Shown here in pieces: positions 1-64,000 of a stretch of DNA of 64,000 nt. Under the pieces are notes generated by a model. The model saw only the letters and a list, made by a program, of their open reading frames with translations. It did not search any database and was not told the origin of the DNA. Source of the DNA: Tunturiibacter empetritectus (GTDB lineage Bacteria; Acidobacteriota; Terriglobia; Terriglobales; Acidobacteriaceae); the NCBI RefSeq assembly GCF_014201375.1, contig NZ_JACHDZ010000008.1, positions 62,001 through 126,000 of the forward strand. The letters are read 5' to 3'. Each line of letters opens with the position of its first letter. Position 1 is the first letter of the stretch. The position numbers and the translations under genes were made by a program.

Positions 1-570
1 GAGTTGTTTGCTGGTAGGGCGCCAGGAGTAGTGGGCTTTGCGGGTGTAGAGAGCGGTCTGGATGTACCACTGTGGCGCCCTGAACCAGTTGTCGCCGAGT
101 CGCAGCTTGTACCGGTATTCGATGATGCTGCCGACCTCGACGTCGGGCAAGGTAAAGACCTTGGCCATGAAGCGGACGCCCTGGGTCTTTTCGACGAGCT
201 TTTCGTAGGGTTTGCCGGTGAAGGGGATGATGGTGCCATCGGAGTGAATGGTTCTGCCCTGGATGTCGTCGATGTCCGTGGAACCGCCTTCGCTGGAGTG
301 AGCGTAGCTGAGTTCGACGTTGGCGTACTCCTTGCCGCGCTCGGTGAGGACCTTGAGCCGGACGTAGGTGCTGAACATGTGGAACTTGTCTTCGGTGGTC
401 TCTTCGCGGAAGAGGTAGACGGCGGCGGCGCCGGGAACCTCGGGCTGGGAGGTCATGGAGAGTTCTTCGGGAGTGGGGACGGTCCACTGCGCGCGGGCGA
501 AGGGTGCGGCGAGGAGAGCCAAGGCAGAGAGAAGAGTGAGGCAGAGGGTGCGGCGTGAGGTGTGGTTCAT
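1..570 (-). CDS. DUF3857-domain protein, N-terminal part (cut by window edge)
   Basis: Reading leftwards from an ATG at 570, the frame is open to base 1 (190 codons), so the C-terminus is outside the window. The first ~24 residues form a signal peptide (Leu/Ala-rich core ending in an A-R-A cleavage site), so the product is exported. The rest resembles the DUF3857 domain that normally precedes a transglutaminase-like domain: it contains the segments YVRLKVLTERGKEYANVELSY (spread over ~60-82) and VGSIIEYRYKL. An AGGA lies 11 bases before the start. It follows a second DUF3857 protein (643-2649) by 72 bases on the same strand, so the two look like tandem paralogues at the end of the cellulose operon. 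Function unknown; a periplasmic peptide- or polymer-processing role is only a guess. Confidence 0.75.
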   Translation of the reverse strand, partial: MNHTSRRTLCLTLLSALALLAAPFARAQWTVPTPEELSMTSQPEVPGAAAVYLFREETTEDKFHMFSTYVRLKVLTERGKEYANVELSYAHSSEGGSTDIDDIQGRTIHSDGTIIPFTGKPYEKLVEKTQGVRFMAKVFTLPDVEVGSIIEYRYKLRLGDNWFRAPQWYIQTALYTRKAHYSWRPTSKQL

Positions 571-642
571 GTTTGGAGTCGTCCTTGTTCGATTGCTTCG
601 TGGTGCGTGAGTCGTTTTGTGATCGATTTTGGTTACAGATTT

Positions 643-2649
643 TTACTGCTTTTTGAGGACGGCTTTGCTTTGTTCGTCGGCTGCTATGACGCCGGAGAGC
701 TTTTGAACGTCGGGATATCTGTCGGCGGGGAGGGTGACCTCGCGGACGGTATAGGTGCGGGTGTAGTAGAGGGTGTGGTCCTTGACTACGCTGGAGCTCT
801 CGTAGGAGGCAAAGCCAAGGTCGAGCTTGACGGGATCGGGGATCTCATCGACTGCGTATCCGGAGGGCAGCTCGATGGTGTAGTCGTCCTGCTCCTGCAT
901 GGTCTCGCTGAGGTTGATCGGGACGTTGTGGCGTTCTTTGCGGTCGGCGTAGAGAGCCTCGCTGCCGAGGACGCGGGGACGGACCATGAGCAAGGGACCC
1001 ATGGGCTTGCCGAAGTGGTCGGCGGTGAGGGAGTAGGAGGTGGTGAGGTCTTTGTTGAGAGCCTCGGCGTTCTGCACCTTGAAGTCGGAGACGGTAAAGG
1101 TGGTAAAGTCCTGGCCGAGGAGGCGATCGAGAAACTTGGTCTGCTCTTTGGCGTCGCTGCTGGTGTAGAGATCGCGGCGGCCTTCAGAGAGATCGCCGAA
1201 GCGCTTCTCGGTGACGGTGCCTTTGAGCGAGCCGTCGGATTGCAGCTGGAAGGTGGCGGTGCGGCGGATGGTGTTGAGATCGGGAGAGAGCAACGGAAAC
1301 TGGATGATCTGGCTGTCGGAGTCTTCCACGAGGACGCCGTATCCTCCCTGGAGGTTGTGAGCAAGCTGGCCGAAGGCGGTCTTGTCCCAGGTGGGATCGA
1401 AGATGAGGTAGCGGCGACCGGACTTGGCGGTAACGACGCTGCGGAGTTTGGGGGAGTTGTAGCCTTTGGGGATTTCGATTGCGGAGATCATGTGATCGCC
1501 GATGATTGACGGGGCTTCGGGGTCGATGACCCCGCGACGATGGTCGACCAGGACGAGAGCCCCGTGGACCCCTACCGTAGAGAGCATGGAGACGAGCAGG
1601 GTGGCTTTGTCTTTGCAGTCGCCGTAGCGGTTGTGGAAGATATCTGCGGCGTAGTGCGGTTGGTGGCCGCCGATGCCCATCTCGATGACGAAGTAGCGAA
1701 CCTGCTTTTGCACGAACTCTGCGATGGCTTCGGTCTTGTCGTAGAAGTCGGTTTTGTCGCCAGCTAGTTCTTTGGCTTTGGCTGCGATCTCGGGTGTGGC
1801 GACGACGCGATCCTTCGCGAGGGCCTGGTACCACTGGCCGACGCTCTGCCAGGTGCCTTCGGTGGGCGACTGGATAGTCGGCCCAGCGTAATGGACGGTC
1901 ATTCGGCCCTCGAGCGAGGACTCCGACGGGCGAAGCTCAACCTGGTCGAGATCGATGGGAGAGACGTCCTTCATCTCCCAGCGCCAGCGCTGATGTTCGA
2001 GGTCGATAGCCGGGAGTTCCCTGCTGTGCGCCCAGACGGTGCCGTGAATGAATCCGGGGGGCAGCTCGAGGGTGAAGCTCTGGTTGAGGCGCGGGATGTC
2101 GCTTTGGAAGAACCAGGTCTTTTCGGTGAGGTAGGGGTGGGTGCGCTGCTCGTACTCGTAGGCAACGACGCCGCCGGGATCGCGGCCGGGAGCCTCTGCC
2201 GCCCTGACCTTGAGATCCATGAAGAGGCTGCCTTGGCCGGGATAGCCGAACTCTACCTGCTCGCTGTCTTTGACGGCGTACTCGTGTCCGTCGGGGCCTA
2301 TGCTCCAGACGTGCAGGGAGAGGATCTTGGTGTCCTTGTCGAAGGGGACGGCGATTCTGCCCTCGTCGCGGCCCTGGGGGCGAAGGATTTTGACGACGCT
2401 GCGGAAGTGCTCGGTGGCGCTGCCATCGGGCGCGACGCTGTAGATGGTGTCTTCGAAAAGGACGACGGCGTTGGTGTCGGGCGGATACTGAGGGATCTTT
2501 TGCTGCGCGGCGGTGCGGACCCAGTCGGGAACGCTGTCCGGGCGGGAGGCGAGCGCTGGGATCGCGGTGAAGAGGATGAGGCTAATTGTCGAGATAGATA
2601 GATGGAGTTTGCGCAATTGCTCTGCTCGCTGGTCCGTTCGTCGTGTCAT
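643..2649 (-). CDS. Exported DUF3857 / transglutaminase-like protein
   Basis: A 668-residue exported protein. I start it at the ATG at 2649 because the longer open frame upstream runs into the cellulose synthase gene and has shadow-like composition; the residues after this ATG give a signal peptide (hydrophobic core SLILFTAIPALA). Residues ~45-230 match DUF3857 (VVKILRPQGRDEG, YEYEQRTHPY). A central transglutaminase-like core follows, with the probable catalytic Cys in RYGDCKDKATLL, a downstream GDHM and a FDPTWDK motif that could supply His and Asp. A beta-rich C-terminal domain closes the protein. It lies 182 bases after the BcsAB gene on the same strand. Family members are usually unassigned periplasmic proteins; a link to cellulose is suggested only by position. 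Confidence 0.82.
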   Translation of the reverse strand: MTRRTDQRAEQLRKLHLSISTISLILFTAIPALASRPDSVPDWVRTAAQQKIPQYPPDTNAVVLFEDTIYSVAPDGSATEHFRSVVKILRPQGRDEGRIAVPFDKDTKILSLHVWSIGPDGHEYAVKDSEQVEFGYPGQGSLFMDLKVRAAEAPGRDPGGVVAYEYEQRTHPYLTEKTWFFQSDIPRLNQSFTLELPPGFIHGTVWAHSRELPAIDLEHQRWRWEMKDVSPIDLDQVELRPSESSLEGRMTVHYAGPTIQSPTEGTWQSVGQWYQALAKDRVVATPEIAAKAKELAGDKTDFYDKTEAIAEFVQKQVRYFVIEMGIGGHQPHYAADIFHNRYGDCKDKATLLVSMLSTVGVHGALVLVDHRRGVIDPEAPSIIGDHMISAIEIPKGYNSPKLRSVVTAKSGRRYLIFDPTWDKTAFGQLAHNLQGGYGVLVEDSDSQIIQFPLLSPDLNTIRRTATFQLQSDGSLKGTVTEKRFGDLSEGRRDLYTSSDAKEQTKFLDRLLGQDFTTFTVSDFKVQNAEALNKDLTTSYSLTADHFGKPMGPLLMVRPRVLGSEALYADRKERHNVPINLSETMQEQDDYTIELPSGYAVDEIPDPVKLDLGFASYESSSVVKDHTLYYTRTYTVREVTLPADRYPDVQKLSGVIAADEQSKAVLKKQ

Positions 2650-2831
2650 CGGGTCTTCGATACACTGGCGGCCCCACCGTCGAATTGGAAGCGTCCGGCT
2701 GCGTGACAGGATTGTGTACGTTTGAGAGTTATACGTGGGAGAGGAGAGTAGTTCAAGGGAATTCAGGGGGCGGCCAGGTACGTCGGATGGGGGATATTCC
2801 CGCTTCCGAATTGGCTTCGGCGTTCGTTGCT

Positions 2832-5800
2832 TCAGGCTGGGTGGGTGTAGCTGGTTCCCTGCAGGCGGGCGCGGGCTCGGCGGCGCAGGGCAGAGCGAAG
2901 AATGACGGCCAGTAGGAAACAGACGACCAGAGTGGAGATGACCATGAGCCACTGGTAGTCGGCGAAGAGCATGTTGAGCTGGAGCCAGAGCGAGAGGGAG
3001 CCTACGCGGTAGACGTCGTTGCCGATGCGGTAGGAGGAGAAGTGCGAGTCGTGCAGGACGCTTACGGATTGGGAGATGTCGGAGGACTGAGAGATTTGAA
3101 GGAAGGTGGAGAGGAAGTTGGGGATGACGTCTTTGTTCCGCAGGGCGATGACGACGACTGACTGCTTCGATCCGCTGGGCCACTCGACGCCCTCGATGAG
3201 TGCGTCGGGGATGGTGCCGGCGGTTTCGAGCTGGCCGGACTGGATGTGGTCGGAGCTGCGGACTTTCCACCAGGCGTGCTGGAGTTGCGCGAAGAAGTCC
3301 TGGGTGTCCTGGATGTGAAGGCCGCTGCCGTCGACGCTGACGGGGAGTGATGGATTGAGGCGGTTGATGGCGGGCTGATCGTCGACGGTGCCGAGGACGA
3401 GGTAGTCCTTGTGGGCGTCGGGGCGCATGCCTTCGGCGTTGGTGACGGTGACGTTGAGGACGGGGTAGCCGGTCTGGGCGCCGAAGTGGGCCATGAGAGT
3501 TAGATAGAGCTCGATCTCTTCGGGACTGGGGTTGTCGGGCAGGACGACGGCGGTGTCAGAGAGGTCGGCTTTGCGGGTGAAGGGGTAGCCGGCGTTGGCG
3601 AAGATCTCGAGGTTTGGCAGGACGGCTAAGTGAGGGATGTCCTTGAGGTCGAGGTAGGAGTCTTTGAGGATGGAGCCTTGCAGATTTGTGGGAGCGGGGT
3701 CGGGGCAGTCGGGCTTTTTGGCGAGCTGGAAGAAAAAGCGCAGCAGGATGGAGTTCGAGAAGGGACGCATGTCCGAGACGGGGAATGGGACGATGCGCGC
3801 GGGGGAGGCTTTGTCGGTGTGCGATAGCGGGGTTGAGTTGATATAGGCGTCGTTGAGATAGACCTGGAGGGAACTTTCGTCTGAGAGGGGGACGCCGTTG
3901 TAGCGATAGGCGAGATGGAAGCCGAGATTCTGCCGCGTGCCGTAGAAGAGGTCGGGCGGGAGGCGCAGGGAGAGGGCCACCGGGTTGGAGCCGTCGGTCT
4001 GGAGAATGCCGGTCGAGAGGTCGGAGGCTTGGAGTAGGTCGCCGATGGGTGTGTTTTTGTCGGTGCTGAGCCAGCGTGGTGCGTCGTCGGCTTCGCGAGG
4101 GGCAGGCATTTTGATGGCGGGGATGCGGACACGATCGCCGCTTAGGAGGTCGCGTTGGAGGGTGAGCGCGAGGGCTGCGCTGAGGAGATCAGCGTCGGTC
4201 TCGCCGGTCAGGATCAGGAGCTTTGAGTAGGGGTCCGAGGGGTTCGGCCGCATGACGACGGTGGGCCCGGCGATGGAGTTGATCTGGAGGGCGGCGGGCA
4301 GAGAGGGGCCGTTCTGGCCGATGACGATTGCGTTGCCGGCGGGGATGGTTCCGACTATGACTGGGAATCGGATGGGGCGGGAGTCGGCGAGGATACCGAA
4401 CCATGAGGCGATAATGCCCGCGGCCTGAAGCGCCTTCGGAGAAGGCTGGCCGAGGAAGACGATGGGGATAACGGGATGAGGATTGACGAGGGGATCGTAG
4501 AACAACGCGGGGAGGAGTTTGAGGTCGTCGTGAAGCTGGGTGAGGGTTCCGGTGAACTCGATGGTGGAGCTATTGTCGATGTGTGCCCAGAGAGTGGAGT
4601 GGGCTGGGTCTTCGCACTGAGAGGCGTAGTGGCCTACGAACTCAAAGGTGAGCTGGTTGTCTCGCGTGAGAGCATCGGCTGGAAGCGTGACGGTTGATTC
4701 GAGCAGGTCGGTGCTTTGGGTTGGAGGCGGATTTGTAGCTGTTTGGGTTGCTTGTGTGGCAGCGGTGGAGTGTGGATCGACGACGGGAAGGGTCGCGAAG
4801 AGGGCGCCGTTCAGGCTGACCTTGATATGGCTGAGGGATGGAATGAGGCCGGGAGAGACGTGGTAGCGAAGATGCATCGTGGCGGTCTTGACGACCTGCG
4901 TCTGCGGCAGCGCGAAGTGGATCGTGTTGAAGGCGTCGAGTCCCTGCATGACGATCGTTCTTGGGACGCCGAGGTCGGAGAGGCTGACGACTTTGTCGAA
5001 GGTGTCGGATGGTGCGACGGCAGCTTGTGCAGCAGCCAGTCGAGCGGCGTATGCCTTGTAGGAAAGGAATGGTTTGACCGCAGGCGGGTTTTGAGGTGGT
5101 TGCTGGGTTTCGGTCGAAGGCGGGTTCTGGGCTGCTGGGGCGCTGGGGGCTGCTGGCGCAGTGGGGGCTGGAGTTTGAGTAGGAGGCGCGGTTTGAGCCG
5201 GTGGTGGAGTGCTGGAATCACTCTGCAGCAAAAAATGTGTGGTGTGAACCGGGTGAACCTGAGCGGAGAGAGCGGAAGAGCTCACCAGCAGGGCGAGGAC
5301 GAGAAGCGGCACAACGCTGGGAGCCAGATTTCCGTTGGGCGATGGCTCTTTTGCTTTTGCGCCGCTGCGGAAGGTTCGAACGAAGCCCTGGCCGGCGAGT
5401 TGGACGATGCGGCGCAGGCTGGTGAGTGGTCTGTCTGCCTCGCGTGACTCTCCCCAGCCTAGCCAGGTGTCGGCGCGGGAGTAGAGGACCATGGTAAGCG
5501 CCTCTTCCTCAAGGAGAGTGAGCGGGTCGAACTGGGCGCGGATGGTGTTGCCATCGATTCCGACCACCGTTGCGGGCAGGGTGGCTTTGCCGTCGAGAAC
5601 CGGCAGGGTGAGCTTGACGGCATCGCCGATGCGGGCGGTGAAGGCGCGCTCGATGCGGACCATGAGACCGCCGCTGGACATATCGCTGGTGACTCCGCGA
5701 ACGATGGTTCCATTGCCGAGTTCTACGTCGGCGGGGACGGACATCGGAAGGCGGACGGCCTGGCGGCGCTGACGGCTCTCCCAAGCGACGGAGGTGGCGA

Positions 5801-7532
5801 CGCCGAGTATGACCATGTTGAAACAGGCCCAAAGGAGGTTCATCAGAATGGTGCCGGCGTGGCCTCCGTCGTACATGTCCGCGATGACGTGGAGCGGGGA
5901 GGGCGTTCCGGCGCCGGGAAACTGAATGAATCTGGGGATGGCGCAGAGGATGCCTATGGCGTTGAGCGCTGAGAGCAAGAGAAAGGGCTGGGCGATGCGC
6001 GAGTCGAAGAATCTACGCGTGACGACGCCGCCCTTGGCGGTTACGTCGAAGTTGCCGAATCTGGGGTTGAGGAAGGCGAAGAGTGTGGGAAGAAGGATGT
6101 AAGGCGCGAGCACTGTCTCGTAGATCTGATTCCAGAAGGAGTGGCGGTGCTGGCCCTGGATGCGGGAGTTGGCGATGTTTGCAAGGACGAGGTGCGGGAG
6201 GGCGTAGGCGAAGATGAGTAGCCAGTAGCCGGGGAGATTGACGTGTCCGAAGATGAGATAGACGAGCGGCGCCGTGAGGAAGATGAGGCGGGGCAGAGCG
6301 TAGAGGAAGTGCGTCATCGCATTGAAGTAGCAGAGACGCTGGGCTGCGGTGAGGCCGTGGGCGAAGAGTGGGTTTTCGGTGCGGAGGATCTGGACCATGC
6401 CGCGGGCCCAGCGGATGCGCTGGCGGATGTGGCCGCTGAGACGTTCGGTGGCGAGGCCGGCTGCCTGAGGGATGTTGATGTAGGCGGTGTTCCAGCCGTT
6501 CCTCTGCATGCGGAGTGAGGTGTGGGCGTCCTCGGTGACGGTTTCGACGGCGATGCCGCCGATCTGGTTGAGGGCGGAGCGGCGGATTACCGCGCAGGAG
6601 CCGCAGAAGAAGGTTGCGTTCCAGAAGTCGTTGCCGTCCTGGACGATTCCGTTGAAGAGCTCGCCTTCGTTGGGGATGGTGCGGAACTGATCGAGATTGC
6701 GCTCGAAGGGATCGGGCGAATAGAAGTGATGCGGGGTCTGCAGCATTCCCAGCTTCTCGTCGCGCAGGAACCAGCCCATGGTGATCTGCAGGAAGCTTCG
6801 CGTGGGGACGTGGTCGCAGTCGAAGATGACGACGTAGGGAGAGTTGAGCTTGGCGAGGGCGTGGTTGATGTTGCCGGCCTTCGCGTGCTGGTTGTCGTCG
6901 CGCGTCCTGTAGCCGATACCGATGTCTGCGGCGAACTGGCGAAACTCTTCGCGCTTGCCGTCGTCGAGGAGGTAGACGTTGAGCCTGTCGGACGGCCAGT
7001 CGATGTTGAGGGCGGCGAGGGCGGTGTACTTTACGACGCTGAGCGGCTCGTTATAGGTAGGAATGAGGAGATCGACGGCGGGCCACTGGTCGATCTCGTC
7101 GGGCAAGGAGACGGGCGTGCGGCGCAGCGGCCAGAGCGTCTGGAAGTAGCCGAGGAAGAGAACGACGAAGGCGTAGATTTCGGCGAAGAGGAGGAGGCAG
7201 ATGAAGAAGCCGTCTAGGACGCTCCAGGTCGAGCCGGGATCGCGGAAGAATTTGAGGGTGGTGGAGACTCTCCAGAAGCCGTAGCGGAAGGTGGAGAACA
7301 TGGACGCCAGCATGAGCGTCAGGGTGACGAGGTAGGAGCCGGAGCTGCGATCCATCCAGATGACCAGGGCTACGGTGAGGATGCCGAGGACGATCTGCTG
7401 GGGCCAGGTGAGCTCCAGAATGCCGGTGAATGCTAGGAGAAATACTCCGCTGAGAAGGATGAGAAAGCGTAGTGCTTTGTAGAAGAGAGCGTCACCTGAT
7501 TGAAGTTGATCGAAGAGAGGGCCCTCCCTCAT
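2832..7532 (-). CDS. bcsAB: Cellulose synthase, fused BcsA-BcsB
   Basis: A 1566-residue fusion of the catalytic and periplasmic cellulose synthase subunits. Residues 1-~570 are the membrane GT2 part: DDGK (~190), DCD (~238), FFCGS (~308), TED (~333) and QRIRWARG (~371) are the UDP-glucose and acceptor-site motifs of BcsA. A PilZ domain follows (R590xxxR594 and D617xSxxG622), so c-di-GMP activation is expected. A hydrophobic segment and a Pro/Ala/Gln-rich linker (~770-820) lead into a BcsB region (~845-1530) and a C-terminal membrane helix with an Arg-rich tail. I choose the ATG at 7532 over an upstream TTG: it overlaps the BcsQ stop as ATGA and has GGAG six bases before it. Fused BcsAB proteins are known, e.g. 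AcsAB of acetic acid bacteria. Confidence 0.93.
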   Translation of the reverse strand: MREGPLFDQLQSGDALFYKALRFLILLSGVFLLAFTGILELTWPQQIVLGILTVALVIWMDRSSGSYLVTLTLMLASMFSTFRYGFWRVSTTLKFFRDPGSTWSVLDGFFICLLLFAEIYAFVVLFLGYFQTLWPLRRTPVSLPDEIDQWPAVDLLIPTYNEPLSVVKYTALAALNIDWPSDRLNVYLLDDGKREEFRQFAADIGIGYRTRDDNQHAKAGNINHALAKLNSPYVVIFDCDHVPTRSFLQITMGWFLRDEKLGMLQTPHHFYSPDPFERNLDQFRTIPNEGELFNGIVQDGNDFWNATFFCGSCAVIRRSALNQIGGIAVETVTEDAHTSLRMQRNGWNTAYINIPQAAGLATERLSGHIRQRIRWARGMVQILRTENPLFAHGLTAAQRLCYFNAMTHFLYALPRLIFLTAPLVYLIFGHVNLPGYWLLIFAYALPHLVLANIANSRIQGQHRHSFWNQIYETVLAPYILLPTLFAFLNPRFGNFDVTAKGGVVTRRFFDSRIAQPFLLLSALNAIGILCAIPRFIQFPGAGTPSPLHVIADMYDGGHAGTILMNLLWACFNMVILGVATSVAWESRQRRQAVRLPMSVPADVELGNGTIVRGVTSDMSSGGLMVRIERAFTARIGDAVKLTLPVLDGKATLPATVVGIDGNTIRAQFDPLTLLEEEALTMVLYSRADTWLGWGESREADRPLTSLRRIVQLAGQGFVRTFRSGAKAKEPSPNGNLAPSVVPLLVLALLVSSSALSAQVHPVHTTHFLLQSDSSTPPPAQTAPPTQTPAPTAPAAPSAPAAQNPPSTETQQPPQNPPAVKPFLSYKAYAARLAAAQAAVAPSDTFDKVVSLSDLGVPRTIVMQGLDAFNTIHFALPQTQVVKTATMHLRYHVSPGLIPSLSHIKVSLNGALFATLPVVDPHSTAATQATQTATNPPPTQSTDLLESTVTLPADALTRDNQLTFEFVGHYASQCEDPAHSTLWAHIDNSSTIEFTGTLTQLHDDLKLLPALFYDPLVNPHPVIPIVFLGQPSPKALQAAGIIASWFGILADSRPIRFPVIVGTIPAGNAIVIGQNGPSLPAALQINSIAGPTVVMRPNPSDPYSKLLILTGETDADLLSAALALTLQRDLLSGDRVRIPAIKMPAPREADDAPRWLSTDKNTPIGDLLQASDLSTGILQTDGSNPVALSLRLPPDLFYGTRQNLGFHLAYRYNGVPLSDESSLQVYLNDAYINSTPLSHTDKASPARIVPFPVSDMRPFSNSILLRFFFQLAKKPDCPDPAPTNLQGSILKDSYLDLKDIPHLAVLPNLEIFANAGYPFTRKADLSDTAVVLPDNPSPEEIELYLTLMAHFGAQTGYPVLNVTVTNAEGMRPDAHKDYLVLGTVDDQPAINRLNPSLPVSVDGSGLHIQDTQDFFAQLQHAWWKVRSSDHIQSGQLETAGTIPDALIEGVEWPSGSKQSVVVIALRNKDVIPNFLSTFLQISQSSDISQSVSVLHDSHFSSYRIGNDVYRVGSLSLWLQLNMLFADYQWLMVISTLVVCFLLAVILRSALRRRARARLQGTSYTHPA

Positions 7533-9889
7533 CGCTCGCTCCAACGAACGTTGCGGAAGCCCGCGGTTGCCGGTGCGGCGACGGTGCGGAGCCAGGTGGC
7601 GAGGTTCAGGTAGTCTTCGGCGACGGGTGCGTCGGGGGCGTAGTCGACTACGGTCATGCCCTCGGCCAGAGCTTCGCTGACAGACTGGGCACGACGGATG
7701 ACGAAGGGGAGGAGGCGATCTCCTAACTGCCGGCGCATCACCTCACGGACGTCGAGGTGCAGTGGCAGCGAGGTGTCGAACTGATTGAGCACGTAGAAGG
7801 GCTGCAGGGGGCGGCCGTCGCCGTCGTTGACGCCGCTGAAGAACTTTTCGACGGTCTGAAGACTGATGACGGAGTTCATGTCGGGCGCGACGGGAACGAG
7901 AATGGTCGGGCTCATGCGGGCCATGCGGCGAACGATCCAGCTGGAGCCTACGGTGAGGTCGAGCAGAATGCGGTGGGCGCCGCGGCCGTTGCTGATGATC
8001 TCTTCGGCGAGAAGCTCCTGCGCTTCTTCGTCGGTGGTCTTTTGATCTACGTCATAGCTGACGAGGTAGATGGGCGCATCGGTGCTGCCGCTGGGAGGCG
8101 AGAAGGTGCGGACGGTTCCGTGGCGAAGCTCGCTGGCACCAAAGTAGAACGGCAGCAGGCCGTGTGAGGTGGTGTCAGTGAGTAGAACTTTTTCTCCCAT
8201 GGAAGAGAGCGCGCGCCCGACGGTCGCGACAAGGCTGGTTTTGCCGACTCCGCCGGCGAGGGAGAAGACGGCGAGGACGGGGGTCCGGGTCTCCTTTTGA
8301 CGCACGGGTGCAGCCTCGGGTTGATCCTGTCCGGGCTGCTCGAAGACACCCTTGAGGGCGTACCAGCGGGCGGCAACGCGCTCCCTGGAGTGCTGGAGGG
8401 TGTCGGCTACGGAGGATTGAGATGGTGGCTGCTGCTGCGGTGCAAGTGGCTTTGCAGCGACGGGCTGCGCGGGCGAGGCGTAGAGCCAGGCCGGACCGGC
8501 AGGATCTGACTGGAAGGCAGGTCGCGCAGAGGCCAGCGGCGCGGGCTCAGGGGATGGGTCTGCCGGGTTGCGACGCGACGGCTCGGATGGATTGTGCGGC
8601 TGCTGATAGTCGAAGTCGTCCTGGGCTCGGCGGCCGCGGGTGGAGTCTGAGGGAACGAGCGCTTGAGAGAACGGCGAGACGGGCCTTGGGGGCGTGGAAG
8701 AGATGGGCGGTGCAGACCGAAAGGCTCCCGATAGCCTGGGGCGAGGCGGTGTGGCGGGGGAGAGATTCGATGAAGAGTCTCGTGTGGAATCGAGCGGAGC
8801 ATCATCCGATGTCCTCGAAGGATCCTTGGCGGATGGAGTCCGCTGATCCAGATTGGCAGCGGAGGACGCGGGTGCCGGTTCGCTTTGAGAGGCGACGGCG
8901 CGGGGTTGAGGATCTGTACGACGTTGACCCAGGAGCGGGGCCGCGTCTTCGTTTGGGGACGGTGGAGGCGGCGGTGCGGGCTGTTCGTGGGTTGGCTTCA
9001 TATCCTGGGATAAAAGTGGTGCAGGCACAGCTCGGTTTTGCGTAGGAATTAAATGTCTGATTGGATCAGGAGTAGTGTACTCGGCCTGAGAGTCGTCGGG
9101 GCCGCGATAAATCTGGCGGACACCGGAGGCTTCATCTGGGCGGTAGCCCTGGGGACGGCGTGGGGTCATATTCTGCTTAACGTAGACACGCGGCTCCGGC
9201 TGGATTGGATCGCTCGGCTGGATTGGATCGTTGCTCAAGGGCGATTCCTGTGGAGAAACGGCCGGTTGGTGGAGTGCGGCTTCGGTAGCTGGATGATGGT
9301 TTGGCTGGGGATGCGCCTGAGTTGGGGTTTGAGCATGAGGCGTGTAGGGGTCCGAGGTCCGGCCGGGCAGCTCTGGAGCGTTTTCAGAGGCTCTGCGGCG
9401 AATCTCCGAGTCGGCATAGCGAGCGGCCTGTCGCTGGGCGGAGGCGTGGGCCTCTGCGATCTCACGTTCTTCGCGGCGGGCGGCTGCTTCGGCGACGGCG
9501 GCGACTTCGGCCCGGCGAGCGGCTTCGAGGCGTTCGGCTGCGGCGGTTCGAGCGGCTTCTTCCGCTTCGCGCAACGCACGCCGTCTGTGGGAGTCTGAGT
9601 CTTCCGAGTAGGGATCGAGTGCGACCTTCGATGCGTTGCGTGCGGCGGCATCTGCAGTTGCGGCGGCGTCTTCGGCCTCGGCCTGAGCCAGGAGTGCCTG
9701 CTCCCGCACCTGCTCTGCGGCGCGATGTCTGAGCTGCGCACGATACTCACGACGCGATGCTGAGAAGTCGCGATACTTGGCTCCGTGAAGATTTGCCCAG
9801 GAATAAAGTACAGCAACGTCTTCAGGTGTTTCCGTTACTGCGAGATCTTCGACCTTGTCGGTGGTCTTGTCTGTGCCGCGAGAGTCCAT
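7529..9889 (-). CDS. bcsQ: BcsQ-type ParA-like ATPase with long N-terminal extension
   Basis: About 786 residues from the ATG at 9889 (an upstream TTG at 9985 is less likely). Residues ~20-45 carry a motif (LYSWANLHGAKYRDFSASR) that recalls the short regulatory BcsR/BcsP-type proteins of cellulose operons. Then come an Ala/Glu/Arg-rich probable coiled coil (~45-155) and a Pro/Ser/Gln-rich, probably disordered stretch (~155-530). The C-terminal ~250 residues are a MinD/ParA-like ATPase with the P-loop AGGVGKTS at ~545, LLTD, and a switch-like LLDLTVGSS. BcsQ proteins help localise cellulose synthesis, usually at a pole. The usual family length is ~250, so most of this protein is extra. It is translationally coupled to bcsAB by an ATGA overlap and is first in the operon. 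Confidence 0.85.
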   Translation of the reverse strand: MDSRGTDKTTDKVEDLAVTETPEDVAVLYSWANLHGAKYRDFSASRREYRAQLRHRAAEQVREQALLAQAEAEDAAATADAAARNASKVALDPYSEDSDSHRRRALREAEEAARTAAAERLEAARRAEVAAVAEAAARREEREIAEAHASAQRQAARYADSEIRRRASENAPELPGRTSDPYTPHAQTPTQAHPQPNHHPATEAALHQPAVSPQESPLSNDPIQPSDPIQPEPRVYVKQNMTPRRPQGYRPDEASGVRQIYRGPDDSQAEYTTPDPIRHLIPTQNRAVPAPLLSQDMKPTHEQPAPPPPPSPNEDAAPLLGQRRTDPQPRAVASQSEPAPASSAANLDQRTPSAKDPSRTSDDAPLDSTRDSSSNLSPATPPRPRLSGAFRSAPPISSTPPRPVSPFSQALVPSDSTRGRRAQDDFDYQQPHNPSEPSRRNPADPSPEPAPLASARPAFQSDPAGPAWLYASPAQPVAAKPLAPQQQPPSQSSVADTLQHSRERVAARWYALKGVFEQPGQDQPEAAPVRQKETRTPVLAVFSLAGGVGKTSLVATVGRALSSMGEKVLLTDTTSHGLLPFYFGASELRHGTVRTFSPPSGSTDAPIYLVSYDVDQKTTDEEAQELLAEEIISNGRGAHRILLDLTVGSSWIVRRMARMSPTILVPVAPDMNSVISLQTVEKFFSGVNDGDGRPLQPFYVLNQFDTSLPLHLDVREVMRRQLGDRLLPFVIRRAQSVSEALAEGMTVVDYAPDAPVAEDYLNLATWLRTVAAPATAGFRNVRWSER

Positions 9890-10302
9890 AGCTCTTGGTC
9901 CTGTGAGTTCGGTGAAGCGGTTTCTTTCAGTTTGAACTGCGCCGGTTCGCTGCCAGTTCAAATTAGGTGGTTGCACCCGTTCCAATGCAATAGCCTGAGG
10001 CTACTGTGGGTAGTATCCTAAGTCAATGAAACCGTTGTGCGACTTAAGTGTGAGAATGCAATGGGGGCGCGGGTTTTCGCATCAATCGCAGCTGAATTTG
10101 GGGTGAAAACAGGCTTCCCGGAATGGAACTTTCGGGGTTTGATCCTGAAAGAATCTGCTCGTGATGTATCCAGGCGTCGATTGAGCGGGGAGTCCTCCGG
10201 TTTTCCTGCGGGTGAAAGGGAGAAAGAGGGTAAAAGCTTGCGGTGGCGCTGGTTGAAGGCAATATTCCCCTGCCTAAATGTGCTAACTTGGTTGTGTGGT
10301 TT
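9890..10302. other. Intergenic region upstream of the cellulose operon and tRNA-Lys
   Basis: No convincing gene in these 413 bases; a 91-codon open frame at 10037-10312 runs into the tRNA and has no recognisable features. The left part must hold the minus-strand promoter of the bcs operon. A small hairpin (TAGCC-TGA-GGCTA) lies near 9990. The right end holds a possible plus-strand promoter for the tRNA. Confidence 0.6.
10253..10280 (+). promoter_or_regulatory. Possible sigma-70 promoter of tRNA-Lys
   Basis: TTGAAG at 10253-10258 and TAAATG at 10275-10280 are separated by 16 bases. The -10 element lies 22 bases before the mature tRNA 5' end, which fits a short leader. The match is modest. Confidence 0.35.
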
Positions 10303-10378
10303 GAGAGCGTAGCTCAGTTGGTAGAGCATCGCCCTTTTAAGGCGTTGGTCCTGGGTTCGAGCCCCAGCGCTCTCACCA
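10303..10378 (+). tRNA. tRNA-Lys (anticodon TTT)
   Basis: A full cloverleaf can be drawn. The acceptor GAGAGCG pairs with CGCTCTC, the D arm is GCTC/GAGC, and the anticodon loop CTTTTAA gives anticodon TTT. The T arm is CTGGG-TTCGAGC-CCCAG and a genomic CCA ends the gene at 10378. The outermost anticodon-stem pair is a T-T mismatch; the other four pairs are intact. It is read as Lys (AAA/AAG). Confidence 0.96.
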
Positions 10379-10586
10379 TAACTATCCCATTATCAGATAC
10401 CTATTCCACTTTCTAAATGGTCGAGATTAAGAAATCATTTCGGCCGGACAGAGGAGATCTTCCAGCGGTGAAGCTCGCGCCAACTGGTCATGGGATGTCT
10501 ACGCCAGACTGTGGAAGATCAAGCGGCGGGAGATCACGGTGCAAGAGCGTTCGATCGTGTCTTTTTGGTAGGAGGGGCCACGTAAG

Positions 10587-12161
10587 TTGTTGAGACACCC
10601 GGTTATCACTGCGTTAGGCGCAACTACGATCGTCCTGATGGTCCTGCTCGGGGCTCTAGCATCGCCTTCGCACAACGAGTTTTACCATCTGATCGGACCG
10701 GTTCGTGCGGTAGTCGTACCTGTGCTGCTGAACTTCGCCACTGAGTGGCTAGTGTTGACTCTCCTGCTTGCCTGGGGACGGAGTCATCAGCGATTCAACT
10801 CCTGGGTGTGGAGCGTCGTAGGTATCGGGTTGAGTTGGAAGATCATAGTGGACTGGTACGTCCTGCACGACTCTCTCGTGCCAGTTGTTGTCAAAACGAT
10901 CTTTCTGGTTGGGGTTTGCCTGATCTTCTTCGCCTGGGTGGCATGGCGTTCTCGCGTTCAACCGATTCTTTATCGAGCGCGACAGTTGGCTCTTCCGATA
11001 CTTGGATTCGTAGCTCTGAGCGGGCTGATGATGATTGCTCAAGCGGTGTTGTTCTCCTGGCAGGCTCGTCACCTGAACGCACCGCGCCCCCTGCATCAGC
11101 GAACGGGAGACAGCGCTTCCTCTGCTCGCCACGGGCGAATCATCTGGATACTCTTTGATGAACTCTCGTACCGGCAAGTTTATGAACATCGTTATCAGGG
11201 TCTTGATTTGCCCGCGTTTACGCAATTGGCTCGTACTGCGACGGTGTTCACCCATACTGTGCCGAGCGGTGTGTACACAGAACAGGTTCTTCCTTCCCTA
11301 ATCGCGGGACACCGATACGATGGCATGCGCGCCTCTGCTGCAGGGTGGCCTCTTGAGGTGCATAACCGGTCTACGGGAACGTGGGAGACTTTTGATCCTC
11401 ACAAGACAGTCTTTCAAGATGCGCTCGATGCAGGCTACAGTACTGCGATCGCGGGATGGTACAACCCATATTGCCGCATTCTGCCTGAGGTTCTCGACCG
11501 ATGTTTCTGGACGAATCACACCGTCGTGCCGGGTGATATGTTTCCGGAGCGAAGCATCCTGTGGAACAGCGAGCAGCCGATCATAGGTCATCTTGTAAAC
11601 CTGGCGAGGTCGGCGCATCTGCTTCCACGACAGAACGCTCCTTCTACTCAGGTCAGACTTCATCAACAGGATTACCGAGAACTTGCTGCAGCCGGAGACG
11701 AGCTTCTCAGAGACTCCTCGGCCGACTTCATTCTGCTCCATATGCCGATCCCGCATCCGGGAGGAATCTACAACCGGTATACGGGTAATTTCGAGGTATC
11801 TCACCCCAGCTACATCGATAACCTTGCCCTGTGCGATGTCTACCTGGCGCATGTTCGGCGTGAACTGGAAGAGAACGGAACCTGGAATAACTCGACGCTG
11901 GTGATTATGGGTGATCACTCGTGGCGAGTTAATTTGTTCTGGGCGAAGAGTCCGGAATGGACAGAAGAAGAGCGTATTGCTTCGGACAATGTCACATTTG
12001 ACGATAGACCTGCCTACCTTGTGAAGCTTCCTGGGCAGACAACGCCTGCACACATTGACGAGCCGTTTGAATCGATAAGAACGCGTGAGCTCTTCGACAA
12101 GCTGTTGACGGGGCAGATCGAAACACCGGAGCAGCTAAGCGCGTGGTCGTTGCGGCCGTAA
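10587..12161 (+). CDS. Membrane-anchored sulfatase-like (alkaline phosphatase superfamily) hydrolase
   Basis: A 524-residue protein with about four or five hydrophobic helices in the first 160 residues and a C-terminal catalytic domain outside the membrane. The domain begins with IIWILFDEL (metal-binding Asp ~191), has a Thr in GVYTEQVLPSL (~231) at the position of the usual nucleophile, HMPIPHPG, and VIMGDHS (Asp/His metal ligands, ~450). This is the layout of envelope phosphoethanolamine- or phosphoglycerol-transferase-like enzymes and some sulfatases; the substrate is unknown. No Cys/Ser formylglycine motif (C/S-x-P-x-R) is seen, which argues against a true sulfatase. The TTG start at 10587 has GGAGGGG 10-12 bases upstream. 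It stands alone after tRNA-Lys. Confidence 0.72.
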   Translation: MLRHPVITALGATTIVLMVLLGALASPSHNEFYHLIGPVRAVVVPVLLNFATEWLVLTLLLAWGRSHQRFNSWVWSVVGIGLSWKIIVDWYVLHDSLVPVVVKTIFLVGVCLIFFAWVAWRSRVQPILYRARQLALPILGFVALSGLMMIAQAVLFSWQARHLNAPRPLHQRTGDSASSARHGRIIWILFDELSYRQVYEHRYQGLDLPAFTQLARTATVFTHTVPSGVYTEQVLPSLIAGHRYDGMRASAAGWPLEVHNRSTGTWETFDPHKTVFQDALDAGYSTAIAGWYNPYCRILPEVLDRCFWTNHTVVPGDMFPERSILWNSEQPIIGHLVNLARSAHLLPRQNAPSTQVRLHQQDYRELAAAGDELLRDSSADFILLHMPIPHPGGIYNRYTGNFEVSHPSYIDNLALCDVYLAHVRRELEENGTWNNSTLVIMGDHSWRVNLFWAKSPEWTEEERIASDNVTFDDRPAYLVKLPGQTTPAHIDEPFESIRTRELFDKLLTGQIETPEQLSAWSLRP

Positions 12162-12171
12162 TACTGGTTCG

Positions 12172-12204
12172 TCGAGAGTGCGTCCCATCTCGAATCTTTT
12201 TTTT
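12172..12204 (+). terminator. Rho-independent terminator after the sulfatase-like gene
   Basis: TCGAGA at 12172-12177 and TCTCGA at 12188-12193 form a six-pair stem, followed shortly by eight T residues (12197-12204). It lies between two convergent genes. Confidence 0.6.
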
Positions 12205-12235
12205 GCGAACGTTACGAGGGGATTCGCGCTAAGGC

Positions 12236-13447
12236 TTATGCCGTTGGTTTATCTGGAGGGGGCACAACGGCGCAGAAATCCTCGAGGAAGCGGCTGGTGT
12301 ATTGGCCGATCAGATCTTCGATGCGGTCGGCGGAGTCGGCGCGGAGGATGAGACCGGCGTGATGATGACGATTGAGACGGTGAACGATCTCGGGCGCATC
12401 GTAGCTGCTGGTGTCGGGATGATCCTGCCGTGCGAGGCAGATGACACTGCCGGCGTATTGGTTGTTTAAATTTGGCAGCGTGTACTCCATTTTGAGGAGT
12501 GTGGCTACTTCTATTCTTGCCCACTCGACCCAGGGGTTGATGCCTGAGGCGAACTGGACGACATCGGCGATGTGGGCGCCACCGACGCGAGCTGCGGTTT
12601 CGAGGAAGTAGAAACTGCCGTCGGCCTGCGATTTGATGAACTCGGTGTGGGTGACGCCGGAGACGAGGCCGAGGGCTTCGATCACCTGCTTGTGGATGGC
12701 GGCGAGGGCGATGGCGTCGCTTGATTCCCTGTCGATGGCTCGTGTGCTGAAGATGCCTCCCTGGTGCATCGTCTGCATGGGCGGCTTGCCGTACTTATAG
12801 GGTGCGCCGAAGAGTACGTTGCAGTTCCAGGTGACTCCTTCCGTGTGAAAGATCTCGCCGGGGACGAAGCGCTCGAGGACGTAGTGCGACTGGAGGTCGC
12901 CTAGCTCGTCGAGGATGGGCCATAGGGCGTCTGGGGACTCGATCTTGCGGATGCCTATGGCGGAGGCGTTGGTGCGAGGTTTCAACAACCATGGCCCGGG
13001 GACGTTATGGAGGAAGGTGCGGAGATCGTCGTGGTTGAAAACTCCGGTGAACTCGGGGACGGGGACGCCCTTTTGTTTGGCGCTTACGCGCATGGCGAGC
13101 TTGTCGCGAAAGTTTCGGGTGAGAGATTCGCCCATTCCGGGGAGGCGCATGTGTTCGCGCAGGAGGGCGGCGACCTCAAGGTCGAACTCGTCTAACGCGA
13201 CGATGCGGTCGATGGGGTTGGTGCGTGCGAGATAGGTGACCGTGTTTAGGACCTGCTCGGGGGTGAGCTTCTCCGGCATGGTGATGAGTTTGGTGAGAGA
13301 CTCGCGGGGCCAGTCGGCGTGTTCGAGTTTTTCGACAGTGAGCAGGAGAACGCTGGCGCCGAGTCGTGCGGCCTCTTTGAGAAAAAGCTGGCCTTTTTCG
13401 TAGGTGCTGATGCAGAGAATCGTGGGCATCCGTTGCGTATCAGTCAC
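12236..13447 (-). CDS. ATP-grasp domain protein
   Basis: About 403 residues. I start it at the GTG at 13447 because AGGAG lies five bases upstream; an ATG at 13429 (MPTILCIS) has no ribosome site at the right distance. The N-terminal domain (~10-95) is a pre-ATP-grasp Rossmann-like fold. The central part shows the ATP-grasp pattern: GPWLLKPR (phosphate-binding Lys), YVLERFVPGEIFHTEG, and the Mg-binding FYFLETAARVGGAHI. Enzymes of this type join a carboxylate to an amine or thiol, as in L-amino-acid ligases. The substrate cannot be read from the sequence. It sits 89 bases after hldD on the same strand, so a role in decorating an envelope component is possible but unproven. Confidence 0.78.
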   Translation of the reverse strand: MTDTQRMPTILCISTYEKGQLFLKEAARLGASVLLLTVEKLEHADWPRESLTKLITMPEKLTPEQVLNTVTYLARTNPIDRIVALDEFDLEVAALLREHMRLPGMGESLTRNFRDKLAMRVSAKQKGVPVPEFTGVFNHDDLRTFLHNVPGPWLLKPRTNASAIGIRKIESPDALWPILDELGDLQSHYVLERFVPGEIFHTEGVTWNCNVLFGAPYKYGKPPMQTMHQGGIFSTRAIDRESSDAIALAAIHKQVIEALGLVSGVTHTEFIKSQADGSFYFLETAARVGGAHIADVVQFASGINPWVEWARIEVATLLKMEYTLPNLNNQYAGSVICLARQDHPDTSSYDAPEIVHRLNRHHHAGLILRADSADRIEDLIGQYTSRFLEDFCAVVPPPDKPTA

Positions 13448-13536
13448 ACTGGCTCCTGTAGTTAGGAACAGATTGGCTACCACTCCAAGATTTCAGGCCT
13501 GGTTAGAGTAACTGTTTTTGCGATGGAACAGAACTG

Positions 13537-14517
13537 CTATGACGCGGGCTCCTCGGCGAAGGTTTGTTTTACGCCGTCCTCGAGGGTGGTGAAGGGCGCG
13601 GTGTATCCGGCGGCGCGGAGACCTGAGATGTCTGCCTGGGTGTAGTGCTGGTAGCGGTTCTTGAGATCGCCCGGGAATGGGATGTATTCGATGTTGCCCT
13701 GGCCGTGAACCTGCATGAGCGCCTGGGCGACGGCCTTGAAGGTGCGGGCTTCGCCGGTGCCGGCGTTGACGACGGCGTGGATGGGCTTTTTGGGACTTTC
13801 GGGGAGGAGGCCGGCGAAGAACATGTTGATGCGGGCGAGGTCTTTGACGAAGACGAAGTCGCGGCGTTGTTCGCCGTCGGCGTAGCCTCCTGAGCCCTCG
13901 AACATGCGGATGGAGCCGGTGTCTTTGAGCTGGCCGGTGAAGTGGTGGATGACGCTGGCCATGCGGCCTTTGTGCTGCTCGCGCGGGCCGTAGACGTTGA
14001 AGTAGCGGAGACCTACGACGGTGCACTTCATGTCGTGAAGATGGCGTCGGACGTAGTTGTCGAAGACGAGCTTGGAGTAGCCGTAGACGTTGAGGGGACG
14101 CTCGTTGGCGGGGAGTTCGGTGAAGCTGGTGCTGGCGCCATAGACCGCGGCGGTTGAGGCGTAGACGAGGGGAACTTTGCGGTCGAGTGCGAAGTGCAAC
14201 AACTCTTTGGAGTAGGTGAAGTTGTTGTCCATCATGTAGCGGCCGTCGTCTTCAAGGGTGTTCGAACAGGCGCCCTGATGGAGGATGGCGCGGATTCTGG
14301 TGTTCTCAAAGTCGCCGGCTTTGAGTGCGGCGCGGAACTCGCGCTTGTCCATGTAATCGGCATATTCGGCTCCGGCGAGGTTGAGGAACTTCGGGCCGGT
14401 GAGGTTGGGGGCCGGAGCGAAGTTGTCCACGAGCAGGATGTTGCGCTCGCCTGCGCGGTTGAGCTGGTGGATGAGATTGCTGCCGATGAAGCCTGCTCCG
14501 CCGGTGACAATGATCAC
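13537..14517 (-). CDS. hldD: ADP-L-glycero-D-manno-heptose 6-epimerase
   Basis: A 326-residue short-chain dehydrogenase-type epimerase, the usual length for HldD. It opens with the NAD(P)-binding motif VTGGAGFIGSNL, carries the catalytic Tyr and Lys in YGYSKLVFDNYVR (~145-157), and has the HldD-typical YFNVYGPRE and HKGRMASV. It converts ADP-D-glycero- to ADP-L-glycero-D-manno-heptose, the donor for the LPS inner core, in the cytoplasm. The GTG start at 14517 overlaps the hldE stop as GTGA, so the two are translationally coupled. Confidence 0.95.
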   Translation of the reverse strand: MIIVTGGAGFIGSNLIHQLNRAGERNILLVDNFAPAPNLTGPKFLNLAGAEYADYMDKREFRAALKAGDFENTRIRAILHQGACSNTLEDDGRYMMDNNFTYSKELLHFALDRKVPLVYASTAAVYGASTSFTELPANERPLNVYGYSKLVFDNYVRRHLHDMKCTVVGLRYFNVYGPREQHKGRMASVIHHFTGQLKDTGSIRMFEGSGGYADGEQRRDFVFVKDLARINMFFAGLLPESPKKPIHAVVNAGTGEARTFKAVAQALMQVHGQGNIEYIPFPGDLKNRYQHYTQADISGLRAAGYTAPFTTLEDGVKQTFAEEPAS

Positions 14518-16022
14518 TGCTTAATCTCCTCGCTCGTGGTGGGATTTGCCGTGAGCTTTTTTACGATGTTGGTGGTGGAGAAGCCTTCTACGGTGGGGAC
14601 GATTTCGACTCGTCCTCCGTAGGCGATCACATCTTCATGGCCTACTACGGTCTCGACGGTGTAGTCGCCGCCTTTGACCAGGACGTTGGGCCGCAGGGCG
14701 CGGATGAGTTCGAGTGGGGTGTCTTCTTCGAAGAGAACGACGGCGTCGACTGCGGCCAGGGCGGCCATGACGCGGGCGCGTTCTCGCTCGGAGACGATGG
14801 GGCGGGTTGGGCCTTTGAGGCGGCAGACGGAGGCGTCGGCGTTGAGGCCCAGAACGAGCTTTGAGCCGAAGCGGTGGCAGTCTTCGAGCAGGGTGATGTG
14901 ACCGACGTGGAGGAGGTCGAAGCAGCCGTTGGTGAAGACGATGGTCTCGCCGGAGGAACGCCACTCGGCTACACGGAGTTTGAGGCGGTCGAGGTCGAGG
15001 ATCTTTTCTCCGGCGGTGAGTCCGGAGCTGGGGGTGAGGGCGGCTACCAACTCGTGCGCTGCAATGGGGACGGTACCTACCTTGCTGACTACGATTCCGG
15101 CGGCGAGGTTGGCGAGTTCGACTGCGGTTTCAATCTGCAGTCCGCCTGCGATTCCGGTGGCGAGGGTTGCGATGACGGTGTCGCCTGCTCCTGAGACATC
15201 GAAGACCTCGCGGGCGCGGGCGGGTGAGTGATAGATGCCTGGGTTGCCTTCTGACGGTGGCCTAAGGACTGTGATTCCCTTCTCGCTCATGGTGACGGTG
15301 AGGAATTTGAAGTCGTGTTCGGTGACCAGGGCCTGGGCGGCGGCGAGGAGTTCATCGGTGTGGTGAGAGGGGATGCCGGTTGCTGCGGAGAGCTCGCCAA
15401 GGTTGGGACAGACGGTGGTGGCTCCGGAGTATTTGCTGAAGTCGGGAGTCTTGGGATCTGCGAAGACTGGAATGCCTGCGCTGCGTGCGGCGCGGATGAC
15501 AGCTTCGCAGAGGGAACGGGTCAGGGCACCTTTGGCGTAGTCGGAGAGGACCACTGCGTGCACCTTTGCGACGAGTTCGACGGAGCGCTCCTGAAGGCGC
15601 TGGGCTTCGACTGCGGGGACCGGGTCGCGGCTTTCGATGTCGAGGCGAAGGAGTTGCTGCATGCGGCCGACGATGCGGGTCTTTGATATGGTGGGGAGTG
15701 AGCTTGAGACTACTCCTGCGGTGTTGATACCCGCGCGATCGAGGATGGCGGCTAATTCGGCCTGCTCGGAGTCTGCTCCCCAGAGGCCAGCGAGGAAGGT
15801 CTGACAGCCGAGGCCGGCGAGGTTCATGGCTACGTTGGCTGCTCCGCCTGCGCGCTCGTATCGCTGGGCGTGACGGATGACTGGGACTGGAGCTTCGGGG
15901 GAGATGCGCTCGACCTCGCCATGGATGTAGCGGTCGAGCATGATGTCGCCGATGACGAGCACCTTGAGTTGGCTGAAGCCGCCCTCAAGCAGGTTCAGGA
16001 TCGAATGAAGTTCGGGCAGCAT
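14514..16022 (-). CDS. hldE: Bifunctional heptose-7-phosphate kinase / heptose-1-phosphate adenylyltransferase
   Basis: A 502-residue fusion. Residues ~15-330 are a PfkB-type kinase (GDIMLDRYIHGEVERISPEAP, split as two motifs; GGAANVAMNLAGLG; DVSGAGDT with the catalytic Asp). Residues ~360-490 are a nucleotidyltransferase (FTNGCFDLLHVGH with the HxGH-like site, LVLGLNAD, VLFEEDTP, VLVKGGDY). Together they make ADP-D-glycero-beta-D-manno-heptose, the step before HldD. The ATG at 16022 lies 60 bases after the GT9 gene on the same strand, and the stop overlaps the hldD start. No strong ribosome site is seen before the ATG. Confidence 0.95.
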   Translation of the reverse strand: MLPELHSILNLLEGGFSQLKVLVIGDIMLDRYIHGEVERISPEAPVPVIRHAQRYERAGGAANVAMNLAGLGCQTFLAGLWGADSEQAELAAILDRAGINTAGVVSSSLPTISKTRIVGRMQQLLRLDIESRDPVPAVEAQRLQERSVELVAKVHAVVLSDYAKGALTRSLCEAVIRAARSAGIPVFADPKTPDFSKYSGATTVCPNLGELSAATGIPSHHTDELLAAAQALVTEHDFKFLTVTMSEKGITVLRPPSEGNPGIYHSPARAREVFDVSGAGDTVIATLATGIAGGLQIETAVELANLAAGIVVSKVGTVPIAAHELVAALTPSSGLTAGEKILDLDRLKLRVAEWRSSGETIVFTNGCFDLLHVGHITLLEDCHRFGSKLVLGLNADASVCRLKGPTRPIVSERERARVMAALAAVDAVVLFEEDTPLELIRALRPNVLVKGGDYTVETVVGHEDVIAYGGRVEIVPTVEGFSTTNIVKKLTANPTTSEEIKQ

Positions 16023-16082
16023 GAACGAAAAAGATCTCCTCGCGACATCATCGCATCTTTGCGTGACGATGCGTGCTCTCGG

Positions 16083-17150
16083 TTAGCCGAGGATGACGCG
16101 AACCTCGGTGATCACCTCGTCGACGGTGATGGAGGTGAGGCACTTCTTTTTTTCGACGATGCAGGTTTCGAGGCCGCAGCCCCAGCAGTCGGTCTGGTGG
16201 TAGACGACGCGATGCTGCTCGCCGTAGGGAAACCAGACGCGAGGCTTGTTGCGGGCGGCGAAGATGGCAACGCAGGGGGTTTGGACGGCCGCGGCGAGGT
16301 GCATGGGGCCGCTGTCGTGGCCGATGAAGATTTGGGACTGGGCGAAGACGGCGGCGCTCTCGCGCGGAGTGAGGACTCCGCAGAGATTGATCACCGGATT
16401 AGTGGAGTTCTGCTGCCAGCCGCTTGCCGCGAAGTTGCTGGCTTCGACCTCTTCGGGGGCTCCGCAGAGGGCGAGTGCATGGTTGGGATAAAGAGCTGCG
16501 ATGTGTTGCAGGAGTGCGCGCCAGTTTTCCCGGCCCCAGTCTTTGGATTGGACTTTGGTGCCCACGCTAACCGCTATGACGGGCAGACCTGCGGCTGGGG
16601 CAAGAACTTCTTTGGCTCGGGCGTGCTCGGCGGAGGTGAGGCGAAGGTCCCAGCTTGCGGGGCTGTCGAGTTGAGGGTCGCCCAACTCGGCGAGATTGCG
16701 GGTGAGGCGCGCTCCCTCTGGTTCGAGAGCCTGAGTGAGCTCCTCCCAACGGTTCTGCTGCATGTCTTCGGTGAGGGGAACACCGATGAGACGTTTTATT
16801 CCGCAGAGACGGAAGAACTTTTCGTCGCGGCGTGCCGACTCGACTCCTCGCGCTGACCCCATGTAGACCAAGACCTCTGGGCGCCAGCGCAGGAGTTGCC
16901 ACCAAAGGGTGACTAGTTCGCGTGGGCTGCGCATACCGACGATGTAACGGAAGTAGCCATTGACTAGGCCACTGTTCTCGAGGATCGCTGCGGCGGGCGG
17001 GGCTTTGACGTTGACGGGGAAGTTGGTGAGGATACGGCGGTCGGCCTGTGGAAAGGCGCGAGCGACGAGGTGGAGGGCGGGGAGTGCGATGAGGGTGTCG
17101 CCAAGGCTGCCGAGGCGGTAGATCAGGACCCGTTTGGGGGAGGTTGCCAT
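16083..17150 (-). CDS. Glycosyltransferase family 9 (ADP-heptose LPS heptosyltransferase type)
   Basis: A 355-residue GT9 enzyme. The N-terminus has RLGSLGDTLIALPAL, the acceptor-domain signature of heptosyltransferases, and the C-terminal half has FIGHDSGPMHLAAAV, the ADP-heptose-binding signature. A cluster of four Cys (DCWGCGLETC ... KKCL, ~325-345) near the C-terminus could bind metal and is seen in some GT9 proteins. It transfers heptose to the LPS core on the inner membrane. It is the first gene of the minus-strand operon with hldE and hldD, which supply its donor. Whether it acts as heptosyltransferase I or II cannot be told. Confidence 0.88.
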   Translation of the reverse strand: MATSPKRVLIYRLGSLGDTLIALPALHLVARAFPQADRRILTNFPVNVKAPPAAAILENSGLVNGYFRYIVGMRSPRELVTLWWQLLRWRPEVLVYMGSARGVESARRDEKFFRLCGIKRLIGVPLTEDMQQNRWEELTQALEPEGARLTRNLAELGDPQLDSPASWDLRLTSAEHARAKEVLAPAAGLPVIAVSVGTKVQSKDWGRENWRALLQHIAALYPNHALALCGAPEEVEASNFAASGWQQNSTNPVINLCGVLTPRESAAVFAQSQIFIGHDSGPMHLAAAVQTPCVAIFAARNKPRVWFPYGEQHRVVYHQTDCWGCGLETCIVEKKKCLTSITVDEVITEVRVILG

Positions 17151-17240
17151 TGTCTCTGTCTAGTCTGCTTGCTTCCGGCAGTTACGGCAAATAGGACGAA
17201 AGGGGGAGGAGGAGCCTGTTAGCCTGATCGGGCGAGGAAC

Positions 17241-18533
17241 GTGGGTTTGAACGAAGCGAACCATCTGATCTTTGTCTCAATCGCTGCGTATCGTGATCCG
17301 CAGCTGGTTCCCACCATGGAAGACTGCATTGCGAAGGCTCGCCACCCGGAACGACTGCGATTTGGTATCTGCTGGCAACACGATCCGAAGGAAGATACGC
17401 TTCCCTTTCGCAATGACGACTGCTTCAGAATACTTGCCGTTGACTGGCGGGAGAGTAAGGGGGCCTGTTGGGCGCGGTCTGAGGTGATGAAGCTCTGGCG
17501 GGGCGAGGACTGGTTTCTGCAGGTGGACTCGCACTGCCGGTTTGCGTGGGATTGGGATGCGAAGCTTGTCGACGAGATGGGGCAGACAGGAAGCGCGAAG
17601 CCTATCTTGAGCACGTATGCTTCGCCTTTTACGCCTGATGGGGACGAGGTATTGGTGGATGGGCCGCTGCAGATGGTCTTTCAGGGATTCACTGAGGACG
17701 GCATCCCTCATATGAAGCCAATGGCAATTGCGGACTGGCAGAACCTGACGAAGCCGCGACGGGCGCGATTTCTTTCGGCGGGATTTTTGTTTGCTCAGGG
17801 GACGTTTGTTGACGAGATTGGATACGATCCTGAGTTGTATTTTCTGGGGGAGGAGACGGCGATGACGCTGCGCGCCTTCACCAGTGGATATGACCTGTTT
17901 CATCCGCAGGAGACGATCGTCTGGCACGACTACGGGAGGCCGACCGCGCCTAAGCACTGGGGCGATCACATCGAGAATACTGTGGACAAGACCGGTCACG
18001 TGTGGCATGAACTGGACTCGCGCAGCAAGGAGAAGGTGCGACGGCTGCTTGCAGGACAGCAGGTGGAGAGCTACGGGCTGGGATCGGCGAGGAGCCTTGA
18101 GGAGTATGAGGTTTATGCAGGACTTTCGTTCAAGCTGCGCAAGGCTCAGGATTACACGGTGCGGGGTGGGGAGCCGCCTAATCCCGAAGCTGCTGCCGAC
18201 TGGGCCGGACAGATATTTCCGTGGATGGTGCGGATCACGTTTGATCGCGCGGCTCTGCCTGCTGCGGCTCTCGACGATCCTGAGTTCTGGTATGTCGGGG
18301 TTAAGGATGAGAGCGGCGCTGAGATCTATCGTCAGGATATTCCGCAGTTGCAGCTTGCCAAGCTTCCGAGCGGCGAATCGAAGATCGTTCTGGTTTGCGA
18401 GTTTGAGTCGGGCGCGATTCCGGCAGCATGGGCGGTGTGGCCGGTGAGCCGCTCGCTGGGATGGCTGAAGAGGATTGAAGGCACCCTCAGCGATGAGGAT
18501 TATGCGATCGTCCTCGAAGACGACACTGAATAA
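17241..18533 (+). CDS. GT60-like GlcNAc glycosyltransferase (Skp1-GnT type)
   Basis: About 430 residues. Residues ~8-240 resemble the Glyco_tranf_GlcNAc family (GT60), best known from eukaryotic Skp1 and mucin-type GlcNAc-transferases: FVSIAAYRDPQL at the start, ESKGACWARSEV (~75), DWFLQVDSHCRF (~92, DxD-like metal site), FLSAGFLFAQG and YFLGEETAMTLR. The C-terminal ~150 residues are a separate, unrecognised beta-rich region. The start is uncertain: GTG at 17241 sits too close to GAGGA, while the in-frame TTG at 17247 has GAGGA at good spacing. It is divergent from the heptose operon and is followed by DUF4254, which points to an envelope glycan. No signal peptide, so it acts in the cytoplasm. 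Confidence 0.8.
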   Translation: MGLNEANHLIFVSIAAYRDPQLVPTMEDCIAKARHPERLRFGICWQHDPKEDTLPFRNDDCFRILAVDWRESKGACWARSEVMKLWRGEDWFLQVDSHCRFAWDWDAKLVDEMGQTGSAKPILSTYASPFTPDGDEVLVDGPLQMVFQGFTEDGIPHMKPMAIADWQNLTKPRRARFLSAGFLFAQGTFVDEIGYDPELYFLGEETAMTLRAFTSGYDLFHPQETIVWHDYGRPTAPKHWGDHIENTVDKTGHVWHELDSRSKEKVRRLLAGQQVESYGLGSARSLEEYEVYAGLSFKLRKAQDYTVRGGEPPNPEAAADWAGQIFPWMVRITFDRAALPAAALDDPEFWYVGVKDESGAEIYRQDIPQLQLAKLPSGESKIVLVCEFESGAIPAAWAVWPVSRSLGWLKRIEGTLSDEDYAIVLEDDTE

Positions 18534-18620
18534 AACTTCCGGCTTAGCTGTCGCAGTGGCTTCGAGTGGTTACGACCCTGACCGCTACTACTGATAAAGT
18601 CTTTGGTTGTGAGGAGGCCT

Positions 18621-19208
18621 ATGCTCGATGCACTTTTGATAACGCGGATGCAGGACGAGATGACGGCGGCCTTGCATGAGACGGAGAACGAAGTGAAGTT
18701 TGAGACTGGCGCTGATGGGTTGATGGCGCTGGCGATGGCGCAGCACCGGGCCAACTTCGAGCTCTGGCATGAGGAAGATAAGGCGCGGGTACCCGGGGTG
18801 CCTGATGCGGAGATCGTGCGGGTGAAGCATGCGATCGATAGGTTGAATCAGCGACGGAACGACCTGGTGGAGAAGATGGACCTGTGGCTGATAGAGCGGC
18901 TGGAGCAGGATCCGGTAGCTCCCCTGCACTCGGAGACGCCTGGGCTGATGATCGATCGGCTCTCCATTCTGGCGCTGAAGATCTACCACACGCTGGAGGA
19001 GGCGCATCGGGCGAGTGCGACTGAGGAGCATCGCTCGCGCAATGTGGGGCGGTTGGCTCTGCTGGTGGAGCAGCGGGAGGATCTGGCAGGCTGCCTGGAT
19101 GTGCTGTGGAACGAGGTGCTGGGGGGCACGCGACGGTTTAAGCTCTATCGGCAGATGAAGATGTATAACGACCCTGAGTTGAACCCGGCGGTGTATGGGC
19201 GGGGATAA
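18621..19208 (+). CDS. DUF4254 domain protein
   Basis: A 195-residue, mostly helical protein without membrane segments. The ATG at 18621 is chosen because GAGGAGG lies just upstream; a longer frame starts six codons earlier. It matches DUF4254 (LADGLMALAMAQHRANFELWH-like region at ~28-50, RNVGRLALLVEQREDLAGC at ~137). DUF4254 proteins are commonly found among LPS and glycosyltransferase genes; their activity is unknown. Here it follows the GT60-like enzyme by 87 bases. Confidence 0.82.
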   Translation: MLDALLITRMQDEMTAALHETENEVKFETGADGLMALAMAQHRANFELWHEEDKARVPGVPDAEIVRVKHAIDRLNQRRNDLVEKMDLWLIERLEQDPVAPLHSETPGLMIDRLSILALKIYHTLEEAHRASATEEHRSRNVGRLALLVEQREDLAGCLDVLWNEVLGGTRRFKLYRQMKMYNDPELNPAVYGRG

Positions 19209-19267
19209 CCGTTGCAGTGTGATCGCACGATAGAGACGGGCTTCAGTTGCACTGCACTGAGGTGGGG

Positions 19268-19296
19268 TTGACCTGACGGCCAGGTCTGCGTATAAA
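19268..19296 (+). promoter_or_regulatory. Strong sigma-70 promoter
   Basis: TTGACC at 19268-19273 and TATAAA at 19291-19296 are separated by exactly 17 bases. It lies about 78 bases before the start of the TPR protein gene. Confidence 0.7.
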
Positions 19297-19373
19297 ACCG
19301 ACACGAGAACAAACCGAATGAGCACCCGTTAGAATGGGAGAGCTCAGAAACGCCTTAGGCGACAGGAATGACG

Positions 19374-19940
19374 ATGGCTCAGACAAAGACTGCAACTGTA
19401 CCTACTGCAACAAAGCGTGCTCCACGCACACTCGCTGGAACCATTCCTCAGACAAACGACAATGCGCGCGCGCAGCTGGTGGCTCACTATGAAGTTGCGC
19501 TGCGGCTGATGCAGGAGGGCAAGTACGACAAGGCCCACGCGGCGTTCGACAAGATGCTGGCCGCCGGGGCAGGCGAACTGAGCGACCGCGTCCGCATGTA
19601 CTCGACGGCCTGTGCTCAGCAGATGACCAAGGGAAAGAATGCCTTCTCCAACTGCGAAGAACAATATGACTACGCCATCTCTCTGCTGAACGACGGACAC
19701 TACGAAGATGCCAAGGAACACTTCCACCTGATCCTGAAGGAGAATGACAAGGCGGACTATGCCTTCTACGGTCTGGCGGTGCTGGCGAGCATGACGGGTG
19801 ACTCGCATCACTGCCTGGAGCATCTGACCGAGGCGATCCGACAGAATCCGCGGAACAGAATCCAGGCGCGGGCTGACTCGGACTTCCAGGATATGGCCGA
19901 CGATCCGCGCTTTACGGAGCTGCTGTATCCCGAAGCATAA
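19374..19940 (+). CDS. TPR-repeat protein
   Basis: A 188-residue soluble protein. I start at the second ATG (19374), which has AGGA six bases upstream; the ATG at 19368 lies too close to it. After a Thr/Ala-rich N-terminus of ~35 residues there are tetratricopeptide-like helical pairs: HYEVALRLMQEGKYDKAHAAF (split over ~40-60), YDYAISLLNDGHYEDAKEHF (~100-120) and a third around HHCLEHLTEAIRQNP. It has its own strong promoter and precedes yvcK by 59 bases. A scaffold role is likely; partners are unknown. Confidence 0.7.
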   Translation: MAQTKTATVPTATKRAPRTLAGTIPQTNDNARAQLVAHYEVALRLMQEGKYDKAHAAFDKMLAAGAGELSDRVRMYSTACAQQMTKGKNAFSNCEEQYDYAISLLNDGHYEDAKEHFHLILKENDKADYAFYGLAVLASMTGDSHHCLEHLTEAIRQNPRNRIQARADSDFQDMADDPRFTELLYPEA

Positions 19941-19999
19941 CTACGAACTTGCTCCAGGCCCACTGCGCTTCGTTTAGGCTGGTGTAGGAGAACCTGCGC

Positions 20000-21130
20000 A
20001 TGTCGCTGCGGAAGCTGACCGAATCGAAAGAGAAAGACCTGCGCGTGGTTGCCATTGGCGGCGGCACAGGGTTGTCTACGCTGCTGCGGGGGCTGAAGCG
20101 GTACGTGGTGACTCCGGACCGGAGGAGAGGGATTCGTCTGGGAGAGTCTGCGCGGGTTGAGCGGGCTCCTACGCCACCCTGCCCTGAGGCGCACTGCATC
20201 ATTCGGGAGCTTTCCGCGGTGGTGACGGTCACTGACGATGGCGGATCGTCGGGGCGTCTGCGCGAGGACTTCAAGATGCTTCCGCCGGGGGACATCCGGA
20301 ACTGCATGGTTGCGCTCTCGGAAGATGAACATCTGCTGTCGAAGCTGTTTCAGTATCGCTTCGAGCATGGCGACCTGCAGGGGCATAGCTTCGGCAATCT
20401 GTTTGTGGCCGCGCTCTCGCACATTACGGGGGACTTTGCGCAGGCGGTGCAGATGTCGTCGCAGATTCTTGCCGCGCGGGGGAAGATCTTCCCTTCTACG
20501 AATACGAACGTGACCCTGGCGGCGGATATGGACGATGGGTCGCTGGTGCGCGGGGAGACCAACATCACGGCGAGTAAGCGCAGTATCGTGGAGCTGCGGC
20601 TGGAGCCGGAGACTGCCGACCCTCTGCCGCAGACGCTGGAGGCGATTGCGAACGCAGACCTGATCACGCTGGGGCCGGGGTCGCTTTACACTTCGCTGAT
20701 CACCAACATGCTGGTTCGCGGCATCCCGGAGGCGCTGGCGGCGTCGCGCGCAACCAAGGTGTTTGTGTGCAACCTGATGACCCAGGCGAACGAGTCGCTG
20801 GGGCTAACGGCCTCTCAGCATATCGAGAAGATCATGCAGCATGCGGGGAGCGTTAGGGTTCCTATCTTTGACTATGCGTTGATCAACACGGGGCAGATCT
20901 CGGCGGTACGGCTGGAGCAGTATGCGCGTGAGGGTCAGCAGCCGATCGTGGCGGACCTGGAGCGCGTTCGGGCGCTGGGGGTGGAGCCGGTGACGGGCAA
21001 CTTTGTCCATGAGGGCGATGTGCTGCGGCATGACTATGACCTTCTGGCGGAGCGGTTGCTGGAGTTGGGGATGGAGCCTCCGTTGGCGGTTGCGGGTGCG
21101 GGGCAGGTACTCCCCCCTCCCCGTACTTAG
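20000..21130 (+). CDS. yvcK: YvcK/CofD-like UDP-sugar-binding regulator of cell shape
   Basis: A 376-residue protein of the YvcK (gluconeogenesis factor) family. Motifs: VVAIGGGTGLSTLLRGLK (~15-32), VTVTDDGGSSGRLR (~74-87), PPGDIRNCMVAL, GHSFGNLF, and LGPGSLYTSL. In Bacillus and mycobacteria YvcK binds UDP-sugars and is needed for normal peptidoglycan metabolism on gluconeogenic carbon. Between the first two motifs there are ~30-40 extra residues (VVTPDRRRG to PCPEAHCII) compared with the short Firmicute form. It is followed by a strong terminator. Confidence 0.9.
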   Translation: MSLRKLTESKEKDLRVVAIGGGTGLSTLLRGLKRYVVTPDRRRGIRLGESARVERAPTPPCPEAHCIIRELSAVVTVTDDGGSSGRLREDFKMLPPGDIRNCMVALSEDEHLLSKLFQYRFEHGDLQGHSFGNLFVAALSHITGDFAQAVQMSSQILAARGKIFPSTNTNVTLAADMDDGSLVRGETNITASKRSIVELRLEPETADPLPQTLEAIANADLITLGPGSLYTSLITNMLVRGIPEALAASRATKVFVCNLMTQANESLGLTASQHIEKIMQHAGSVRVPIFDYALINTGQISAVRLEQYAREGQQPIVADLERVRALGVEPVTGNFVHEGDVLRHDYDLLAERLLELGMEPPLAVAGAGQVLPPPRT

Positions 21131-21195
21131 TGTGTACAAAGTCTTCGAAGATAAGGATTTAGGTCTGGACTTCTCCTTGTTTAGGGGTGAAATGA

Positions 21196-21230
21196 GATGC
21201 CCCGGCTTTTTGGCCGGGGCATCTTTTCCT
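21196..21230 (+). terminator. Rho-independent terminator of yvcK
   Basis: An 11-pair perfect stem (GATGCCCCGGC with GCCGGGGCATC) with a T-rich loop is followed by TTTTCCTT. It lies 65 bases after the yvcK stop. Confidence 0.9.
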
Positions 21231-21390
21231 TCTCTATCCAGTATAGCGAGTGGGGGGGAACTCATGCGCCACGCGTATGTGCTTGGCAGGCAAGGGGGTT
21301 GGGGTTTTTGGGGGGTTGACAGGAAAATGAGGCTTGGGCTTCGGCGCAGTCATACCTACATGGAACAGGCTGGGTGGGGCGGCAAAAGCG

Positions 21391-21458
21391 AAATACGGGG
21401 GTCTCTCCACTACGCTGTTCACGGTGAGGCTGTGAACAGCTTCGGTCGAGATGACGAA
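21391..21458 (+). repeat. Dispersed intergenic repeat, family R3, copy 1
   Basis: Starts AATACGGGGGTCTCTCC and ends GGTCGAGATGACG; the same two ends flank a second copy at 28328-28384. The centre forms a perfect nine-pair hairpin, GCTGTTCAC with GTGAACAGC. Both copies are preceded by an AAAAGC-type tract. The central part differs between the copies. Confidence 0.7.
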
Positions 21459-21555
21459 TTTGGGGTGGGATGGGAACAGCAAACGCGAGAACTGTCCGGT
21501 TGATTGTCTGCCCCCACTTTAGAAGCTGTCTAAAGAAGGTGTCGTGCCGGACATA

Positions 21556-22344
21556 TTATCTGCCAAGCTTCATCAGCTGTTCGTAGACGCGCTCCAGAGG
21601 CTCCGGGCTCACGCTGATCTTTCCTCGAAATGGATTGTCCATGGCCGCCACCAGAAAGATCATCAATCCCAGGAGCGCCGAGAGGATGATGGTCATCCAG
21701 CAGTGCATGCTGAGGCTCTCCAGCGCAAAGAACCAGGTAAGAGCGATGCTGAGCAGAGCGCCGACCAATACCAGTGTCCACAGCGGGCCGGAGAGTCCTG
21801 CTGTCACACTGTCGAGCCTTGCTCGCCGGTTTTCCACGAGCAGATCGAAGTGGTGATACGCCTCTCCCTGGACAACTCGTTCCCCACTCGTCGTAGGATC
21901 GAACTGCAGAAAATCGGTTTGGAACTTCGACAGGATCGCGCTCGCTCCGGTGGGGATGATTCCCTGTCGCTGCTGCGGCCAGCCGACGTCGATGACTTGA
22001 CGGGTATATTGGCGGAGGTCCTCTTGCAGCACGCTGCGCACCGGATCGGGATAGCCTTGAAGGTCGCGGTACAGAACGCCCAGAGCTGTCGCTTCGTGAT
22101 CGACCCTTCTCTCTACATCGGAGTAGGTCGTCCATGTACCGACGGCAAGCAAGCCTAGCGTGATGCCATAAAAGACGGTGACTGCGGCGAGGTAGAAGCC
22201 GACGATGTCGTTATGGGATTGGCTGCGGTGGAGACGGCCAACCCATCTTCGCGTGGCGAAGAGACCCGCTAATCCAAAGGCGACAAAAACCGCTACGGTC
22301 AACAGTCCAAAGAGCCAGTTCGGAATGTCGTAGATCCAATACAT
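21556..22344 (-). CDS. DUF4239 (bestrophin-like domain) membrane protein
   Basis: A 262-residue inner-membrane protein. The ATG at 22344 has AGGA nine bases upstream. Two hydrophobic helices lie in the first ~75 residues and two more at ~180-225, with a ~100-residue soluble middle part (HEATALGVLYRDLQGYP). This arrangement, with FFALESLSMHCWMT before the last helix, matches DUF4239, whose members are distantly compared with bestrophin channels. It is convergent with yvcK and monocistronic. Function unknown. Confidence 0.72.
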   Translation of the reverse strand: MYWIYDIPNWLFGLLTVAVFVAFGLAGLFATRRWVGRLHRSQSHNDIVGFYLAAVTVFYGITLGLLAVGTWTTYSDVERRVDHEATALGVLYRDLQGYPDPVRSVLQEDLRQYTRQVIDVGWPQQRQGIIPTGASAILSKFQTDFLQFDPTTSGERVVQGEAYHHFDLLVENRRARLDSVTAGLSGPLWTLVLVGALLSIALTWFFALESLSMHCWMTIILSALLGLMIFLVAAMDNPFRGKISVSPEPLERVYEQLMKLGR

Positions 22345-22410
22345 TCGCAATCATCCTTCAGAGCTGAGGGGTTGTGACGCGAGTCTTTCATGGCAGCATG
22401 AAGGCGTCAA

Positions 22411-22621
22411 ACCTTCTAAAGATGGATGTCCTGCCGGACGGGCCCACTGCGCGTGGGGCGGGCGTTCGCACGCCTTTTTAGAGCTTCGCGTGGTCCTCCC
22501 GTTGGTCGGAATGAGCGTAATTCGCGACCATCGGGAGCGCCGGGCGAAGCGGTATACACGTCACGAAGTGACCGCGCTCCGCGCAGGAGGCCCGTCCGGC
22601 AGGACAGCGTCTTTAGAGGGT
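22411..22621. repeat. Inverted pair of R1 intergenic repeats (BIME/REP-like)
   Basis: One copy runs forward (22425-22509, starting GATGTCCTGCCGGACGGGCC) and one backward (22520-22609, ending GGCCCGTCCGGCAGGACAGC). The outer arms extend the pairing through TTCTAAAG / CTTTAGAG, so the element can fold into a large hairpin. The inner ends share CTCCCGTTGGTCGG-like sequence. The backward copy contains the palindrome GTCACTTCGTGAC (read on the minus strand). A third copy lies at 26696-26783. The right end touches the rlmN stop, so it may also act as its terminator. Confidence 0.8.
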
Positions 22622-23785
22622 GGCGATCTCGACGAGGGGTGGCTGCTCGAGGGTGCGCTTTAGCTGGCCGCAGGCGGCGTAGATGTCTCGGCCGCGGGGC
22701 TTGCGGATGAAGGCGGGGATGCCTGCGTCGCGGAGACGCTTCTGGAAGGTGCCTACGTCCTGCGGGGTGGGCTCGTGGAAGGGCATGTCGGGGCCTGAGT
22801 TCCAGACGATGAGGTTGATTTTGGCGCTAAGGTTTTTCAGGAGCGCGATGAGTTCGTCGGCGTGCTGGCGCTGGTCGTTGATGCCCCCGAGGAGGACGTA
22901 CTCGAAGGTGACGCGCTCGCGGGGGCGCAGCGGGACGGCGGCGATGGCCTCGAGGAGCGCGGCGATGTTCCACTTGCGGGTGATGGGCATGATGGACTCG
23001 CGGACGACGTCGTTGGAGGCGTTGAGGCTGACGGCCAGCTTGGGGCGGATGGTCTCGCCGGCGAACTGCTCGATGCCGGGGAGGATGCCGGAGGTGCTGA
23101 CGGTCATGCGGGACTCGGGGATGCTCATGGGGCCAGCTAGGAGCCGGACGGCGTCCATGAAACTGGCGTAGTTGAGGAAGGGTTCGCCCATGCCCATGAA
23201 GACCAGATTGATACGGTCGCGGCCTACTTCGACCTTGTGGCGGTTGAGGACGGCCGCTACCTGGCCGGCTATCTCGCCTGGGGTGAGGTTGCGGCGGATG
23301 CCCAGCTTGGCGGTAAGGCAGAACTGGCAGTTGACGGCACAGCCTACCTGGCTGGAGATGCAGATGGTGGCGCGCTTGTAGTCGTCGTCATCGTGAGACG
23401 GGTGCTCTTCTTCCTCGGCTGCCTGGGTTCCGTCGCCGCGCTCGCCTCCGTCGCCTCCTGGCATCCAGACGGTCTCGACAGTTTCTCCGTCGGCCATGCG
23501 GACTAGATAGCGTTCGGTGCCGTCGATGGAGCGGGCGGTCTGGAGGAGCTCGGGCAGGCCGACGGTGTGGCCTGCGTCTTTGAGTGCCTGGCGGAGAGCT
23601 GCGGGGAGGGTGGTGATCTGGTCGAGCGAGGGGGTGCGCTGGGCGTAGAGGGCCTCGTAGAGCTGGCGCGCCCGGTAGGCGGGCTGGCCGTGGTTCTCCA
23701 TCAGACCGGTCAGCTCATGGAGGGAGGCGCCGAAGAGCGGTTTGTCTTCGACTTTTGGATTAGGTAAATTTTCTATGTCATTCAT
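22613..23785 (-). CDS. rlmN: Dual-specificity 23S rRNA / tRNA adenine-C2 methyltransferase (radical SAM)
   Basis: About 390 residues from the ATG at 23785; an in-frame ATG at 23821 is also possible and neither has a clear ribosome site. Radical-SAM cysteines are in CAVNCQFC (~155), preceded by ISSQVGC, and the C-terminal Cys in DIYAACGQL is the one that forms the methyl-transfer intermediate. FMGMGEPFLNY and SLNAS are typical RlmN motifs. The enzyme methylates A2503 of 23S rRNA and A37 of some tRNAs. A ~25-residue Gly/Glu/Asp-rich insertion (GGDGGERGDGTQ, EEEE, DDDD) sits between ETVWMP and KRATICIS, where most RlmN proteins have a short loop. Confidence 0.93.
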   Translation of the reverse strand: MNDIENLPNPKVEDKPLFGASLHELTGLMENHGQPAYRARQLYEALYAQRTPSLDQITTLPAALRQALKDAGHTVGLPELLQTARSIDGTERYLVRMADGETVETVWMPGGDGGERGDGTQAAEEEEHPSHDDDDYKRATICISSQVGCAVNCQFCLTAKLGIRRNLTPGEIAGQVAAVLNRHKVEVGRDRINLVFMGMGEPFLNYASFMDAVRLLAGPMSIPESRMTVSTSGILPGIEQFAGETIRPKLAVSLNASNDVVRESIMPITRKWNIAALLEAIAAVPLRPRERVTFEYVLLGGINDQRQHADELIALLKNLSAKINLIVWNSGPDMPFHEPTPQDVGTFQKRLRDAGIPAFIRKPRGRDIYAACGQLKRTLEQPPLVEIATL

Positions 23786-23869
23786 TTGTAAATACTTAAA
23801 TATTTTATGATTCCAGCACATGAATCTGGCTGAAAGGGACGAGCGGTTTGGGCAGGATCGAATTCGTCG

Positions 23870-23905
23870 GGATCCTTCGCTCCGCTCAGGATGACGGCAA
23901 AGACT
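23870..23905 (+). repeat. Dispersed intergenic repeat, family R2, copy 1
   Basis: GATCCTTCGCTCCGCTCAGG then ATGACGGCAAAGAC. The same pattern (CTTCG...CGCTCAGG...AGGATGACAGCAAAGAC) recurs at 28244-28291. Confidence 0.65.
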
Positions 23906-23986
23906 TTAGGATGTCGGCAAAAAACTGTTCGCTTCTAGTTGCAACGGCCAGTTTGCTCCGGATAGGAGGACGTCGCGCGGCCTAGA

Positions 23987-24038
23987 TTGATAGCAAAGGC
24001 TTTAGATAATTGGTTGATAACAAAGGCTTTAGATCCAT
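23987..24038 (+). repeat. Two-copy tandem repeat, 27-base period
   Basis: TTGATAGCAAAGGCTTTAGA at 23987 and TTGATAACAAAGGCTTTAGA at 24014 differ at one position. A weaker relative (GGCAAAGACTTTAGGAT) lies at ~23894. Confidence 0.7.
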
Positions 24039-24140
24039 CGAAGCGTAGAGCTGAGCCGGAGCATCTATATAAGTCTACTCCGTTAGGTGGAAAAGATGGC
24101 GCGGGTTGGGCTGTGAAACAATGGAGTCTGAAGGAGTCTC

Positions 24141-25457
24141 ATGTCTGTAACGCTAGTAGATGATGCCGCAATTACGAAGACTGCCACGCGCAACATCAGG
24201 AAAACTGTGTTGTCGAATGGCCTGTTGGTACTGACCGAGAGCATGCCGCACGTTCGGAGCGTCTCGATGGGGGCGTGGGTGGGCTCTGGTTCGCGGGACG
24301 AGACGGCTGGGGTGAACGGGGTCTCGCACTTCGTGGAGCATATGGTGTTCAAGGGTACGACCTCGCGGTCGGCGCAGCAGATTGCCCGGGAGGTGGATAC
24401 GATCGGGGGCAATCTGGACGCGTTTACCGGGAAGGAGACGGTCTGCTTCAACATCAAGGTGCTGGATGAGAATGTGGCGCCGGCGCTGGATGTGCTGTCG
24501 GACCTGGTGCTGCACCCGACGTTTGCTCCTGAGGATGTGGAGCGCGAGAAGGGCGTGATTCTGGAAGAGATCAAGATGGACGAGGATAACCCCGACTATC
24601 TGGTGCATGAGGTGTGGACACAGAACTTTTGGAAGGGCGACGCGCTGGGCAGGCCGATTCTGGGGACGGCGAAGACGGTTTCGAGCTTCGATCAGCAGAC
24701 GCTGCTGAACTTTTATGCGGGGCAGTTCACTCCGCGGAATATGGTGTTTTCGGCGGCGGGAAACCTGGAGCATGATGCGTTTGTGGCCCAGGTGGAGCGG
24801 GAGTTCGGCTCACTGGCGGCCAGCGGGGACAGCGTTCCTGAGAAGGTGGCGGCGCCGAGGGCTACTCCGCACATTACGCTGAAGAGGAAGAAGTCGCTGG
24901 AGCAGGTGCAGCTTTGTCTTGGGATGCCGGCGCCTCCGGTGAACGATTCTCGGCGGTATGTGGTGTACCTGATGAACACGATGCTGGGCGGCGGGATGAG
25001 CTCGCGGCTGTTCCAGACGATTCGCGAGGATCGGGGGCTGGCGTATTCGATCTACTCGGAGATGAACCCGTTCCGGGATACTGGCTCGCTGTGCGTGTAT
25101 GCGGGGACCTCGGTGGACAAGACGGAGGAGGTGTTGCAGCTTACCCTGCAGGAGTTGCGGCGTCTGAAGGAAGAGACGGTCAGCGAGGTGGAGTTGAAGC
25201 GGGCCAAGGACCAGCTGAAGAGCAATATGGTGATTGGGCTGGAGAGCTCGGGCAGCAGGATGGCGAATCTGGCGCGGCAGCAGATGTACTTTGGGCGGTT
25301 TTCCGGCGTGGATGAGATTATGCACGAGATCGAAGCGGTATCGACGACCGACGTGCAGGAGTTGGCGCAGGAGCTGTTCAGGCCGGAGACGATGGCGTTG
25401 ACGCTGCTGGGAAATCTTGGCACGATGAAGATCGAGCGGGAAGATTTGGCCTGCTAG
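24141..25457 (+). CDS. M16 family zinc metalloprotease
   Basis: A 438-residue pitrilysin-type (M16B) protease. The inverted zinc motif HFVEH is at residues 63-67, followed by the third ligand region EREKGVILEEIKMDEDNP (split at ~135-150), where a Glu completes the site. FNIKVLDEN and YAGTSVDKTEE are family features. The second half carries the usual inactive repeat of the fold with the substrate-binding region RGLAYSIYSEM. No signal peptide is evident, so it is probably cytoplasmic and degrades peptides. It stands ahead of the pilin-lolA pair; the 65-base gap leaves co-transcription open. Confidence 0.92.
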   Translation: MSVTLVDDAAITKTATRNIRKTVLSNGLLVLTESMPHVRSVSMGAWVGSGSRDETAGVNGVSHFVEHMVFKGTTSRSAQQIAREVDTIGGNLDAFTGKETVCFNIKVLDENVAPALDVLSDLVLHPTFAPEDVEREKGVILEEIKMDEDNPDYLVHEVWTQNFWKGDALGRPILGTAKTVSSFDQQTLLNFYAGQFTPRNMVFSAAGNLEHDAFVAQVEREFGSLAASGDSVPEKVAAPRATPHITLKRKKSLEQVQLCLGMPAPPVNDSRRYVVYLMNTMLGGGMSSRLFQTIREDRGLAYSIYSEMNPFRDTGSLCVYAGTSVDKTEEVLQLTLQELRRLKEETVSEVELKRAKDQLKSNMVIGLESSGSRMANLARQQMYFGRFSGVDEIMHEIEAVSTTDVQELAQELFRPETMALTLLGNLGTMKIEREDLAC

Positions 25458-25522
25458 GTCTCGCTGCTGATAGAGTTTGTTCGGTGGTAGAGATACAGAA
25501 TTGCCGAGGATTGATAAAGACA

Positions 25523-26050
25523 ATGAATTTACGGGACCGATTGCGCGCAGGGCTTGAGGGACGACCGAACGAAGACGGATTTACGCTGATCGAGCTGCTG
25601 ATCGTGATGTCGGTGATGCTGATCCTGATGACGCTTGCAGTGCCACAGCTGTTGAAGCTGAGGAAGCAGGCGCAGGAGACCTCGGCGGTGCAGTCTTTGA
25701 GGACGATCGGGCAAGCAGAGTTGCAGTATAACTCGGCTTATCCGGCGAATGGATTCTCGTGCTCGCTGGCTACGCTGGGTGGGGATCCGAAGTCGGGCGC
25801 GCCTACGTCACAGTCGGCGCAGCTGATTACGCCGGATCTGGCGAGCGGGCAGAAGGCCGGGTATACGTTTGCCATCACCAATTGCACGAAGGTGACGGTG
25901 AACAATCAGGATATGTATACCTCGTTTGAGATTACGGCGGTTCCGAACTCGATTGGGAAGACCGGCGACCGCGGCTTCTGTACGGATGAGAACAATACGA
26001 TCCGCTATGACCCGGCGGGTGGAACCAACTGCACACAGCCCATTCAGTAA
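25523..26050 (+). CDS. Type IV pilin-like / pseudopilin protein
   Basis: About 175 residues from the ATG at 25523 (a GTG at 25484 is possible but lacks a ribosome site). Residues ~20-45 are a type III (prepilin) signal: a charged leader, then the cleavage site G-FTLIELL with the conserved Glu at +5 and a hydrophobic helix to about residue 40. The globular part has four Cys that could form disulfides. It is likely a minor pilin or pseudopilin processed by PilD, but no pilus assembly gene is in the window. Its stop overlaps the lolA start (TAATG). Confidence 0.85.
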   Translation: MNLRDRLRAGLEGRPNEDGFTLIELLIVMSVMLILMTLAVPQLLKLRKQAQETSAVQSLRTIGQAELQYNSAYPANGFSCSLATLGGDPKSGAPTSQSAQLITPDLASGQKAGYTFAITNCTKVTVNNQDMYTSFEITAVPNSIGKTGDRGFCTDENNTIRYDPAGGTNCTQPIQ

Positions 26051-26685
26051 TGTTGGCGAGGGCTCTGCTGTTCGCGTCGTTTTGCTGCGCTCCGCTGCTG
26101 GTTGCGCAGGAGAACGACGCGTTGGTGCGTAAGGTGGATGACCATTACAACCATCTCAGTTCCCTGCGGGCTCATTACACGGAGAGCTATGCGGGGATGG
26201 GGATGAACCGCACGGAAGAGGGCACGCTGCTGCTGAGGAAGCCGGGGCGGATGCGGTGGAGCTATGCTGCTCCGGTGGGCAAGGTGTTTGTGCTGGATGG
26301 GAAGTTTGCTTGGTTCTACACGCCGGGCGATGCGCAGGCTACACGGGTGCCGGCGAAGCAGTTGGATGATCTGCGGTCGCCGTTGCGGTTTTTGCTGGGG
26401 CATACACAGTTGAAGAAAGAGCTCGATGGCCTGGCTGTGGTGGCGGATGGGAGCGGGTTCCGGATCTCGGGTGTGCCGAAGGGGATGGCGCAGAGGGTGA
26501 AGCTGCTGTCTCTTTGGGTGACTGCGGGCGGGGCGATTGAGCGGATGAAGCTGGAAGAGGTGGATGGGGCGGTGACGGAGTTCGCGTTTACCGGGATGCA
26601 GGAGAATGTTCCGGTGAAGGATGCGGACTTTGCGTTTGTTCCACCAGATGGGGTGAGTGTGGTGGAGGGGTTGCCGCCGATCTAG
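26050..26685 (+). CDS. lolA: LolA-type outer-membrane lipoprotein carrier
   Basis: A 211-residue periplasmic protein. It begins with a signal peptide (ALLFASFCCAPLLVAQ) and matches the LolA fold: YTESYAGMGMNRTEEGTLLLRKPGRMRWSY (~37-67, over two motifs), VFVLDGKFAWFYTPGDAQ and SPLRFLLG. LolA carries lipoproteins from LolCDE to the outer membrane. The ATG overlaps the preceding pilin stop by one base. No lolB or lolCDE is in the window. Confidence 0.88.
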   Translation: MLARALLFASFCCAPLLVAQENDALVRKVDDHYNHLSSLRAHYTESYAGMGMNRTEEGTLLLRKPGRMRWSYAAPVGKVFVLDGKFAWFYTPGDAQATRVPAKQLDDLRSPLRFLLGHTQLKKELDGLAVVADGSGFRISGVPKGMAQRVKLLSLWVTAGGAIERMKLEEVDGAVTEFAFTGMQENVPVKDADFAFVPPDGVSVVEGLPPI

Positions 26686-26954
26686 TTATGGTGGGGATGT
26701 CCTGCCGGACGGGCCTCCTACGCGGAGTGCGGTCACTTCGTGACCTGTATACCCCTTCGGTCGGCGCTCCCGTTGGTCGCGACTTGAGATTCGCGCGGAA
26801 TCAAAAAAGCAGATTAAAACCAGATGTAAATCGAGTTAGCGAAGCGGGATAAGACGAGTTTCGCTGAGCAGACGGTAGTAAAATCATGACAACCTTCAAG
26901 TCGAATTTGTCGTGGAACGCGCGTGCGAGATGCGCAGAAAAGTAGAGATAGATT
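26686..26954. other. Intergenic region with an R1 repeat
   Basis: No gene seen. It holds one R1 repeat at 26696-26783; the remainder must contain the promoter of the HAD phosphatase gene. Confidence 0.5.
26696..26783 (+). repeat. R1 intergenic repeat, single copy
   Basis: Begins GATGTCCTGCCGGACGGGCC and ends CTCCCGTTGGTCGCGA. It matches the minus-strand reading of 22520-22609 closely along its length, including GGTCACTTCGTGACC and GTATACC. Confidence 0.8.
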
Positions 26955-27677
26955 GTGAGCCATGTTGTTTCAGTGAGTCGCCTGAGTACCTCGGAGTTTC
27001 ATTCGGCTGTTGCTTCGCTCTCCCCTTCGGTTGCGGTCTTTGATTGCGACGGGACTCTGTGGTCGGGGGATGCCGGGTCTTCGTTTATGACGTGGACTAT
27101 CGAGACGGGGCTGGTCTCGCGTGAGATGACGGACTGGATCGATTCGCGATATCGCGGGTACCTGAAGGGTGAGGTGTCTGAGGTGGCCATCTGCGGGGAG
27201 ATGGTGCAGATGTACCAGCGGCTGCGCGAAGACGAGATGCGGCGGGCAGCGAAGAACTTCTTTGCCAGCCAGATTGAGCCGAATATCTTTGGCGAGATGA
27301 GGGAGTTGGTGGGGGAACTACGTGCGAAGGGCGTGGAGATCTGGGCGGTGAGCTCGACCAATAACTGGGTCATCGAAGAGGGAGTTAAGCGCTTCGGGAT
27401 TCCGGCGGAGCGAGTGCTGGCGGCGCGCGTTCAGGTGAAGGACGGCGTGGTGACGGACGTGATTGTGGATGTCCCGACGGATGAGGGCAAGGTTGCATCG
27501 CTTAAGCGGGCCGGGGTGACGGCACCGGATGCGGTGTTTGGAAACTCGATCCATGACGCGGCGATGCTGGCGATTGCGAAGCGGGCGTTTCCGGTGAATC
27601 CTAGCGCGGCTTTGGTGGAACGGAGCGCGCAGGAGGGTTGGCCGGTTTACTATCCGGCGACGGTGCGACCGGCCTAA
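26955..27677 (+). CDS. HAD-superfamily (SerB-like) phosphatase
   Basis: A 240-residue HAD-IB hydrolase. Motif I is FDCDGTLW (nucleophile Asp30 and Asp32), motif II is WAVSSTNNW (Ser), motif III uses the Lys in DEGKV, and motif IV is FGNSIHDAAML with a single Asp. The cap is small and helical (YRGYLKGEVSEVAICGEM, ~65-85). Phosphoserine-phosphatase-like enzymes with this architecture include SerB homologues and phosphocholine phosphatases, so the substrate is open. The GTG start at 26955 has a weak ribosome site. Confidence 0.82.
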   Translation: MSHVVSVSRLSTSEFHSAVASLSPSVAVFDCDGTLWSGDAGSSFMTWTIETGLVSREMTDWIDSRYRGYLKGEVSEVAICGEMVQMYQRLREDEMRRAAKNFFASQIEPNIFGEMRELVGELRAKGVEIWAVSSTNNWVIEEGVKRFGIPAERVLAARVQVKDGVVTDVIVDVPTDEGKVASLKRAGVTAPDAVFGNSIHDAAMLAIAKRAFPVNPSAALVERSAQEGWPVYYPATVRPA

Positions 27678-27729
27678 GTAAAGTGAATAGAAGCTTTTAA
27701 GCTGCGGATATCGTCTAATCTGTAGTCAG

Positions 27730-28203
27730 GTGAGAGAGCCGATTCGCAAATTCGAAGAGCATGTTGAGTCCGCAGTGCAGAAACCGCTTCGATTAGTGGT
27801 GGCGGCGTTGATTTTGCGTGGGGATGCGGGTGAAGGCGGGCGGGGGCTGGAGGTGCTGATCTGTCAGCGCAAGCCGGACCAGCCGATGAGCCTGAAGTGG
27901 GAGTTTCCCGGGGGGAAGATCGAGGCTGGTGAGACGTCGGAGGGTGCTCTGGCTCGCGAATTGAATGAGGAGTTGGGGATTACGGCTACCATTGGCCAAC
28001 GGGTGGCTCGGGTGAGGCACAAGTACCGCAATGGCGGAGCGATCGATCTTCAGTTCTTTGTGGTGCGGGAGTTCGATGGTGCGCTGGAGAACCGGATCTT
28101 TAACGACATGCGCTGGACGCCTTTGACGGATCTGCCGGGGTACGATTTTCTGGCTGCTGATCTTGGGTTGATTCGGGATCTGTCTGAAGGCAAGTTGCTG
28201 TAA
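27730..28203 (+). CDS. Nudix hydrolase, MutT-like
   Basis: A 157-residue Nudix protein. The Nudix box is complete: GGKIEAGE then seven residues, then REL-NEE-LGI (~60-85). KWEFPGGK just before it and FVVREFDG after are typical of MutT-type 8-oxo-dGTP diphosphatases, which clean the nucleotide pool. It starts at a GTG at 27730 and follows the HAD phosphatase by 52 bases, so they may be co-transcribed. The exact substrate is not shown. Confidence 0.88.
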   Translation: MREPIRKFEEHVESAVQKPLRLVVAALILRGDAGEGGRGLEVLICQRKPDQPMSLKWEFPGGKIEAGETSEGALARELNEELGITATIGQRVARVRHKYRNGGAIDLQFFVVREFDGALENRIFNDMRWTPLTDLPGYDFLAADLGLIRDLSEGKLL

Positions 28204-28243
28204 GGCGGATTTTGCGTTGAGGCTACTGAATTTGGGCAAAAGC

Positions 28244-28291
28244 AGATTCCTCCCCCTTCGACTACGCTCAGGGTCAGGATGACAGCAAAGA
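28244..28291 (+). repeat. Dispersed intergenic repeat, family R2, copy 2
   Basis: GATTCCTCCCCCTTCGACTA followed by CGCTCAGGGTCAGGATGAC and AGCAAAGAC. It matches 23870-23905 with a short internal insertion and lies just upstream of an R3 copy. Confidence 0.65.
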
Positions 28292-28327
28292 CAAAAGCAC
28301 AGCACAGCAAAGCCAAGAACAAAAGCA

Positions 28328-28384
28328 AATACGGGGGTCTCTCCGCTGCGGCGGCAAAAGCGCCTTCTCCGGTCGAGATGGCGT
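28328..28384 (+). repeat. Dispersed intergenic repeat, family R3, copy 2
   Basis: Shares the ends AATACGGGGGTCTCTCC and GGTCGAGATG with 21391-21458; the middle here is GCGGCGGCAAAAGCGCC instead of the CTGTTCAC hairpin. It sits 33 bases before the NRAMP stop. Confidence 0.65.
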
Positions 28385-28416
28385 AGTTTTTACGGTTGGA
28401 TAAGAAGAAAAACGTC

Positions 28417-29667
28417 CTAGCCATGAAGCGTGTTCCAAACCAGGATGAGTGAGAGCGAGGTGACGATGATGACGGTCGTCCAGGCGATGATGTTGAACCA
28501 GCGCTTGTTGGTGTACTTGCCCATAAGGTCGTGCTTGTTGATCAGATTCAGCATGAAGACCAGGACCAGGGGTAGGAGAACGCCGTTGAGCACCTGAGAG
28601 AGGATGCTGAATTTGACCAGTGGGAAGTTCGGGATCAGGACGATGGCAGCGCCGGCAAAGAGCAGCACGCTGTAGAGCCAGTAGAAGAACTTCGCTTCGC
28701 TGAAGCTCTTGTCCAGACCGCTCTCGAAGCCGAGGCCTTCGCAGACGGTGTAGGCGGTGGAGAGGGGTAGGATGGATGCGGCGAAGAGGGACGCGTTGAA
28801 GAGACCAGCCGCGAAGAGAATGAAGGCGTACTGACTGGCCAGGGGCTTCATCGCTCCGGCGGCGTCGGAGGGGTCGGCGATGTGGCGGATGCCGTGGGTG
28901 TAAAGGGTTGCGGCACAGGCGACGACGATGAACCAGGCGACGATGTCGGTGAAGATGGAGCCGATGATGACATCCAGCCGTGTGGCCTTGTACTGGCGGA
29001 CGCTGACGCCTTTTTCGACGATGGAGGATTGCAGGTAGAACTGCATCCAGGGAGTGATGGTGGTGCCGATGACGGCGACGGTGGTGTAGACGTAGTCCTT
29101 GTTGGACCAGACGTTGCGTGGGGGGAGCTTGACGGTTTCGACGAGGGCGAGGTGCCAGTCCGGGCCGCTGAGCACTCCGGTGATGATATAGGCGATGTAG
29201 AAGACGCTGGCGATGAGGAAGATCTTTTCGACGCTCTTGTAGTCGCCTTTGACGACGAGAATCCAGACGATGAAGGCGCAGACGGGGACGCTGGCGTACT
29301 TGGAGATGTGGAAGAGCTGCATGCTGCCGGCGATGCCGGAGAACTCGGTGATGACGTTGGTGAAGTTCACCACGATGAGCAGGATCATGATGACGAAGGT
29401 GATGCGGAGGCCGAACTCTTCGCGGATGAGGTCGCTGAGGCCTTTGCCGGTGACGACGCCCATGCGGGCGCACATCTCCTGCACGACGATGAGGGCGAGG
29501 GTGATGGGGATCATCGTCCAGAGGAGGGTGTAGCCAAACTGCGCGCCTGCTGCGGAGTAGGTGAGGATGCCGCCGGCGTCGTTGTCCACGTTGGCCGTGA
29601 TGAAGCCGGGGCCGAGCACGGCGAAGATGAGAATGAGTCGGGTTCTCCAGGTGCGCCAGGGGCTCAT
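28417..29667 (-). CDS. NRAMP-family (SLC11-like) divalent cation transporter with altered metal site
   Basis: A 416-residue membrane protein with about eleven hydrophobic helices. It follows the NRAMP layout: helix 1 carries GPGFITANVDNDAGG (D28-G33) where canonical members have DPGN, and helix 6 carries TTITPW (T205-W207) where canonical members have the Met of MPH. Both changes fall on metal-coordinating positions, so Mn/Fe selectivity is doubtful; some related bacterial NRAMP proteins move Mg instead. The ATG at 29667 is 164 bases after the aldo/keto reductase gene. A soluble MgtE-N/CBS protein four genes upstream would fit a Mg-related system. Confidence 0.85.
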   Translation of the reverse strand: MSPWRTWRTRLILIFAVLGPGFITANVDNDAGGILTYSAAGAQFGYTLLWTMIPITLALIVVQEMCARMGVVTGKGLSDLIREEFGLRITFVIMILLIVVNFTNVITEFSGIAGSMQLFHISKYASVPVCAFIVWILVVKGDYKSVEKIFLIASVFYIAYIITGVLSGPDWHLALVETVKLPPRNVWSNKDYVYTTVAVIGTTITPWMQFYLQSSIVEKGVSVRQYKATRLDVIIGSIFTDIVAWFIVVACAATLYTHGIRHIADPSDAAGAMKPLASQYAFILFAAGLFNASLFAASILPLSTAYTVCEGLGFESGLDKSFSEAKFFYWLYSVLLFAGAAIVLIPNFPLVKFSILSQVLNGVLLPLVLVFMLNLINKHDLMGKYTNKRWFNIIAWTTVIIVTSLSLILVWNTLHG

Positions 29668-29831
29668 TACTGATCCTTGTGTGGACAGGTGTGGTGGAGA
29701 TGTGTGCTGTTTTGAGGAACCTATCGGCTCGCCTCTATCAGGTTAGCTCATCTTGATGCCTGGGGTGGGAAGAGGGGGCGATCCTTTTGAGGCGGTATCC
29801 AGGTTGCATCGGCTGGGGCTGCTGATGCTGG

Positions 29832-30815
29832 CTATAGCTGGTTGCGTTCGGTTTGTACGAGGCGGTGGAACTCTCTTGCGGGGGCTTCCAGGGTGGGGTC
29901 TTCGGCTGTCTTCGCGTTGGCTTGAATGTGGAGAGGATTTTTTGAGGAGAAGAGGATGATGCTTTTGGGATTCATGACGAGCGCGGCTTTGAGCATGAGG
30001 TGGGCTAGGTGGTCGGGGTTGCTGAGGTCTGTGTTCGTGGATGCGGACCAACGCTGGCAGAGCTGTTTGTTTTGGGATAGTGTGCGATGCAGCGAACGGA
30101 AGTTTTCGGTAAGGGCGCGGTGATGGATGCGGAAGGGTGATGGCGGGGGGGGCACCGCTTGGGGGTCTACCTCGGGATTTAAGACGGACCACTCGTACTG
30201 CAGGGTGCGGCAGTAGGCGGGATGTTCGGCGAGGAGGGAGGGGATCTTGTCGGCGCTGCTACCTATGCCGAAGGAGCCGATGGTTCCTTGCTGCACTTTC
30301 TCTTCGAGAAGGCTTAGGAGGGCTTCGTCCCGTAGGTCGGCGGCTGTTGCTTCGTGAAGCAGCCATAGGTCGATGTGGTCGGTGTGCAGGGCGGCGAGGC
30401 TGCGTTCGAGGGAGGCTTTGGCCTGCTGCGGGGTGAAGGTGGCCCTCTCGCTGGTGCGCGTGGCGGCGCTGGCGGCTTGCGCTAGACGGTGCTTCGCGCT
30501 GGGGACGGCTTTGAGGATGGGTCGGGCTATGTGGCGGGCTAGCGATATCAACGGGGATTTTTTTGCCGGGGGGATACCGTACTTGGTGGTGACGGTGACG
30601 TGGTCGCGGTGGCGCTGTAGGAATTCTCTTAGACAGCCTTCGGCTTCGCCGTAGCCGTACATGGGGGCGACGTCGAAGTGGCGGATGCCTGCGTCGTAGG
30701 CCGATTCGAGGAGGTCGAGGGAGGCGCGGCGGCCCATTGCGCCCATGAGGCTGGAGCAGCCGAAGCCCAGGCGAGTGGTGGTGCAACCGGTGTCTCCGAG
30801 TGCAATCTGCTCCAT
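29832..30815 (-). CDS. Aldo/keto reductase
   Basis: A 327-residue TIM-barrel NADPH oxidoreductase. The ATG at 30815 has GGAG at the right distance. Catalytic tetrad: Asp and Tyr in HFDVAPMYGYGEAE (~45-58), Lys in VTTKYG (~78), and His in DLWLLHEATA (~150). It would reduce a ketone or aldehyde to an alcohol in the cytoplasm. It is 28 bases downstream of the GMC flavoprotein and third in the set after the CgeB-type glycosyltransferase. The C-terminus (FSSKNPLHIQANAK) matches the NADPH-binding end of the family. Substrate unknown. Confidence 0.88.
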   Translation of the reverse strand: MEQIALGDTGCTTTRLGFGCSSLMGAMGRRASLDLLESAYDAGIRHFDVAPMYGYGEAEGCLREFLQRHRDHVTVTTKYGIPPAKKSPLISLARHIARPILKAVPSAKHRLAQAASAATRTSERATFTPQQAKASLERSLAALHTDHIDLWLLHEATAADLRDEALLSLLEEKVQQGTIGSFGIGSSADKIPSLLAEHPAYCRTLQYEWSVLNPEVDPQAVPPPPSPFRIHHRALTENFRSLHRTLSQNKQLCQRWSASTNTDLSNPDHLAHLMLKAALVMNPKSIILFSSKNPLHIQANAKTAEDPTLEAPAREFHRLVQTERNQL

Positions 30816-30843
30816 GGTTCTCCGTTTTGTTTTCCTGAAGAGC

Positions 30844-32382
30844 TTAGCCGAGATGGTCGCTGAGGCGCAGGGCCAGGGCGAGGACGGTGTGGGTGGGGTT
30901 GGAGAAGCCGGAGCTGGGGAAGACTGCTGAGCTGCAGATGTAGGTGTTGGTGAGGCCGTGGAGGCGGAGGTCGGTGTCGACGATGCCGGTGGCATCGGAG
31001 GGGGACATGCGCATGCCGCCCATGTGGTGGTTGCTGTCGTCGCAACGGGCGAGGAAGTTTGGGCTGCCGGAGAGTAGGTCTTCGTTAGGGAGGATGCTGG
31101 CTAGGCCGGCGAGGGCGCGCTGGGCGATGAGGACGTACTGCCGGATGGTGGCCAGTTCCCTCTCGGAGATCTGCCAGTCGAAGCGGATTCGCAGGAGGCC
31201 GAGGGGATCGCGCTGATCGGTGAGGGTGATGCTGCTGCGGGAGGTTGGCTCCTGCTCGCAGTGGACGCGGAGGAAGATGCGGACCTCGGGTGGGCTGTAG
31301 GCGCGGCGCTGGACCTTGTAGCGCCAGCCCTGGTGGACGAGCATGGGGAGATGATTTGCTGTGTGTCGGAGGTTGTCGCGGGTTACTTCGCTGAAGCGTC
31401 CGCGCATGAGGTTGCGGATGGTTGATTTTGCCTGACCGCGGGCTTTGCCGGTGTCCTCGAAGGACATGGTGGAGCCGATGTTGAGGGTGCCGTGGGCGGC
31501 CTGTGCTTGCGGGAGGAGGCGGAGCTTGGGGAGATATTTGAAGCCGTGGGCGAAGATGGGATCGAAGGTGTCATGGAAGCGCTTGGGGTCGAGCGGTTCG
31601 ATGGCGGCGGCGTTGCAGTCGATGTGATCCTGAAAGTGCTGGCCTAGGAGGCCGGAGCGGTTCCAAGGTAGGCCGCCGGGGCGAGCTTGAAGGAAGAAGC
31701 GTGAGCTCTCGATTCCGCCGAGGGCGAAGATGTAGTTGGGCGCACGGAAGATGGCTCCGATGCCGGTGAGGGTGCGGCAACGGAGGCCGGTGGCGGCGGT
31801 GCCCTCGGTGATCAACTCGACTGCGCTGGCGTGAAGCCAGAGGTGGATGTTGGGGTGCTCCCTGAGGGTTTTGTGATGGAGGCGGGCGAAGTTTGGCTCG
31901 GGACACCACCGCGAGAGGTAGGTTTCGAGGTCTTCGAACCGGGTGAAGGGCAGGTTGAGATCTTTCCAGACCTCAGCGTCGCTGCGTTCGACTTTGGCTA
32001 GCCCCTCGAGGGTAAGAGCGCGCTCGTAGAAGGAGGTCAACGTGGACTTTGGGAAGGGCCAGCCGCTTTCGGGGACGCCGGGACGGGGGGTGAAGTCGTG
32101 GGCGTCGAGTTCGAGGATCTGACCTCCCCAGCGGACTGTGGTTCCACCTTTCACGCGAATGCGTCCGGTGTGGATGCCGCGGTGGGGGAGACCGGCGATC
32201 TCGCTGTCGTAGAGGGCCTGCGACGAGTCTTCGCGAGTTGCTCCGCCGCCTTCGAGGAGGAGGACTCTTTTGCCCCTGCGCGCGGATTCTACGGCGAGGG
32301 TGATGCCAGCGGCTCCTGCGCCGACGATGCAGAGGTCCGCGGCGAGGACGGCAGGCGACTCGTGGAGGAGATCGTGAATCAC
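30844..32382 (-). CDS. GMC-family FAD-dependent oxidoreductase
   Basis: A 512-residue flavoprotein. The GTG start at 32382 overlaps the glycosyltransferase stop as GTGA. The FAD-binding motif CIVGAGAAGITLAVESARRG (~18-37) is followed by LLLEGG, then GGTTVRWGG, and the C-terminal HHMGGMRMS with the FAD-contacting SNPTHTVLALALRLSDHL (split at ~495-510). GMC enzymes oxidise primary or secondary alcohols, often sugars or sterols. No twin-Arg signal is seen, so it is probably cytoplasmic. Its coupling to a glycosyltransferase and an aldo/keto reductase suggests a sugar or glycoside substrate, but that is inference. Confidence 0.87.
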   Translation of the reverse strand: MIHDLLHESPAVLAADLCIVGAGAAGITLAVESARRGKRVLLLEGGGATREDSSQALYDSEIAGLPHRGIHTGRIRVKGGTTVRWGGQILELDAHDFTPRPGVPESGWPFPKSTLTSFYERALTLEGLAKVERSDAEVWKDLNLPFTRFEDLETYLSRWCPEPNFARLHHKTLREHPNIHLWLHASAVELITEGTAATGLRCRTLTGIGAIFRAPNYIFALGGIESSRFFLQARPGGLPWNRSGLLGQHFQDHIDCNAAAIEPLDPKRFHDTFDPIFAHGFKYLPKLRLLPQAQAAHGTLNIGSTMSFEDTGKARGQAKSTIRNLMRGRFSEVTRDNLRHTANHLPMLVHQGWRYKVQRRAYSPPEVRIFLRVHCEQEPTSRSSITLTDQRDPLGLLRIRFDWQISERELATIRQYVLIAQRALAGLASILPNEDLLSGSPNFLARCDDSNHHMGGMRMSPSDATGIVDTDLRLHGLTNTYICSSAVFPSSGFSNPTHTVLALALRLSDHLG

Positions 32383-33455
32383 CGACTGCCTGCGTGCTCT
32401 GTTTTGGCGAAGGGCTTCAATTTTTCGATGATTGATTGGGCGCGCTCGACGATGAGCTCGACCTGCCGGTCGTTGTAGTAGCCGTCGCGTGCGGCGCGGA
32501 TGCAACCTGCTACTGCGATGCGGTTCCGTGCTTCCTCGTCGGGCAGGTAGCGGCGGATCTTTGCGGCCAACTCTTCGAAGCCGGTGAAGAAGACAGCTTC
32601 TTCGTCTTCTTTGAAGCGCTGCATGTGGCCATCGGAGCGCTCGGCGAGCAGGAAGCCTCCGCATCCGGCGATCTCGAAGCTCTTGTGCACGAACTCGTCG
32701 CAGTTGGAGTGGGTGATGAAGCTGAGATTGATTTTGGATTTCCAGATGCCTTCGCGGTACTCGTCGCGAAAGAGTTCGCCGCCGTTGAAGAGGGCTTTGT
32801 AGGCGCTTGGCTCCATGGCGCGGCCCCACTGGCGGGGGTTGCCGGAGATGACGACGGGAAGGCCGCAGTCGCGCCAGAGCCGGGTCAGGGTTTGGGCGCG
32901 GTCGTCGTAGGGGGTGCCGATGAAGGAGACCTCGCGGTTTCTGTTGGCGTCGGACCAGCCCTCCTGCGGCGGGAATTGCAGCGTAGGTTCGTAGGCGGTC
33001 TGAATCTTGATGACGTCGCGCGCGCCTCGCGATTTGTAGTCAAGGATGTTCTTGTCGCGCTGGACGACATGCAGGTCGTAGTGGGGGATGTCCTTCATGT
33101 ACATGCGCCAGCCTGGATCCTGGCGGGTTCCGAAGGGGTTGTCGATCATGTAGCTGACCGTCGCGATGTTCATGGCGCGCATTCGGTCCAGCGTTCGAGG
33201 CCGGATGTAGAGGAGCTTGTCTGTCCAGAGGACGTCAGGTTTTTCGGCTTCTGCGATTCTGATGAGATCACTGTTGAGCCGGGTTACGGAGGGTCCCAGG
33301 ACGAGGCGCTGATTTACCTTGCGCAGGACGGGATTTCTGGATTCGTAGTCGAAGACATTGAACGGAATGACCTGATGGCCCAGGCGCTCCAGTGCCCAGA
33401 GGCGATAGAGGGAGGTATCGTTTGGTGAGAGGCCGGTGGCGTACAGAATCTTCAT
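32379..33455 (-). CDS. CgeB-type glycosyltransferase
   Basis: A 358-residue GT-B-like protein: an N-terminal Rossmann half (MKILYATGLSPNDTSLYR; DVLWTDKLLYI; SYMIDNPFG) and a C-terminal half with FIGTPYDDRAQTL, INLSFITHSNCDEFVHKSFEIAGCGGFLLAE, shown here as the segments NLSFITHSNC and KSFEIAGCGGFLL, and the Glu-rich VFFTGFEEL. These match the CgeB / Glyco_trans_1_2 family, which uses nucleotide sugars on diverse acceptors including spore-coat and flagellar glycans. It is first of the three-gene set and is coupled to the GMC gene by GTGA. Donor and acceptor unknown. Confidence 0.83.
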   Translation of the reverse strand: MKILYATGLSPNDTSLYRLWALERLGHQVIPFNVFDYESRNPVLRKVNQRLVLGPSVTRLNSDLIRIAEAEKPDVLWTDKLLYIRPRTLDRMRAMNIATVSYMIDNPFGTRQDPGWRMYMKDIPHYDLHVVQRDKNILDYKSRGARDVIKIQTAYEPTLQFPPQEGWSDANRNREVSFIGTPYDDRAQTLTRLWRDCGLPVVISGNPRQWGRAMEPSAYKALFNGGELFRDEYREGIWKSKINLSFITHSNCDEFVHKSFEIAGCGGFLLAERSDGHMQRFKEDEEAVFFTGFEELAAKIRRYLPDEEARNRIAVAGCIRAARDGYYNDRQVELIVERAQSIIEKLKPFAKTEHAGSR

Positions 33456-33485
33456 GCGATGCTGCGTTTCCTTTTTGTTCCTGTT

Positions 33486-34763
33486 CTAGTGGCTCGCCCG
33501 CAAAAGGGCAATCACCTGTTCGGCGTGAATGACACCGGCGAGATGCTTTTCGTTGTCGATGACCGGCAGGGAGCGCAGGTTGTACTTGTCGAAGAGTTCG
33601 GCTACCTTGCGGCCGTTGGCATCAACGTTGCAGGTGACGAGATGGCTGTGAGGGAGATCCGTCAGGGGCGTGCCGGGCGAGGCGAGCAGGAGCTGGACCA
33701 GCGGAACCAGAGCGATGATCCTCTCCTCTTCGTCGAGCAGGTAGATATCGGTGATCATGTCGATGTCGCCTTCGTAGTCACGTAGTGCGGCGATGGCGTG
33801 ATCGACGAGGGTTGCGGATGGCAGGGCTATGTACTCGGTCGTCATGCGGCCAGCGGCGGAGTTGCCGGCGAACTCGAGCAGGTCTTCGACCTCCTGGCGC
33901 TCCTCGGGGTCCATCTCCTCGAGGATGGCTTCGGAGCGCTCGTCGGTGAGTTCGGAGAGGAGGTCGGCGGCGGCGCCGGGGTCCATCTCTTCGACGATGC
34001 CGGCGATCTGCTCGGAGTCGAGTGACTCGATCAGCGCCTGCTGCATCTTCGGCTTGACCTCCTCGAGGGCCTCGGCTGCAACCTCCTCGTCGAGCGAGAC
34101 AAAGAGGGCGTGGCGCTCGGCGGGGGCAAGTTCTTCGAGGATGTCCGCGATGTCGGAGGGATGCATCTTGGAGAGGCGATCCTGCTCGATCTTAAGGCGG
34201 ACGCGGCGGGCGGGGTCGCGGTCGATGAGGTCGACGAAGTCCCATGGGATGACGCTGGCACCGAAGCGGGAGGAGATACGGTCGACCGAGGTGGATGGGA
34301 GGCCTTTGAGGAGGCGGCGGACGGCTCCTCGCATACCGACCTCTACCTCGGCGATACGCAACGAGAGGTCGGGAAGGTCGTCCTGGATGTTCTCCCATAC
34401 CAGGTCGACATCGTTGACGCGGACAACCTTGTGACCGTGCACGTCGATGATCTGCTGATCGAGAAGATCGCGCTCGAGCAGAAGAAAGCTCTCATCTTCA
34501 GGCAGTTGAGTGGGTTGCGCGGACTCACGGAGCTGCATGGTGCCGTCGGGACCGAATTCGAGCTGGGAGATCAGGACCAGAGAGGGCTTGTCGGTGCGCT
34601 TGGACGAGGCCAGTTTGAGCACGATTCCGTGGATATGGGCCGCATCGACCGAAGGCGCCACGGCCAGCTCGCGCACGTGGCCCAAGGTGGCTCCCTGGGC
34701 GTCGGCAACGGCCGATCCCATGAGGGCTGAAACGCTCGTCCTTTGATTGGCGTGCCTGGTCAT
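33486..34763 (-). CDS. Soluble MgtE N-terminal / CBS-domain protein with PRC-barrel-like start
   Basis: A 425-residue protein with no membrane helices. Residues ~8-130 look like PRC-barrel-type beta domains (SALMGSAVADAQGATLGHV; VRVNDVDLV). Residues ~180-290 are an MgtE_N superhelical domain (SKMHPSDIADILEEL; LIESLDSEQIAGIVEEMDP; ILEEMDPEERQEVEDLL). Residues ~300-420 hold two CBS motifs (YIALPSATLVDHAI; LRSLPVIDNEKHLAGVI). In MgtE channels these domains sense Mg and gate the pore; here the pore domain is absent. A sensor or partner for a separate transporter, such as the NRAMP protein at 28417-29667, is plausible. Confidence 0.85.
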   Translation of the reverse strand: MTRHANQRTSVSALMGSAVADAQGATLGHVRELAVAPSVDAAHIHGIVLKLASSKRTDKPSLVLISQLEFGPDGTMQLRESAQPTQLPEDESFLLLERDLLDQQIIDVHGHKVVRVNDVDLVWENIQDDLPDLSLRIAEVEVGMRGAVRRLLKGLPSTSVDRISSRFGASVIPWDFVDLIDRDPARRVRLKIEQDRLSKMHPSDIADILEELAPAERHALFVSLDEEVAAEALEEVKPKMQQALIESLDSEQIAGIVEEMDPGAAADLLSELTDERSEAILEEMDPEERQEVEDLLEFAGNSAAGRMTTEYIALPSATLVDHAIAALRDYEGDIDMITDIYLLDEEERIIALVPLVQLLLASPGTPLTDLPHSHLVTCNVDANGRKVAELFDKYNLRSLPVIDNEKHLAGVIHAEQVIALLRASH

Positions 34764-34891
34764 AACGGGTTTGCGCTCTCAAACATAACCTGTAATCGCA
34801 TGTTAGCCCACCTTGAGCACGATAAGTTGCCGGAAAGAGCCGGTCTGGTCAACCCCTGGGGCCCAAAAAGAGTCTGAAATTACAGAAGAAG

Positions 34892-35431
34892 ATGGGGGTA
34901 ACCTTGACATTCAAGAGATCCACAAGCAAACTGCCATCATCGCTGTTGTCTGACGTTGACGACTGGCATACCAGCACTGCAAGGACTGCTTTGGCCGATT
35001 CAACGACTATGCGCGCCAGCTACACATTGGACTCGTCTCTCGACAGCGTCAACAAGATCGAGCAGATCGGAGAGCAATTCGCTACAAAGGCGGGGTTCGA
35101 TGAAGATACGGTGCCCCACATTGCAATGGCGGTGCGCGAAGCCGCTGTGAATGCGGTGCTGCACGGGAACTCGTACGATACCAGCAAGCATGTGGTTGCC
35201 TCGTTCGAGACGACCTCCGAGTCGCTGATTATCCGTATCTCGGACCAGGGCCCAGGGCTCGATCCAGACAAGATTCCCGATCCCCTGGCTCCGGAAAATA
35301 TCCTCCGCGGCTCGGGTCGCGGTATCTTTCTCATCAAGGCTTTCATGGATGAGGTAAACTTTCGGCAGTTACATCCGGGCACGGAACTGACACTGATCAA
35401 GCATCGAACACCCGCGCAGTCGGGGACCTAA
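34892..35431 (+). CDS. RsbW-type anti-sigma factor / serine kinase
   Basis: A 179-residue GHKL ATPase. N box: REAAVNAVLHGNSYD (~84-98, Glu and Asn for Mg and the general base). G1 box: DQGPGLDP (~128). G2 box: GSGRGIFLIKAFMD (~145-158). This is the RsbW/SpoIIAB fold, which binds a sigma factor and phosphorylates a STAS antagonist. The ATG at 34892 leaves ~40 residues before the fold; an internal ATG at 35009 would trim them but lacks a ribosome site. The STAS partner gene begins 15 bases later. Confidence 0.87.
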   Translation: MGVTLTFKRSTSKLPSSLLSDVDDWHTSTARTALADSTTMRASYTLDSSLDSVNKIEQIGEQFATKAGFDEDTVPHIAMAVREAAVNAVLHGNSYDTSKHVVASFETTSESLIIRISDQGPGLDPDKIPDPLAPENILRGSGRGIFLIKAFMDEVNFRQLHPGTELTLIKHRTPAQSGT

Positions 35432-35445
35432 GGAGAACACTAGAC

Positions 35446-35793
35446 ATGAGCATGAAAGTAAAAACTCGCCAGGTGGATGGCATCACCATTCTGGATCTCA
35501 GCGGACGCATCACCCTTGGCGAAGGCAGTGTGACGATCCGCGACGCCGTGCGCGATGTTCTGGCGAAGGGTTCCAATAAGATTTTGCTCAACCTTGGCGA
35601 CATCAGCTACATCGACAGCTCGGGCATCGGCGAGCTGGTTAGCGCGTTTACCACCGTCAAGAACAGCGGCGGCGAGCTGAAGCTGCTGAACCTGACGAAG
35701 AAGGTTCACGACCTGCTGCAGATCACCAAGCTCTACACCGTCTTCGACGTCAAGGACGATGAGGCAACCGCGATCTCTTCGTTCACCAAGTAA
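35446..35793 (+). CDS. STAS-domain anti-sigma factor antagonist
   Basis: A 115-residue single STAS domain. The phosphorylation loop YIDSSGIGEL is at residues 55-64, with the acceptor Ser in DSSG. AAGGAG lies ten bases before the ATG. Unphosphorylated, it would bind the RsbW-like protein encoded just upstream and free a sigma factor. No sigma factor or PP2C phosphatase gene is nearby. A bidirectional terminator follows. Confidence 0.92.
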   Translation: MSMKVKTRQVDGITILDLSGRITLGEGSVTIRDAVRDVLAKGSNKILLNLGDISYIDSSGIGELVSAFTTVKNSGGELKLLNLTKKVHDLLQITKLYTVFDVKDDEATAISSFTK

Positions 35794-35808
35794 ATCGAAT
35801 CTCACGCA

Positions 35809-35845
35809 ATAAAAAAGCCGCCGCGGAATGCGACGGCTTTTTTAT
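35809..35845. terminator. Bidirectional terminator between STAS and lemA genes
   Basis: AAAAAAGCCGCCGC and GCGACGGCTTTTTT pair with one mismatch around a GGAAT loop. A-tract and T-tract on either side let it work for both convergent genes. Confidence 0.88.
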
Positions 35846-35868
35846 TGGGCCAGGTCAGTTCGCTTCGT

Positions 35869-36453
35869 CTACTTTGAGAAGTCGACCTTCGGCGCCACAC
35901 TGTTCTCTGGGTTGCCCTTGAAGTACTCGTCGCGGTAATGAAAACCGGCGATGTTGGCCCAGATGCTTTGAGGAAACTGTCGAACGTAAACATTGTAATC
36001 CTCAAGAGTCTTGTTGTATCGCTGACGTTCGACCGCGATACGATTTTCTGTTCCGGCGAGCTCATCTGTAAGACGGGTGAATTGCTCGTTACCTTTCAGG
36101 TTGGGATACTGCTCCTGTAGACGGAAGAACGGTCCCAGGGCCACGTCCAGCTTGGCGTTGGCGTTGATGTTGGCGGCGTGGTCGCTGCCTGCGGCGAGGA
36201 CACCGGCGCGGGCGTTGGCGATGTTGGTCAAAATTGTTGATTCTTCGGCGACATAGCCCTTCACCGATGCGACGAGATTCGGAATAAGGTCAAGGCGGCG
36301 CTGCTGTACGACGTTGACCTGCGAGAACGCCTGATTGACGGCCTCATTCTTCTGTACCAGCGTGTTCTTCGCGCCGATGTAGCTGCCTCCTACAAAGAGC
36401 AGAACGACGATGAGAAGAGCTACAACACCAAGCACAACCCATAAAGATTTCAT
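35869..36453 (-). CDS. LemA family protein
   Basis: A 194-residue protein with one N-terminal membrane helix (~5-26) and a helical domain outside. Family motifs are NTLVQKNEAVNQAFSQV (~30-46), QQRRLDLIPNLVASVKGY and the C-terminal YNVYVRQFPQSIWANIAGF (split at ~155-172). LemA proteins have no settled function but are regularly found with TPM/YgcG proteins. Here a TPM protein lies 124 bases upstream on the same strand, the usual pairing. Confidence 0.92.
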   Translation of the reverse strand: MKSLWVVLGVVALLIVVLLFVGGSYIGAKNTLVQKNEAVNQAFSQVNVVQQRRLDLIPNLVASVKGYVAEESTILTNIANARAGVLAAGSDHAANINANAKLDVALGPFFRLQEQYPNLKGNEQFTRLTDELAGTENRIAVERQRYNKTLEDYNVYVRQFPQSIWANIAGFHYRDEYFKGNPENSVAPKVDFSK

Positions 36454-36577
36454 GTTTCCTCAATTCCCTTCGTCTGAAGTTTCGATGTTCCCGACAGGTG
36501 GTGTCTCCGGCTGTACTTTATCACTGTAACCGGATTTCTTTGTCTAACTTTGCAGCAACGTGGTTATATTCAAGTCT

Positions 36578-37369
36578 TCAAAAGTCTCCACTGGCACCGC
36601 CGCCTCCTGAACTTCCGCCTCCAAAGCCGCCAAAGCCGCCGCCGCCGCGGTCGTCATCGCGTCCTCGGCCGCCTCCGAAACCACCGCCTCCGCCCCCCAT
36701 CAGATTTCCCAGGAGGAAGAAGATGAGGCCGGTATTACCGGTTTTGACCAGGAAGAAGAGGATCAGCAGGATCACTCCGCCACCGATGACGACCTCTGTG
36801 AGATTTAGTTGAACGGGCTCCTGCTGGCGGTGGTATTGATGAACCGGCTGGGCGAGGTTCAGGGTGACGCCAGCATCGGTCGCGATGATTCGAGCGATCT
36901 GCGTTACCCCGAGTGGGATAGCGGTGTTAAAGTCGCCCTGGCTGGCCGCGGGAACCATCGAACGGCCGATGTCGCCCACTTTGGCGTCGTTGAGAATGCC
37001 CTCCAACCCGTAGCCGACTTCGATGCGGTAGCGCTTTGGGGTGTTGGTGGAGAAGAGCACGAGGACGCCCCGGTCAGTCCCCTTTGCGCCAACTTTCCAT
37101 TTATCTTCAAGCGCCGTGGCAAACTCTTCGATCGACTGGTCGCCATCGAGGGTTTTGACGGTAACGACTGCGATCTGCGCATGGGCCTGACGGTCAACCT
37201 GGGTGCAGAGGTTTTCGAGGTTGGATTTGGTCGAGGGAGACAGGACGCCGGCGAAGTCGTTGACATAGCCGGTAGGGGCCGGAAGCGTGGCCACCGACTC
37301 CGCTGTCACCACGAGCGACGGCGCAAAGATCAAGAGGACGACGGCCAGCCATCGCGAAAGATAGTTCAT
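36578..37369 (-). CDS. TPM-domain (YgcG-like) membrane protein
   Basis: About 263 residues from the ATG at 37369. A signal peptide (~1-24) is followed by the TPM domain (~30-155): VNDFAGVLSP, IAVVTVKTLDG, RGVLVLFSTNTPKRYRIEVGYGLEG (over two motifs). A membrane helix at ~190-215 precedes a Gly-rich tail (runs of GGGG, GRGRDDDRGG, ASGDF). This is the YgcG/Psb32-type architecture; the domain has phosphatase or protein-repair roles in some members. It is upstream of lemA in the same direction. No strong ribosome site is seen, so the start is approximate. Confidence 0.87.
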   Translation of the reverse strand: MNYLSRWLAVVLLIFAPSLVVTAESVATLPAPTGYVNDFAGVLSPSTKSNLENLCTQVDRQAHAQIAVVTVKTLDGDQSIEEFATALEDKWKVGAKGTDRGVLVLFSTNTPKRYRIEVGYGLEGILNDAKVGDIGRSMVPAASQGDFNTAIPLGVTQIARIIATDAGVTLNLAQPVHQYHRQQEPVQLNLTEVVIGGGVILLILFFLVKTGNTGLIFFLLGNLMGGGGGGFGGGRGRDDDRGGGGFGGFGGGSSGGGGASGDF

Positions 37370-37438
37370 CGATGGCCATTCTACCCCCTGACGGTTTCTG
37401 CGGTTGATGAGTGTGGAACAACAATTTGGGTTACTTGC

Positions 37439-37466
37439 AAAAAAAGAGGGCGCACATGGCACCCTC
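37439..37466 (-). terminator. Rho-independent terminator after the DUF4142 gene
   Basis: On the minus strand GAGGGTGC pairs with GCGCCCTC (one G-T wobble) around a CATGT loop and is followed by seven T residues. It lies 26 bases past the stop of the DUF4142 gene. Confidence 0.82.
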
Positions 37467-37491
37467 GACCACCTGAACCGAGGAGCAAACG

Positions 37492-38172
37492 TTAGGAAGT
37501 AGGACTAGTTGATTTATTGGGGGCGTGTTGCGGCATGGGGACGCCTCTGCCGCGGGCGAGTTTATCGACCATCACGCTGTGTTCATGGATGACTTTCGTC
37601 GCATTGGTGACTGCGGTCTGCAGAGTCGGGTCGGTTGTGCTGGCCGCCTCCTGGCGAAACTCGTGCAGGTCCTTGTGGTGGTCCTTCACCATGAAGGACA
37701 GGTACTCCATATCGAAGTCGTTGCCGGATAGTCCGTTGAGTTTGTCGTACTCGGCCTGATCTTCCTTATTCAGATTTGTTGGCAGCCTCACGCCCATGGA
37801 GTCAGCGATGGGGGCCATATCGTTGTTGAGCCGGGTGTGGTCGTCGACCATCTTCTGGCCAAAGGCTTTGACATCGTCGCTGCTTCCCTTCTGGGCCGCG
37901 AGTTGGCCAAGCTTGACCTCGGCCATTCCTCCCTGTGCGGCTTTGCGGAGGAAGATTTTGTCCTTCATGGTCTGGCCGACGTCTCCGGCGTTTGTGGCGG
38001 AGTCCTGTATGGAAGTTGCTGAGGGAAGCGCTTGCTGCGCTCGGTTGGGCTGCGTCTGTGAGGCTGGGGGAGTCATTGGATCAGACTGCGCCAGAACAAA
38101 TGTGGGAGAGAGAGTTGCTGCACAGAGGATCAGGATTCGATGGATTCGGTTGCATGCTGAATTTGGTTTCAT
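37492..38172 (-). CDS. DUF4142 exported protein
   Basis: A 226-residue protein with a signal peptide (ILILCAATLSPTFVLAQ). After a Gln/Pro/Ser-rich linker of ~40 residues comes a ferritin-like four-helix DUF4142 domain: FLRKAAQGGMAEVKLGQLA, KAFGQKMVDDHTRLN, YLSFMVKDHHKDLHEFRQE and VIHEHSVMVDKLA. His and Glu residues recur in the helices. DUF4142 proteins are probably periplasmic and often stress-related; their chemistry is unknown. Monocistronic, with its own terminator. Confidence 0.87.
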   Translation of the reverse strand: MKPNSACNRIHRILILCAATLSPTFVLAQSDPMTPPASQTQPNRAQQALPSATSIQDSATNAGDVGQTMKDKIFLRKAAQGGMAEVKLGQLAAQKGSSDDVKAFGQKMVDDHTRLNNDMAPIADSMGVRLPTNLNKEDQAEYDKLNGLSGNDFDMEYLSFMVKDHHKDLHEFRQEAASTTDPTLQTAVTNATKVIHEHSVMVDKLARGRGVPMPQHAPNKSTSPTS

Positions 38173-38323
38173 GATTGTGCTCCAGTGCGGACGACTGTCT
38201 TAGTCGTGCCTATCTCGGTCGTGCCGCAGATGTCCTTGTCAGTGTTGGGTGTATTCGGCCAACTTATGGTTGCCTCTTGATGCGCGAGGGACGCTGTATC
38301 CTGTCAATGGAGCATTCAAATTA

Positions 38324-40408
38324 ATGACGCAAAGCATCATCCAGCCACCCCAGGCTCGCCAGGAACCTACGCCCACAACGCTGCATGGACAGACACTTGA
38401 AGATAACTACCGCTGGATGAGGGATAAGTCTTCGCCCGAGGTGCTGGCTCATCTTGAAGCGGAAAACGCTTATACGCTCTCCGTGATGGCGGGGACCTTA
38501 GGTCTGCAGAAAAAGCTGTACGACGAGATGCTGTCGCACATCAAAGAGACGGATGTGTCGGCTCCCTACCGAAATCGGGGCTGGTTCTACTATGTCCGTA
38601 CGGTGGAGGGGAAGCAGTACCCGATTCACTGCCGACGATTGGCTTTGGGAGCAGCGTATGACGAGTCGCAACCGGAAGAGATTCTGCTGGATGTGAACCA
38701 ACTCGCAGAGGGCCAGCCGTTTATGGCATTGGGCGCGTTGACGGTAAGTATGGATGATACGAAGCTTGCCTACTCCACCGATAACACGGGCTTTCGGCAG
38801 TACACGCTGCATATTCGCGATCTGAAGACGGGTCTGGACTTACCGGATACCGCAGAACGGGTGGGATCGATCGCCTGGGCTGCAGACTCGCACGCACTCT
38901 TCTACACCACTGAGGATGAGGTGACGAAGCGGCATGATCGTCTCTTCCGGCATCGTCTGGGCGACTCCTCAGAGAGCGATGTTTTGATCTACGAAGAGAA
39001 GGATGAACGCTTCAATCTGGGAGTGGGCAAAACTCGTGACAACGAGTACCTGCTGATGGAGGCGGGGAGCCATACAACCAGCGAGTGCCGCTTTCTCTCT
39101 GCGAAGACGCCTGAAGGCGAGTTTCGGATGATTGCGCCACGCGTCGATGAGCAGGAGTACGCGGTCGATCATCGCAAGGGCTTGTTCTACATTCGAACGA
39201 ACGATGCGGGCAAAAACTTTCGTGTGGTTACGACCCGAGTGGAGACGCCAGAGCGAGATTTCTGGGAGGAGTTGATTCCGTTAGAAGTAGACGCCCCGCT
39301 TGAAGACTTCGATGTCTTCGATTCGTTTTGCGTTTGTTCGCGGCGCAGACTTGGTCTTCCTACCCTCACGGTGATCGAATTCGGCATGGCGAAGGGACTC
39401 GGCCGATCGCGAGAGATCGAATTTCCAGAGCCGGTTTATGCTGCCGCGACGAATATGAATCCGGAGTTTGCAACAGAGAAGCTTCGGTATAGCTATACGT
39501 CGCTGGTGTCGCCTGCTTCGGTGTACGAGTATGACGTGCGGTTGGGCACGTCGAAGCTTTTGAAGCAGCAGGAGGTTCCGGGGGGCTTCGATTCTGCTCG
39601 CTATGCTTCGGAGCGAGTCTGGGTCGAGGCTTCCGATGGGGTGAAGATTCCAGTGTCTGTTGTCTATCGACGCGACTCGTTTACTCGAAACTCGACTAAT
39701 CCTGTCTATGTTTATGGGTATGGCTCGTATGGATATCCGCTTCCCATAGGGTTCAGTTCGTCGCGTTTGTCGCTGCTGGATCGTGGCGTGGTGATCGCTT
39801 ATGCGCACATTCGTGGTGGTGGCGAGATGGGAGATTCGTGGCACGATGCCGGCAAGATGATGGTGAAACGCAACACGTTCAGCGACTTCATCTCGGTGAC
39901 GGAACAGTTGGTCGCGAAGGGGTACGGGGCCAGGGATCGGGTTGCAATTGAGGGTGGTAGCGCGGGTGGGTTGCTGATGGGTGCGGTGGTCAATGAGCGG
40001 CCAGAGTTGTTTCGGGTGGTTCTGTCGCACGTTCCATTCGTGGACGTGATCAACACCATGCTCGACGCAAGTTTGCCGCTGACTGTGGCGGAGTATGAGG
40101 AGTGGGGGAATCCGAATGAGGCGGAGGCCTTCGAGTACATGCGGTCTTACTCACCGTATGACAACCTGAAGGCTGGAGAATACCCAGCAATGCTGGTGAA
40201 GACTAGTCTGAACGACTCCCAGGTGATGTATTGGGAGCCAGCAAAGTATGTGGCTAAGCTGCGTACGCTGAAGACGAACGATGCTCCGCTGCTGCTGCAC
40301 ATCAACATGGATGCCGGACACGGTGGCGCTTCGGGGCGATATGACTATCTGAAAGAGATTGCGTTCGACTATGCGTTCTTGTTGACCGAACTCGGAGCGG
40401 CGGACTAG
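38324..40408 (+). CDS. ptrB: Oligopeptidase B (S9A serine peptidase)
   Basis: A 694-residue prolyl-oligopeptidase-family enzyme. I start it at the ATG at 38324 (GGAG 11 bases before); a longer frame begins at 38249. The N-terminal ~400 residues form a beta-propeller (YRWMRDKSSPEVLAHLEAEN; VRTVEGKQYPIHCRR). The C-terminal alpha/beta hydrolase has the nucleophile Ser in GGSAGG (~546), Asp in NDSQVMYWEP (~629) and His in DAGHGGASGR (~665). RGGGEMGDSWHDAGK is typical of oligopeptidase B, which cleaves short peptides after Arg or Lys in the cytoplasm. Its stop shares a CTAG with the stop of the convergent methyltransferase. Confidence 0.92.
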   Translation: MTQSIIQPPQARQEPTPTTLHGQTLEDNYRWMRDKSSPEVLAHLEAENAYTLSVMAGTLGLQKKLYDEMLSHIKETDVSAPYRNRGWFYYVRTVEGKQYPIHCRRLALGAAYDESQPEEILLDVNQLAEGQPFMALGALTVSMDDTKLAYSTDNTGFRQYTLHIRDLKTGLDLPDTAERVGSIAWAADSHALFYTTEDEVTKRHDRLFRHRLGDSSESDVLIYEEKDERFNLGVGKTRDNEYLLMEAGSHTTSECRFLSAKTPEGEFRMIAPRVDEQEYAVDHRKGLFYIRTNDAGKNFRVVTTRVETPERDFWEELIPLEVDAPLEDFDVFDSFCVCSRRRLGLPTLTVIEFGMAKGLGRSREIEFPEPVYAAATNMNPEFATEKLRYSYTSLVSPASVYEYDVRLGTSKLLKQQEVPGGFDSARYASERVWVEASDGVKIPVSVVYRRDSFTRNSTNPVYVYGYGSYGYPLPIGFSSSRLSLLDRGVVIAYAHIRGGGEMGDSWHDAGKMMVKRNTFSDFISVTEQLVAKGYGARDRVAIEGGSAGGLLMGAVVNERPELFRVVLSHVPFVDVINTMLDASLPLTVAEYEEWGNPNEAEAFEYMRSYSPYDNLKAGEYPAMLVKTSLNDSQVMYWEPAKYVAKLRTLKTNDAPLLLHINMDAGHGGASGRYDYLKEIAFDYAFLLTELGAAD

Positions 40409-41055
40409 GCTCCGTGTCGCTCGTTATGTCGATTGGAGCGCTTGCGCAGCACCCAGGTTGTCATGCAACGATAGTCCTGCACGATTGTTGTTTTCAGCTG
40501 GTCCACCATGACGGCATCCAACTGCTGCGTTAACTGCATCAGCATGGCCTGGTCGACCAGAAACCACGCCGATCCGTCGTTGATGCGGTAGATGTGGGGT
40601 CGCACTTGTTCGAAGTCCATGCCGATGCGTGAACCCAGGCGGCAGAAGAGCAACCCTCCCGGGCGCAGAACTCGCCATAGCTCTTCGATCATCGCGAGGA
40701 AATGAGATTCGTCCGACGCGAAGTGTAGCACCGAGCTACAGATCACCACGTCTGCGAAGTTATCCGGCAGGTTTATTTGTTCGAGTTTTCCCACCTGAAA
40801 GTTGCTTGCCGGCAGGGATGGGGCTAGTTCTGCTGCAAGCGCTCGGACGTGCGCTACTCCCTCGGGGTTTGCGTCTATCGCGAAGATCTCGCAACCCTCT
40901 CGTAGAAGATGCACGAGATTTCTACCGTAGCCGCAGCCAGCGTCGAGGACGCGCATATCGGAAGTGATGTTGCCTCGCAGAATCTGGTCGAAGACGTAGA
41001 TATCAATCTGGCCGAACTGCTCCTGCACGTTCATTGCGACTTTTGCGGCTTCCAC
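40405..41055 (-). CDS. Class I SAM-dependent methyltransferase
   Basis: A 216-residue methyltransferase. The GTG at 41055 has GGAG five bases upstream and is preferred over an ATG seven codons later. SAM-binding motifs: VLDAGCGYGRNL (~36-47), IFAIDANPEG (acidic end of strand 2), DVVICSSVLHF (motif IV) and WRVLRPGGLLFCR (post-motif). The substrate is unknown; C-terminal sequence ends with an Arg/His-rich tail. It lies 71 bases downstream of the ABC exporter gene on the same strand, and its stop overlaps that of ptrB. Confidence 0.87.
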   Translation of the reverse strand: MEAAKVAMNVQEQFGQIDIYVFDQILRGNITSDMRVLDAGCGYGRNLVHLLREGCEIFAIDANPEGVAHVRALAAELAPSLPASNFQVGKLEQINLPDNFADVVICSSVLHFASDESHFLAMIEELWRVLRPGGLLFCRLGSRIGMDFEQVRPHIYRINDGSAWFLVDQAMLMQLTQQLDAVMVDQLKTTIVQDYRCMTTWVLRKRSNRHNERHGA

Positions 41056-41126
41056 TTTTTCTCCGGTCGTCGGGATCTTGAGTTGTTCGTGTTTGGGAGG
41101 GCCAGGCGTCTATTTACGCGATAGCA

Positions 41127-43037
41127 CTAGGACTGTGCCGAAACGGACTCTTCGATCTCGTCGCCTTCTCCGGGTGCGAGAAAGAGATTTGTTTCGAGGC
41201 CGTGCTGGCGGGTGTAGAGATCGTAGTAGCGGCCTTGCAGTTTGTAGAGCGAGTCGTGGGTGCCGCGTTCGACGATCCTTCCCTGCTCGATGACGAGGAT
41301 CTGATCGGCGCGGCGGATGGTGGATAGGCGGTGCGCGATGACGAAGGTAGTGCGGCCTTGCATGAGGAAGTTGAGACCGCTCTGAATGAGGGCCTCGGAC
41401 TCTGAGTCGAGCGAACTGGTGGCTTCGTCGAGGATGAGGATGCGCGGATCGGCAAGGATGGCGCGGGCGATGGAGATACGCTGGCGCTGGCCGCCGGAGA
41501 GCTTGACGCCGCGTTCGCCGACGATGGTGTCGTACTGCTCGGGAAAGCGCTCGGCGAACTCGTCGACTCGGGCGATGCGACTGGCCTCCATCAGTTGCTC
41601 TTCGGTGGCCTGTGGGCGGCTGAAGAGGATGTTCTCGCGGATGGTACCGTCGAAGAGGAAGGTCTCTTGCAGGACGACTCCCAGCTGCTGGCGGTAGCTG
41701 CTGAGGCGGATGGTCGCGAGATCGATGCCGTCGATGAGAACCTGGCCGCCGACGGCGTTGTGAAAGCAGCAGATGAGCGAGATGATAGTGGACTTGCCGG
41801 AGCCTGAAGAACCCACGAGTGCGGTGACGGTTCCGGGTTTGGCTTCGAAGCTGATGCCGTGGAGGACTGGTTTGTTGGTTTCGTAGGCGAAGGTTACGTC
41901 TTGAAAGGCCACGTCGCCGTGGATGGGATTGATGACGACGGTGCGGCTCGGCTCGCTGTCTTCTTCGCGTTCGTTCAGAATCTCGGTGGTACGGTCGAGG
42001 CCTGCGAGGGCTTCGGTAAGCTGGGTGCCGATGGAGACGAGTTGAACGATGGGCGCCACCATGAAGGCGAGCAGCATGGTGTACTCCACGTAACCGCCGA
42101 CATCGAGGCGGTGGGCTGCGATCTCTTTCGCGCCGAGGTACATGATGAGACCGCCGACAACTCCCAGCACCATCGTGGAGGAGAGGGTCATCAGCGATTG
42201 GGCGGTGATGGAGCTGATTACATTCTTGAGGAGCCGTTCGACGCCGCGGGCAAAGACACGGGCCTCGCTCTCTTCGGCGTGGTAGCCCTTGACGACGCGC
42301 ACGCCGCCAAGCGATTCGGTGAGACGGCCAGTGACCTCGGCGTTAATTTTTGAGCGCTCGCGGAAGATGGGGCGGATGGTCTTGAAGGCCTTCTGCAGAA
42401 TGAGGCCAAAGACGAGCAGGATGCAGACGGTGAGGAGGGTCATGCGTCCGCTGATGCGGATGAGGATGCAGAAGGCGATGATTGCGGTGAGAATTCCGCC
42501 GACGAATTCGAGTAAGCCTGTGCCGACCAGATTGCGGACGCCTTCGACGTCAGTCATGATGCGGGCGACTAAGGTGCCGGTTCGGTTCTCGTCGTAAAAA
42601 GCTACAGGCAGGCGGCCGATGTGTTGTTGAACACGGGTACGAAGCTCTGAGATGAGCCGTTGGCCGGCTGTGGAGAGGAGTTGGGTGAGGGTGTAGGAGG
42701 TAACTCCTTGCAGGAAGGTGGCTGTGGCGACGGTTCCGATGATCCACGGCAGCAGGTTTAGCTCATGCTTGTACATCACGTTGTTGATGAGATAGCGCGA
42801 GGAGACCGGCAGAGCGAAGCTGCACAGACGGTTGATGATCATCAGCAGGAAACTGCCTGCGAGCAGCCACCGGCGCGGCTTGACCAGCTTCCAAACCTCT
42901 GGCATTACCTTGGTGAGTTTGGGCTTGGGACGCGAGGCTGTGAGGTCGGCCGCTGTGGCTCTGCCGGTGCCGCGAGAGGGACGGTCTGCGGCTTTCATAC
43001 CGCCGCCAAAACTGGATGGGCCGAAGGAGGAGGACAT
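41127..43037 (-). CDS. ABC exporter, MsbA-like (fused permease and ATPase)
   Basis: A 636-residue half-transporter that would work as a homodimer. A Gly/Ser-rich N-terminal tail of ~45 residues is followed by six membrane helices (~55-340) and a nucleotide-binding domain: Walker A GSSGSGKST (~412), Q-loop VLQETFLFDGTI, signature LSGGQRQR (~515), Walker B ILILDEATSSLD, and H-loop IAHRLSTI. Homologues flip lipid A-core (MsbA), lipids or drugs. The amino acids do not settle the substrate. A small membrane protein gene lies 30 bases upstream. Confidence 0.9.
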   Translation of the reverse strand: MSSSFGPSSFGGGMKAADRPSRGTGRATAADLTASRPKPKLTKVMPEVWKLVKPRRWLLAGSFLLMIINRLCSFALPVSSRYLINNVMYKHELNLLPWIIGTVATATFLQGVTSYTLTQLLSTAGQRLISELRTRVQQHIGRLPVAFYDENRTGTLVARIMTDVEGVRNLVGTGLLEFVGGILTAIIAFCILIRISGRMTLLTVCILLVFGLILQKAFKTIRPIFRERSKINAEVTGRLTESLGGVRVVKGYHAEESEARVFARGVERLLKNVISSITAQSLMTLSSTMVLGVVGGLIMYLGAKEIAAHRLDVGGYVEYTMLLAFMVAPIVQLVSIGTQLTEALAGLDRTTEILNEREEDSEPSRTVVINPIHGDVAFQDVTFAYETNKPVLHGISFEAKPGTVTALVGSSGSGKSTIISLICCFHNAVGGQVLIDGIDLATIRLSSYRQQLGVVLQETFLFDGTIRENILFSRPQATEEQLMEASRIARVDEFAERFPEQYDTIVGERGVKLSGGQRQRISIARAILADPRILILDEATSSLDSESEALIQSGLNFLMQGRTTFVIAHRLSTIRRADQILVIEQGRIVERGTHDSLYKLQGRYYDLYTRQHGLETNLFLAPGEGDEIEESVSAQS

Positions 43038-43067
43038 AGCTGATCTGAGTTTACGCTGGAGGCGCTG

Positions 43068-43445
43068 TCAGGCGAGGCGAGCACGGCGGGCTGAGATGAA
43101 AGAACGGACACAGAAGAGCACGTAGATCAGGCAGAACAGACAGAGCGCGCCCTTCTCTTCGACGGCGATGGGGTGAGGGAATGTGGCGCCACGGGAGAGC
43201 TTGAGCGTGTCGATCGCGGAGGGAATCATTCCCAGAAAGACCAGCAATGCTACGGTGACGGAGATGTGCATCCAGAGCATGCGCTTTTTGGAGTCGTCAG
43301 TATTCGCCATGACGCCAAAGAGGACAAAGAAGAGGCCAATGCCGCTCGGGATCAGAGCCGTTGGGTGAGCGCTGCCCGTAGTGACATATCCGGTGATACC
43401 GAGCAAGATGAGCAGAATGCCAAAGGCGATAGTGAGCTTTGCCAT
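43068..43445 (-). CDS. Small four-helix membrane protein, unknown
   Basis: A 125-residue protein with four hydrophobic helices (~5-22, 32-48, 57-75, 98-115). Features are the GITGYVTTGSAHPTALIPSG loop between helices 1 and 2 and TDDSKKRMLWMH after helix 2. Related short proteins occur alone in many genomes. I do not recognise a function. It ends 30 bases before the ABC exporter gene. Confidence 0.72.
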   Translation of the reverse strand: MAKLTIAFGILLILLGITGYVTTGSAHPTALIPSGIGLFFVLFGVMANTDDSKKRMLWMHISVTVALLVFLGMIPSAIDTLKLSRGATFPHPIAVEEKGALCLFCLIYVLFCVRSFISARRARLA

Positions 43446-43533
43446 GAGATGAACTCCTTGATTGAACCACTATCAGGATACTTGAATGGCAGGTCTAACC
43501 ATCTGGCAGAGGCTCGTAGAAGCGTTTGACAAC

Positions 43534-43565
43534 AAAATACCCAGCTCGAAAGCTGGGTATTTTTG
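43534..43565. terminator. Terminator between the 43.6 kb gene and the small membrane protein gene
   Basis: AAAATACCCAGCT and AGCTGGGTATTTTT form a perfect stem around a CGAA tetraloop, with A- and T-tracts on both sides. It would end minus-strand transcripts of the gene at 43599-43940. Confidence 0.9.
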
Positions 43566-43598
43566 CGGGCTGTGTATCGTGCGAAGACCAGACTTCGG

Positions 43599-43940
43599 TT
43601 ATCTTGGGCCGTTCATCAGATGAGCGATTGCAGCATCATACCCGCGACGGAAGCCCTCGCGATAGTCGCCTCTTGCACTTGCGGGCACATGAGGATGACG
43701 GTACTCGTCGCGATTGTTTACGTCGGGGCGACGATGATTGTCAACGTCCTTACGCGCTCCCTCGATGCCGTCATGGTAACCCTGACGCTGAATGTCGCGG
43801 AACTCCTGCGGTGGGGCGTCCCAGCCACCGGGCCCCTGTCCGAAACCCTGAGGTAACGGCGTGTATGGCTGACCGAACACGAAACCGGGAGCAGCAAGTG
43901 CGATAGCAAGTGCTGGGATAGCGAGTCTATTAATCTTCAT
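43599..43940 (-). CDS. Small exported protein rich in Arg, Asp, Tyr and Pro
   Basis: A 113-residue protein with a clear signal peptide (IPALAIALAAPGFVFGQ). The mature part has two related segments, FRDIQRQGYHDGIEGARKD (~47-65) and DYREGFRRGYDAAIAHL (~92-108), around a His/Asn/Arg-rich middle. I know no function. It has its own terminator. Confidence 0.72.
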   Translation of the reverse strand: MKINRLAIPALAIALAAPGFVFGQPYTPLPQGFGQGPGGWDAPPQEFRDIQRQGYHDGIEGARKDVDNHRRPDVNNRDEYRHPHVPASARGDYREGFRRGYDAAIAHLMNGPR

Positions 43941-44029
43941 TTGATCCTACCTCCGTGCGTCTTCTGCACAGGTAATCAGATGAGAGGTCTTGATTCCTCG
44001 TTGTCTGAAGGCAGGTTGTTGTCTGGAGG

Positions 44030-44920
44030 TCAGGCTGCACGCTTTTTGATTGCAGCTAATACATCTTCCGGCTTCCACTCGTTGGTGGGGTACCAGTCGA
44101 TGATCTTGCCATCTTTGCCGATGAGGACCGTCGATAGAGAGTGAGTGAGAGATTTGCTGTCGCCGGGGGTGACGCCTACGTTGAAAAACTGTGTCATCGC
44201 AGGCAACTCTTTTTCCGGAGGCGCTGCGAAGTCCCAATGAAGAAACTTTTCGTTGGTGTAGTTGCCGGTGTACGCGCCCCCGTAGCTGCGAAGAACTTTT
44301 GGCGTGTCGTAGGCTGGGTCGAAGCTGACGCTGATGAGATGGGTCTGCTTGTAGAGGGCTGGGTCGGCGGCAAGCGCTTTGTCGATGTCGGCGAAGTTGT
44401 GGCTCATGCGGGGGCAGAAATCTGCGAGCTGACAACGGGTGTAGATGAAGGTCATCAGCACGACCTTGCCCTTGAACTGGTCGAGATGAATCGTGCGGTC
44501 GCTCTGGTTGAGGAGTTTAAAGTCGGGCACGGGATCGCCTATGGTGGGAACGTGATAGGCGATGGGAGGTTTGTAGTCGGGGCGGGCCTGGGCGATGACG
44601 ACGATATCTTTGAGACGAACATTTTCGAAGTTGTCGCCCTGCTTGTCGGCGAGGACCTTGGCGGTGATGCGGTCGCCGGGGTGGAGTTCGCTGACGACGC
44701 TGGGATCGGCGAGCTTGTAGTCCATGGTCATCGCCTCCATGAAGCCGGGAACCTGCTCGCCATCGAGCGTGACGTGTGTGGCATCGGTGGAGACGACCTG
44801 GCCGCGAATGGTGAAAGTACTTGCGGCAGAAGCTGGCTTGGATGGGGTGGATGATGCGTTCTGGTGACAGCCAGCGAGAAGAACAAGAAAGGCGAGGAGA
44901 AATAAAGGCTTGCGGGACAC
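44030..44920 (-). CDS. SCO1/SenC-type lipoprotein fused to a CusF-like copper-binding domain
   Basis: A 296-residue lipoprotein with lipobox LLAGC (Cys18). Residues ~35-110 resemble the periplasmic copper-binding domain that carries a Met/Trp-type site (VPGFMEAMTMDY). Residues ~120-295 are a thioredoxin-fold SCO domain: FTYTRC-type motif, here FIYTRCQLADFCPRMS, with the two Cys five residues apart, and a distal His in SLTHSLSTVLIG. SCO proteins deliver copper to the CuA site of cytochrome oxidase. Most have C-x3-C; the longer C-x5-C spacing here occurs in a related subgroup. No oxidase genes are in the window. Confidence 0.87.
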   Translation of the reverse strand: MSRKPLFLLAFLVLLAGCHQNASSTPSKPASAASTFTIRGQVVSTDATHVTLDGEQVPGFMEAMTMDYKLADPSVVSELHPGDRITAKVLADKQGDNFENVRLKDIVVIAQARPDYKPPIAYHVPTIGDPVPDFKLLNQSDRTIHLDQFKGKVVLMTFIYTRCQLADFCPRMSHNFADIDKALAADPALYKQTHLISVSFDPAYDTPKVLRSYGGAYTGNYTNEKFLHWDFAAPPEKELPAMTQFFNVGVTPGDSKSLTHSLSTVLIGKDGKIIDWYPTNEWKPEDVLAAIKKRAA

Positions 44921-44979
44921 GGGCAGACTCCTGAGTCAATGATAATGGCTGAACGGTGAGATTACGCAGGGGGCGATTG

Positions 44980-46137
44980 ATGGAGCGAAGTAAGAAGGAG
45001 GCGCCTTCTCCGGGGCTGATGCACTTTGGGCTGATGCTGGCCGGGCTGGGAACCGCATTGCTGGGGCCGATTCTTCCTTTGCTAGCGAAGCAGTGGGAGA
45101 TGGTGGACTCGCAGAGCGGGCTTCTGATGATGGCGAAGTTCTGCGGTGCGTTTCTTGGTGGAGTGACGGTTTCGCAAAGGCTGAGGTGGAGTCTGCTGGT
45201 GGGCCTGGCAGCAGGCGCGGTAGGGTTCGGTGGCTTTGCGCTGTCTCCGTCGATGGGGCTGGGGTGCATCGGTTTGTTTGTGGGGGGATTTGGGCTGGGG
45301 CAGATCATTACTTCGATCAACATTCTGGCTGGCCGCAAGTTCACGGCGCATCGGGGCTCTGCTCTGTCACTGTTGAATTTTTCTTTCAGCCTGGGAGCCA
45401 TGTTGTCTGCGCTACTGGCGGCATGGCTGTTGCCGCACTTTGCCTTGAAGGGAGTGCTTGAAGTATTCGCTGGTCTGTTTGTGGTTGGGCTGTTGGTGCT
45501 GTGGATGCAGATGCGTGGAGATGTTTCGGGAGCTGAAAGCTTCGACGCTACACCGCTACAAACCGGGCCGCAGACGGGATTGAGCGGGCGCGTCTATCTG
45601 TACTTCGCTGGATTGCTTGTGCTCTACGGTGGGTTGGAGACGTGCTTGAGCGGGTGGCTGACGACGTTCGCACTGCGCTATGGGGATAAGACACTGGCGG
45701 TGAGCGAGTATACGACGCTGCTGCTTTGGATGGCGCTGACCTTCGGGCGGCTGGGCGCTTCGGCAGTGATGCTGCACGTGGGAGAGAAGACGGCGCAGCA
45801 ATGGACTCTTGCACTGGCGGCCGGATTCACGGCGGCCCTGGCGATGGCGCATTCTGCGGGGACGATTGCGATCTTTGCTGTGCTTCTCGGGCTTAGTCTT
45901 GCGCCATTCTTTCCGGCTACCTTTGCGCTACTGATGGCGGAGCGGCCGACGGCGCGGCAGGCGGGGATCGTGGTCGCGGTTTCGGGGCTGGGGGCGGCGG
46001 CTTTGCCGTGGATGATGGGAGTAATTTCTACACGGACTGGATCACTGCAACTGGCGCTTGCCCTGCCCTTTGCGGCCGCTCTGGGACTTCTCGCGATGAG
46101 TTTGTTTGCACCTCGGGCGTTGGCTGTTGCGGAGTGA
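44980..46137 (+). CDS. MFS transporter
   Basis: About 385 residues from the ATG at 44980, which has AGGGGG six bases upstream. Around twelve hydrophobic helices are visible with a central loop at ~185-205. The first half has LAGLGTALLGPILPLLAK and a RLRW loop; the second half has LTFGRLGASAV and FFPATFALLMAE. It resembles the sugar-permease-like (FucP/YfkF) branch of MFS, but the substrate is unknown. It is divergent from the SCO gene. Confidence 0.85.
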   Translation: MERSKKEAPSPGLMHFGLMLAGLGTALLGPILPLLAKQWEMVDSQSGLLMMAKFCGAFLGGVTVSQRLRWSLLVGLAAGAVGFGGFALSPSMGLGCIGLFVGGFGLGQIITSINILAGRKFTAHRGSALSLLNFSFSLGAMLSALLAAWLLPHFALKGVLEVFAGLFVVGLLVLWMQMRGDVSGAESFDATPLQTGPQTGLSGRVYLYFAGLLVLYGGLETCLSGWLTTFALRYGDKTLAVSEYTTLLLWMALTFGRLGASAVMLHVGEKTAQQWTLALAAGFTAALAMAHSAGTIAIFAVLLGLSLAPFFPATFALLMAERPTARQAGIVVAVSGLGAAALPWMMGVISTRTGSLQLALALPFAAALGLLAMSLFAPRALAVAE

Positions 46138-46182
46138 TTTCGGAGTCTGCTTTTCCTGCGACGTTGGGCGTATAACCAAAGG

Positions 46183-48921
46183 ATGGATGGTCGTGGGCTG
46201 CTGCCGGGTGGGATTGCTGAGGCGTTGGAGCAGGGTTCAGTCGTTGTAACGGGTAACCAGCGAGCAGCACGGGCGATTCGACGCGGGTGGGATCGGCGTA
46301 ACCGCGCTTTGGGTCTGGCAAGCTGGTCGCCTGCGACTGTGACGTCATGGGATGCATGGCTTGCGAAGATGTGGCAGCGGTTGTTGGTGGAGGGCCACGT
46401 CACCGCGATGATGTTGAATCATTCGCAGGAGCAGGTGGTTTGGCGAACCATTCTTGAGGCCGACGATGAACTAGCTAGTTTGCGGAGTGTGGACACGCTG
46501 GCGGCTATGGCGGCGGACGCGTGGCGGCTGGTATGCAGCTACGATGGGCGATTGAACCTGCAGGCAGCGATTGGCAACTCGGATACACGATCGTTTCAAC
46601 GATGGGCGCGCACCTTTGAACGGCTTTGCGAGGCTGAGGGATTTGTCGCACAGGCCCAACTGGAGGACACGCTTCGCAAAGAAGTCGAAAGGGAGGCTGC
46701 GAGAAGCGTGTTCATCGGACTCCTAGCGGACAGGGTCGTGCTGGTGGGATTCGATCAGATGACCCCGTCACAAAGCCGATTGGTAGAGGCGTTGCATTCG
46801 ACGGGAATACAAGTGGAAGAGCTACGACTGAATCTTCCTGCGCAGCGACGGTTGCTGGTGGAAGCGGCCGATGGCCAGGAGGAACTGTTTCTCGCGGCGC
46901 GCTGGGTGCGGAGATTTCTCGAAGAGAACACGGGGGCAACCATCGCTGTGATCGCGCCCGCGCTTGAGACGGAGCGCAGAGAGATTGACCAAGTGTTTCG
47001 TGAGGTGCTGGCTCCTGAGCTTGAAGACATCCACGCGGACGATCACGTTGGCCCTTATGAGTTTTCGCTTGGTTCGACGTTGAGTGAGACTCATCTGGTT
47101 GCTGTCGCCTTCGATCTACTGCGATGGTCAAACGAGCCGTTGCCTCTGGAGAGGGTGAGTGCGTTGCTGCTGTCGCCTTACTTCGCGATGAGCAGTGGAG
47201 AGCGGAGCGCGCGTGCGGAGTTCGATGCCTTTGAACTGCGTAAGGCGCGGATGCTGCGGCCGGAGATCTCGCTGCTTGGACTGATCGAGATGATGGATGG
47301 ATCAAAACGGAGGGCGAAGTTTCCGCAAGTGCTCGGTACATTGCGCGCGATGCAGCGGGTTGCGGGCCGATTGCAGGGGCTCGATGAACGCTCTCATGCA
47401 GAGTGGGCGGAGAAGATGCGGGAGTTCCTGATGACGGCGGCGTGGGGCACAGGGGGCGGGGACTCTACTGTCGAATTTCAGACGCAGCGGAAGTGGGAGA
47501 GTGCTCTGGATGAAGTCGCGATGCTGGACTTCGAGGGCGTAGCTGTCGACTATGCGCAAGCCTTGGAAGCACTCGAAAGAGTTGCGCGCCTGACTATGTT
47601 TGCGCCTGAGTCGCGAGAAGCGCCCGTGCAGGTGATGGGTCCGCTGGAGGCTGCTGGAAGCACGTTTGATGCGGTGTGGTTCTTGCGCGCGGGCGAGCTC
47701 GACTGGCCAATGTCAGCTGTCGGCAGTTCCCTGCTGCCCTGGCATCTACAACGTGAATTGGAGATGCCGGGAACAGATCCGACGCTCGACAGTGAACGCG
47801 CGCAGAAGATCACGGAACGGATTACGGCAAGTGCGGGCAGCATTGTATTCAGCTATGCGAAGGAATCTTCGGAGGGAACCCAGAGGCCTTCGCCATTGTT
47901 GACCGGGCTCGGCCTGGAGACGGTTAAGGCTGCTGAGTTTGTGGAGTCTGAATCACAGCGGACCCTCGTTGAGTTGGAAGATATTGCGGATGCTGCTCAG
48001 GTTCAGGCGCCACCAGACAGAGTGATTCGCGGTGGCGCAAAAGTTTTGGAGCTGCAGGCAGCGTGTGGTTTTCGTGCGTTTGCAGAGAAGCGATTGTGGG
48101 CGACGGAGCTTGAGTCGATTGAGCCTGGCATGGATGCGCGAGAGAGCGGTACGGCGCTGCACAAGGCGCTCGAGATTTTTTGGGACGAGGTGAAGACGCA
48201 GTACAATCTACGTTCGATGACCATGGAGGAACGGGATGAGGCACTAATCTGGTGTGTCGCCAGGGCGTTGAAGCAGACATTAGAAGCGAGTGCGACCGAC
48301 TGGGATAAGGCTTATGTAGAGGTGCAGAGCGAGAGGTTGCGCAGACTTCTGTCCGGATGGCTTGAGCTGGAACTGGAGCGAAGACTGCCGTTTGAGGTGA
48401 AGCTCAGTGAGAAAGAATTTAACGATGTCCGCGTTGGGCCGCTGCGTTTGAGTGTACGCATGGACCGGGTCGACGTTGTGGAAGGCGGGGAGGTGCTGAT
48501 CGACTACAAGACTGGCTCGGCTTCGGCGAATGATTGGCTAACGCAGAGGCCCAACGCTCCTCAGCTTCCGCTGTATGCGATTCTCTCTCAAGCAGACCAG
48601 CTGCAGGGTATCGCATTTGGCCTCGTCAAGGCTGGTAAAGATCGTGGTCTACAGGGGTACGCTGCGAGTGATGGAGTGCTGCCCAAGCCAACCAGACTGA
48701 AAGAAGCTGCAACACTTGAAGCGCAGGTGGAGCGATGGAGAGAGGTGCTGGTGGGGCTGGCTGAGGAGTTTTATTCAGGCGATGCGCGTGTGAGTCCAAA
48801 GACATTTCCGGGGACCTGCGCTCACTGCGGACAGAGGATCTTTTGCCGGCTTGACGTGTCGTTGCTTGAGGAGGAGGACGAGCAGGAGGACGGCTCTGTG
48901 GCGGAGGTGAGCCGTGGCTGA
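46183..48921 (+). CDS. AddB-like PD-(D/E)XK nuclease with Fe-S cysteines (probable DNA repair)
   Basis: A 912-residue protein. The N-terminal ~550 residues resemble an inactive UvrD/AddB helicase fold: VVVTGNQRAARAIRR stands where a Walker A would be, so no ATP site is seen. The C-terminal ~290 residues are a PD-(D/E)XK nuclease with MDRVD...VLIDYKTG (~760-777). Cysteines at ~626 (QAAC) and ~879-888 (CAHCGQRIFC) bracket the nuclease as in the 4Fe-4S cluster of AddB. Similar ~900-residue proteins next to a RecB-like helicase are known as probable double-strand-break repair factors. Its stop overlaps the helicase start by eight bases. Confidence 0.85.
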   Translation: MDGRGLLPGGIAEALEQGSVVVTGNQRAARAIRRGWDRRNRALGLASWSPATVTSWDAWLAKMWQRLLVEGHVTAMMLNHSQEQVVWRTILEADDELASLRSVDTLAAMAADAWRLVCSYDGRLNLQAAIGNSDTRSFQRWARTFERLCEAEGFVAQAQLEDTLRKEVEREAARSVFIGLLADRVVLVGFDQMTPSQSRLVEALHSTGIQVEELRLNLPAQRRLLVEAADGQEELFLAARWVRRFLEENTGATIAVIAPALETERREIDQVFREVLAPELEDIHADDHVGPYEFSLGSTLSETHLVAVAFDLLRWSNEPLPLERVSALLLSPYFAMSSGERSARAEFDAFELRKARMLRPEISLLGLIEMMDGSKRRAKFPQVLGTLRAMQRVAGRLQGLDERSHAEWAEKMREFLMTAAWGTGGGDSTVEFQTQRKWESALDEVAMLDFEGVAVDYAQALEALERVARLTMFAPESREAPVQVMGPLEAAGSTFDAVWFLRAGELDWPMSAVGSSLLPWHLQRELEMPGTDPTLDSERAQKITERITASAGSIVFSYAKESSEGTQRPSPLLTGLGLETVKAAEFVESESQRTLVELEDIADAAQVQAPPDRVIRGGAKVLELQAACGFRAFAEKRLWATELESIEPGMDARESGTALHKALEIFWDEVKTQYNLRSMTMEERDEALIWCVARALKQTLEASATDWDKAYVEVQSERLRRLLSGWLELELERRLPFEVKLSEKEFNDVRVGPLRLSVRMDRVDVVEGGEVLIDYKTGSASANDWLTQRPNAPQLPLYAILSQADQLQGIAFGLVKAGKDRGLQGYAASDGVLPKPTRLKEAATLEAQVERWREVLVGLAEEFYSGDARVSPKTFPGTCAHCGQRIFCRLDVSLLEEEDEQEDGSVAEVSRG

Positions 48922-51900
48922 TCTTTTTGTCGTGCCAAGGAGCGACAACCTTCCAGATCTTCCAATGGGTACGAGCTGTACAAGGCCACCGGATTGGCAG
49001 GAGCGAGAGCGAGCGCTTGATATTCGACGGTCGTGGATCGTTGAGGCGCCGGCGGGGTCTGGCAAGACCGGTCTGCTGATACAACGCTACCTGAAGCTGC
49101 TGGCCGATGAGAGCGTCGAAGATCCTAGCCAGGTTCTCGCCATCACATTCACCGTAAAGGCGACGGCGGAGATGCGGGAGCGTGTCATTAATCAACTGGA
49201 AAGCGCTGCCCGGAGCGAGCCACTGAAGAACGACTCCGACTTTGATCGTGTGACACGTGTGTTGGCGGAGATGGTGCTCCGTCGCGACGCTTTATTGGGA
49301 TGGGAGTTGCTGCAACATCCGCGCAGACTGAATATTCGCACGATCGATTCGGTTTGCGGTGAGGTGGCGCGATTGTTGCCGGTTCTCTCGGGCGCTGGAG
49401 GGCGACAGATCCCGGTTGAAGATGCGACGTTGATGTATCGCGAAGCGGCACGAGAGACCTTAATGCAACTCGGTGGAGCCGATGTTGAGCTGGACACTGC
49501 CCTGCGCACCGTTTTGTTGCATCGGGATGGCAGTCTTCGCGATTGCGAGCGTCTGTTGATGGAGATGCTGCCGCTGCGCAACCAGTGGGGAGAGCTGGTT
49601 CCGCTGGGGACGCAGCAGCTGGATGATGCTTTTCTGGATGAAACGGTATTGCCTAAGCTTGAGCTGGCGCTGGAGCAGGCGGTCTGTGTAGGACTAACGC
49701 TATTGTCGCTCAGCGTTCCGGCGGATATTTTGCAGGAACTGACATCGCTTGCGGGTGAGATGGGGCACGCGGAAGGTTATCGAGGAAGTCCTTCTCCGAT
49801 TGCTATGTGCGCCGGGCTGCACCAAACGCCGCAGGAGACCTCTGAAGACCTCGAACGCTGGCGGGGCTTGATTCATCTGCTCACGACGCAGGAGTCGAAG
49901 TGGAGGGCCACCGCAGCAAGGAATCATCTCGGCTTCGAAATTGAAAGACATCACGCCGAGCGGTTGAAGCTTCTGGTGCAACAGCTGCGGGATCGCGACG
50001 ATGTGCTGGAGGCAATCAAGAGAGTGAGGAGCCTGCCGCCTGTTCAGTATCCGCAGGAGCAGTGGGTCGTGGCAAAGGCGTTGTTTCGAGTTTTGAACAG
50101 GGCGCTGGCTGAGTTGCAGCTGGTGTTTGCGCGGCGTGAAGAGTGCGATTTTGCCGAACTTGGACTGCTGGCGCGGGTTGTATTGCAGCGGGAGGGTGCC
50201 GTCGCCGATTTGAACAAGGCGTTGGGAATGAGTCTTCAGCACCTTCTTGTCGATGAGATGCAGGACACGTCCTCGGGCCAATACGAACTGATTCAACTGC
50301 TCACACAGAGATGGGACGGGCATGGTCAGACAGTATTTCTCGTCGGCGATCCGAAGCAGTCGATTTACCTGTTCCGGCAGGCGCGGGTGGAGCGATTTGT
50401 GAAGACGATGCAGACGGAGTTTCTGGGGGACCTTCCCGTTGGCAGACTACAGTTGACGGCAAACTTCCGTTCGCAGAGAACTCTTGTTGAAGCGTTCAAC
50501 GATGATTTCTCGCTGCTGTTTCCTCGGAAGATCAGTGCCACAAACCCCGAGGATGTGCCGTATGTCGAGGCACGGGCTGTACGGGGACCTTCGCGAAGTG
50601 GCTCGATGAATCTTGTGTGGCATGCGCGTGTTCTGGCTTCGGAGACTTCGGCCGAAGCGACAAAGAGAGCGAAGCGGCGACAGGCCAGGTTGGAGGCTGA
50701 AAAGGTGCGGGCCATCGTCGAGCATTGGCGCGACAGACCGTTGCCTCAGGGGCGGAGCGAGCCATGGAAGGTGGCTGTGCTGGTGCGGAGCCGCAATCTG
50801 CTGACCGAGATCGTGACGGAGCTGAAGGATGAGCTGAAGGGTGCGATCCCGTTTCGTGCAGTGGATATAGAGGCACTGGGCCAGAGGCAGGAGGTTCTCG
50901 ATCTCTTTGCACTGACCAGAGCACTGATGCACCCGGCTGATCGCGTGGCGTGGCTCGCGGTACTGCGTGCTCCGTGGTGCGGCCTTGGGCGTGGCGATCT
51001 TCATTTGCTGGCGGGTGGGGATGATCCCGACTGGGCAGAGAGATGCATGGGAGATGTGATCGCAGAGAGGCTGGACCTGCTGGAGGAAGAGATTCGCGCA
51101 AGGGTGATGCGGGTGTGGCCTGTGTTGCAGGCGGCAGAGGAGAAACGGTCGGGCTTGAGCGTGGCCCAATGGGTTGAGAGGACCTGGCGGACGTTAGGCG
51201 GTGACGCGTATTTAAAGCCGGGAGAACTGGCCAATGCACGAAGGTATTTGCAGCTTTTAGATGAGATGGAAGAGTACATCGGGGGGATTGATGTGAGTTT
51301 GTTGAAACGTCAACTCGATAAGTTGTTTGCCCAACCGGCGGCGAGAGGTTGGGCGGTCGATTTGATGACCATCCATAAGTCGAAGGGTCTGGAGTGGGAT
51401 GTCGTGATAGTACCGGGACTTCAGAAGAAGGATCCTGCGGATCGTGAAAGATTGTTGACGTGGAGCGAGATCGATTCCGACGACACAGAAGCCGCGCACA
51501 TCATGCTTGCGCCGATCGCGGGCCGCGGCGAGGGTTCCAGGGCGCTGAATCTCTGGTTGAGGGGTATTGATAAAGCAAAGAAGGCCGCGGAGAGAAAGCG
51601 TCTCTTCTATGTTGCGTGCACGCGAGCGCGGGAGGAGCTGCATCTGTTTGCATCGCCCGAAGCAACGGCGAGGGGAGAAGTCATACGACCGTATGGGAGT
51701 CTGCTGGCTACTGCGTGGCCCGCGGCGGAGCGACACTTTACGAGGGGTGCGCCGGCTTCGGAGAGGCTCGTTCAGATGCCAATGATGTTTCCCAAGTCCG
51801 AGGAAGAAGAGGGCTTCGTCGGCACGATTGCGGCAGGCGCCGACGAAGCGGCACGACCAGCGATGCTTCAGCGCCTTCCAATGGAGTTCAGGCTGGAATC

Positions 51901-52549
51901 ACGATTCTCAGCAAGCCGTAAGCTCTCCTACGGTGAGGATGCGATTGCACCAGGACCTGCACACTTCGAAAGACCTGAAGGTTCCTTCGAGGCTCGTGCC
52001 TTTGGCATCGCCGTCCATGCTTTTTTAGAGATGCTGGCGACGAAGCTGGCAGATGGTACGAGGGTTGAGGCCGTGCTGCACGAAGTGGCGGGATGGACGC
52101 CCAGAATTGCATCAGTGCTGCGGGGAGATGGACTACATCTGGCCGTCGTTGAGCGGCTTGTCCCACGGGTGAAGACTGCGCTCACCAACATGCTGCAGGA
52201 CAATGAAGGACGATGGGTGTTGAGCCAGCACAAGCAAGCGTCGAACGAACTCTCACTGAACTCGTGGAATGATGCGCGCAGCAGTGTGAGACTAGATCGG
52301 GTGTTTTATAGCGGAGCCCAACCGATGGAGACCGGGGCTGATTATCTTTGGATCATCGACTACAAAACTGCAACCCACGGGCGTGAAGGGCTCACCGGGT
52401 TTCTTGCCGAAGAGCGGATTAAGTACGCGGAGCAGATGAAAGTGTATGCCCGGATGATGAGGGGCCGCGTAGAGAGCGGAAGACTGCGGGTTGGTTTGTA
52501 CTACCCGATGTTGCCAAAGCTCGTCTGGTGGGAACCTGAGACAGACTGA
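48914..52549 (+). CDS. AddA/RecB-like helicase-nuclease
   Basis: A 1211-residue superfamily 1 helicase. Motif I is APAGSGKTGLL (~45), Ia ITFTVKATAEMRER, II LLVDEMQDTS (~455), III VFLVGDPKQSIYLFR, IV TANFRSQ, V IHKSKGLEWD and VI YVACTRAREELH. The C-terminal ~200 residues hold a nuclease core with LWIIDYKTA (~1147) and YAEQMKVYARMM. With the AddB-like protein it should form a two-nuclease, one-motor complex that resects double-strand breaks for RecA. The GTG start at 48914 has GGAGGTGA just before it. It looks like the functional substitute for RecBCD or canonical AddAB. Confidence 0.9.
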   Translation: MADLFVVPRSDNLPDLPMGTSCTRPPDWQERERALDIRRSWIVEAPAGSGKTGLLIQRYLKLLADESVEDPSQVLAITFTVKATAEMRERVINQLESAARSEPLKNDSDFDRVTRVLAEMVLRRDALLGWELLQHPRRLNIRTIDSVCGEVARLLPVLSGAGGRQIPVEDATLMYREAARETLMQLGGADVELDTALRTVLLHRDGSLRDCERLLMEMLPLRNQWGELVPLGTQQLDDAFLDETVLPKLELALEQAVCVGLTLLSLSVPADILQELTSLAGEMGHAEGYRGSPSPIAMCAGLHQTPQETSEDLERWRGLIHLLTTQESKWRATAARNHLGFEIERHHAERLKLLVQQLRDRDDVLEAIKRVRSLPPVQYPQEQWVVAKALFRVLNRALAELQLVFARREECDFAELGLLARVVLQREGAVADLNKALGMSLQHLLVDEMQDTSSGQYELIQLLTQRWDGHGQTVFLVGDPKQSIYLFRQARVERFVKTMQTEFLGDLPVGRLQLTANFRSQRTLVEAFNDDFSLLFPRKISATNPEDVPYVEARAVRGPSRSGSMNLVWHARVLASETSAEATKRAKRRQARLEAEKVRAIVEHWRDRPLPQGRSEPWKVAVLVRSRNLLTEIVTELKDELKGAIPFRAVDIEALGQRQEVLDLFALTRALMHPADRVAWLAVLRAPWCGLGRGDLHLLAGGDDPDWAERCMGDVIAERLDLLEEEIRARVMRVWPVLQAAEEKRSGLSVAQWVERTWRTLGGDAYLKPGELANARRYLQLLDEMEEYIGGIDVSLLKRQLDKLFAQPAARGWAVDLMTIHKSKGLEWDVVIVPGLQKKDPADRERLLTWSEIDSDDTEAAHIMLAPIAGRGEGSRALNLWLRGIDKAKKAAERKRLFYVACTRAREELHLFASPEATARGEVIRPYGSLLATAWPAAERHFTRGAPASERLVQMPMMFPKSEEEEGFVGTIAAGADEAARPAMLQRLPMEFRLESRFSASRKLSYGEDAIAPGPAHFERPEGSFEARAFGIAVHAFLEMLATKLADGTRVEAVLHEVAGWTPRIASVLRGDGLHLAVVERLVPRVKTALTNMLQDNEGRWVLSQHKQASNELSLNSWNDARSSVRLDRVFYSGAQPMETGADYLWIIDYKTATHGREGLTGFLAEERIKYAEQMKVYARMMRGRVESGRLRVGLYYPMLPKLVWWEPETD

Positions 52550-52635
52550 CAGGCCGTTTCGGGGAGTAGAGATGCTGCTCGGAGGCAGAAGGCTCTTTGA
52601 GATCAACTGCAGGTGTGGTGTCCCGCCGCTAAAAC

Positions 52636-53298
52636 TCAGATTACCGAACTGTTGTGACGAACGTCGGCGCCGCGAACCCAGAAGATGACATCTTCTGCGA
52701 TATTCGTGGCGTGATCGCCGACGCGCTCCAGGTTACGGGCGATGATCAGGGCGTTGAGTGACTGCGGGGTCAACTCAGGCTTCTCCTTGATGAGCGTGCT
52801 GAGTGCATAAAAGGCTGCATCGTTCATCTCGTCAACTTGATCGTCGAGTCGGAGAACCGATTCGGCCAGTTCGGCATCGCCTTCGATAAAGGCCTGGAGG
52901 GATTTGCGAACCATGGCGGAGGAGAGGGAGGCGAGCTTAGGAATGTCGACGGGGAGATCGATGTTGGCGAAGGCTCCCATCTCTCGTACTCGCACGGCGA
53001 TGTTGACCGCCTGGTCGCCTACGCGTTCGAGATCGGCGTTGATCCTGATCACTGAGAGGATGAAGCGAAGGTCGATGGCCATTGGCTGTTCCATGGCCAG
53101 AAGGTCGAGCGCCATCTGATCGATCTCGCGTTCGAGGCGGTTGATGGAAGGCTCGGCTCGGAAGACAAGCTCGCAGATGGAAAGATCGCGCGTGCGATAG
53201 GCCTCGATGGAACGCTGAATCGCCTGCTCCGCCATGCCCGCCATGACGAGCAGCTTTTCTTTCAAGTCGTCGAGACTCTGATGAAATTTGACGCGCAT
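52636..53298 (-). CDS. phoU: Phosphate signalling regulator PhoU
   Basis: A 220-residue all-helical protein with two PhoU repeats. The family motifs LEREIDQMALDLLAMEQPMA and ADLERVGDQAVNIA (first repeat), and ARNLERVGDHATNIAED (second repeat), carry the metal-binding E/D-x3-D pattern. PhoU links the Pst transporter to PhoR and keeps the regulon off when phosphate is ample. Its ATG overlaps the pstB stop as TGATG. It is last in the operon. Confidence 0.95.
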   Translation of the reverse strand: MRVKFHQSLDDLKEKLLVMAGMAEQAIQRSIEAYRTRDLSICELVFRAEPSINRLEREIDQMALDLLAMEQPMAIDLRFILSVIRINADLERVGDQAVNIAVRVREMGAFANIDLPVDIPKLASLSSAMVRKSLQAFIEGDAELAESVLRLDDQVDEMNDAAFYALSTLIKEKPELTPQSLNALIIARNLERVGDHATNIAEDVIFWVRGADVRHNSSVI

Positions 53299-54056
53299 CA
53301 GCCGAATCTCCCGGTGATGTAGTCTTCCGTTCGCTTGTCGCGTGGATTAGTGAAGATCTTATGGGTCGAGTCGAACTCTACCATCTTACCGTTGAGGAAG
53401 AAGCCGGTGTTCTCCGCAACGCGGGCGGCTTGCTGCATATTGTGCGTCACGATGACGATGGTGTACTGGCTCTTGAGCTGAAAGATGAGGTCTTCGATCT
53501 TGGAGGTTGAGACGGGGTCCAGCGCGGAGGCGGGCTCGTCCATCAGGAGAACCTCGGGATCGACGGCGAGCGCGCGGGCGATGCACATGCGCTGTTGCTG
53601 GCCACCCGAAAGCGAAGCTCCTGATTTCTTCTTGAGGTCGTCTTTAACCTCCTCCCAGAGCGCGGCCTGCTTGAGTGAACGCTCGACCGTCTCATCGAGG
53701 ATGCGGCGGTTGCGGAAGCCATTGAGCTTGAGTCCGCTGACGACGTTGTCGTAGATGGACATCGTAGGGAAGGGGTTTGGGCGCTGGAAGACCATTCCGA
53801 CGCGGCGGCGAATCTCAACCGGTGAGGCGTCGTTGTAGATGTCGATGTCGCCCATTTTGACGATACCGGTGGCGCGGGCGATGGGGTTGGTCTCGTGCAT
53901 GCGGTTGAGGCAACGGACAAAGGTGGATTTGCCGCAGCCTGAAGGACCGATGAGCGCGGTGGCGTGGTTCGCCGGGATGTGCAGGTTGATGTCCTGCAGG
54001 GTGTGGGTTGTTCCATACCACGCGTTCAAATCCTCAACTAAAATGCCGACTCCCAC
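53298..54056 (-). CDS. pstB: Phosphate ABC transporter ATPase PstB
   Basis: A 252-residue ATPase, normal for PstB. I start it at the GTG at 54056, which overlaps the pstA stop (TAGTG) and has GGAGG six bases upstream; a longer open frame begins at 54167 inside pstA. Walker A is GPSGCGKST, then [20 protein letters not shown] (Q-loop, two motifs), signature LSGGQQQR, Walker [14 protein letters not shown] and H-loop VTHNMQQA. It powers phosphate import through PstC and PstA. Confidence 0.95.
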
Positions 54057-54967
54057 TAGCTTCCTCCCTTGAGTACGCCGCGGTTGGCAAAGATGCGGAC
54101 GAGCGTGACCGAGACCATGATTAAGACGATAAGAACGAGCGAGCCGGCCCACGCCAGACGATGCCACTCGTCATACGGCGAGATGGCGTAGACGTAGATC
54201 TGCAGCGGCAGGGCGGCGATAGGTTCGCTCAGTTTGAAGCTCCAGAATTGATTTCCGAAGGCGGTGAAGAGCAGCGGAGCGGTCTCTCCGGCAACGCGGG
54301 CAAATGCCAGCATGCAACCGGTGATGATGCCGGGCGAGGCCGTGCGCAGGCTGACCGAGATCGCTGTCCTCCATTTGGGGACGCCGAGGCCAAGAGCTGC
54401 CTCGCGAATAGCATGAGGAACCGTGGCCAGCATCTCTTCGGTGGTGCGTGTGATGGTTGGGACCATCATGATGGCGAGAGCTACTCCGCCAGCGAGAGCG
54501 GAGAAGTGTTTTTGCTGGACGACGATCAGCGAATAGATCGAGATGCCCATGACGATCGATGGAACGCCATTGAGCACGTCGGCGGTGAAGCGGACTGCGG
54601 TGGCGAGGGTCTTGCCGCGACCAAACTCCGCCAGATAGACACCCGCCGCGATGCCGATCGGGATTCCCATCAGGCTCGCGAGAAAGAGGACGATGCCCGA
54701 ACCAACGATGGAGTTCGCCATACCTCCGCCTACCTCACCCACAGGGGCGGGAATGTGGGTAAAGAAGGCAAGATTCAGAGAACTGGCACCCTTATAGATG
54801 AGGTAGAAGAGGATTGCGACCAGCGGAAGGATCACCAGGACGGTCGCGAGGATGCAAAGACCGCTGACGAAGTAGTTCGTGGCGGAGCGCCGTGCCGTAT
54901 TCCTGCGCATGGACCCGGATTCGAAGTCCATGGGGCGGGGCTGGTTGCTCAGGGGTTGAGTGCTCAT
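54056..54967 (-). CDS. pstA: Phosphate ABC transporter permease PstA
   Basis: A 303-residue permease with six hydrophobic helices. The coupling loop [17 protein letters not shown] (~190-206) contacts Pst[16 protein letters not shown] and [15 protein letters not shown] are PstA signatures. A charged N-terminal tail of ~30 residues precedes the first helix. It overlaps pstB by one base and is one base from the pstC stop, so all are one transcript. Confidence 0.95.
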
Positions 54968-54968
54968 G

Positions 54969-56033
54969 TCAGTTCACCCGCGCCGGTGCGTTGCGTGTGA
55001 CCGCCCACACCATCAGCCGTGCGATGGCGTTCACAACAATGGTGACCAGGAAGAGGGCGAGGCCGATCTCGATGAGGGCGCTAAGGTAAAGATCGCCGGT
55101 GGCCTCGGAGAACTCGTTCGCGATGACGCTGGCCAGCGTGTAGCCGGGGGCGAAGAGCGACTTGCTGATATCGGGATGATTGCCGATGACCATCGTGACG
55201 GCCATCGTCTCTCCGAGTGCGCGTCCGAGGCCCAGCATGATCGCTCCGACGATGCCGATGCGGGAGTTGCGCAGAACGCCGATGCGAATCATCTCCCAGC
55301 GGGTGGCTCCCAGGGCTAGTACAGCTTCGCGCTGGCTGTTGGGGACTGCGTTCATGATGTCGCGGGTCAGCGAAGAGATGATCGGAAGGATCATGATGGC
55401 GAGGATCATGCTGGCGGTTAGAAGGCCGACACCGAAGTTGGTGCCTTCGAAGAATCCTGTCCAGCCCAGGATTTTATAGAGGAAGGGGCCGATAAGATCA
55501 CGCATGAGCGGGACAAGGACGAAGACCGCCCAAAGACCATAGACGACGCTGGGGATGGCTGCGAGCAGTTCGGTCAGGAAGGAGATCGGGGCGCGAAGCA
55601 CGCGCGGGCATAGCTCCGTAAGGAAGATCGCTACGCCAAGTGCCAGAGGGACCGCCATACACAGAGCCAGCAGCGAGGTCGCGAGTGTTCCATAGATGAA
55701 GGGGAGCGCGCCAAAGTCACCCGAGACCGGATCCCACGCCTGACGTGTGAAGAACTTCCAGCCGAACTGGATGAGGCTCAACCGTGAGTGAACGACCAGG
55801 ATAACGAAGATGAAGAGGACAATCGCAAAGATGCTGCAGGCGCATAGAAGCATGACAGCGGCGAAACTATTATCAGCAAAGCTGCCGCTTCCCCGCTTGC
55901 TGAGGAAGTCGCGAATCGGAGAGAGGGCTGCACCAACCGAAGCTGGCGTCGCATCGGCAGCAGATGCCACAGGAGGCTGTGGCAGGGGCGATGGCACAGG
56001 CAACGGAGAGCTTGATTCTCTTTCGGGAGTCAT
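54969..56033 (-). CDS. pstC: Phosphate ABC transporter permease PstC
   Basis: About 354 residues from the ATG at 56033; a GTG at 56048 is an alternative and neither has a strong ribosome site. A Pro/Ser/Ala-rich N-terminal tail of ~50 residues precedes six helices. GTLATSLLALCMAVPLALG, LLAAIPSVVYGLWA and the coupling loop EAVLALGATRWEMIRI are PstC features, as is GLGRALGETMAVTMVIG. The 132-base gap to pstS holds a terminator. Confidence 0.94.
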   Translation of the reverse strand: MTPERESSSPLPVPSPLPQPPVASAADATPASVGAALSPIRDFLSKRGSGSFADNSFAAVMLLCACSIFAIVLFIFVILVVHSRLSLIQFGWKFFTRQAWDPVSGDFGALPFIYGTLATSLLALCMAVPLALGVAIFLTELCPRVLRAPISFLTELLAAIPSVVYGLWAVFVLVPLMRDLIGPFLYKILGWTGFFEGTNFGVGLLTASMILAIMILPIISSLTRDIMNAVPNSQREAVLALGATRWEMIRIGVLRNSRIGIVGAIMLGLGRALGETMAVTMVIGNHPDISKSLFAPGYTLASVIANEFSEATGDLYLSALIEIGLALFLVTIVVNAIARLMVWAVTRNAPARVN

Positions 56034-56116
56034 ACGGGTAGAAGACACAATCCTATTTTCCTGACGGTTGACTCTACGGGTCGATTGTATCGAGCTTACT
56101 ATCCTGAAGCTGGGGG

Positions 56117-56160
56117 AAAAAAGATGCCGCACGGCCTTCGCTGCGAAACCCGTGCGGCAG
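56117..56160 (-). terminator. Terminator/attenuator between pstS and pstC
   Basis: On the minus strand TGCCGCACGG pairs with CCGTGCGGCA (ten perfect pairs; 56125-56134 with 56150-56159) and is followed by TCTTTTTT. It begins six bases past the pstS stop. It should let most transcripts stop after pstS, giving more binding protein than transporter. Confidence 0.88.
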
Positions 56161-56165
56161 AGTAG

Positions 56166-57173
56166 CTATTTTACGTTTGCGATGCTCTTGCGAACCATAT
56201 CCTGCACTTGCTTGGGCAACGGAGCATAGGTCAGCGCAGCGGCTTCGCCTTCGCCATGGTCCAGCATCCAGCCCAGAAAATCAGCCAGCGCCTTTGCCTT
56301 GTTCGCATCGGTGGAGTGAGTCGGGATCAACAGCCAGGTGAAGCTGGAGATCGGGTAGGCGTCCGCTCCAGGTGCGTTGGTGATGGAGACGCGGTAGTCT
56401 GCGGGCATCGTCTTGGCGGCTCCGGCGGCGGCGGCGGTGACTCCGCCGGTGGAGGCCTTGAGGAACTTGCCGGAGGCATTGCGAACCGCGCCGAAGCTCA
56501 TCTTGTTCGTCTCGGCGTAGATCAGCTCGACATATCCGAAGGAGAACGGCGACTGACGAACCATGCCGGCGACGCCTTCGTTGCCCTTTTGCCCGATTCC
56601 TGTAGGCCACTTGATCGAGGCTCCCTTTCCAGGACCGGAGTTCCAGCCAGACGAAACTTTGGAGAGGTAGTCGGTAAAGATGAAGGTCGTTCCGCTTCCG
56701 TCCGAACGGTAAACGGGAAGGATGGCCTTATCCGGCAGGTTGGCGCCAGGATTGTCTTTCGCGATGCGGGAGTCGTTCCACTTCGTGATCTTGCCGAGAT
56801 AGATATCGGCAATTACATCACCTGAGAAGTTCAGATCCTTGTTGATGCCTGGAATGTTGTACACCGGAACAACGGCCCCCAGAACGGTAGGAATGTGCAT
56901 AACCTTGACCTTGGCCGCGCTAAGCTGGTCGTTAGTCATAGGGCTATCGCTGGCACCGAAGTCCACTGTACCTTCAGAGACCTGGCGGATACCGCCGCCG
57001 GAGCCGATGGACTGGTAGTTGATCTTCACTTCCGGGTGTAGTGCGCTGTATTCGCTGAACCATTTGGAGTAGATCGGATAGGGGAATGTGGCCCCGGCTC
57101 CGTTGATGTTCTGTGCGTTGGCTCCGGCAGTTACAAGCGCCAATACTGCTGCTGCGATGACTTTCAGTTTCAC
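56166..57173 (-). CDS. pstS: Periplasmic phosphate-binding protein PstS
   Basis: About 335 residues from the GTG at 57173, which has GGGGGA just upstream; an ATG at 57197 is possible. A signal peptide (KVIAAAVLALVTAGANAQ) leads to the mature protein, starting NINGAGATFPYPIYSKW. Phosphate-binding elements are SIGSGGGIRQV, DFGASDSP and YRSDGSGTTFIFTDYL. It delivers phosphate to PstCAB. A candidate PHO box lies 76 bases upstream, and a terminator right after the gene. Confidence 0.95.
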   Translation of the reverse strand: MKLKVIAAAVLALVTAGANAQNINGAGATFPYPIYSKWFSEYSALHPEVKINYQSIGSGGGIRQVSEGTVDFGASDSPMTNDQLSAAKVKVMHIPTVLGAVVPVYNIPGINKDLNFSGDVIADIYLGKITKWNDSRIAKDNPGANLPDKAILPVYRSDGSGTTFIFTDYLSKVSSGWNSGPGKGASIKWPTGIGQKGNEGVAGMVRQSPFSFGYVELIYAETNKMSFGAVRNASGKFLKASTGGVTAAAAGAAKTMPADYRVSITNAPGADAYPISSFTWLLIPTHSTDANKAKALADFLGWMLDHGEGEAAALTYAPLPKQVQDMVRKSIANVK

Positions 57174-57248
57174 TCGTCCCCCTAGGATTAAATGCATCGA
57201 TCCAAATCAATCAGTCAATACATCTCAATATTGAGTGTGAGCGGGAAT

Positions 57249-57266
57249 TGTTACGGAGAGGTTACA
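57249..57266 (-). promoter_or_regulatory. Candidate PHO box (PhoB site) upstream of pstS
   Basis: On the minus strand the site reads TGTAACC-TCTC-CGTAACA: two seven-base direct repeats spaced by four, the 11-base period of PhoB boxes. The core GTAAC replaces the GTCA(T/C) of the enterobacterial consensus. It is between phoR and pstS, 76-94 bases ahead of the pstS start. Confidence 0.55.
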
Positions 57267-57283
57267 TCGTAGTGAAAACGGCA

Positions 57284-58654
57284 TTATTCCACCAAGTTCT
57301 GGGCCTTGGGGAGTGTGAAGATAAAGTTGCTGCCGGCGTTGAGTTCGCTTTCTGCCCGAATCGACCCGCCGTGCGTCTGCACCATGTGTCGTGCGATGGC
57401 GAGTCCCAGCCCGGTGCCACCAGACTCCCTGGAACGGGCTTTATCGACCCGGTAGAAGCGCTCGAAGATGCGGCCTAGATGTTCGGAGGCAATTCCGGGG
57501 CCAAAGTCGCGAACACTGAACTCGACGGCTTCAATCGGGTCCGACACATCGCGGGAGGAGACGATCACCCTGCAGACGGGCGCGTTCCTGGCCTGGCCGT
57601 ACTTGATGCCATTCTCAATGAGGTTGCTGAGGACCTGAAGTATTGCATCGGTGTCGGCAAAGACCTCGGCGGTGGAGATTTCACCGATCTCGAGGATTGA
57701 TTCGGTGTCCTGTACGAGGCCGCTCATCGCCTGCACGGCGTCGCGCACCAGGATGTCGGCTGGGATGGGGGCTGGGTGCAGCTCCTGCTCGGAGGATTCG
57801 ACCCGCGCCATCACCAGGAGATCTTCGGTCAGGCGGTTCATGCGAGTTGCGTTCTTCAGGATGATGCTCAGAAACTCTCGGGCTGGTTGACTGAGCGAAG
57901 CCTCATGGTCGAGCAGAGTTTCAACGTAACCGGTGATCGAGGTCAGAGGAGTACGGAGCTCGTGCGAGACGTTAGCCACGAAGTCGCGCTGGGTTCGTTC
58001 GACTTGTTCGATGCGGGTAATGTCGTGGAGGACGGCTACGGCTCCGCCACCTGGCATCGGAGAAACATTGACTTCAAAGATGCGCCCGGGCAGAAGTGAG
58101 GTCGAGCGGCCATCGCTCACCACTCTCTGCTCGAGTGCGGTCCGAACACAGTCCAGAATCTCCGGATCGCGAATCGTCTGGACCAGCGCGTGGCCGACAC
58201 GGATGGCACTACTAAAGGAGGCACCCGGAATCAGCTTCTGCATCCGCTGATTGGTCCACTGAATGCGGCCTGCGGGATCGACGGCGACGACTGCATCCTG
58301 CATACTGTCGATCATCGCCTCAAGTTCGTGGCGGCTCTCGGAGGCATCGCTGAGCGAGCGGTTTACGTGATCGGAGGCGACCGAAATGGCACGGGCCAGT
58401 CCATCGAAGTCGGTGAAGGAGGGATTGATCTCTCCGACCTGGCGCTCAGGAACCGCCGCGGCAGAGTTCTGCAGAAGTGTGACGTCCTGCCGAACCGAAC
58501 GCGCCAGAAAGAGCGCGGTGATGCCGGCCCATGCGATGACGAGCAGGCCGGCGATGATCCATCGGTACGGAAGCGAGGAGAGCCCGACCAGCGCACAGAG
58601 TACGAATGCGATCGCGATGCGAAAGAATACCGAAAGAAAGAAGCTACGCCTCAC
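57284..58654 (-). CDS. phoR: Phosphate-sensing histidine kinase PhoR
   Basis: A 456-residue kinase. Two N-terminal membrane helices (~8-26, 33-50) without a large periplasmic domain are typical of PhoR, which senses the Pst-PhoU state rather than phosphate itself. A PAS domain follows (~110-215; DAVVAVDPAGRIQWTN). HisKA has the phospho-acceptor in FVANVSHELRTPL (~230). The ATPase has NLIENGIKYG (N box), DFGPGI (G1) and GGTGLGLAIARH (G2). The GTG at 58654 has GAGGGGG before it and lies 15 bases after phoB. Confidence 0.94.
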   Translation of the reverse strand: MRRSFFLSVFFRIAIAFVLCALVGLSSLPYRWIIAGLLVIAWAGITALFLARSVRQDVTLLQNSAAAVPERQVGEINPSFTDFDGLARAISVASDHVNRSLSDASESRHELEAMIDSMQDAVVAVDPAGRIQWTNQRMQKLIPGASFSSAIRVGHALVQTIRDPEILDCVRTALEQRVVSDGRSTSLLPGRIFEVNVSPMPGGGAVAVLHDITRIEQVERTQRDFVANVSHELRTPLTSITGYVETLLDHEASLSQPAREFLSIILKNATRMNRLTEDLLVMARVESSEQELHPAPIPADILVRDAVQAMSGLVQDTESILEIGEISTAEVFADTDAILQVLSNLIENGIKYGQARNAPVCRVIVSSRDVSDPIEAVEFSVRDFGPGIASEHLGRIFERFYRVDKARSRESGGTGLGLAIARHMVQTHGGSIRAESELNAGSNFIFTLPKAQNLVE

Positions 58655-58669
58655 GAGTCGCCCCCTCGC

Positions 58670-59374
58670 CTAGGCCTGTGCCGCCTTCGGAATCTCGAAT
58701 CGGTAGCCTGCGCCGCGCATGGTCTTCAGATAGCGCGGCGTCTCAGCATCGGCTTCGATCTTTTCGCGAATACGCCGGACATAAACATCGACGGAACGCG
58801 GCGTGACAAAGCGGGCATCGCCCCAGACTGCGTCCAGGAGATGATCGCGGCTAAAGACTCGTCCGGGATGTCGGGCGAGATAGTCCAGAAGCCGGAACTC
58901 TGTCGCCGTCGTCGTTACCAGGTCGCCGTTCACACGAAGCTGCATGGCGCTGGCGTCGATCTCCACGTTCTCGAACTTCAGCACCGACGGCGAGCTTGGC
59001 CGCTCGAAGCGCCTTAGGACTGCCTTGACTCTGGCTACAAGCTCGCGGGTGGCGAAGGGTTTGGTGATGTAGTCATCGGCGCCCATCTCCAGACCGTGGA
59101 CACGGTCGTTCTCAGCCGCACGTGCTGTCAGGAAGATGATCGGCACCACGCTGAGGGTAGGGTTCTGACGAAGACGCCGGCACAGGTCGAGGCCGTCGCC
59201 ACCGGGAACCATGATGTCCAGCAGAAAAAGTGCGGGCGGCTGCCGTTCGGCATCGGCAAGTATCTGATTGATAGCGAGATATGGGCGAACCGTAAAACCT
59301 GCGCTCTCCAGGTGGTACTGCACCAGGCGGGAGATATCCGCGTCGTCTTCCAAAACAAAAATCGTCTGACTCAC
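58670..59374 (-). CDS. phoB: PhoB-type response regulator
   Basis: About 234 residues from the GTG at 59374, which has AGGGG eight bases upstream; the longer frame begins at a TTG at 59392. The receiver domain has LEDDADI, the phospho-acceptor in FLLDIMVPGGDG (~52), T in FLTARA and K in YITKPF. The winged-helix DNA-binding domain ends RSVDVYVRRIREKIE and TMRGAGYRFE. It activates the Pho regulon, including the adjacent pst genes. Confidence 0.94.
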   Translation of the reverse strand: MSQTIFVLEDDADISRLVQYHLESAGFTVRPYLAINQILADAERQPPALFLLDIMVPGGDGLDLCRRLRQNPTLSVVPIIFLTARAAENDRVHGLEMGADDYITKPFATRELVARVKAVLRRFERPSSPSVLKFENVEIDASAMQLRVNGDLVTTTATEFRLLDYLARHPGRVFSRDHLLDAVWGDARFVTPRSVDVYVRRIREKIEADAETPRYLKTMRGAGYRFEIPKAAQA

Positions 59375-59533
59375 TTCGTAAACCCCTGTCAACTCGCAAC
59401 TTGATTAACGTCAGGTTAGCGCACCCCGGACGGGGGATTGCTAACGTACGATGAATCGTCCACAGTAAACCGTATGAAGAGTACGTCCGTATACTCTAGA
59501 GTAATTCTACGGGTTGTAGAAGGTCAGAACTCC

Positions 59534-59902
59534 ATGAAACAAAACTCCAATCTCGTCCTCTGCGTGGATGACGAACGAATCGGGCTCGAGGTTCGGAAGA
59601 TTCTGCTGGAACGGGCTGGATACCGAGTGCTAACCGCATCGGATGGACCGACCGGGCTCGCAATCTTCTCCGCCGAGCCGGTAGAGGCGGTTGTGCTGGA
59701 CTATTCAATGCCTGGCATGCACGGCGGCGAGATCGCCATCCAGATGCGCCAGGTCAAGCCTCAGGTCCCGATCCTTTTGCTCTCGGCTTATATTGGGTTG
59801 GCTCCCGAGGTGACTGCTGTCGTCGATCTGTATATGACCAAGGGAGAGGGCGCGCCGGTCCTTCTGGAAAAACTAGGCAGCCTTCTGCAACCCGTCAGTT
59901 GA
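59534..59902 (+). CDS. Single-domain response regulator
   Basis: A 122-residue receiver domain without an output domain. The ATG at 59534 begins just before LCVDDERIGLEV (acidic pocket). The phospho-acceptor is in VVLDYSMPGMHGG (~57), with S/T in LLLSAY and the conserved Lys in LYMTKGEGAP. It is 36 bases ahead of the CHASE3 kinase on the same strand, its likely partner. It faces away from phoB. Confidence 0.87.
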   Translation: MKQNSNLVLCVDDERIGLEVRKILLERAGYRVLTASDGPTGLAIFSAEPVEAVVLDYSMPGMHGGEIAIQMRQVKPQVPILLLSAYIGLAPEVTAVVDLYMTKGEGAPVLLEKLGSLLQPVS

Positions 59903-59938
59903 CCCGCCCCTCAAAGCAAGGTACGAGATGAGAGGACT

Positions 59939-61738
59939 GTGAATCTAAGTCAGTTCAATAACATTTTAAGGCAGGTGTTCGTATTGCCTGTGGTGGCGCT
60001 GCTGGTGGTCGCTGGCGCGCTCTACGTTCAGATCCGGGGATCGAACGTCACGGTGAATCTGATTCAGGAATCTGATGCCAGAATCTCACAGGCGACCCTT
60101 CTCTCGAAGTTGATTGTCGACGAGGAGTCGGGTCTGCGCGGATACGAAACCACCGGCGACACAAGGTTTCTGCAGCCGTTTTACGAGGCTGAGTCCCACC
60201 TGCAGACCGAGATTCAAACCCTCGACAACATGGCCGGCGCGGATGCGGACCAGAAGCACGATATCGCGGATCTTCGGGATGAACACCAGACGTGGCAGGA
60301 TGCGTTTGCGCTTCCCGTCATTGCGACCGTTCGCGGTGGGGGACAGACCAACGACGTGGATCTGAACCTTCACGGCAAGGTGTTGATGGACAACGTTCGC
60401 CACGATCTTACCGACATTATTCAGAAGGCTGAGGCCAGCCGTGCTCGGCGCATTGCACTCTGGCATCGTCAGGTGCATAGCATGCTGCTGGTGTTGCTTG
60501 CGCTGGCCCTTGGAATGGGGGTGTTGATAGGCCTCTTTACGCGAGGCCGTCTCCATGCCGTCTCCGCAGCCTACCGGGGTTCGCTCGACATTCTTAGTCG
60601 CCGGGCCGAAGAGCTCTACCAATCCGAGCAGCAACTTCGGACGACACTCGAATCAATCGGCGACGGTGTGATCACGTGCGACGCCGAAGGCCGCATCCAG
60701 ATGATGAATCCCGTGGCCAGGGAGTTGACGGGCTGGAGCCAGACCGAGGCGAATGGACGACAACTCGAAGAGATCTTCCGCATCGTCAATGAGACGACGC
60801 GTGAGCCGGTAGAGACGCCCGTCGCAAAGGTGAGGCGACTGGACAAGATTGTCGGCATGGCAAACCATCACACGATTCTTCTGCGCAAGGATGGCACTGA
60901 ACTCGATATCTCCGACAGCGGCGCGCCTATCCACGACAAGGCCGGCCATACGATCGGCATCGTTCTTGTCTTTCGCGACATCACGATGGAACGCAAGACC
61001 CAGGAAGCTTTGATTGCTAACGAGAAACTGGCGGTTGCGGGTCGTCTCGCCGCAACCATCGCGCACGAGATTCACAATCCACTCGATTCTGTCTCGAATC
61101 TGCTTTATCTCATGCGCAACGGGGCGTCACCGGAGGAGTCTGTTCACTTCATGGATATGGCTGAGCAGGAGCTGACGCGAGTTACGCAGATCAGCCGCGC
61201 CATGCTTGGGCTGTATCGCGAATCGAAGGCTCCCGTGGTCGTCGACCTCAAAGAAATGCTTGAGGAGATTCTTCTTTTGATGGAAAGACGGCTGAGTGAT
61301 CTCGGTGTCACGATCACAACCGAGATGCCTGAACCCATCGAAGTCTGCGCCTTTCCCGCGGAGCTGCGCCAGGTCTTCACGAACCTCATCACCAATGCAG
61401 CCGAAGCAGCGGGCGTTAATGGCAAGGTGAAGGTCAGCGTCGCGCCACGGAGCGCAAGCGTGGAAGCAAATGGCCAGAAGCTGCAGGCCGGAGCAACGGT
61501 GACGATCGCCGACAATGGCGAAGGCATTCCAGACGATGTACAGCCACACCTGTTCCAGCCTTTTTTTACGACCAAAGGAGAAAATGGCACTGGCCTCGGC
61601 CTTTGGGTGAGCCGGGGGATCATCAATAAACACGGGGGCACCATCACCGTCGTCAGTGACACGAGCGATGCGTTGCACGGCACCTGGGTGAGCGTCTTCC
61701 TTGCGACCAATCCCACCATCAATGCCGGTGGAGACTAA
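59939..61738 (+). CDS. CHASE3/PAS sensor histidine kinase
   Basis: A 599-residue membrane kinase starting at GTG 59939. A helix at ~12-32, a CHASE3-type extracellular helical domain (~38-180; SKLIVDEESGLRGYETTGD) and a second helix (~182-205) are followed by a PAS domain (~235-355; SIGDGVITCDAEGRIQMMNP) and a NtrB-like kinase core. The phospho-acceptor His is in ATIAHEIHNPL (~376). The ATPase has NLITNAAEAA (N box), DNGEGIP (G1) and GTGLGLWVSRGI (G2). No receiver domain is fused; the preceding gene supplies one. The signal is unknown. Confidence 0.92.
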   Translation: MNLSQFNNILRQVFVLPVVALLVVAGALYVQIRGSNVTVNLIQESDARISQATLLSKLIVDEESGLRGYETTGDTRFLQPFYEAESHLQTEIQTLDNMAGADADQKHDIADLRDEHQTWQDAFALPVIATVRGGGQTNDVDLNLHGKVLMDNVRHDLTDIIQKAEASRARRIALWHRQVHSMLLVLLALALGMGVLIGLFTRGRLHAVSAAYRGSLDILSRRAEELYQSEQQLRTTLESIGDGVITCDAEGRIQMMNPVARELTGWSQTEANGRQLEEIFRIVNETTREPVETPVAKVRRLDKIVGMANHHTILLRKDGTELDISDSGAPIHDKAGHTIGIVLVFRDITMERKTQEALIANEKLAVAGRLAATIAHEIHNPLDSVSNLLYLMRNGASPEESVHFMDMAEQELTRVTQISRAMLGLYRESKAPVVVDLKEMLEEILLLMERRLSDLGVTITTEMPEPIEVCAFPAELRQVFTNLITNAAEAAGVNGKVKVSVAPRSASVEANGQKLQAGATVTIADNGEGIPDDVQPHLFQPFFTTKGENGTGLGLWVSRGIINKHGGTITVVSDTSDALHGTWVSVFLATNPTINAGGD

Positions 61739-61761
61739 GCTGCGGAAGAAGCGCGTTATCG

Positions 61762-62808
61762 CTAGAGCGCCCGCAACTCCTCTGAGACAATCGCAGCGGC
61801 GTTGGTGCAGGCGACGCGATCGACATCGTAGTGGGTCACGAATCGCACCGAGTGCGTGCCAACGGCGCTGGCCAAGACTCCTTTCTGCTTCAAGGTCGCA
61901 ACGAAGCCTACGGCATCACCTCCATTTACCTGATCTTTGGCCCGCAGCTTGAAGATCACAATGTTGGTCTGCACCGCATCCAGATCGATCTCCGCCTTAC
62001 CGGGCACTGCGGCAACAGCGTCCGCCAGGAGGCGAGCATTGTCGTGATCATCCTGCAGCCGCTTCGGCATTTCATGTAGAGCGATTAGCCCTGCAGCCGC
62101 GAGAACTCCCGCCTGTCGCATCCCCCCGCCTAAGGCTTTGCGATAGATTCGCGCTTCTTCAATCGCTTTCCTGCTGCCGAGCAGCATAGAGCCGACCGGA
62201 GCGCCCAATCCCTTCGACAGACAGAACATGACGGTGTCGAATCCGCTCGTCAACTTCGCCACACTGAGTCCCAGCGCAGTCGCAGCGTTGAAGACTCTTG
62301 CTCCATCGAGATGTACTGGCAGGCCAGTTGCGCGAGCACCTGCCCACACCTCTTCGAGCACCGGCAACGGCGTCACCGTACCGCCGGCCATGTTGTGGGT
62401 GTTCTCCAGAGTGATGAGGCCGGTCTGAGCCCTGTAATAGATCTTCGCTCCAATCGCAGGCTTGATGTGGTCCCACGTAAGAATGCCGCGCTCTGCTGCA
62501 ACCGTCCGCGCCAGGCAGCCGGAGAATGCGGCCATCATCGCCATCTCCCAGTCCAGTACGTGGGATCGCGCCTCGCAGATGACCTCCTTTCCATGCTGCG
62601 TGTGCAGTCGGATCGCAATCTGATTTCCCATCGTCCCCGTGGGCACGAAGATGGAGGCCTCGCGACCGAAGACCTCTGCGGCCTCCTTCTCGAGACGGTT
62701 GAGAGTTGGGTCTTCACTGTAGACATCGTCGCCAACCTCCGCGGAGGCCATTGCCTCGCGCATGGCTGCAGTGGGGCGGGTCACGGTGTCGCTGCGCAGA
62801 TCGATCAT
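61762..62808 (-). CDS. ltaE: Low-specificity L-threonine aldolase
   Basis: A 348-residue PLP enzyme, the usual length. [20 protein letters not shown] at the start, [28 protein letters not shown] and [11 protein letters not shown] are family motifs. The PLP Lys is in [12 protein letters not shown] (~199). It splits L-threonine (or allo-threonine) to glycine and acetaldehyde. It is convergent with the CHASE3 kinase and 35 bases after hemW on the same strand, probably in its operon. Confidence 0.94.
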
Positions 62809-62843
62809 GGTCTTCGTTCTCTCCTGTGATGATTGTTCTTTGT

Positions 62844-64000
62844 TTATGCGGCGGTGGGAATCAACAGCCGACTGAAGACTTCGTTCGAGACTAATCGTCC
62901 CTGTGGGGTCAACCGAATCCTGTCGGAGTCGAGTTCCAGCAGACCTGCATCGCGGACCTCTATCAACGCAGGCATCGTCTCCCCCAACAAGTCCTCGCCA
63001 AACTGTCTCCGCAACTGGTCGAGATCGACCCCTTCATTCAAACGCAAGCCGAGAAAGAGTGCCTCTTCAAAGGCCTCGCCGCGCCCGACAACATCCACCT
63101 CGGCATGGGTCGCGTTTTGTCCGGAGCTAAACATTTGAAACGAATTTGGTTCGGTGGTTTGCCCAAGATATCGATCAAGATCGCTCGTGTTGGCAAATCT
63201 CACCGCCTCTTGACCGGCAAGAAGCATCGAGTGAGCATCGAGCCCAAAGCCGATATAGGGCTGACGTTGCCAGTACTTCAGATTGTGGCGGGAGCGGTGT
63301 CCGGGTCGCGCGAAGTTCGAGATCTCATACTGCTGCACGCCCGCCTCGTGCAGCATGTCGCACGCCTGCTGATACCACTCCGCAGCCTGATCTTCTTCAG
63401 GCACGGCCGCCGCACTGTAACGACTTCCCTGCTTCAGCATCTCTCGGCCAAGCCGCGAGTCCTCATCCACCTCGAGCAGATAAACGCTTATATGTGGCGC
63501 ACCACTTGAAATCGCCTGCTCCACCGAGTACTGCCAACTCTGCGCTGTCTGGTGTGGCAGCCCGGCGATGAGGTCGATGTTGATCTCGCTAAGGCCAGCG
63601 GCTCTCACCCTCGCGATCTCTGCATCGCACTGCTGGTGGGTATGCAGCCTCCCCACGGCTGCTGTCTCCTGGTCAACAAACGATTGAACTCCGAAGCTGA
63701 TCCGGTTCATTCCCTGCCGTAGCAGTTGGTCGAGTGTTTCATCCGCGAGCTGCCCGGGAGCGCACTCCAGAGTGATTTCGGCATCACCGTCAAGGTCAAA
63801 CTCTCCACGCAGATGGTGAAATATCTTCTGAAACTGTTGAGCCGAAAGCAGGCTAGGCGTTCCCCCGCCGAAGTAGATCGTGTCCACTGCTCTGGGGAGC
63901 GAACCTTCGATTCTTTCTGCAGCCTCATGTGCTCCGCGAATCTCTCCACATAGGCGGTCCACATAGTGCTGCATCCGCTCCGCGCCGAATACATCGGAAG
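62844..64000 (-). CDS. hemW: HemW radical SAM heme chaperone, 3' part (cut by window edge)
   Basis: The minus-strand frame stays open to the right edge of the window: codons upstream of an internal ATG at 63974 read SDVFGAER, which in HemW follows the radical-SAM cysteines. So the start and the C-x3-C-x2-C motif lie outside. Visible HemW features are [14 protein letters not shown] (~25 residues in), [19 protein letters not shown]-like [40 protein letters not shown] and the C-terminal winged helix. HemW was long called an oxygen-independent coproporphyrinogen oxidase but lacks that activity and binds heme. Confidence 0.92.

What the first reader, a model, noticed from the sequence alone, without database searches (positions are those of the whole stretch)
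22411..22621. Head-to-head pair of a palindromic repeat, BIME/REP-like, with a single copy 4 kb away
An ~85-base unit beginning TGTCCTGCCGGACGGGCC occurs forward at 22425, backward at 22520-22609 and forward at 26696-26783. Paired inverted units plus single units are how REP/BIME elements are arranged, and these depend on a RAYT transposase that is not in the window. The unit contains the nested palindromes TGCCGGACGGGCC-like and GTCACTTCGTGAC.
Basis: seen in the sequence. Interest (0 to 1): 0.55.

Follow-up and report, generated by a model that had tools for sequence, protein, structure and literature searches.

The report
Strand-oriented family of palindromic intergenic repeats
The repeated sequence is one of about 300 copies of a hairpin-rich DNA element that sits between genes, often just behind stop codons, in a soil bacterium and its relatives; it resembles known REP/BIME repeats, but no matching mobility gene was found and its single copies point along the G-rich DNA strand.

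Summary
The three copies are real, and the genome holds 295 places with the 18-base tip (at most 2 mismatches; reversed-pattern control 2). The unit is about 82 or 97 nt long, with up to four hairpins that covary between copies. In 425 kb, 104 of 107 units lie outside called genes and 46 of 107 tips lie within 20 nt behind a same-strand stop codon, against 5.6 +/- 2.2 for random intergenic points. Typed pairs are nearly all heterodimers, without a clear target duplication. It is a REP/BIME-like family.

The RAYT part is not supported. The genome's RAYT sits among a different repeat, no unit lies beside 28 Y1/RAYT loci, and five genomes with 62-177 copies have no RAYT match while three with one pair have two to four.

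Unexpected: single units follow the G-rich strand in 37 of 40 cases (G000), 24 of 24 (G041) and 12 of 13 (G014), while only 55% of genes do, and they are no more decayed than pair arms. This suggests replication-linked spread or loss of single-stranded DNA. No insertion was caught and no enzyme identified.

The parts
22427..22508 (+). Arm B of the head-to-head pair (82 nt, tip to inner end)
22461..22479 (+). Terminator-like hairpin GGCGT-TCGC-ACGCC followed by TTTTT inside arm B (read by eye; the terminator scan lists none)
   Evidence: scan negative; helix present in the fold
22509..22524 (.). Centre of the pair between the two inner ends
22525..22606 (-). Arm A of the pair; its tip lies 6 nt behind the stop codon of the rlmN-like gene
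22560..22572 (-). GTCACTTCGTGAC hairpin of arm A
26698..26779 (+). Single unit, type A; tip 12 nt behind the stop codon of the lolA-like gene; forward strand is the G-rich strand
26731..26745 (+). GGTCACTTCGTGACC hairpin of the single unit
22613..23785 (-). rlmN-like gene (Radical_SAM, RlmN_N) whose 3' end carries the pair; start as set by my gene caller
26050..26685 (+). lolA-like gene (LolA) whose 3' end carries the single unit

Best explanation
The sequence belongs to a family of non-autonomous, REP/BIME-like extragenic palindromic elements of one acidobacterial genus (Edaphobacter in the broad GTDB sense). The building block is a unit of about 82 nt (arm types A, B) or 96-99 nt (type C) with a fixed tip (TGTCCTGCCGGACGGGCC) and a fixed inner end (CTCCCGTTGGTCG), occurring alone or as head-to-head pairs of mostly unlike arms. 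SHOWN: copy number, extragenic placement with an excess behind stop codons, hairpins kept by covariation, heterodimeric pairs, a common orientation of single units along the G-rich strand, no link to RAYT genes. INFERRED: units spread or are lost through single-stranded DNA exposed at the replication fork, as IS200/IS605-type HUH enzymes do, by an enzyme that is either lost or not recognised here; copies persist between genes, often just behind stop codons, where they do least harm and can serve as 3'-end hairpins of the mRNA. Likelihood of the family assignment about 0.9; of the replication-strand mechanism about 0.5.
For: 295 places against 2 for the reversed pattern. 3 of 107 units inside called genes while 82% of the sequence is coding; 4 of 34 in evenly spaced stretches of G041. 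46 of 107 tips within -2..20 nt of a same-strand stop, random 5.6 +/- 2.2; 15 of 34 in G041. 23 of 67 convergent gaps hold units, and in the 12 with a pair only 14.5 nt (median) is left outside it, against 77.5 nt in free convergent gaps (p 0.008). Hairpins of 37 type-A units: 98.9% of cells paired, 55 cells with double changes, at most 4 when slid, none of 500 shuffles as high on these and on the covariation score; a sister subfamily in G027 has the compensatory tip TGGCCTGCCGGCCGGGCC. Orientation with the G-rich strand: 37/40 in G000, 9/9 evenly sampled and 15/15 selected in G041, 12/12 in G082, 12/13 in G014, 11/12 in G083 (G041/G082 and G014/G083 are near relatives sharing sites). Genes are with the skew in only 211 of 386 cases; a second count of G000 singles gives 37 of 41, p 1.8e-6 against that rate. 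The skew belongs to the stretch and not to gene strand. At most 31 of 41 G000 singles end at the inner end with no second-arm match. That IS608 and ISDra2 target the lagging-strand template is stated in the abstract of PMC6006769 (seen in the listings).
Against: No insertion event was caught: 13 of 13 comparable G041 sites hold the element in G082 (98.4% identity); of 13 comparable G014 sites in G083 (97.6%) one lacks it, with a piece of the tip left behind, which looks like deletion, and one is single against pair. No enzyme was identified. G027, with weak skew, shows no orientation bias (32/55) and G031 has 1 of 2. The skew has not been tied to replication firmly: the dnaA position and two sampled stretches of the same contig in G000 (-0.26 to its left, +0.13 to its right) only agree with it, and the skew changes sign more often than one origin and terminus would give. 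Two 3-nt flank matches against 0.36 expected leave a very short target duplication in a few of 32 pairs possible. 3 of 40 (or 4 of 41) G000 singles go against the skew. 9 of 41 G000 singles keep a second-arm remnant, and by eye a few more do so below the script's threshold, which favours loss over insertion for those. In one search two measures do not exceed the shuffles (pairs with a double change 6 against 4.7, 31 of 500; pair types 477 of 500).
Confidence: 0.5

Rival explanations
1. Pairs are the original element, and singles arise when one arm is deleted at the replication fork. Loss has a polarity because hairpins form on the lagging-strand template, so the surviving arm always points the same way. 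No directed insertion is needed.
For: One single in G014 corresponds to a pair with a degenerate second arm in G083. At the terminase locus G084, G028, G002 and G047 lack all or part of one arm where G031 and G041 have both. 9 of 41 G000 singles still show a second-arm remnant, and a few of the other 31 show shortened pieces by eye. PMC3116915 argues that REP singlets are remnants of doublets (passages).
Against: Singles are not more decayed than pair arms: tip identity 0.944 against 0.932, inner-end mismatches 0.30 against 0.27, unlike the singlets of PMC3116915. Most singles show no second-arm match (at most 31 of 41 in G000, 19 of 23 in G041, 11 of 12 in G014).
Confidence: 0.27
2. The elements are kept as a functional RNA or DNA structure: a 3'-end mRNA hairpin and (for arm B) intrinsic terminator placed behind stop codons, copied around by recombination rather than by transposition. 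This does not exclude the other readings.
For: Tight placement behind stops and filling of convergent gaps; covariation; RNA fold of the window's pair z = -10.3; an orthologous element directly behind a terminase-like gene in 11 of 30 genomes read, and in a twelfth where the reading frame runs into it; in four of them (G001, G023, G044, G048) it is the only pair in the genome, with at most one further 2-mismatch tip, the level of the control; whole-element identity 77-94% among those four against 53-58% at fourfold sites of the terminase gene; interior sequences exchanged at fixed sites.
Against: Orientation of singles follows the skew and not transcription: 14 singles are with the skew and against the local genes, 1 the reverse. 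The terminator scan finds none in the pair. The window's single unit folds no better than shuffles (z = -1.3). The downstream gene at the terminase locus is as conserved as the element (83-89%), and element plus spacer may have been exchanged between G001 and G048.
Confidence: 0.3
3. The genome's own RAYT mobilises the unit in trans, as in REP/REPIN systems.
For: A RAYT is present in the genome; the arrangement is REP-like.
Against: Different repeat around the RAYT; no unit beside any of 28 Y1/RAYT loci read; G002, G014, G027, G028 and G005 have 62-177 copies and no NF047646 match, while G001, G023 and G044 have 2-4 matches and one pair. G005 does have another Y1 transposase.
Confidence: 0.07
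4. A MITE of a DDE transposon with 18-bp terminal inverted repeats.
For: Perfect or near-perfect 18-bp inverted ends in pairs of about 180 bp.
Against: No clear target duplication; single units without a second end; 12 genes that lie alone between two neighbouring units do not look like transposases (first 80 residues read by eye, no family search).
Confidence: 0.06

Closest known systems
REP / BIME / REPIN families
   Same: High copy, extragenic, palindromic, inverted pairs and singles, mostly between convergent or tandem genes, heterodimers common (PMC3733652, passages; PMC3116915, passages).
   Different: Unit of about 82 or 97 nt with up to four hairpins instead of 20-40 bp; no unpaired GTAG/CGTC tag; no RAYT beside it; singles as well preserved as pair arms and oriented along the G-rich strand.
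TIR repeats of TIRYT genes (PMC3733652, section 16 read)
   Same: Repeats, some self-complementary, as singles and dimers; TIRYT genes are known from Acidobacteria; that paper also finds no obvious correlation between tyrosine transposase genes and repeat families (passage).
   Different: The RAYT/TIRYT-like gene of this genome has its own, different repeat with 6 places.
IS200/IS605 elements (HUH Y1 transposases)
   Same: Hairpin ends and targeting of the lagging-strand template (abstract of PMC6006769); no target duplication (recalled).
   Different: No transposase gene linked to the unit; not an insertion sequence.
ERIC / RU / Correia-type intergenic MITEs (recalled; start of an RU abstract seen)
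   Same: 100-200 bp intergenic repeats with inverted repeats.
   Different: Pairs of separable units, oriented singles, other sequence and hosts.

Membership tests
REP/BIME (RAYT-associated) | High copy number, extragenic, palindromic | tested here: met
REP/BIME (RAYT-associated) | Inverted pairs plus single units | tested here: met
   33 pairs (one of them a 51-bp miniature, L078:5611) and 41 singles among 107 units
REP/BIME (RAYT-associated) | Unit of 20-40 bp with an unpaired GTAG or CGTC tag at one end | tested here: not met
   Typed arms are 75-99 nt, mostly 82 or 97. By inspection of alignment A1 (37 type-A units) GTAG occurs only as the reversed loop of CTACGC variants, and CGTC only inside the paired tip.
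REP/BIME (RAYT-associated) | A RAYT gene flanked by the same repeat | tested here: not met
   none among 28 Y1/RAYT loci read
REPIN | Singlets are decayed remnants of doublets | tested here: not met
   singles 0.944, pair arms 0.932 tip identity; 413 of 500 permutations reach the observed difference
REPIN | Doublet moves as a unit | not testable with these tools
   No insertion found among 26 comparable sites in near relatives; needs reads or experiments
IS200/IS605-like single-strand transposition | Orientation tied to the replication strand | tested here: inconclusive
   Orientation tied to GC skew, not to genes; link of skew to replication only indicated
IS200/IS605-like single-strand transposition | Identified Y1 transposase linked to the ends | tested here: not met
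   No unit beside Y1/RAYT loci; no Y1_Tnp match at E 0.001 in G014, G002 and G028
DDE MITE | Target-site duplication | tested here: inconclusive
   32 pairs, flank matches as in shuffles except two 3-nt matches against 0.36 expected
Rfam structured RNA | Match at the gathering score | tested here: not met
   none in window 22300-26900

The most novel reading that the evidence does not exclude
The family is a RAYT-less single-strand element: its units are inserted from lagging-strand ssDNA by an enzyme not yet recognised as a transposase, so that each intact single copy is a fossil arrow of fork direction, and its pairs are a second, undirected state of the same element with an interior that can flip in place (behind rlmN A lies next to the gene in G000, G014 and G002, and by its distal arm in G083, but B does in G041 and G082).
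Probability: 0.22. Interest if true: 0.72.

Novelty: new variant of a known kind. Interest (0 to 1): 0.5.

Why it matters
How REP-like repeats spread without a linked RAYT is an open question (PMC3733652 raises it for CGTC repeats). Here is a large family in cultured soil bacteria, absent or nearly absent in some relatives and at 60 to about 300 copies in others, whose single copies carry a strand signal. That makes a single-strand mechanism directly testable by comparing closed genomes, and offers natural losses, in-place inversions and an old orthologous copy behind a terminase-like gene for study.

Tried and rejected
RAYT partner: tested with PF01797 (own genome and 11 relatives) and NF047646 (14 genomes); rejected as above. 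Viral spread: one 18-mer match in IMG/VR is inside a coding stretch without the rest of the unit; no match in plasmids or phages. Known RNA: no Rfam family in window 22300-26900. Autonomous copy flanked by units: 12 genes that lie alone between neighbouring units, first 80 residues read by eye, none looks like a transposase. Strand runs seen in the place lists were first taken for a replication bias, then dropped because the lists are incomplete (a minus-strand exact copy at about G041:C1:4418884, L160:18885, is missing from them); the bias was re-tested on whole stretches only. Strong claim of purifying selection at the terminase locus: dropped, because the downstream gene is as conserved and the G001/G048 segment may have been exchanged. 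lolA empty site: flanks too diverged to place the ends. Fold of the window's single unit alone: not better than shuffles (z -1.3).

Rows dropped: 8 of 21 G041 clusters and 3 of 16 G014 clusters were not covered by the stretches held of the other genome and were left out of the counts; clusters within about 250 bases of a stretch end were skipped by the script. In one search, 23 of 107 arms fell outside types A, B, C. The 19 G000 stretches used for counts were chosen because they hold copies, so densities from them are not genome averages; L063 was chosen for the RAYT. The 30 terminase loci are the best matches out of 48 genomes with one.

Papers: PMC3733652 passages and section 16; PMC3116915 passages; PMC6006769 passages and start of abstract; all others only in search listings. 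Searches for this family in print: (and 77 for the skew); no title or abstract start listed named it, but only the listed part of the hits was seen and most subscription papers are not held.

Full report
OBSERVATION. The 18-base tip is exact at 22427 (+), 22589-22606 (-) and 26698 (+), with 0.06 matches expected by chance at up to 3 mismatches. The window belongs to a 4.83 Mb genome in 15 contigs, which holds 154 + 141 places with at most 2 mismatches, against 1 + 1 for the reversed pattern. The first copy differs from the other two in its middle part: 73% against 91% alike.

ANATOMY. In 425,019 bases (the window and 19 stretches chosen because they hold copies) I found 107 units with at most 3 mismatches in the tip: 41 single and 66 in 33 head-to-head pairs. 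The unit runs from TGTCCTGCCGGACGGGCC to CTCCCGTTGGTCG. Three arm types account for 84 of 107: A (37, mostly 82 nt, with GTCACTTCGTGAC and CCTTCGG), B (17, mostly 82 nt, with GGCGTTCACACGCC-TTTTT) and C (30, 96-99 nt); the other 23 are variants, carry an insert or lack the inner end. Of 33 pairs, 15 are A-B, 7 A-C, 2 C-C, 1 B-C and 8 contain an untyped arm; there is no A-A pair among the typed ones. PMC3733652 reports a preference for heterodimers in most REP families and suggests protection from hairpin cleavage (passages). On 37 type-A units four hairpins give 98.9% standard pairs and 55 cells with changes on both sides, against at most 4 when the partner is slid and none of 500 shuffles; two other measures (pairs with a double change, pair types) do not exceed the shuffles. 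The copies are paralogues, so these counts are not independent events. G027 carries 87 + 90 places, nearly all listed ones of a sister subfamily in which the tip hairpin changed on both sides (TGGCCTGCCGGCCGGGCC). The window's pair folds at -118.8 kcal/mol as RNA, z -10.3, and z -9.0 as DNA; the single alone is not remarkable (z -1.3).

SURROUNDINGS. A simple hexamer gene caller of my own gives 82% coding. 3 of 107 units have their tip inside a called gene. 46 of 107 tips lie -2 to 20 nt behind a stop codon on the same strand; 107 random intergenic points with random direction give 5.6 +/- 2.2, largest 13 in 200 trials. In 20 evenly spaced 20-kb stretches of relative G041 (first 1.54 Mb) there are 34 units (13 pairs, 8 singles), 4 inside called genes and 15 close behind a stop. 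In G000, units occupy 23 of 67 convergent, 38 of 202 tandem and 7 of 60 divergent gaps. In 12 convergent gaps with a pair the DNA left outside the pair has a median of 14.5 nt, against 77.5 in free convergent gaps (p 0.008); tandem and divergent gaps show no such difference. In the window the pair follows an rlmN-like gene by 6 nt and the single a lolA-like gene by 12 nt.

DISTRIBUTION. With at most 1 mismatch, 22 of 81 genomes searched have a match, all among the 49 of the window's genus (its own included); none of the 32 genomes from other genera has one. Copy number at that stringency ranges from 0 to 259. Records with a 39-base pattern are named Edaphobacter lichenicola, Edaphobacter sp. 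and Granulicella sp. (the placement of the last in GTDB was not checked); contig lengths identify G014 with strain M8UP30 and G082 with M8UP22. One place is old: behind a terminase-like gene (Terminase_6C) and before a HipA-like gene 11 of 30 genomes read carry the element, whole or partial, 0-6 nt behind the stop codon, and in G019 the reading frame runs into it. Among them are G001, G023, G044 and G048, where it is the only pair in the genome; G001 and G044 have one further 2-mismatch tip each, the level of the control. Behind rlmN and behind the terminase the interior of the pair is reversed in G041 (and, behind rlmN, G082) relative to several others while the outer arms stay.

RAYT TEST. 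G000 has one intact and one truncated RAYT at C1:442-444 kb. They lie in a cluster of another repeat that has 6 places in the genome at up to 3 mismatches, all there; no unit lies in the 18 kb around. No unit with at most 3 mismatches lies in the flanks of 28 Y1/RAYT loci, one 4-mismatch hit apart (some genes are counted twice). Of 14 genomes, G002, G014, G027, G028 and G005 have no NF047646 match although they hold 62-177 copies, and G001, G023 and G044 hold 2-4 matches, one of G044's with a stop inside, and one pair. G005 has another Y1 transposase.

ORIENTATION. The chromosomes show strong, domain-wise GC skew (median absolute value 0.21 in 12-kb windows of the G000 stretches). In the 17 of 21 stretches with absolute skew of 0.10 or more, third codon positions of genes of both strands have the same sign; in 3 of the 4 weaker ones they do not. 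So the skew is not caused by transcription. Single units lie with their forward strand on the G-rich strand in 37 of 40 (G000), 24 of 24 (G041: 9 from evenly spaced stretches, 15 from selected stretches), 12 of 12 (G082), 12 of 13 (G014) and 11 of 12 (G083); 1 of 2 in G031; 32 of 55 in G027, where the skew is weak. The G041/G082 and G014/G083 sets share many sites and are not independent. In a second count G000 gives 37 of 41, against 55% (211 of 386) for genes, p 1.8e-6; where skew and local gene direction disagree, 14 singles follow the skew and 1 the genes. Singles are not more decayed than pair arms. At most 31 of 41 in G000 lack a second arm: 9 keep a remnant, 1 has no inner end, and a few of the 31 show shortened pieces by eye.

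DYNAMICS. Among sites that could be compared, 13 of 13 from G041 are filled in G082; of 13 from G014, 11 are filled alike in G083, one is a pair there, and one is missing with part of the tip left. So recent insertions were not seen and losses were. Interiors were rewritten at fixed sites (L178/L188, L160/L170), which points to exchange between copies.

INTERPRETATION. Shown: a REP/BIME-like extragenic palindromic family with its own unit design, enriched behind stop codons, not linked to RAYTs, with strand-directed singles. Inferred: single-stranded DNA at the fork is the substrate. Directed insertion and directed loss both fit; well-preserved singles without a second arm favour insertion, the partial pairs favour loss. 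A 3'-end role of the hairpins in mRNA is plausible from placement but untested, and the terminator scan was negative. G-rich as leading strand is assumed from the usual rule; the dnaA position in G000 (C4:323575) with skew -0.26 at C4:255-274 kb and +0.13 at C4:515-534 kb agrees but does not prove it, and other sign changes on the same contig show a patchy pattern.

VERDICT. A new variant of a known kind. The orientation of the singles is the surprising part.

Noticed in passing
window 1-64000 and G000 stretches L063-L082: Very strong GC skew (up to about 0.3 overall, 0.6 at third codon positions) that belongs to the stretch and not to the gene strand and changes sign between stretches tens of kb apart.
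   Followed up: partly
L063:8148-10600 (G000 C1:442-445 kb): RAYT gene and a truncated copy inside a cluster of its own repeat (GGTTCGTGCTTCCGCACGAATGCCCA, 6 places, all here), like the TIRYT/TIR arrangement of PMC3733652.
   Followed up: partly
L202, L203, L205, L207 and L249-L278: A terminase-like gene, in the loci read often followed by a HipA-like gene, is found in many genomes of the genus (terminase match in 48 of 62) but not in G000; the element sits directly behind it in 11 of 30 read, including four genomes with no other pair.
   Followed up: partly
rlmN locus in L103, L105 against L101, L104, L107: The interior of the pair is reversed between species while the outer arms stay in place, as if invertible.
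   Followed up: partly
L072:14129, L075:16774, L082:4017 and many G027 units: Some units carry an extra module CACCCCACAAACGAAGACCTGTTTGTGGGGACCCCGG behind the tip, shared by G000 and the G027 subfamily.
   Followed up: no
flanks of L077:779, L077:9430, L082:9919, L180:5053: A second short repeat (CTAAGAAGCTGTCCAGAGAC-like) borders some units on the outside.
   Followed up: no
window about 23860-23900: GGGATCCTTCGCTCCGCTCAGGATGACGG, which looks like another widespread intergenic repeat (recalled, not searched; letters seen).
   Followed up: no
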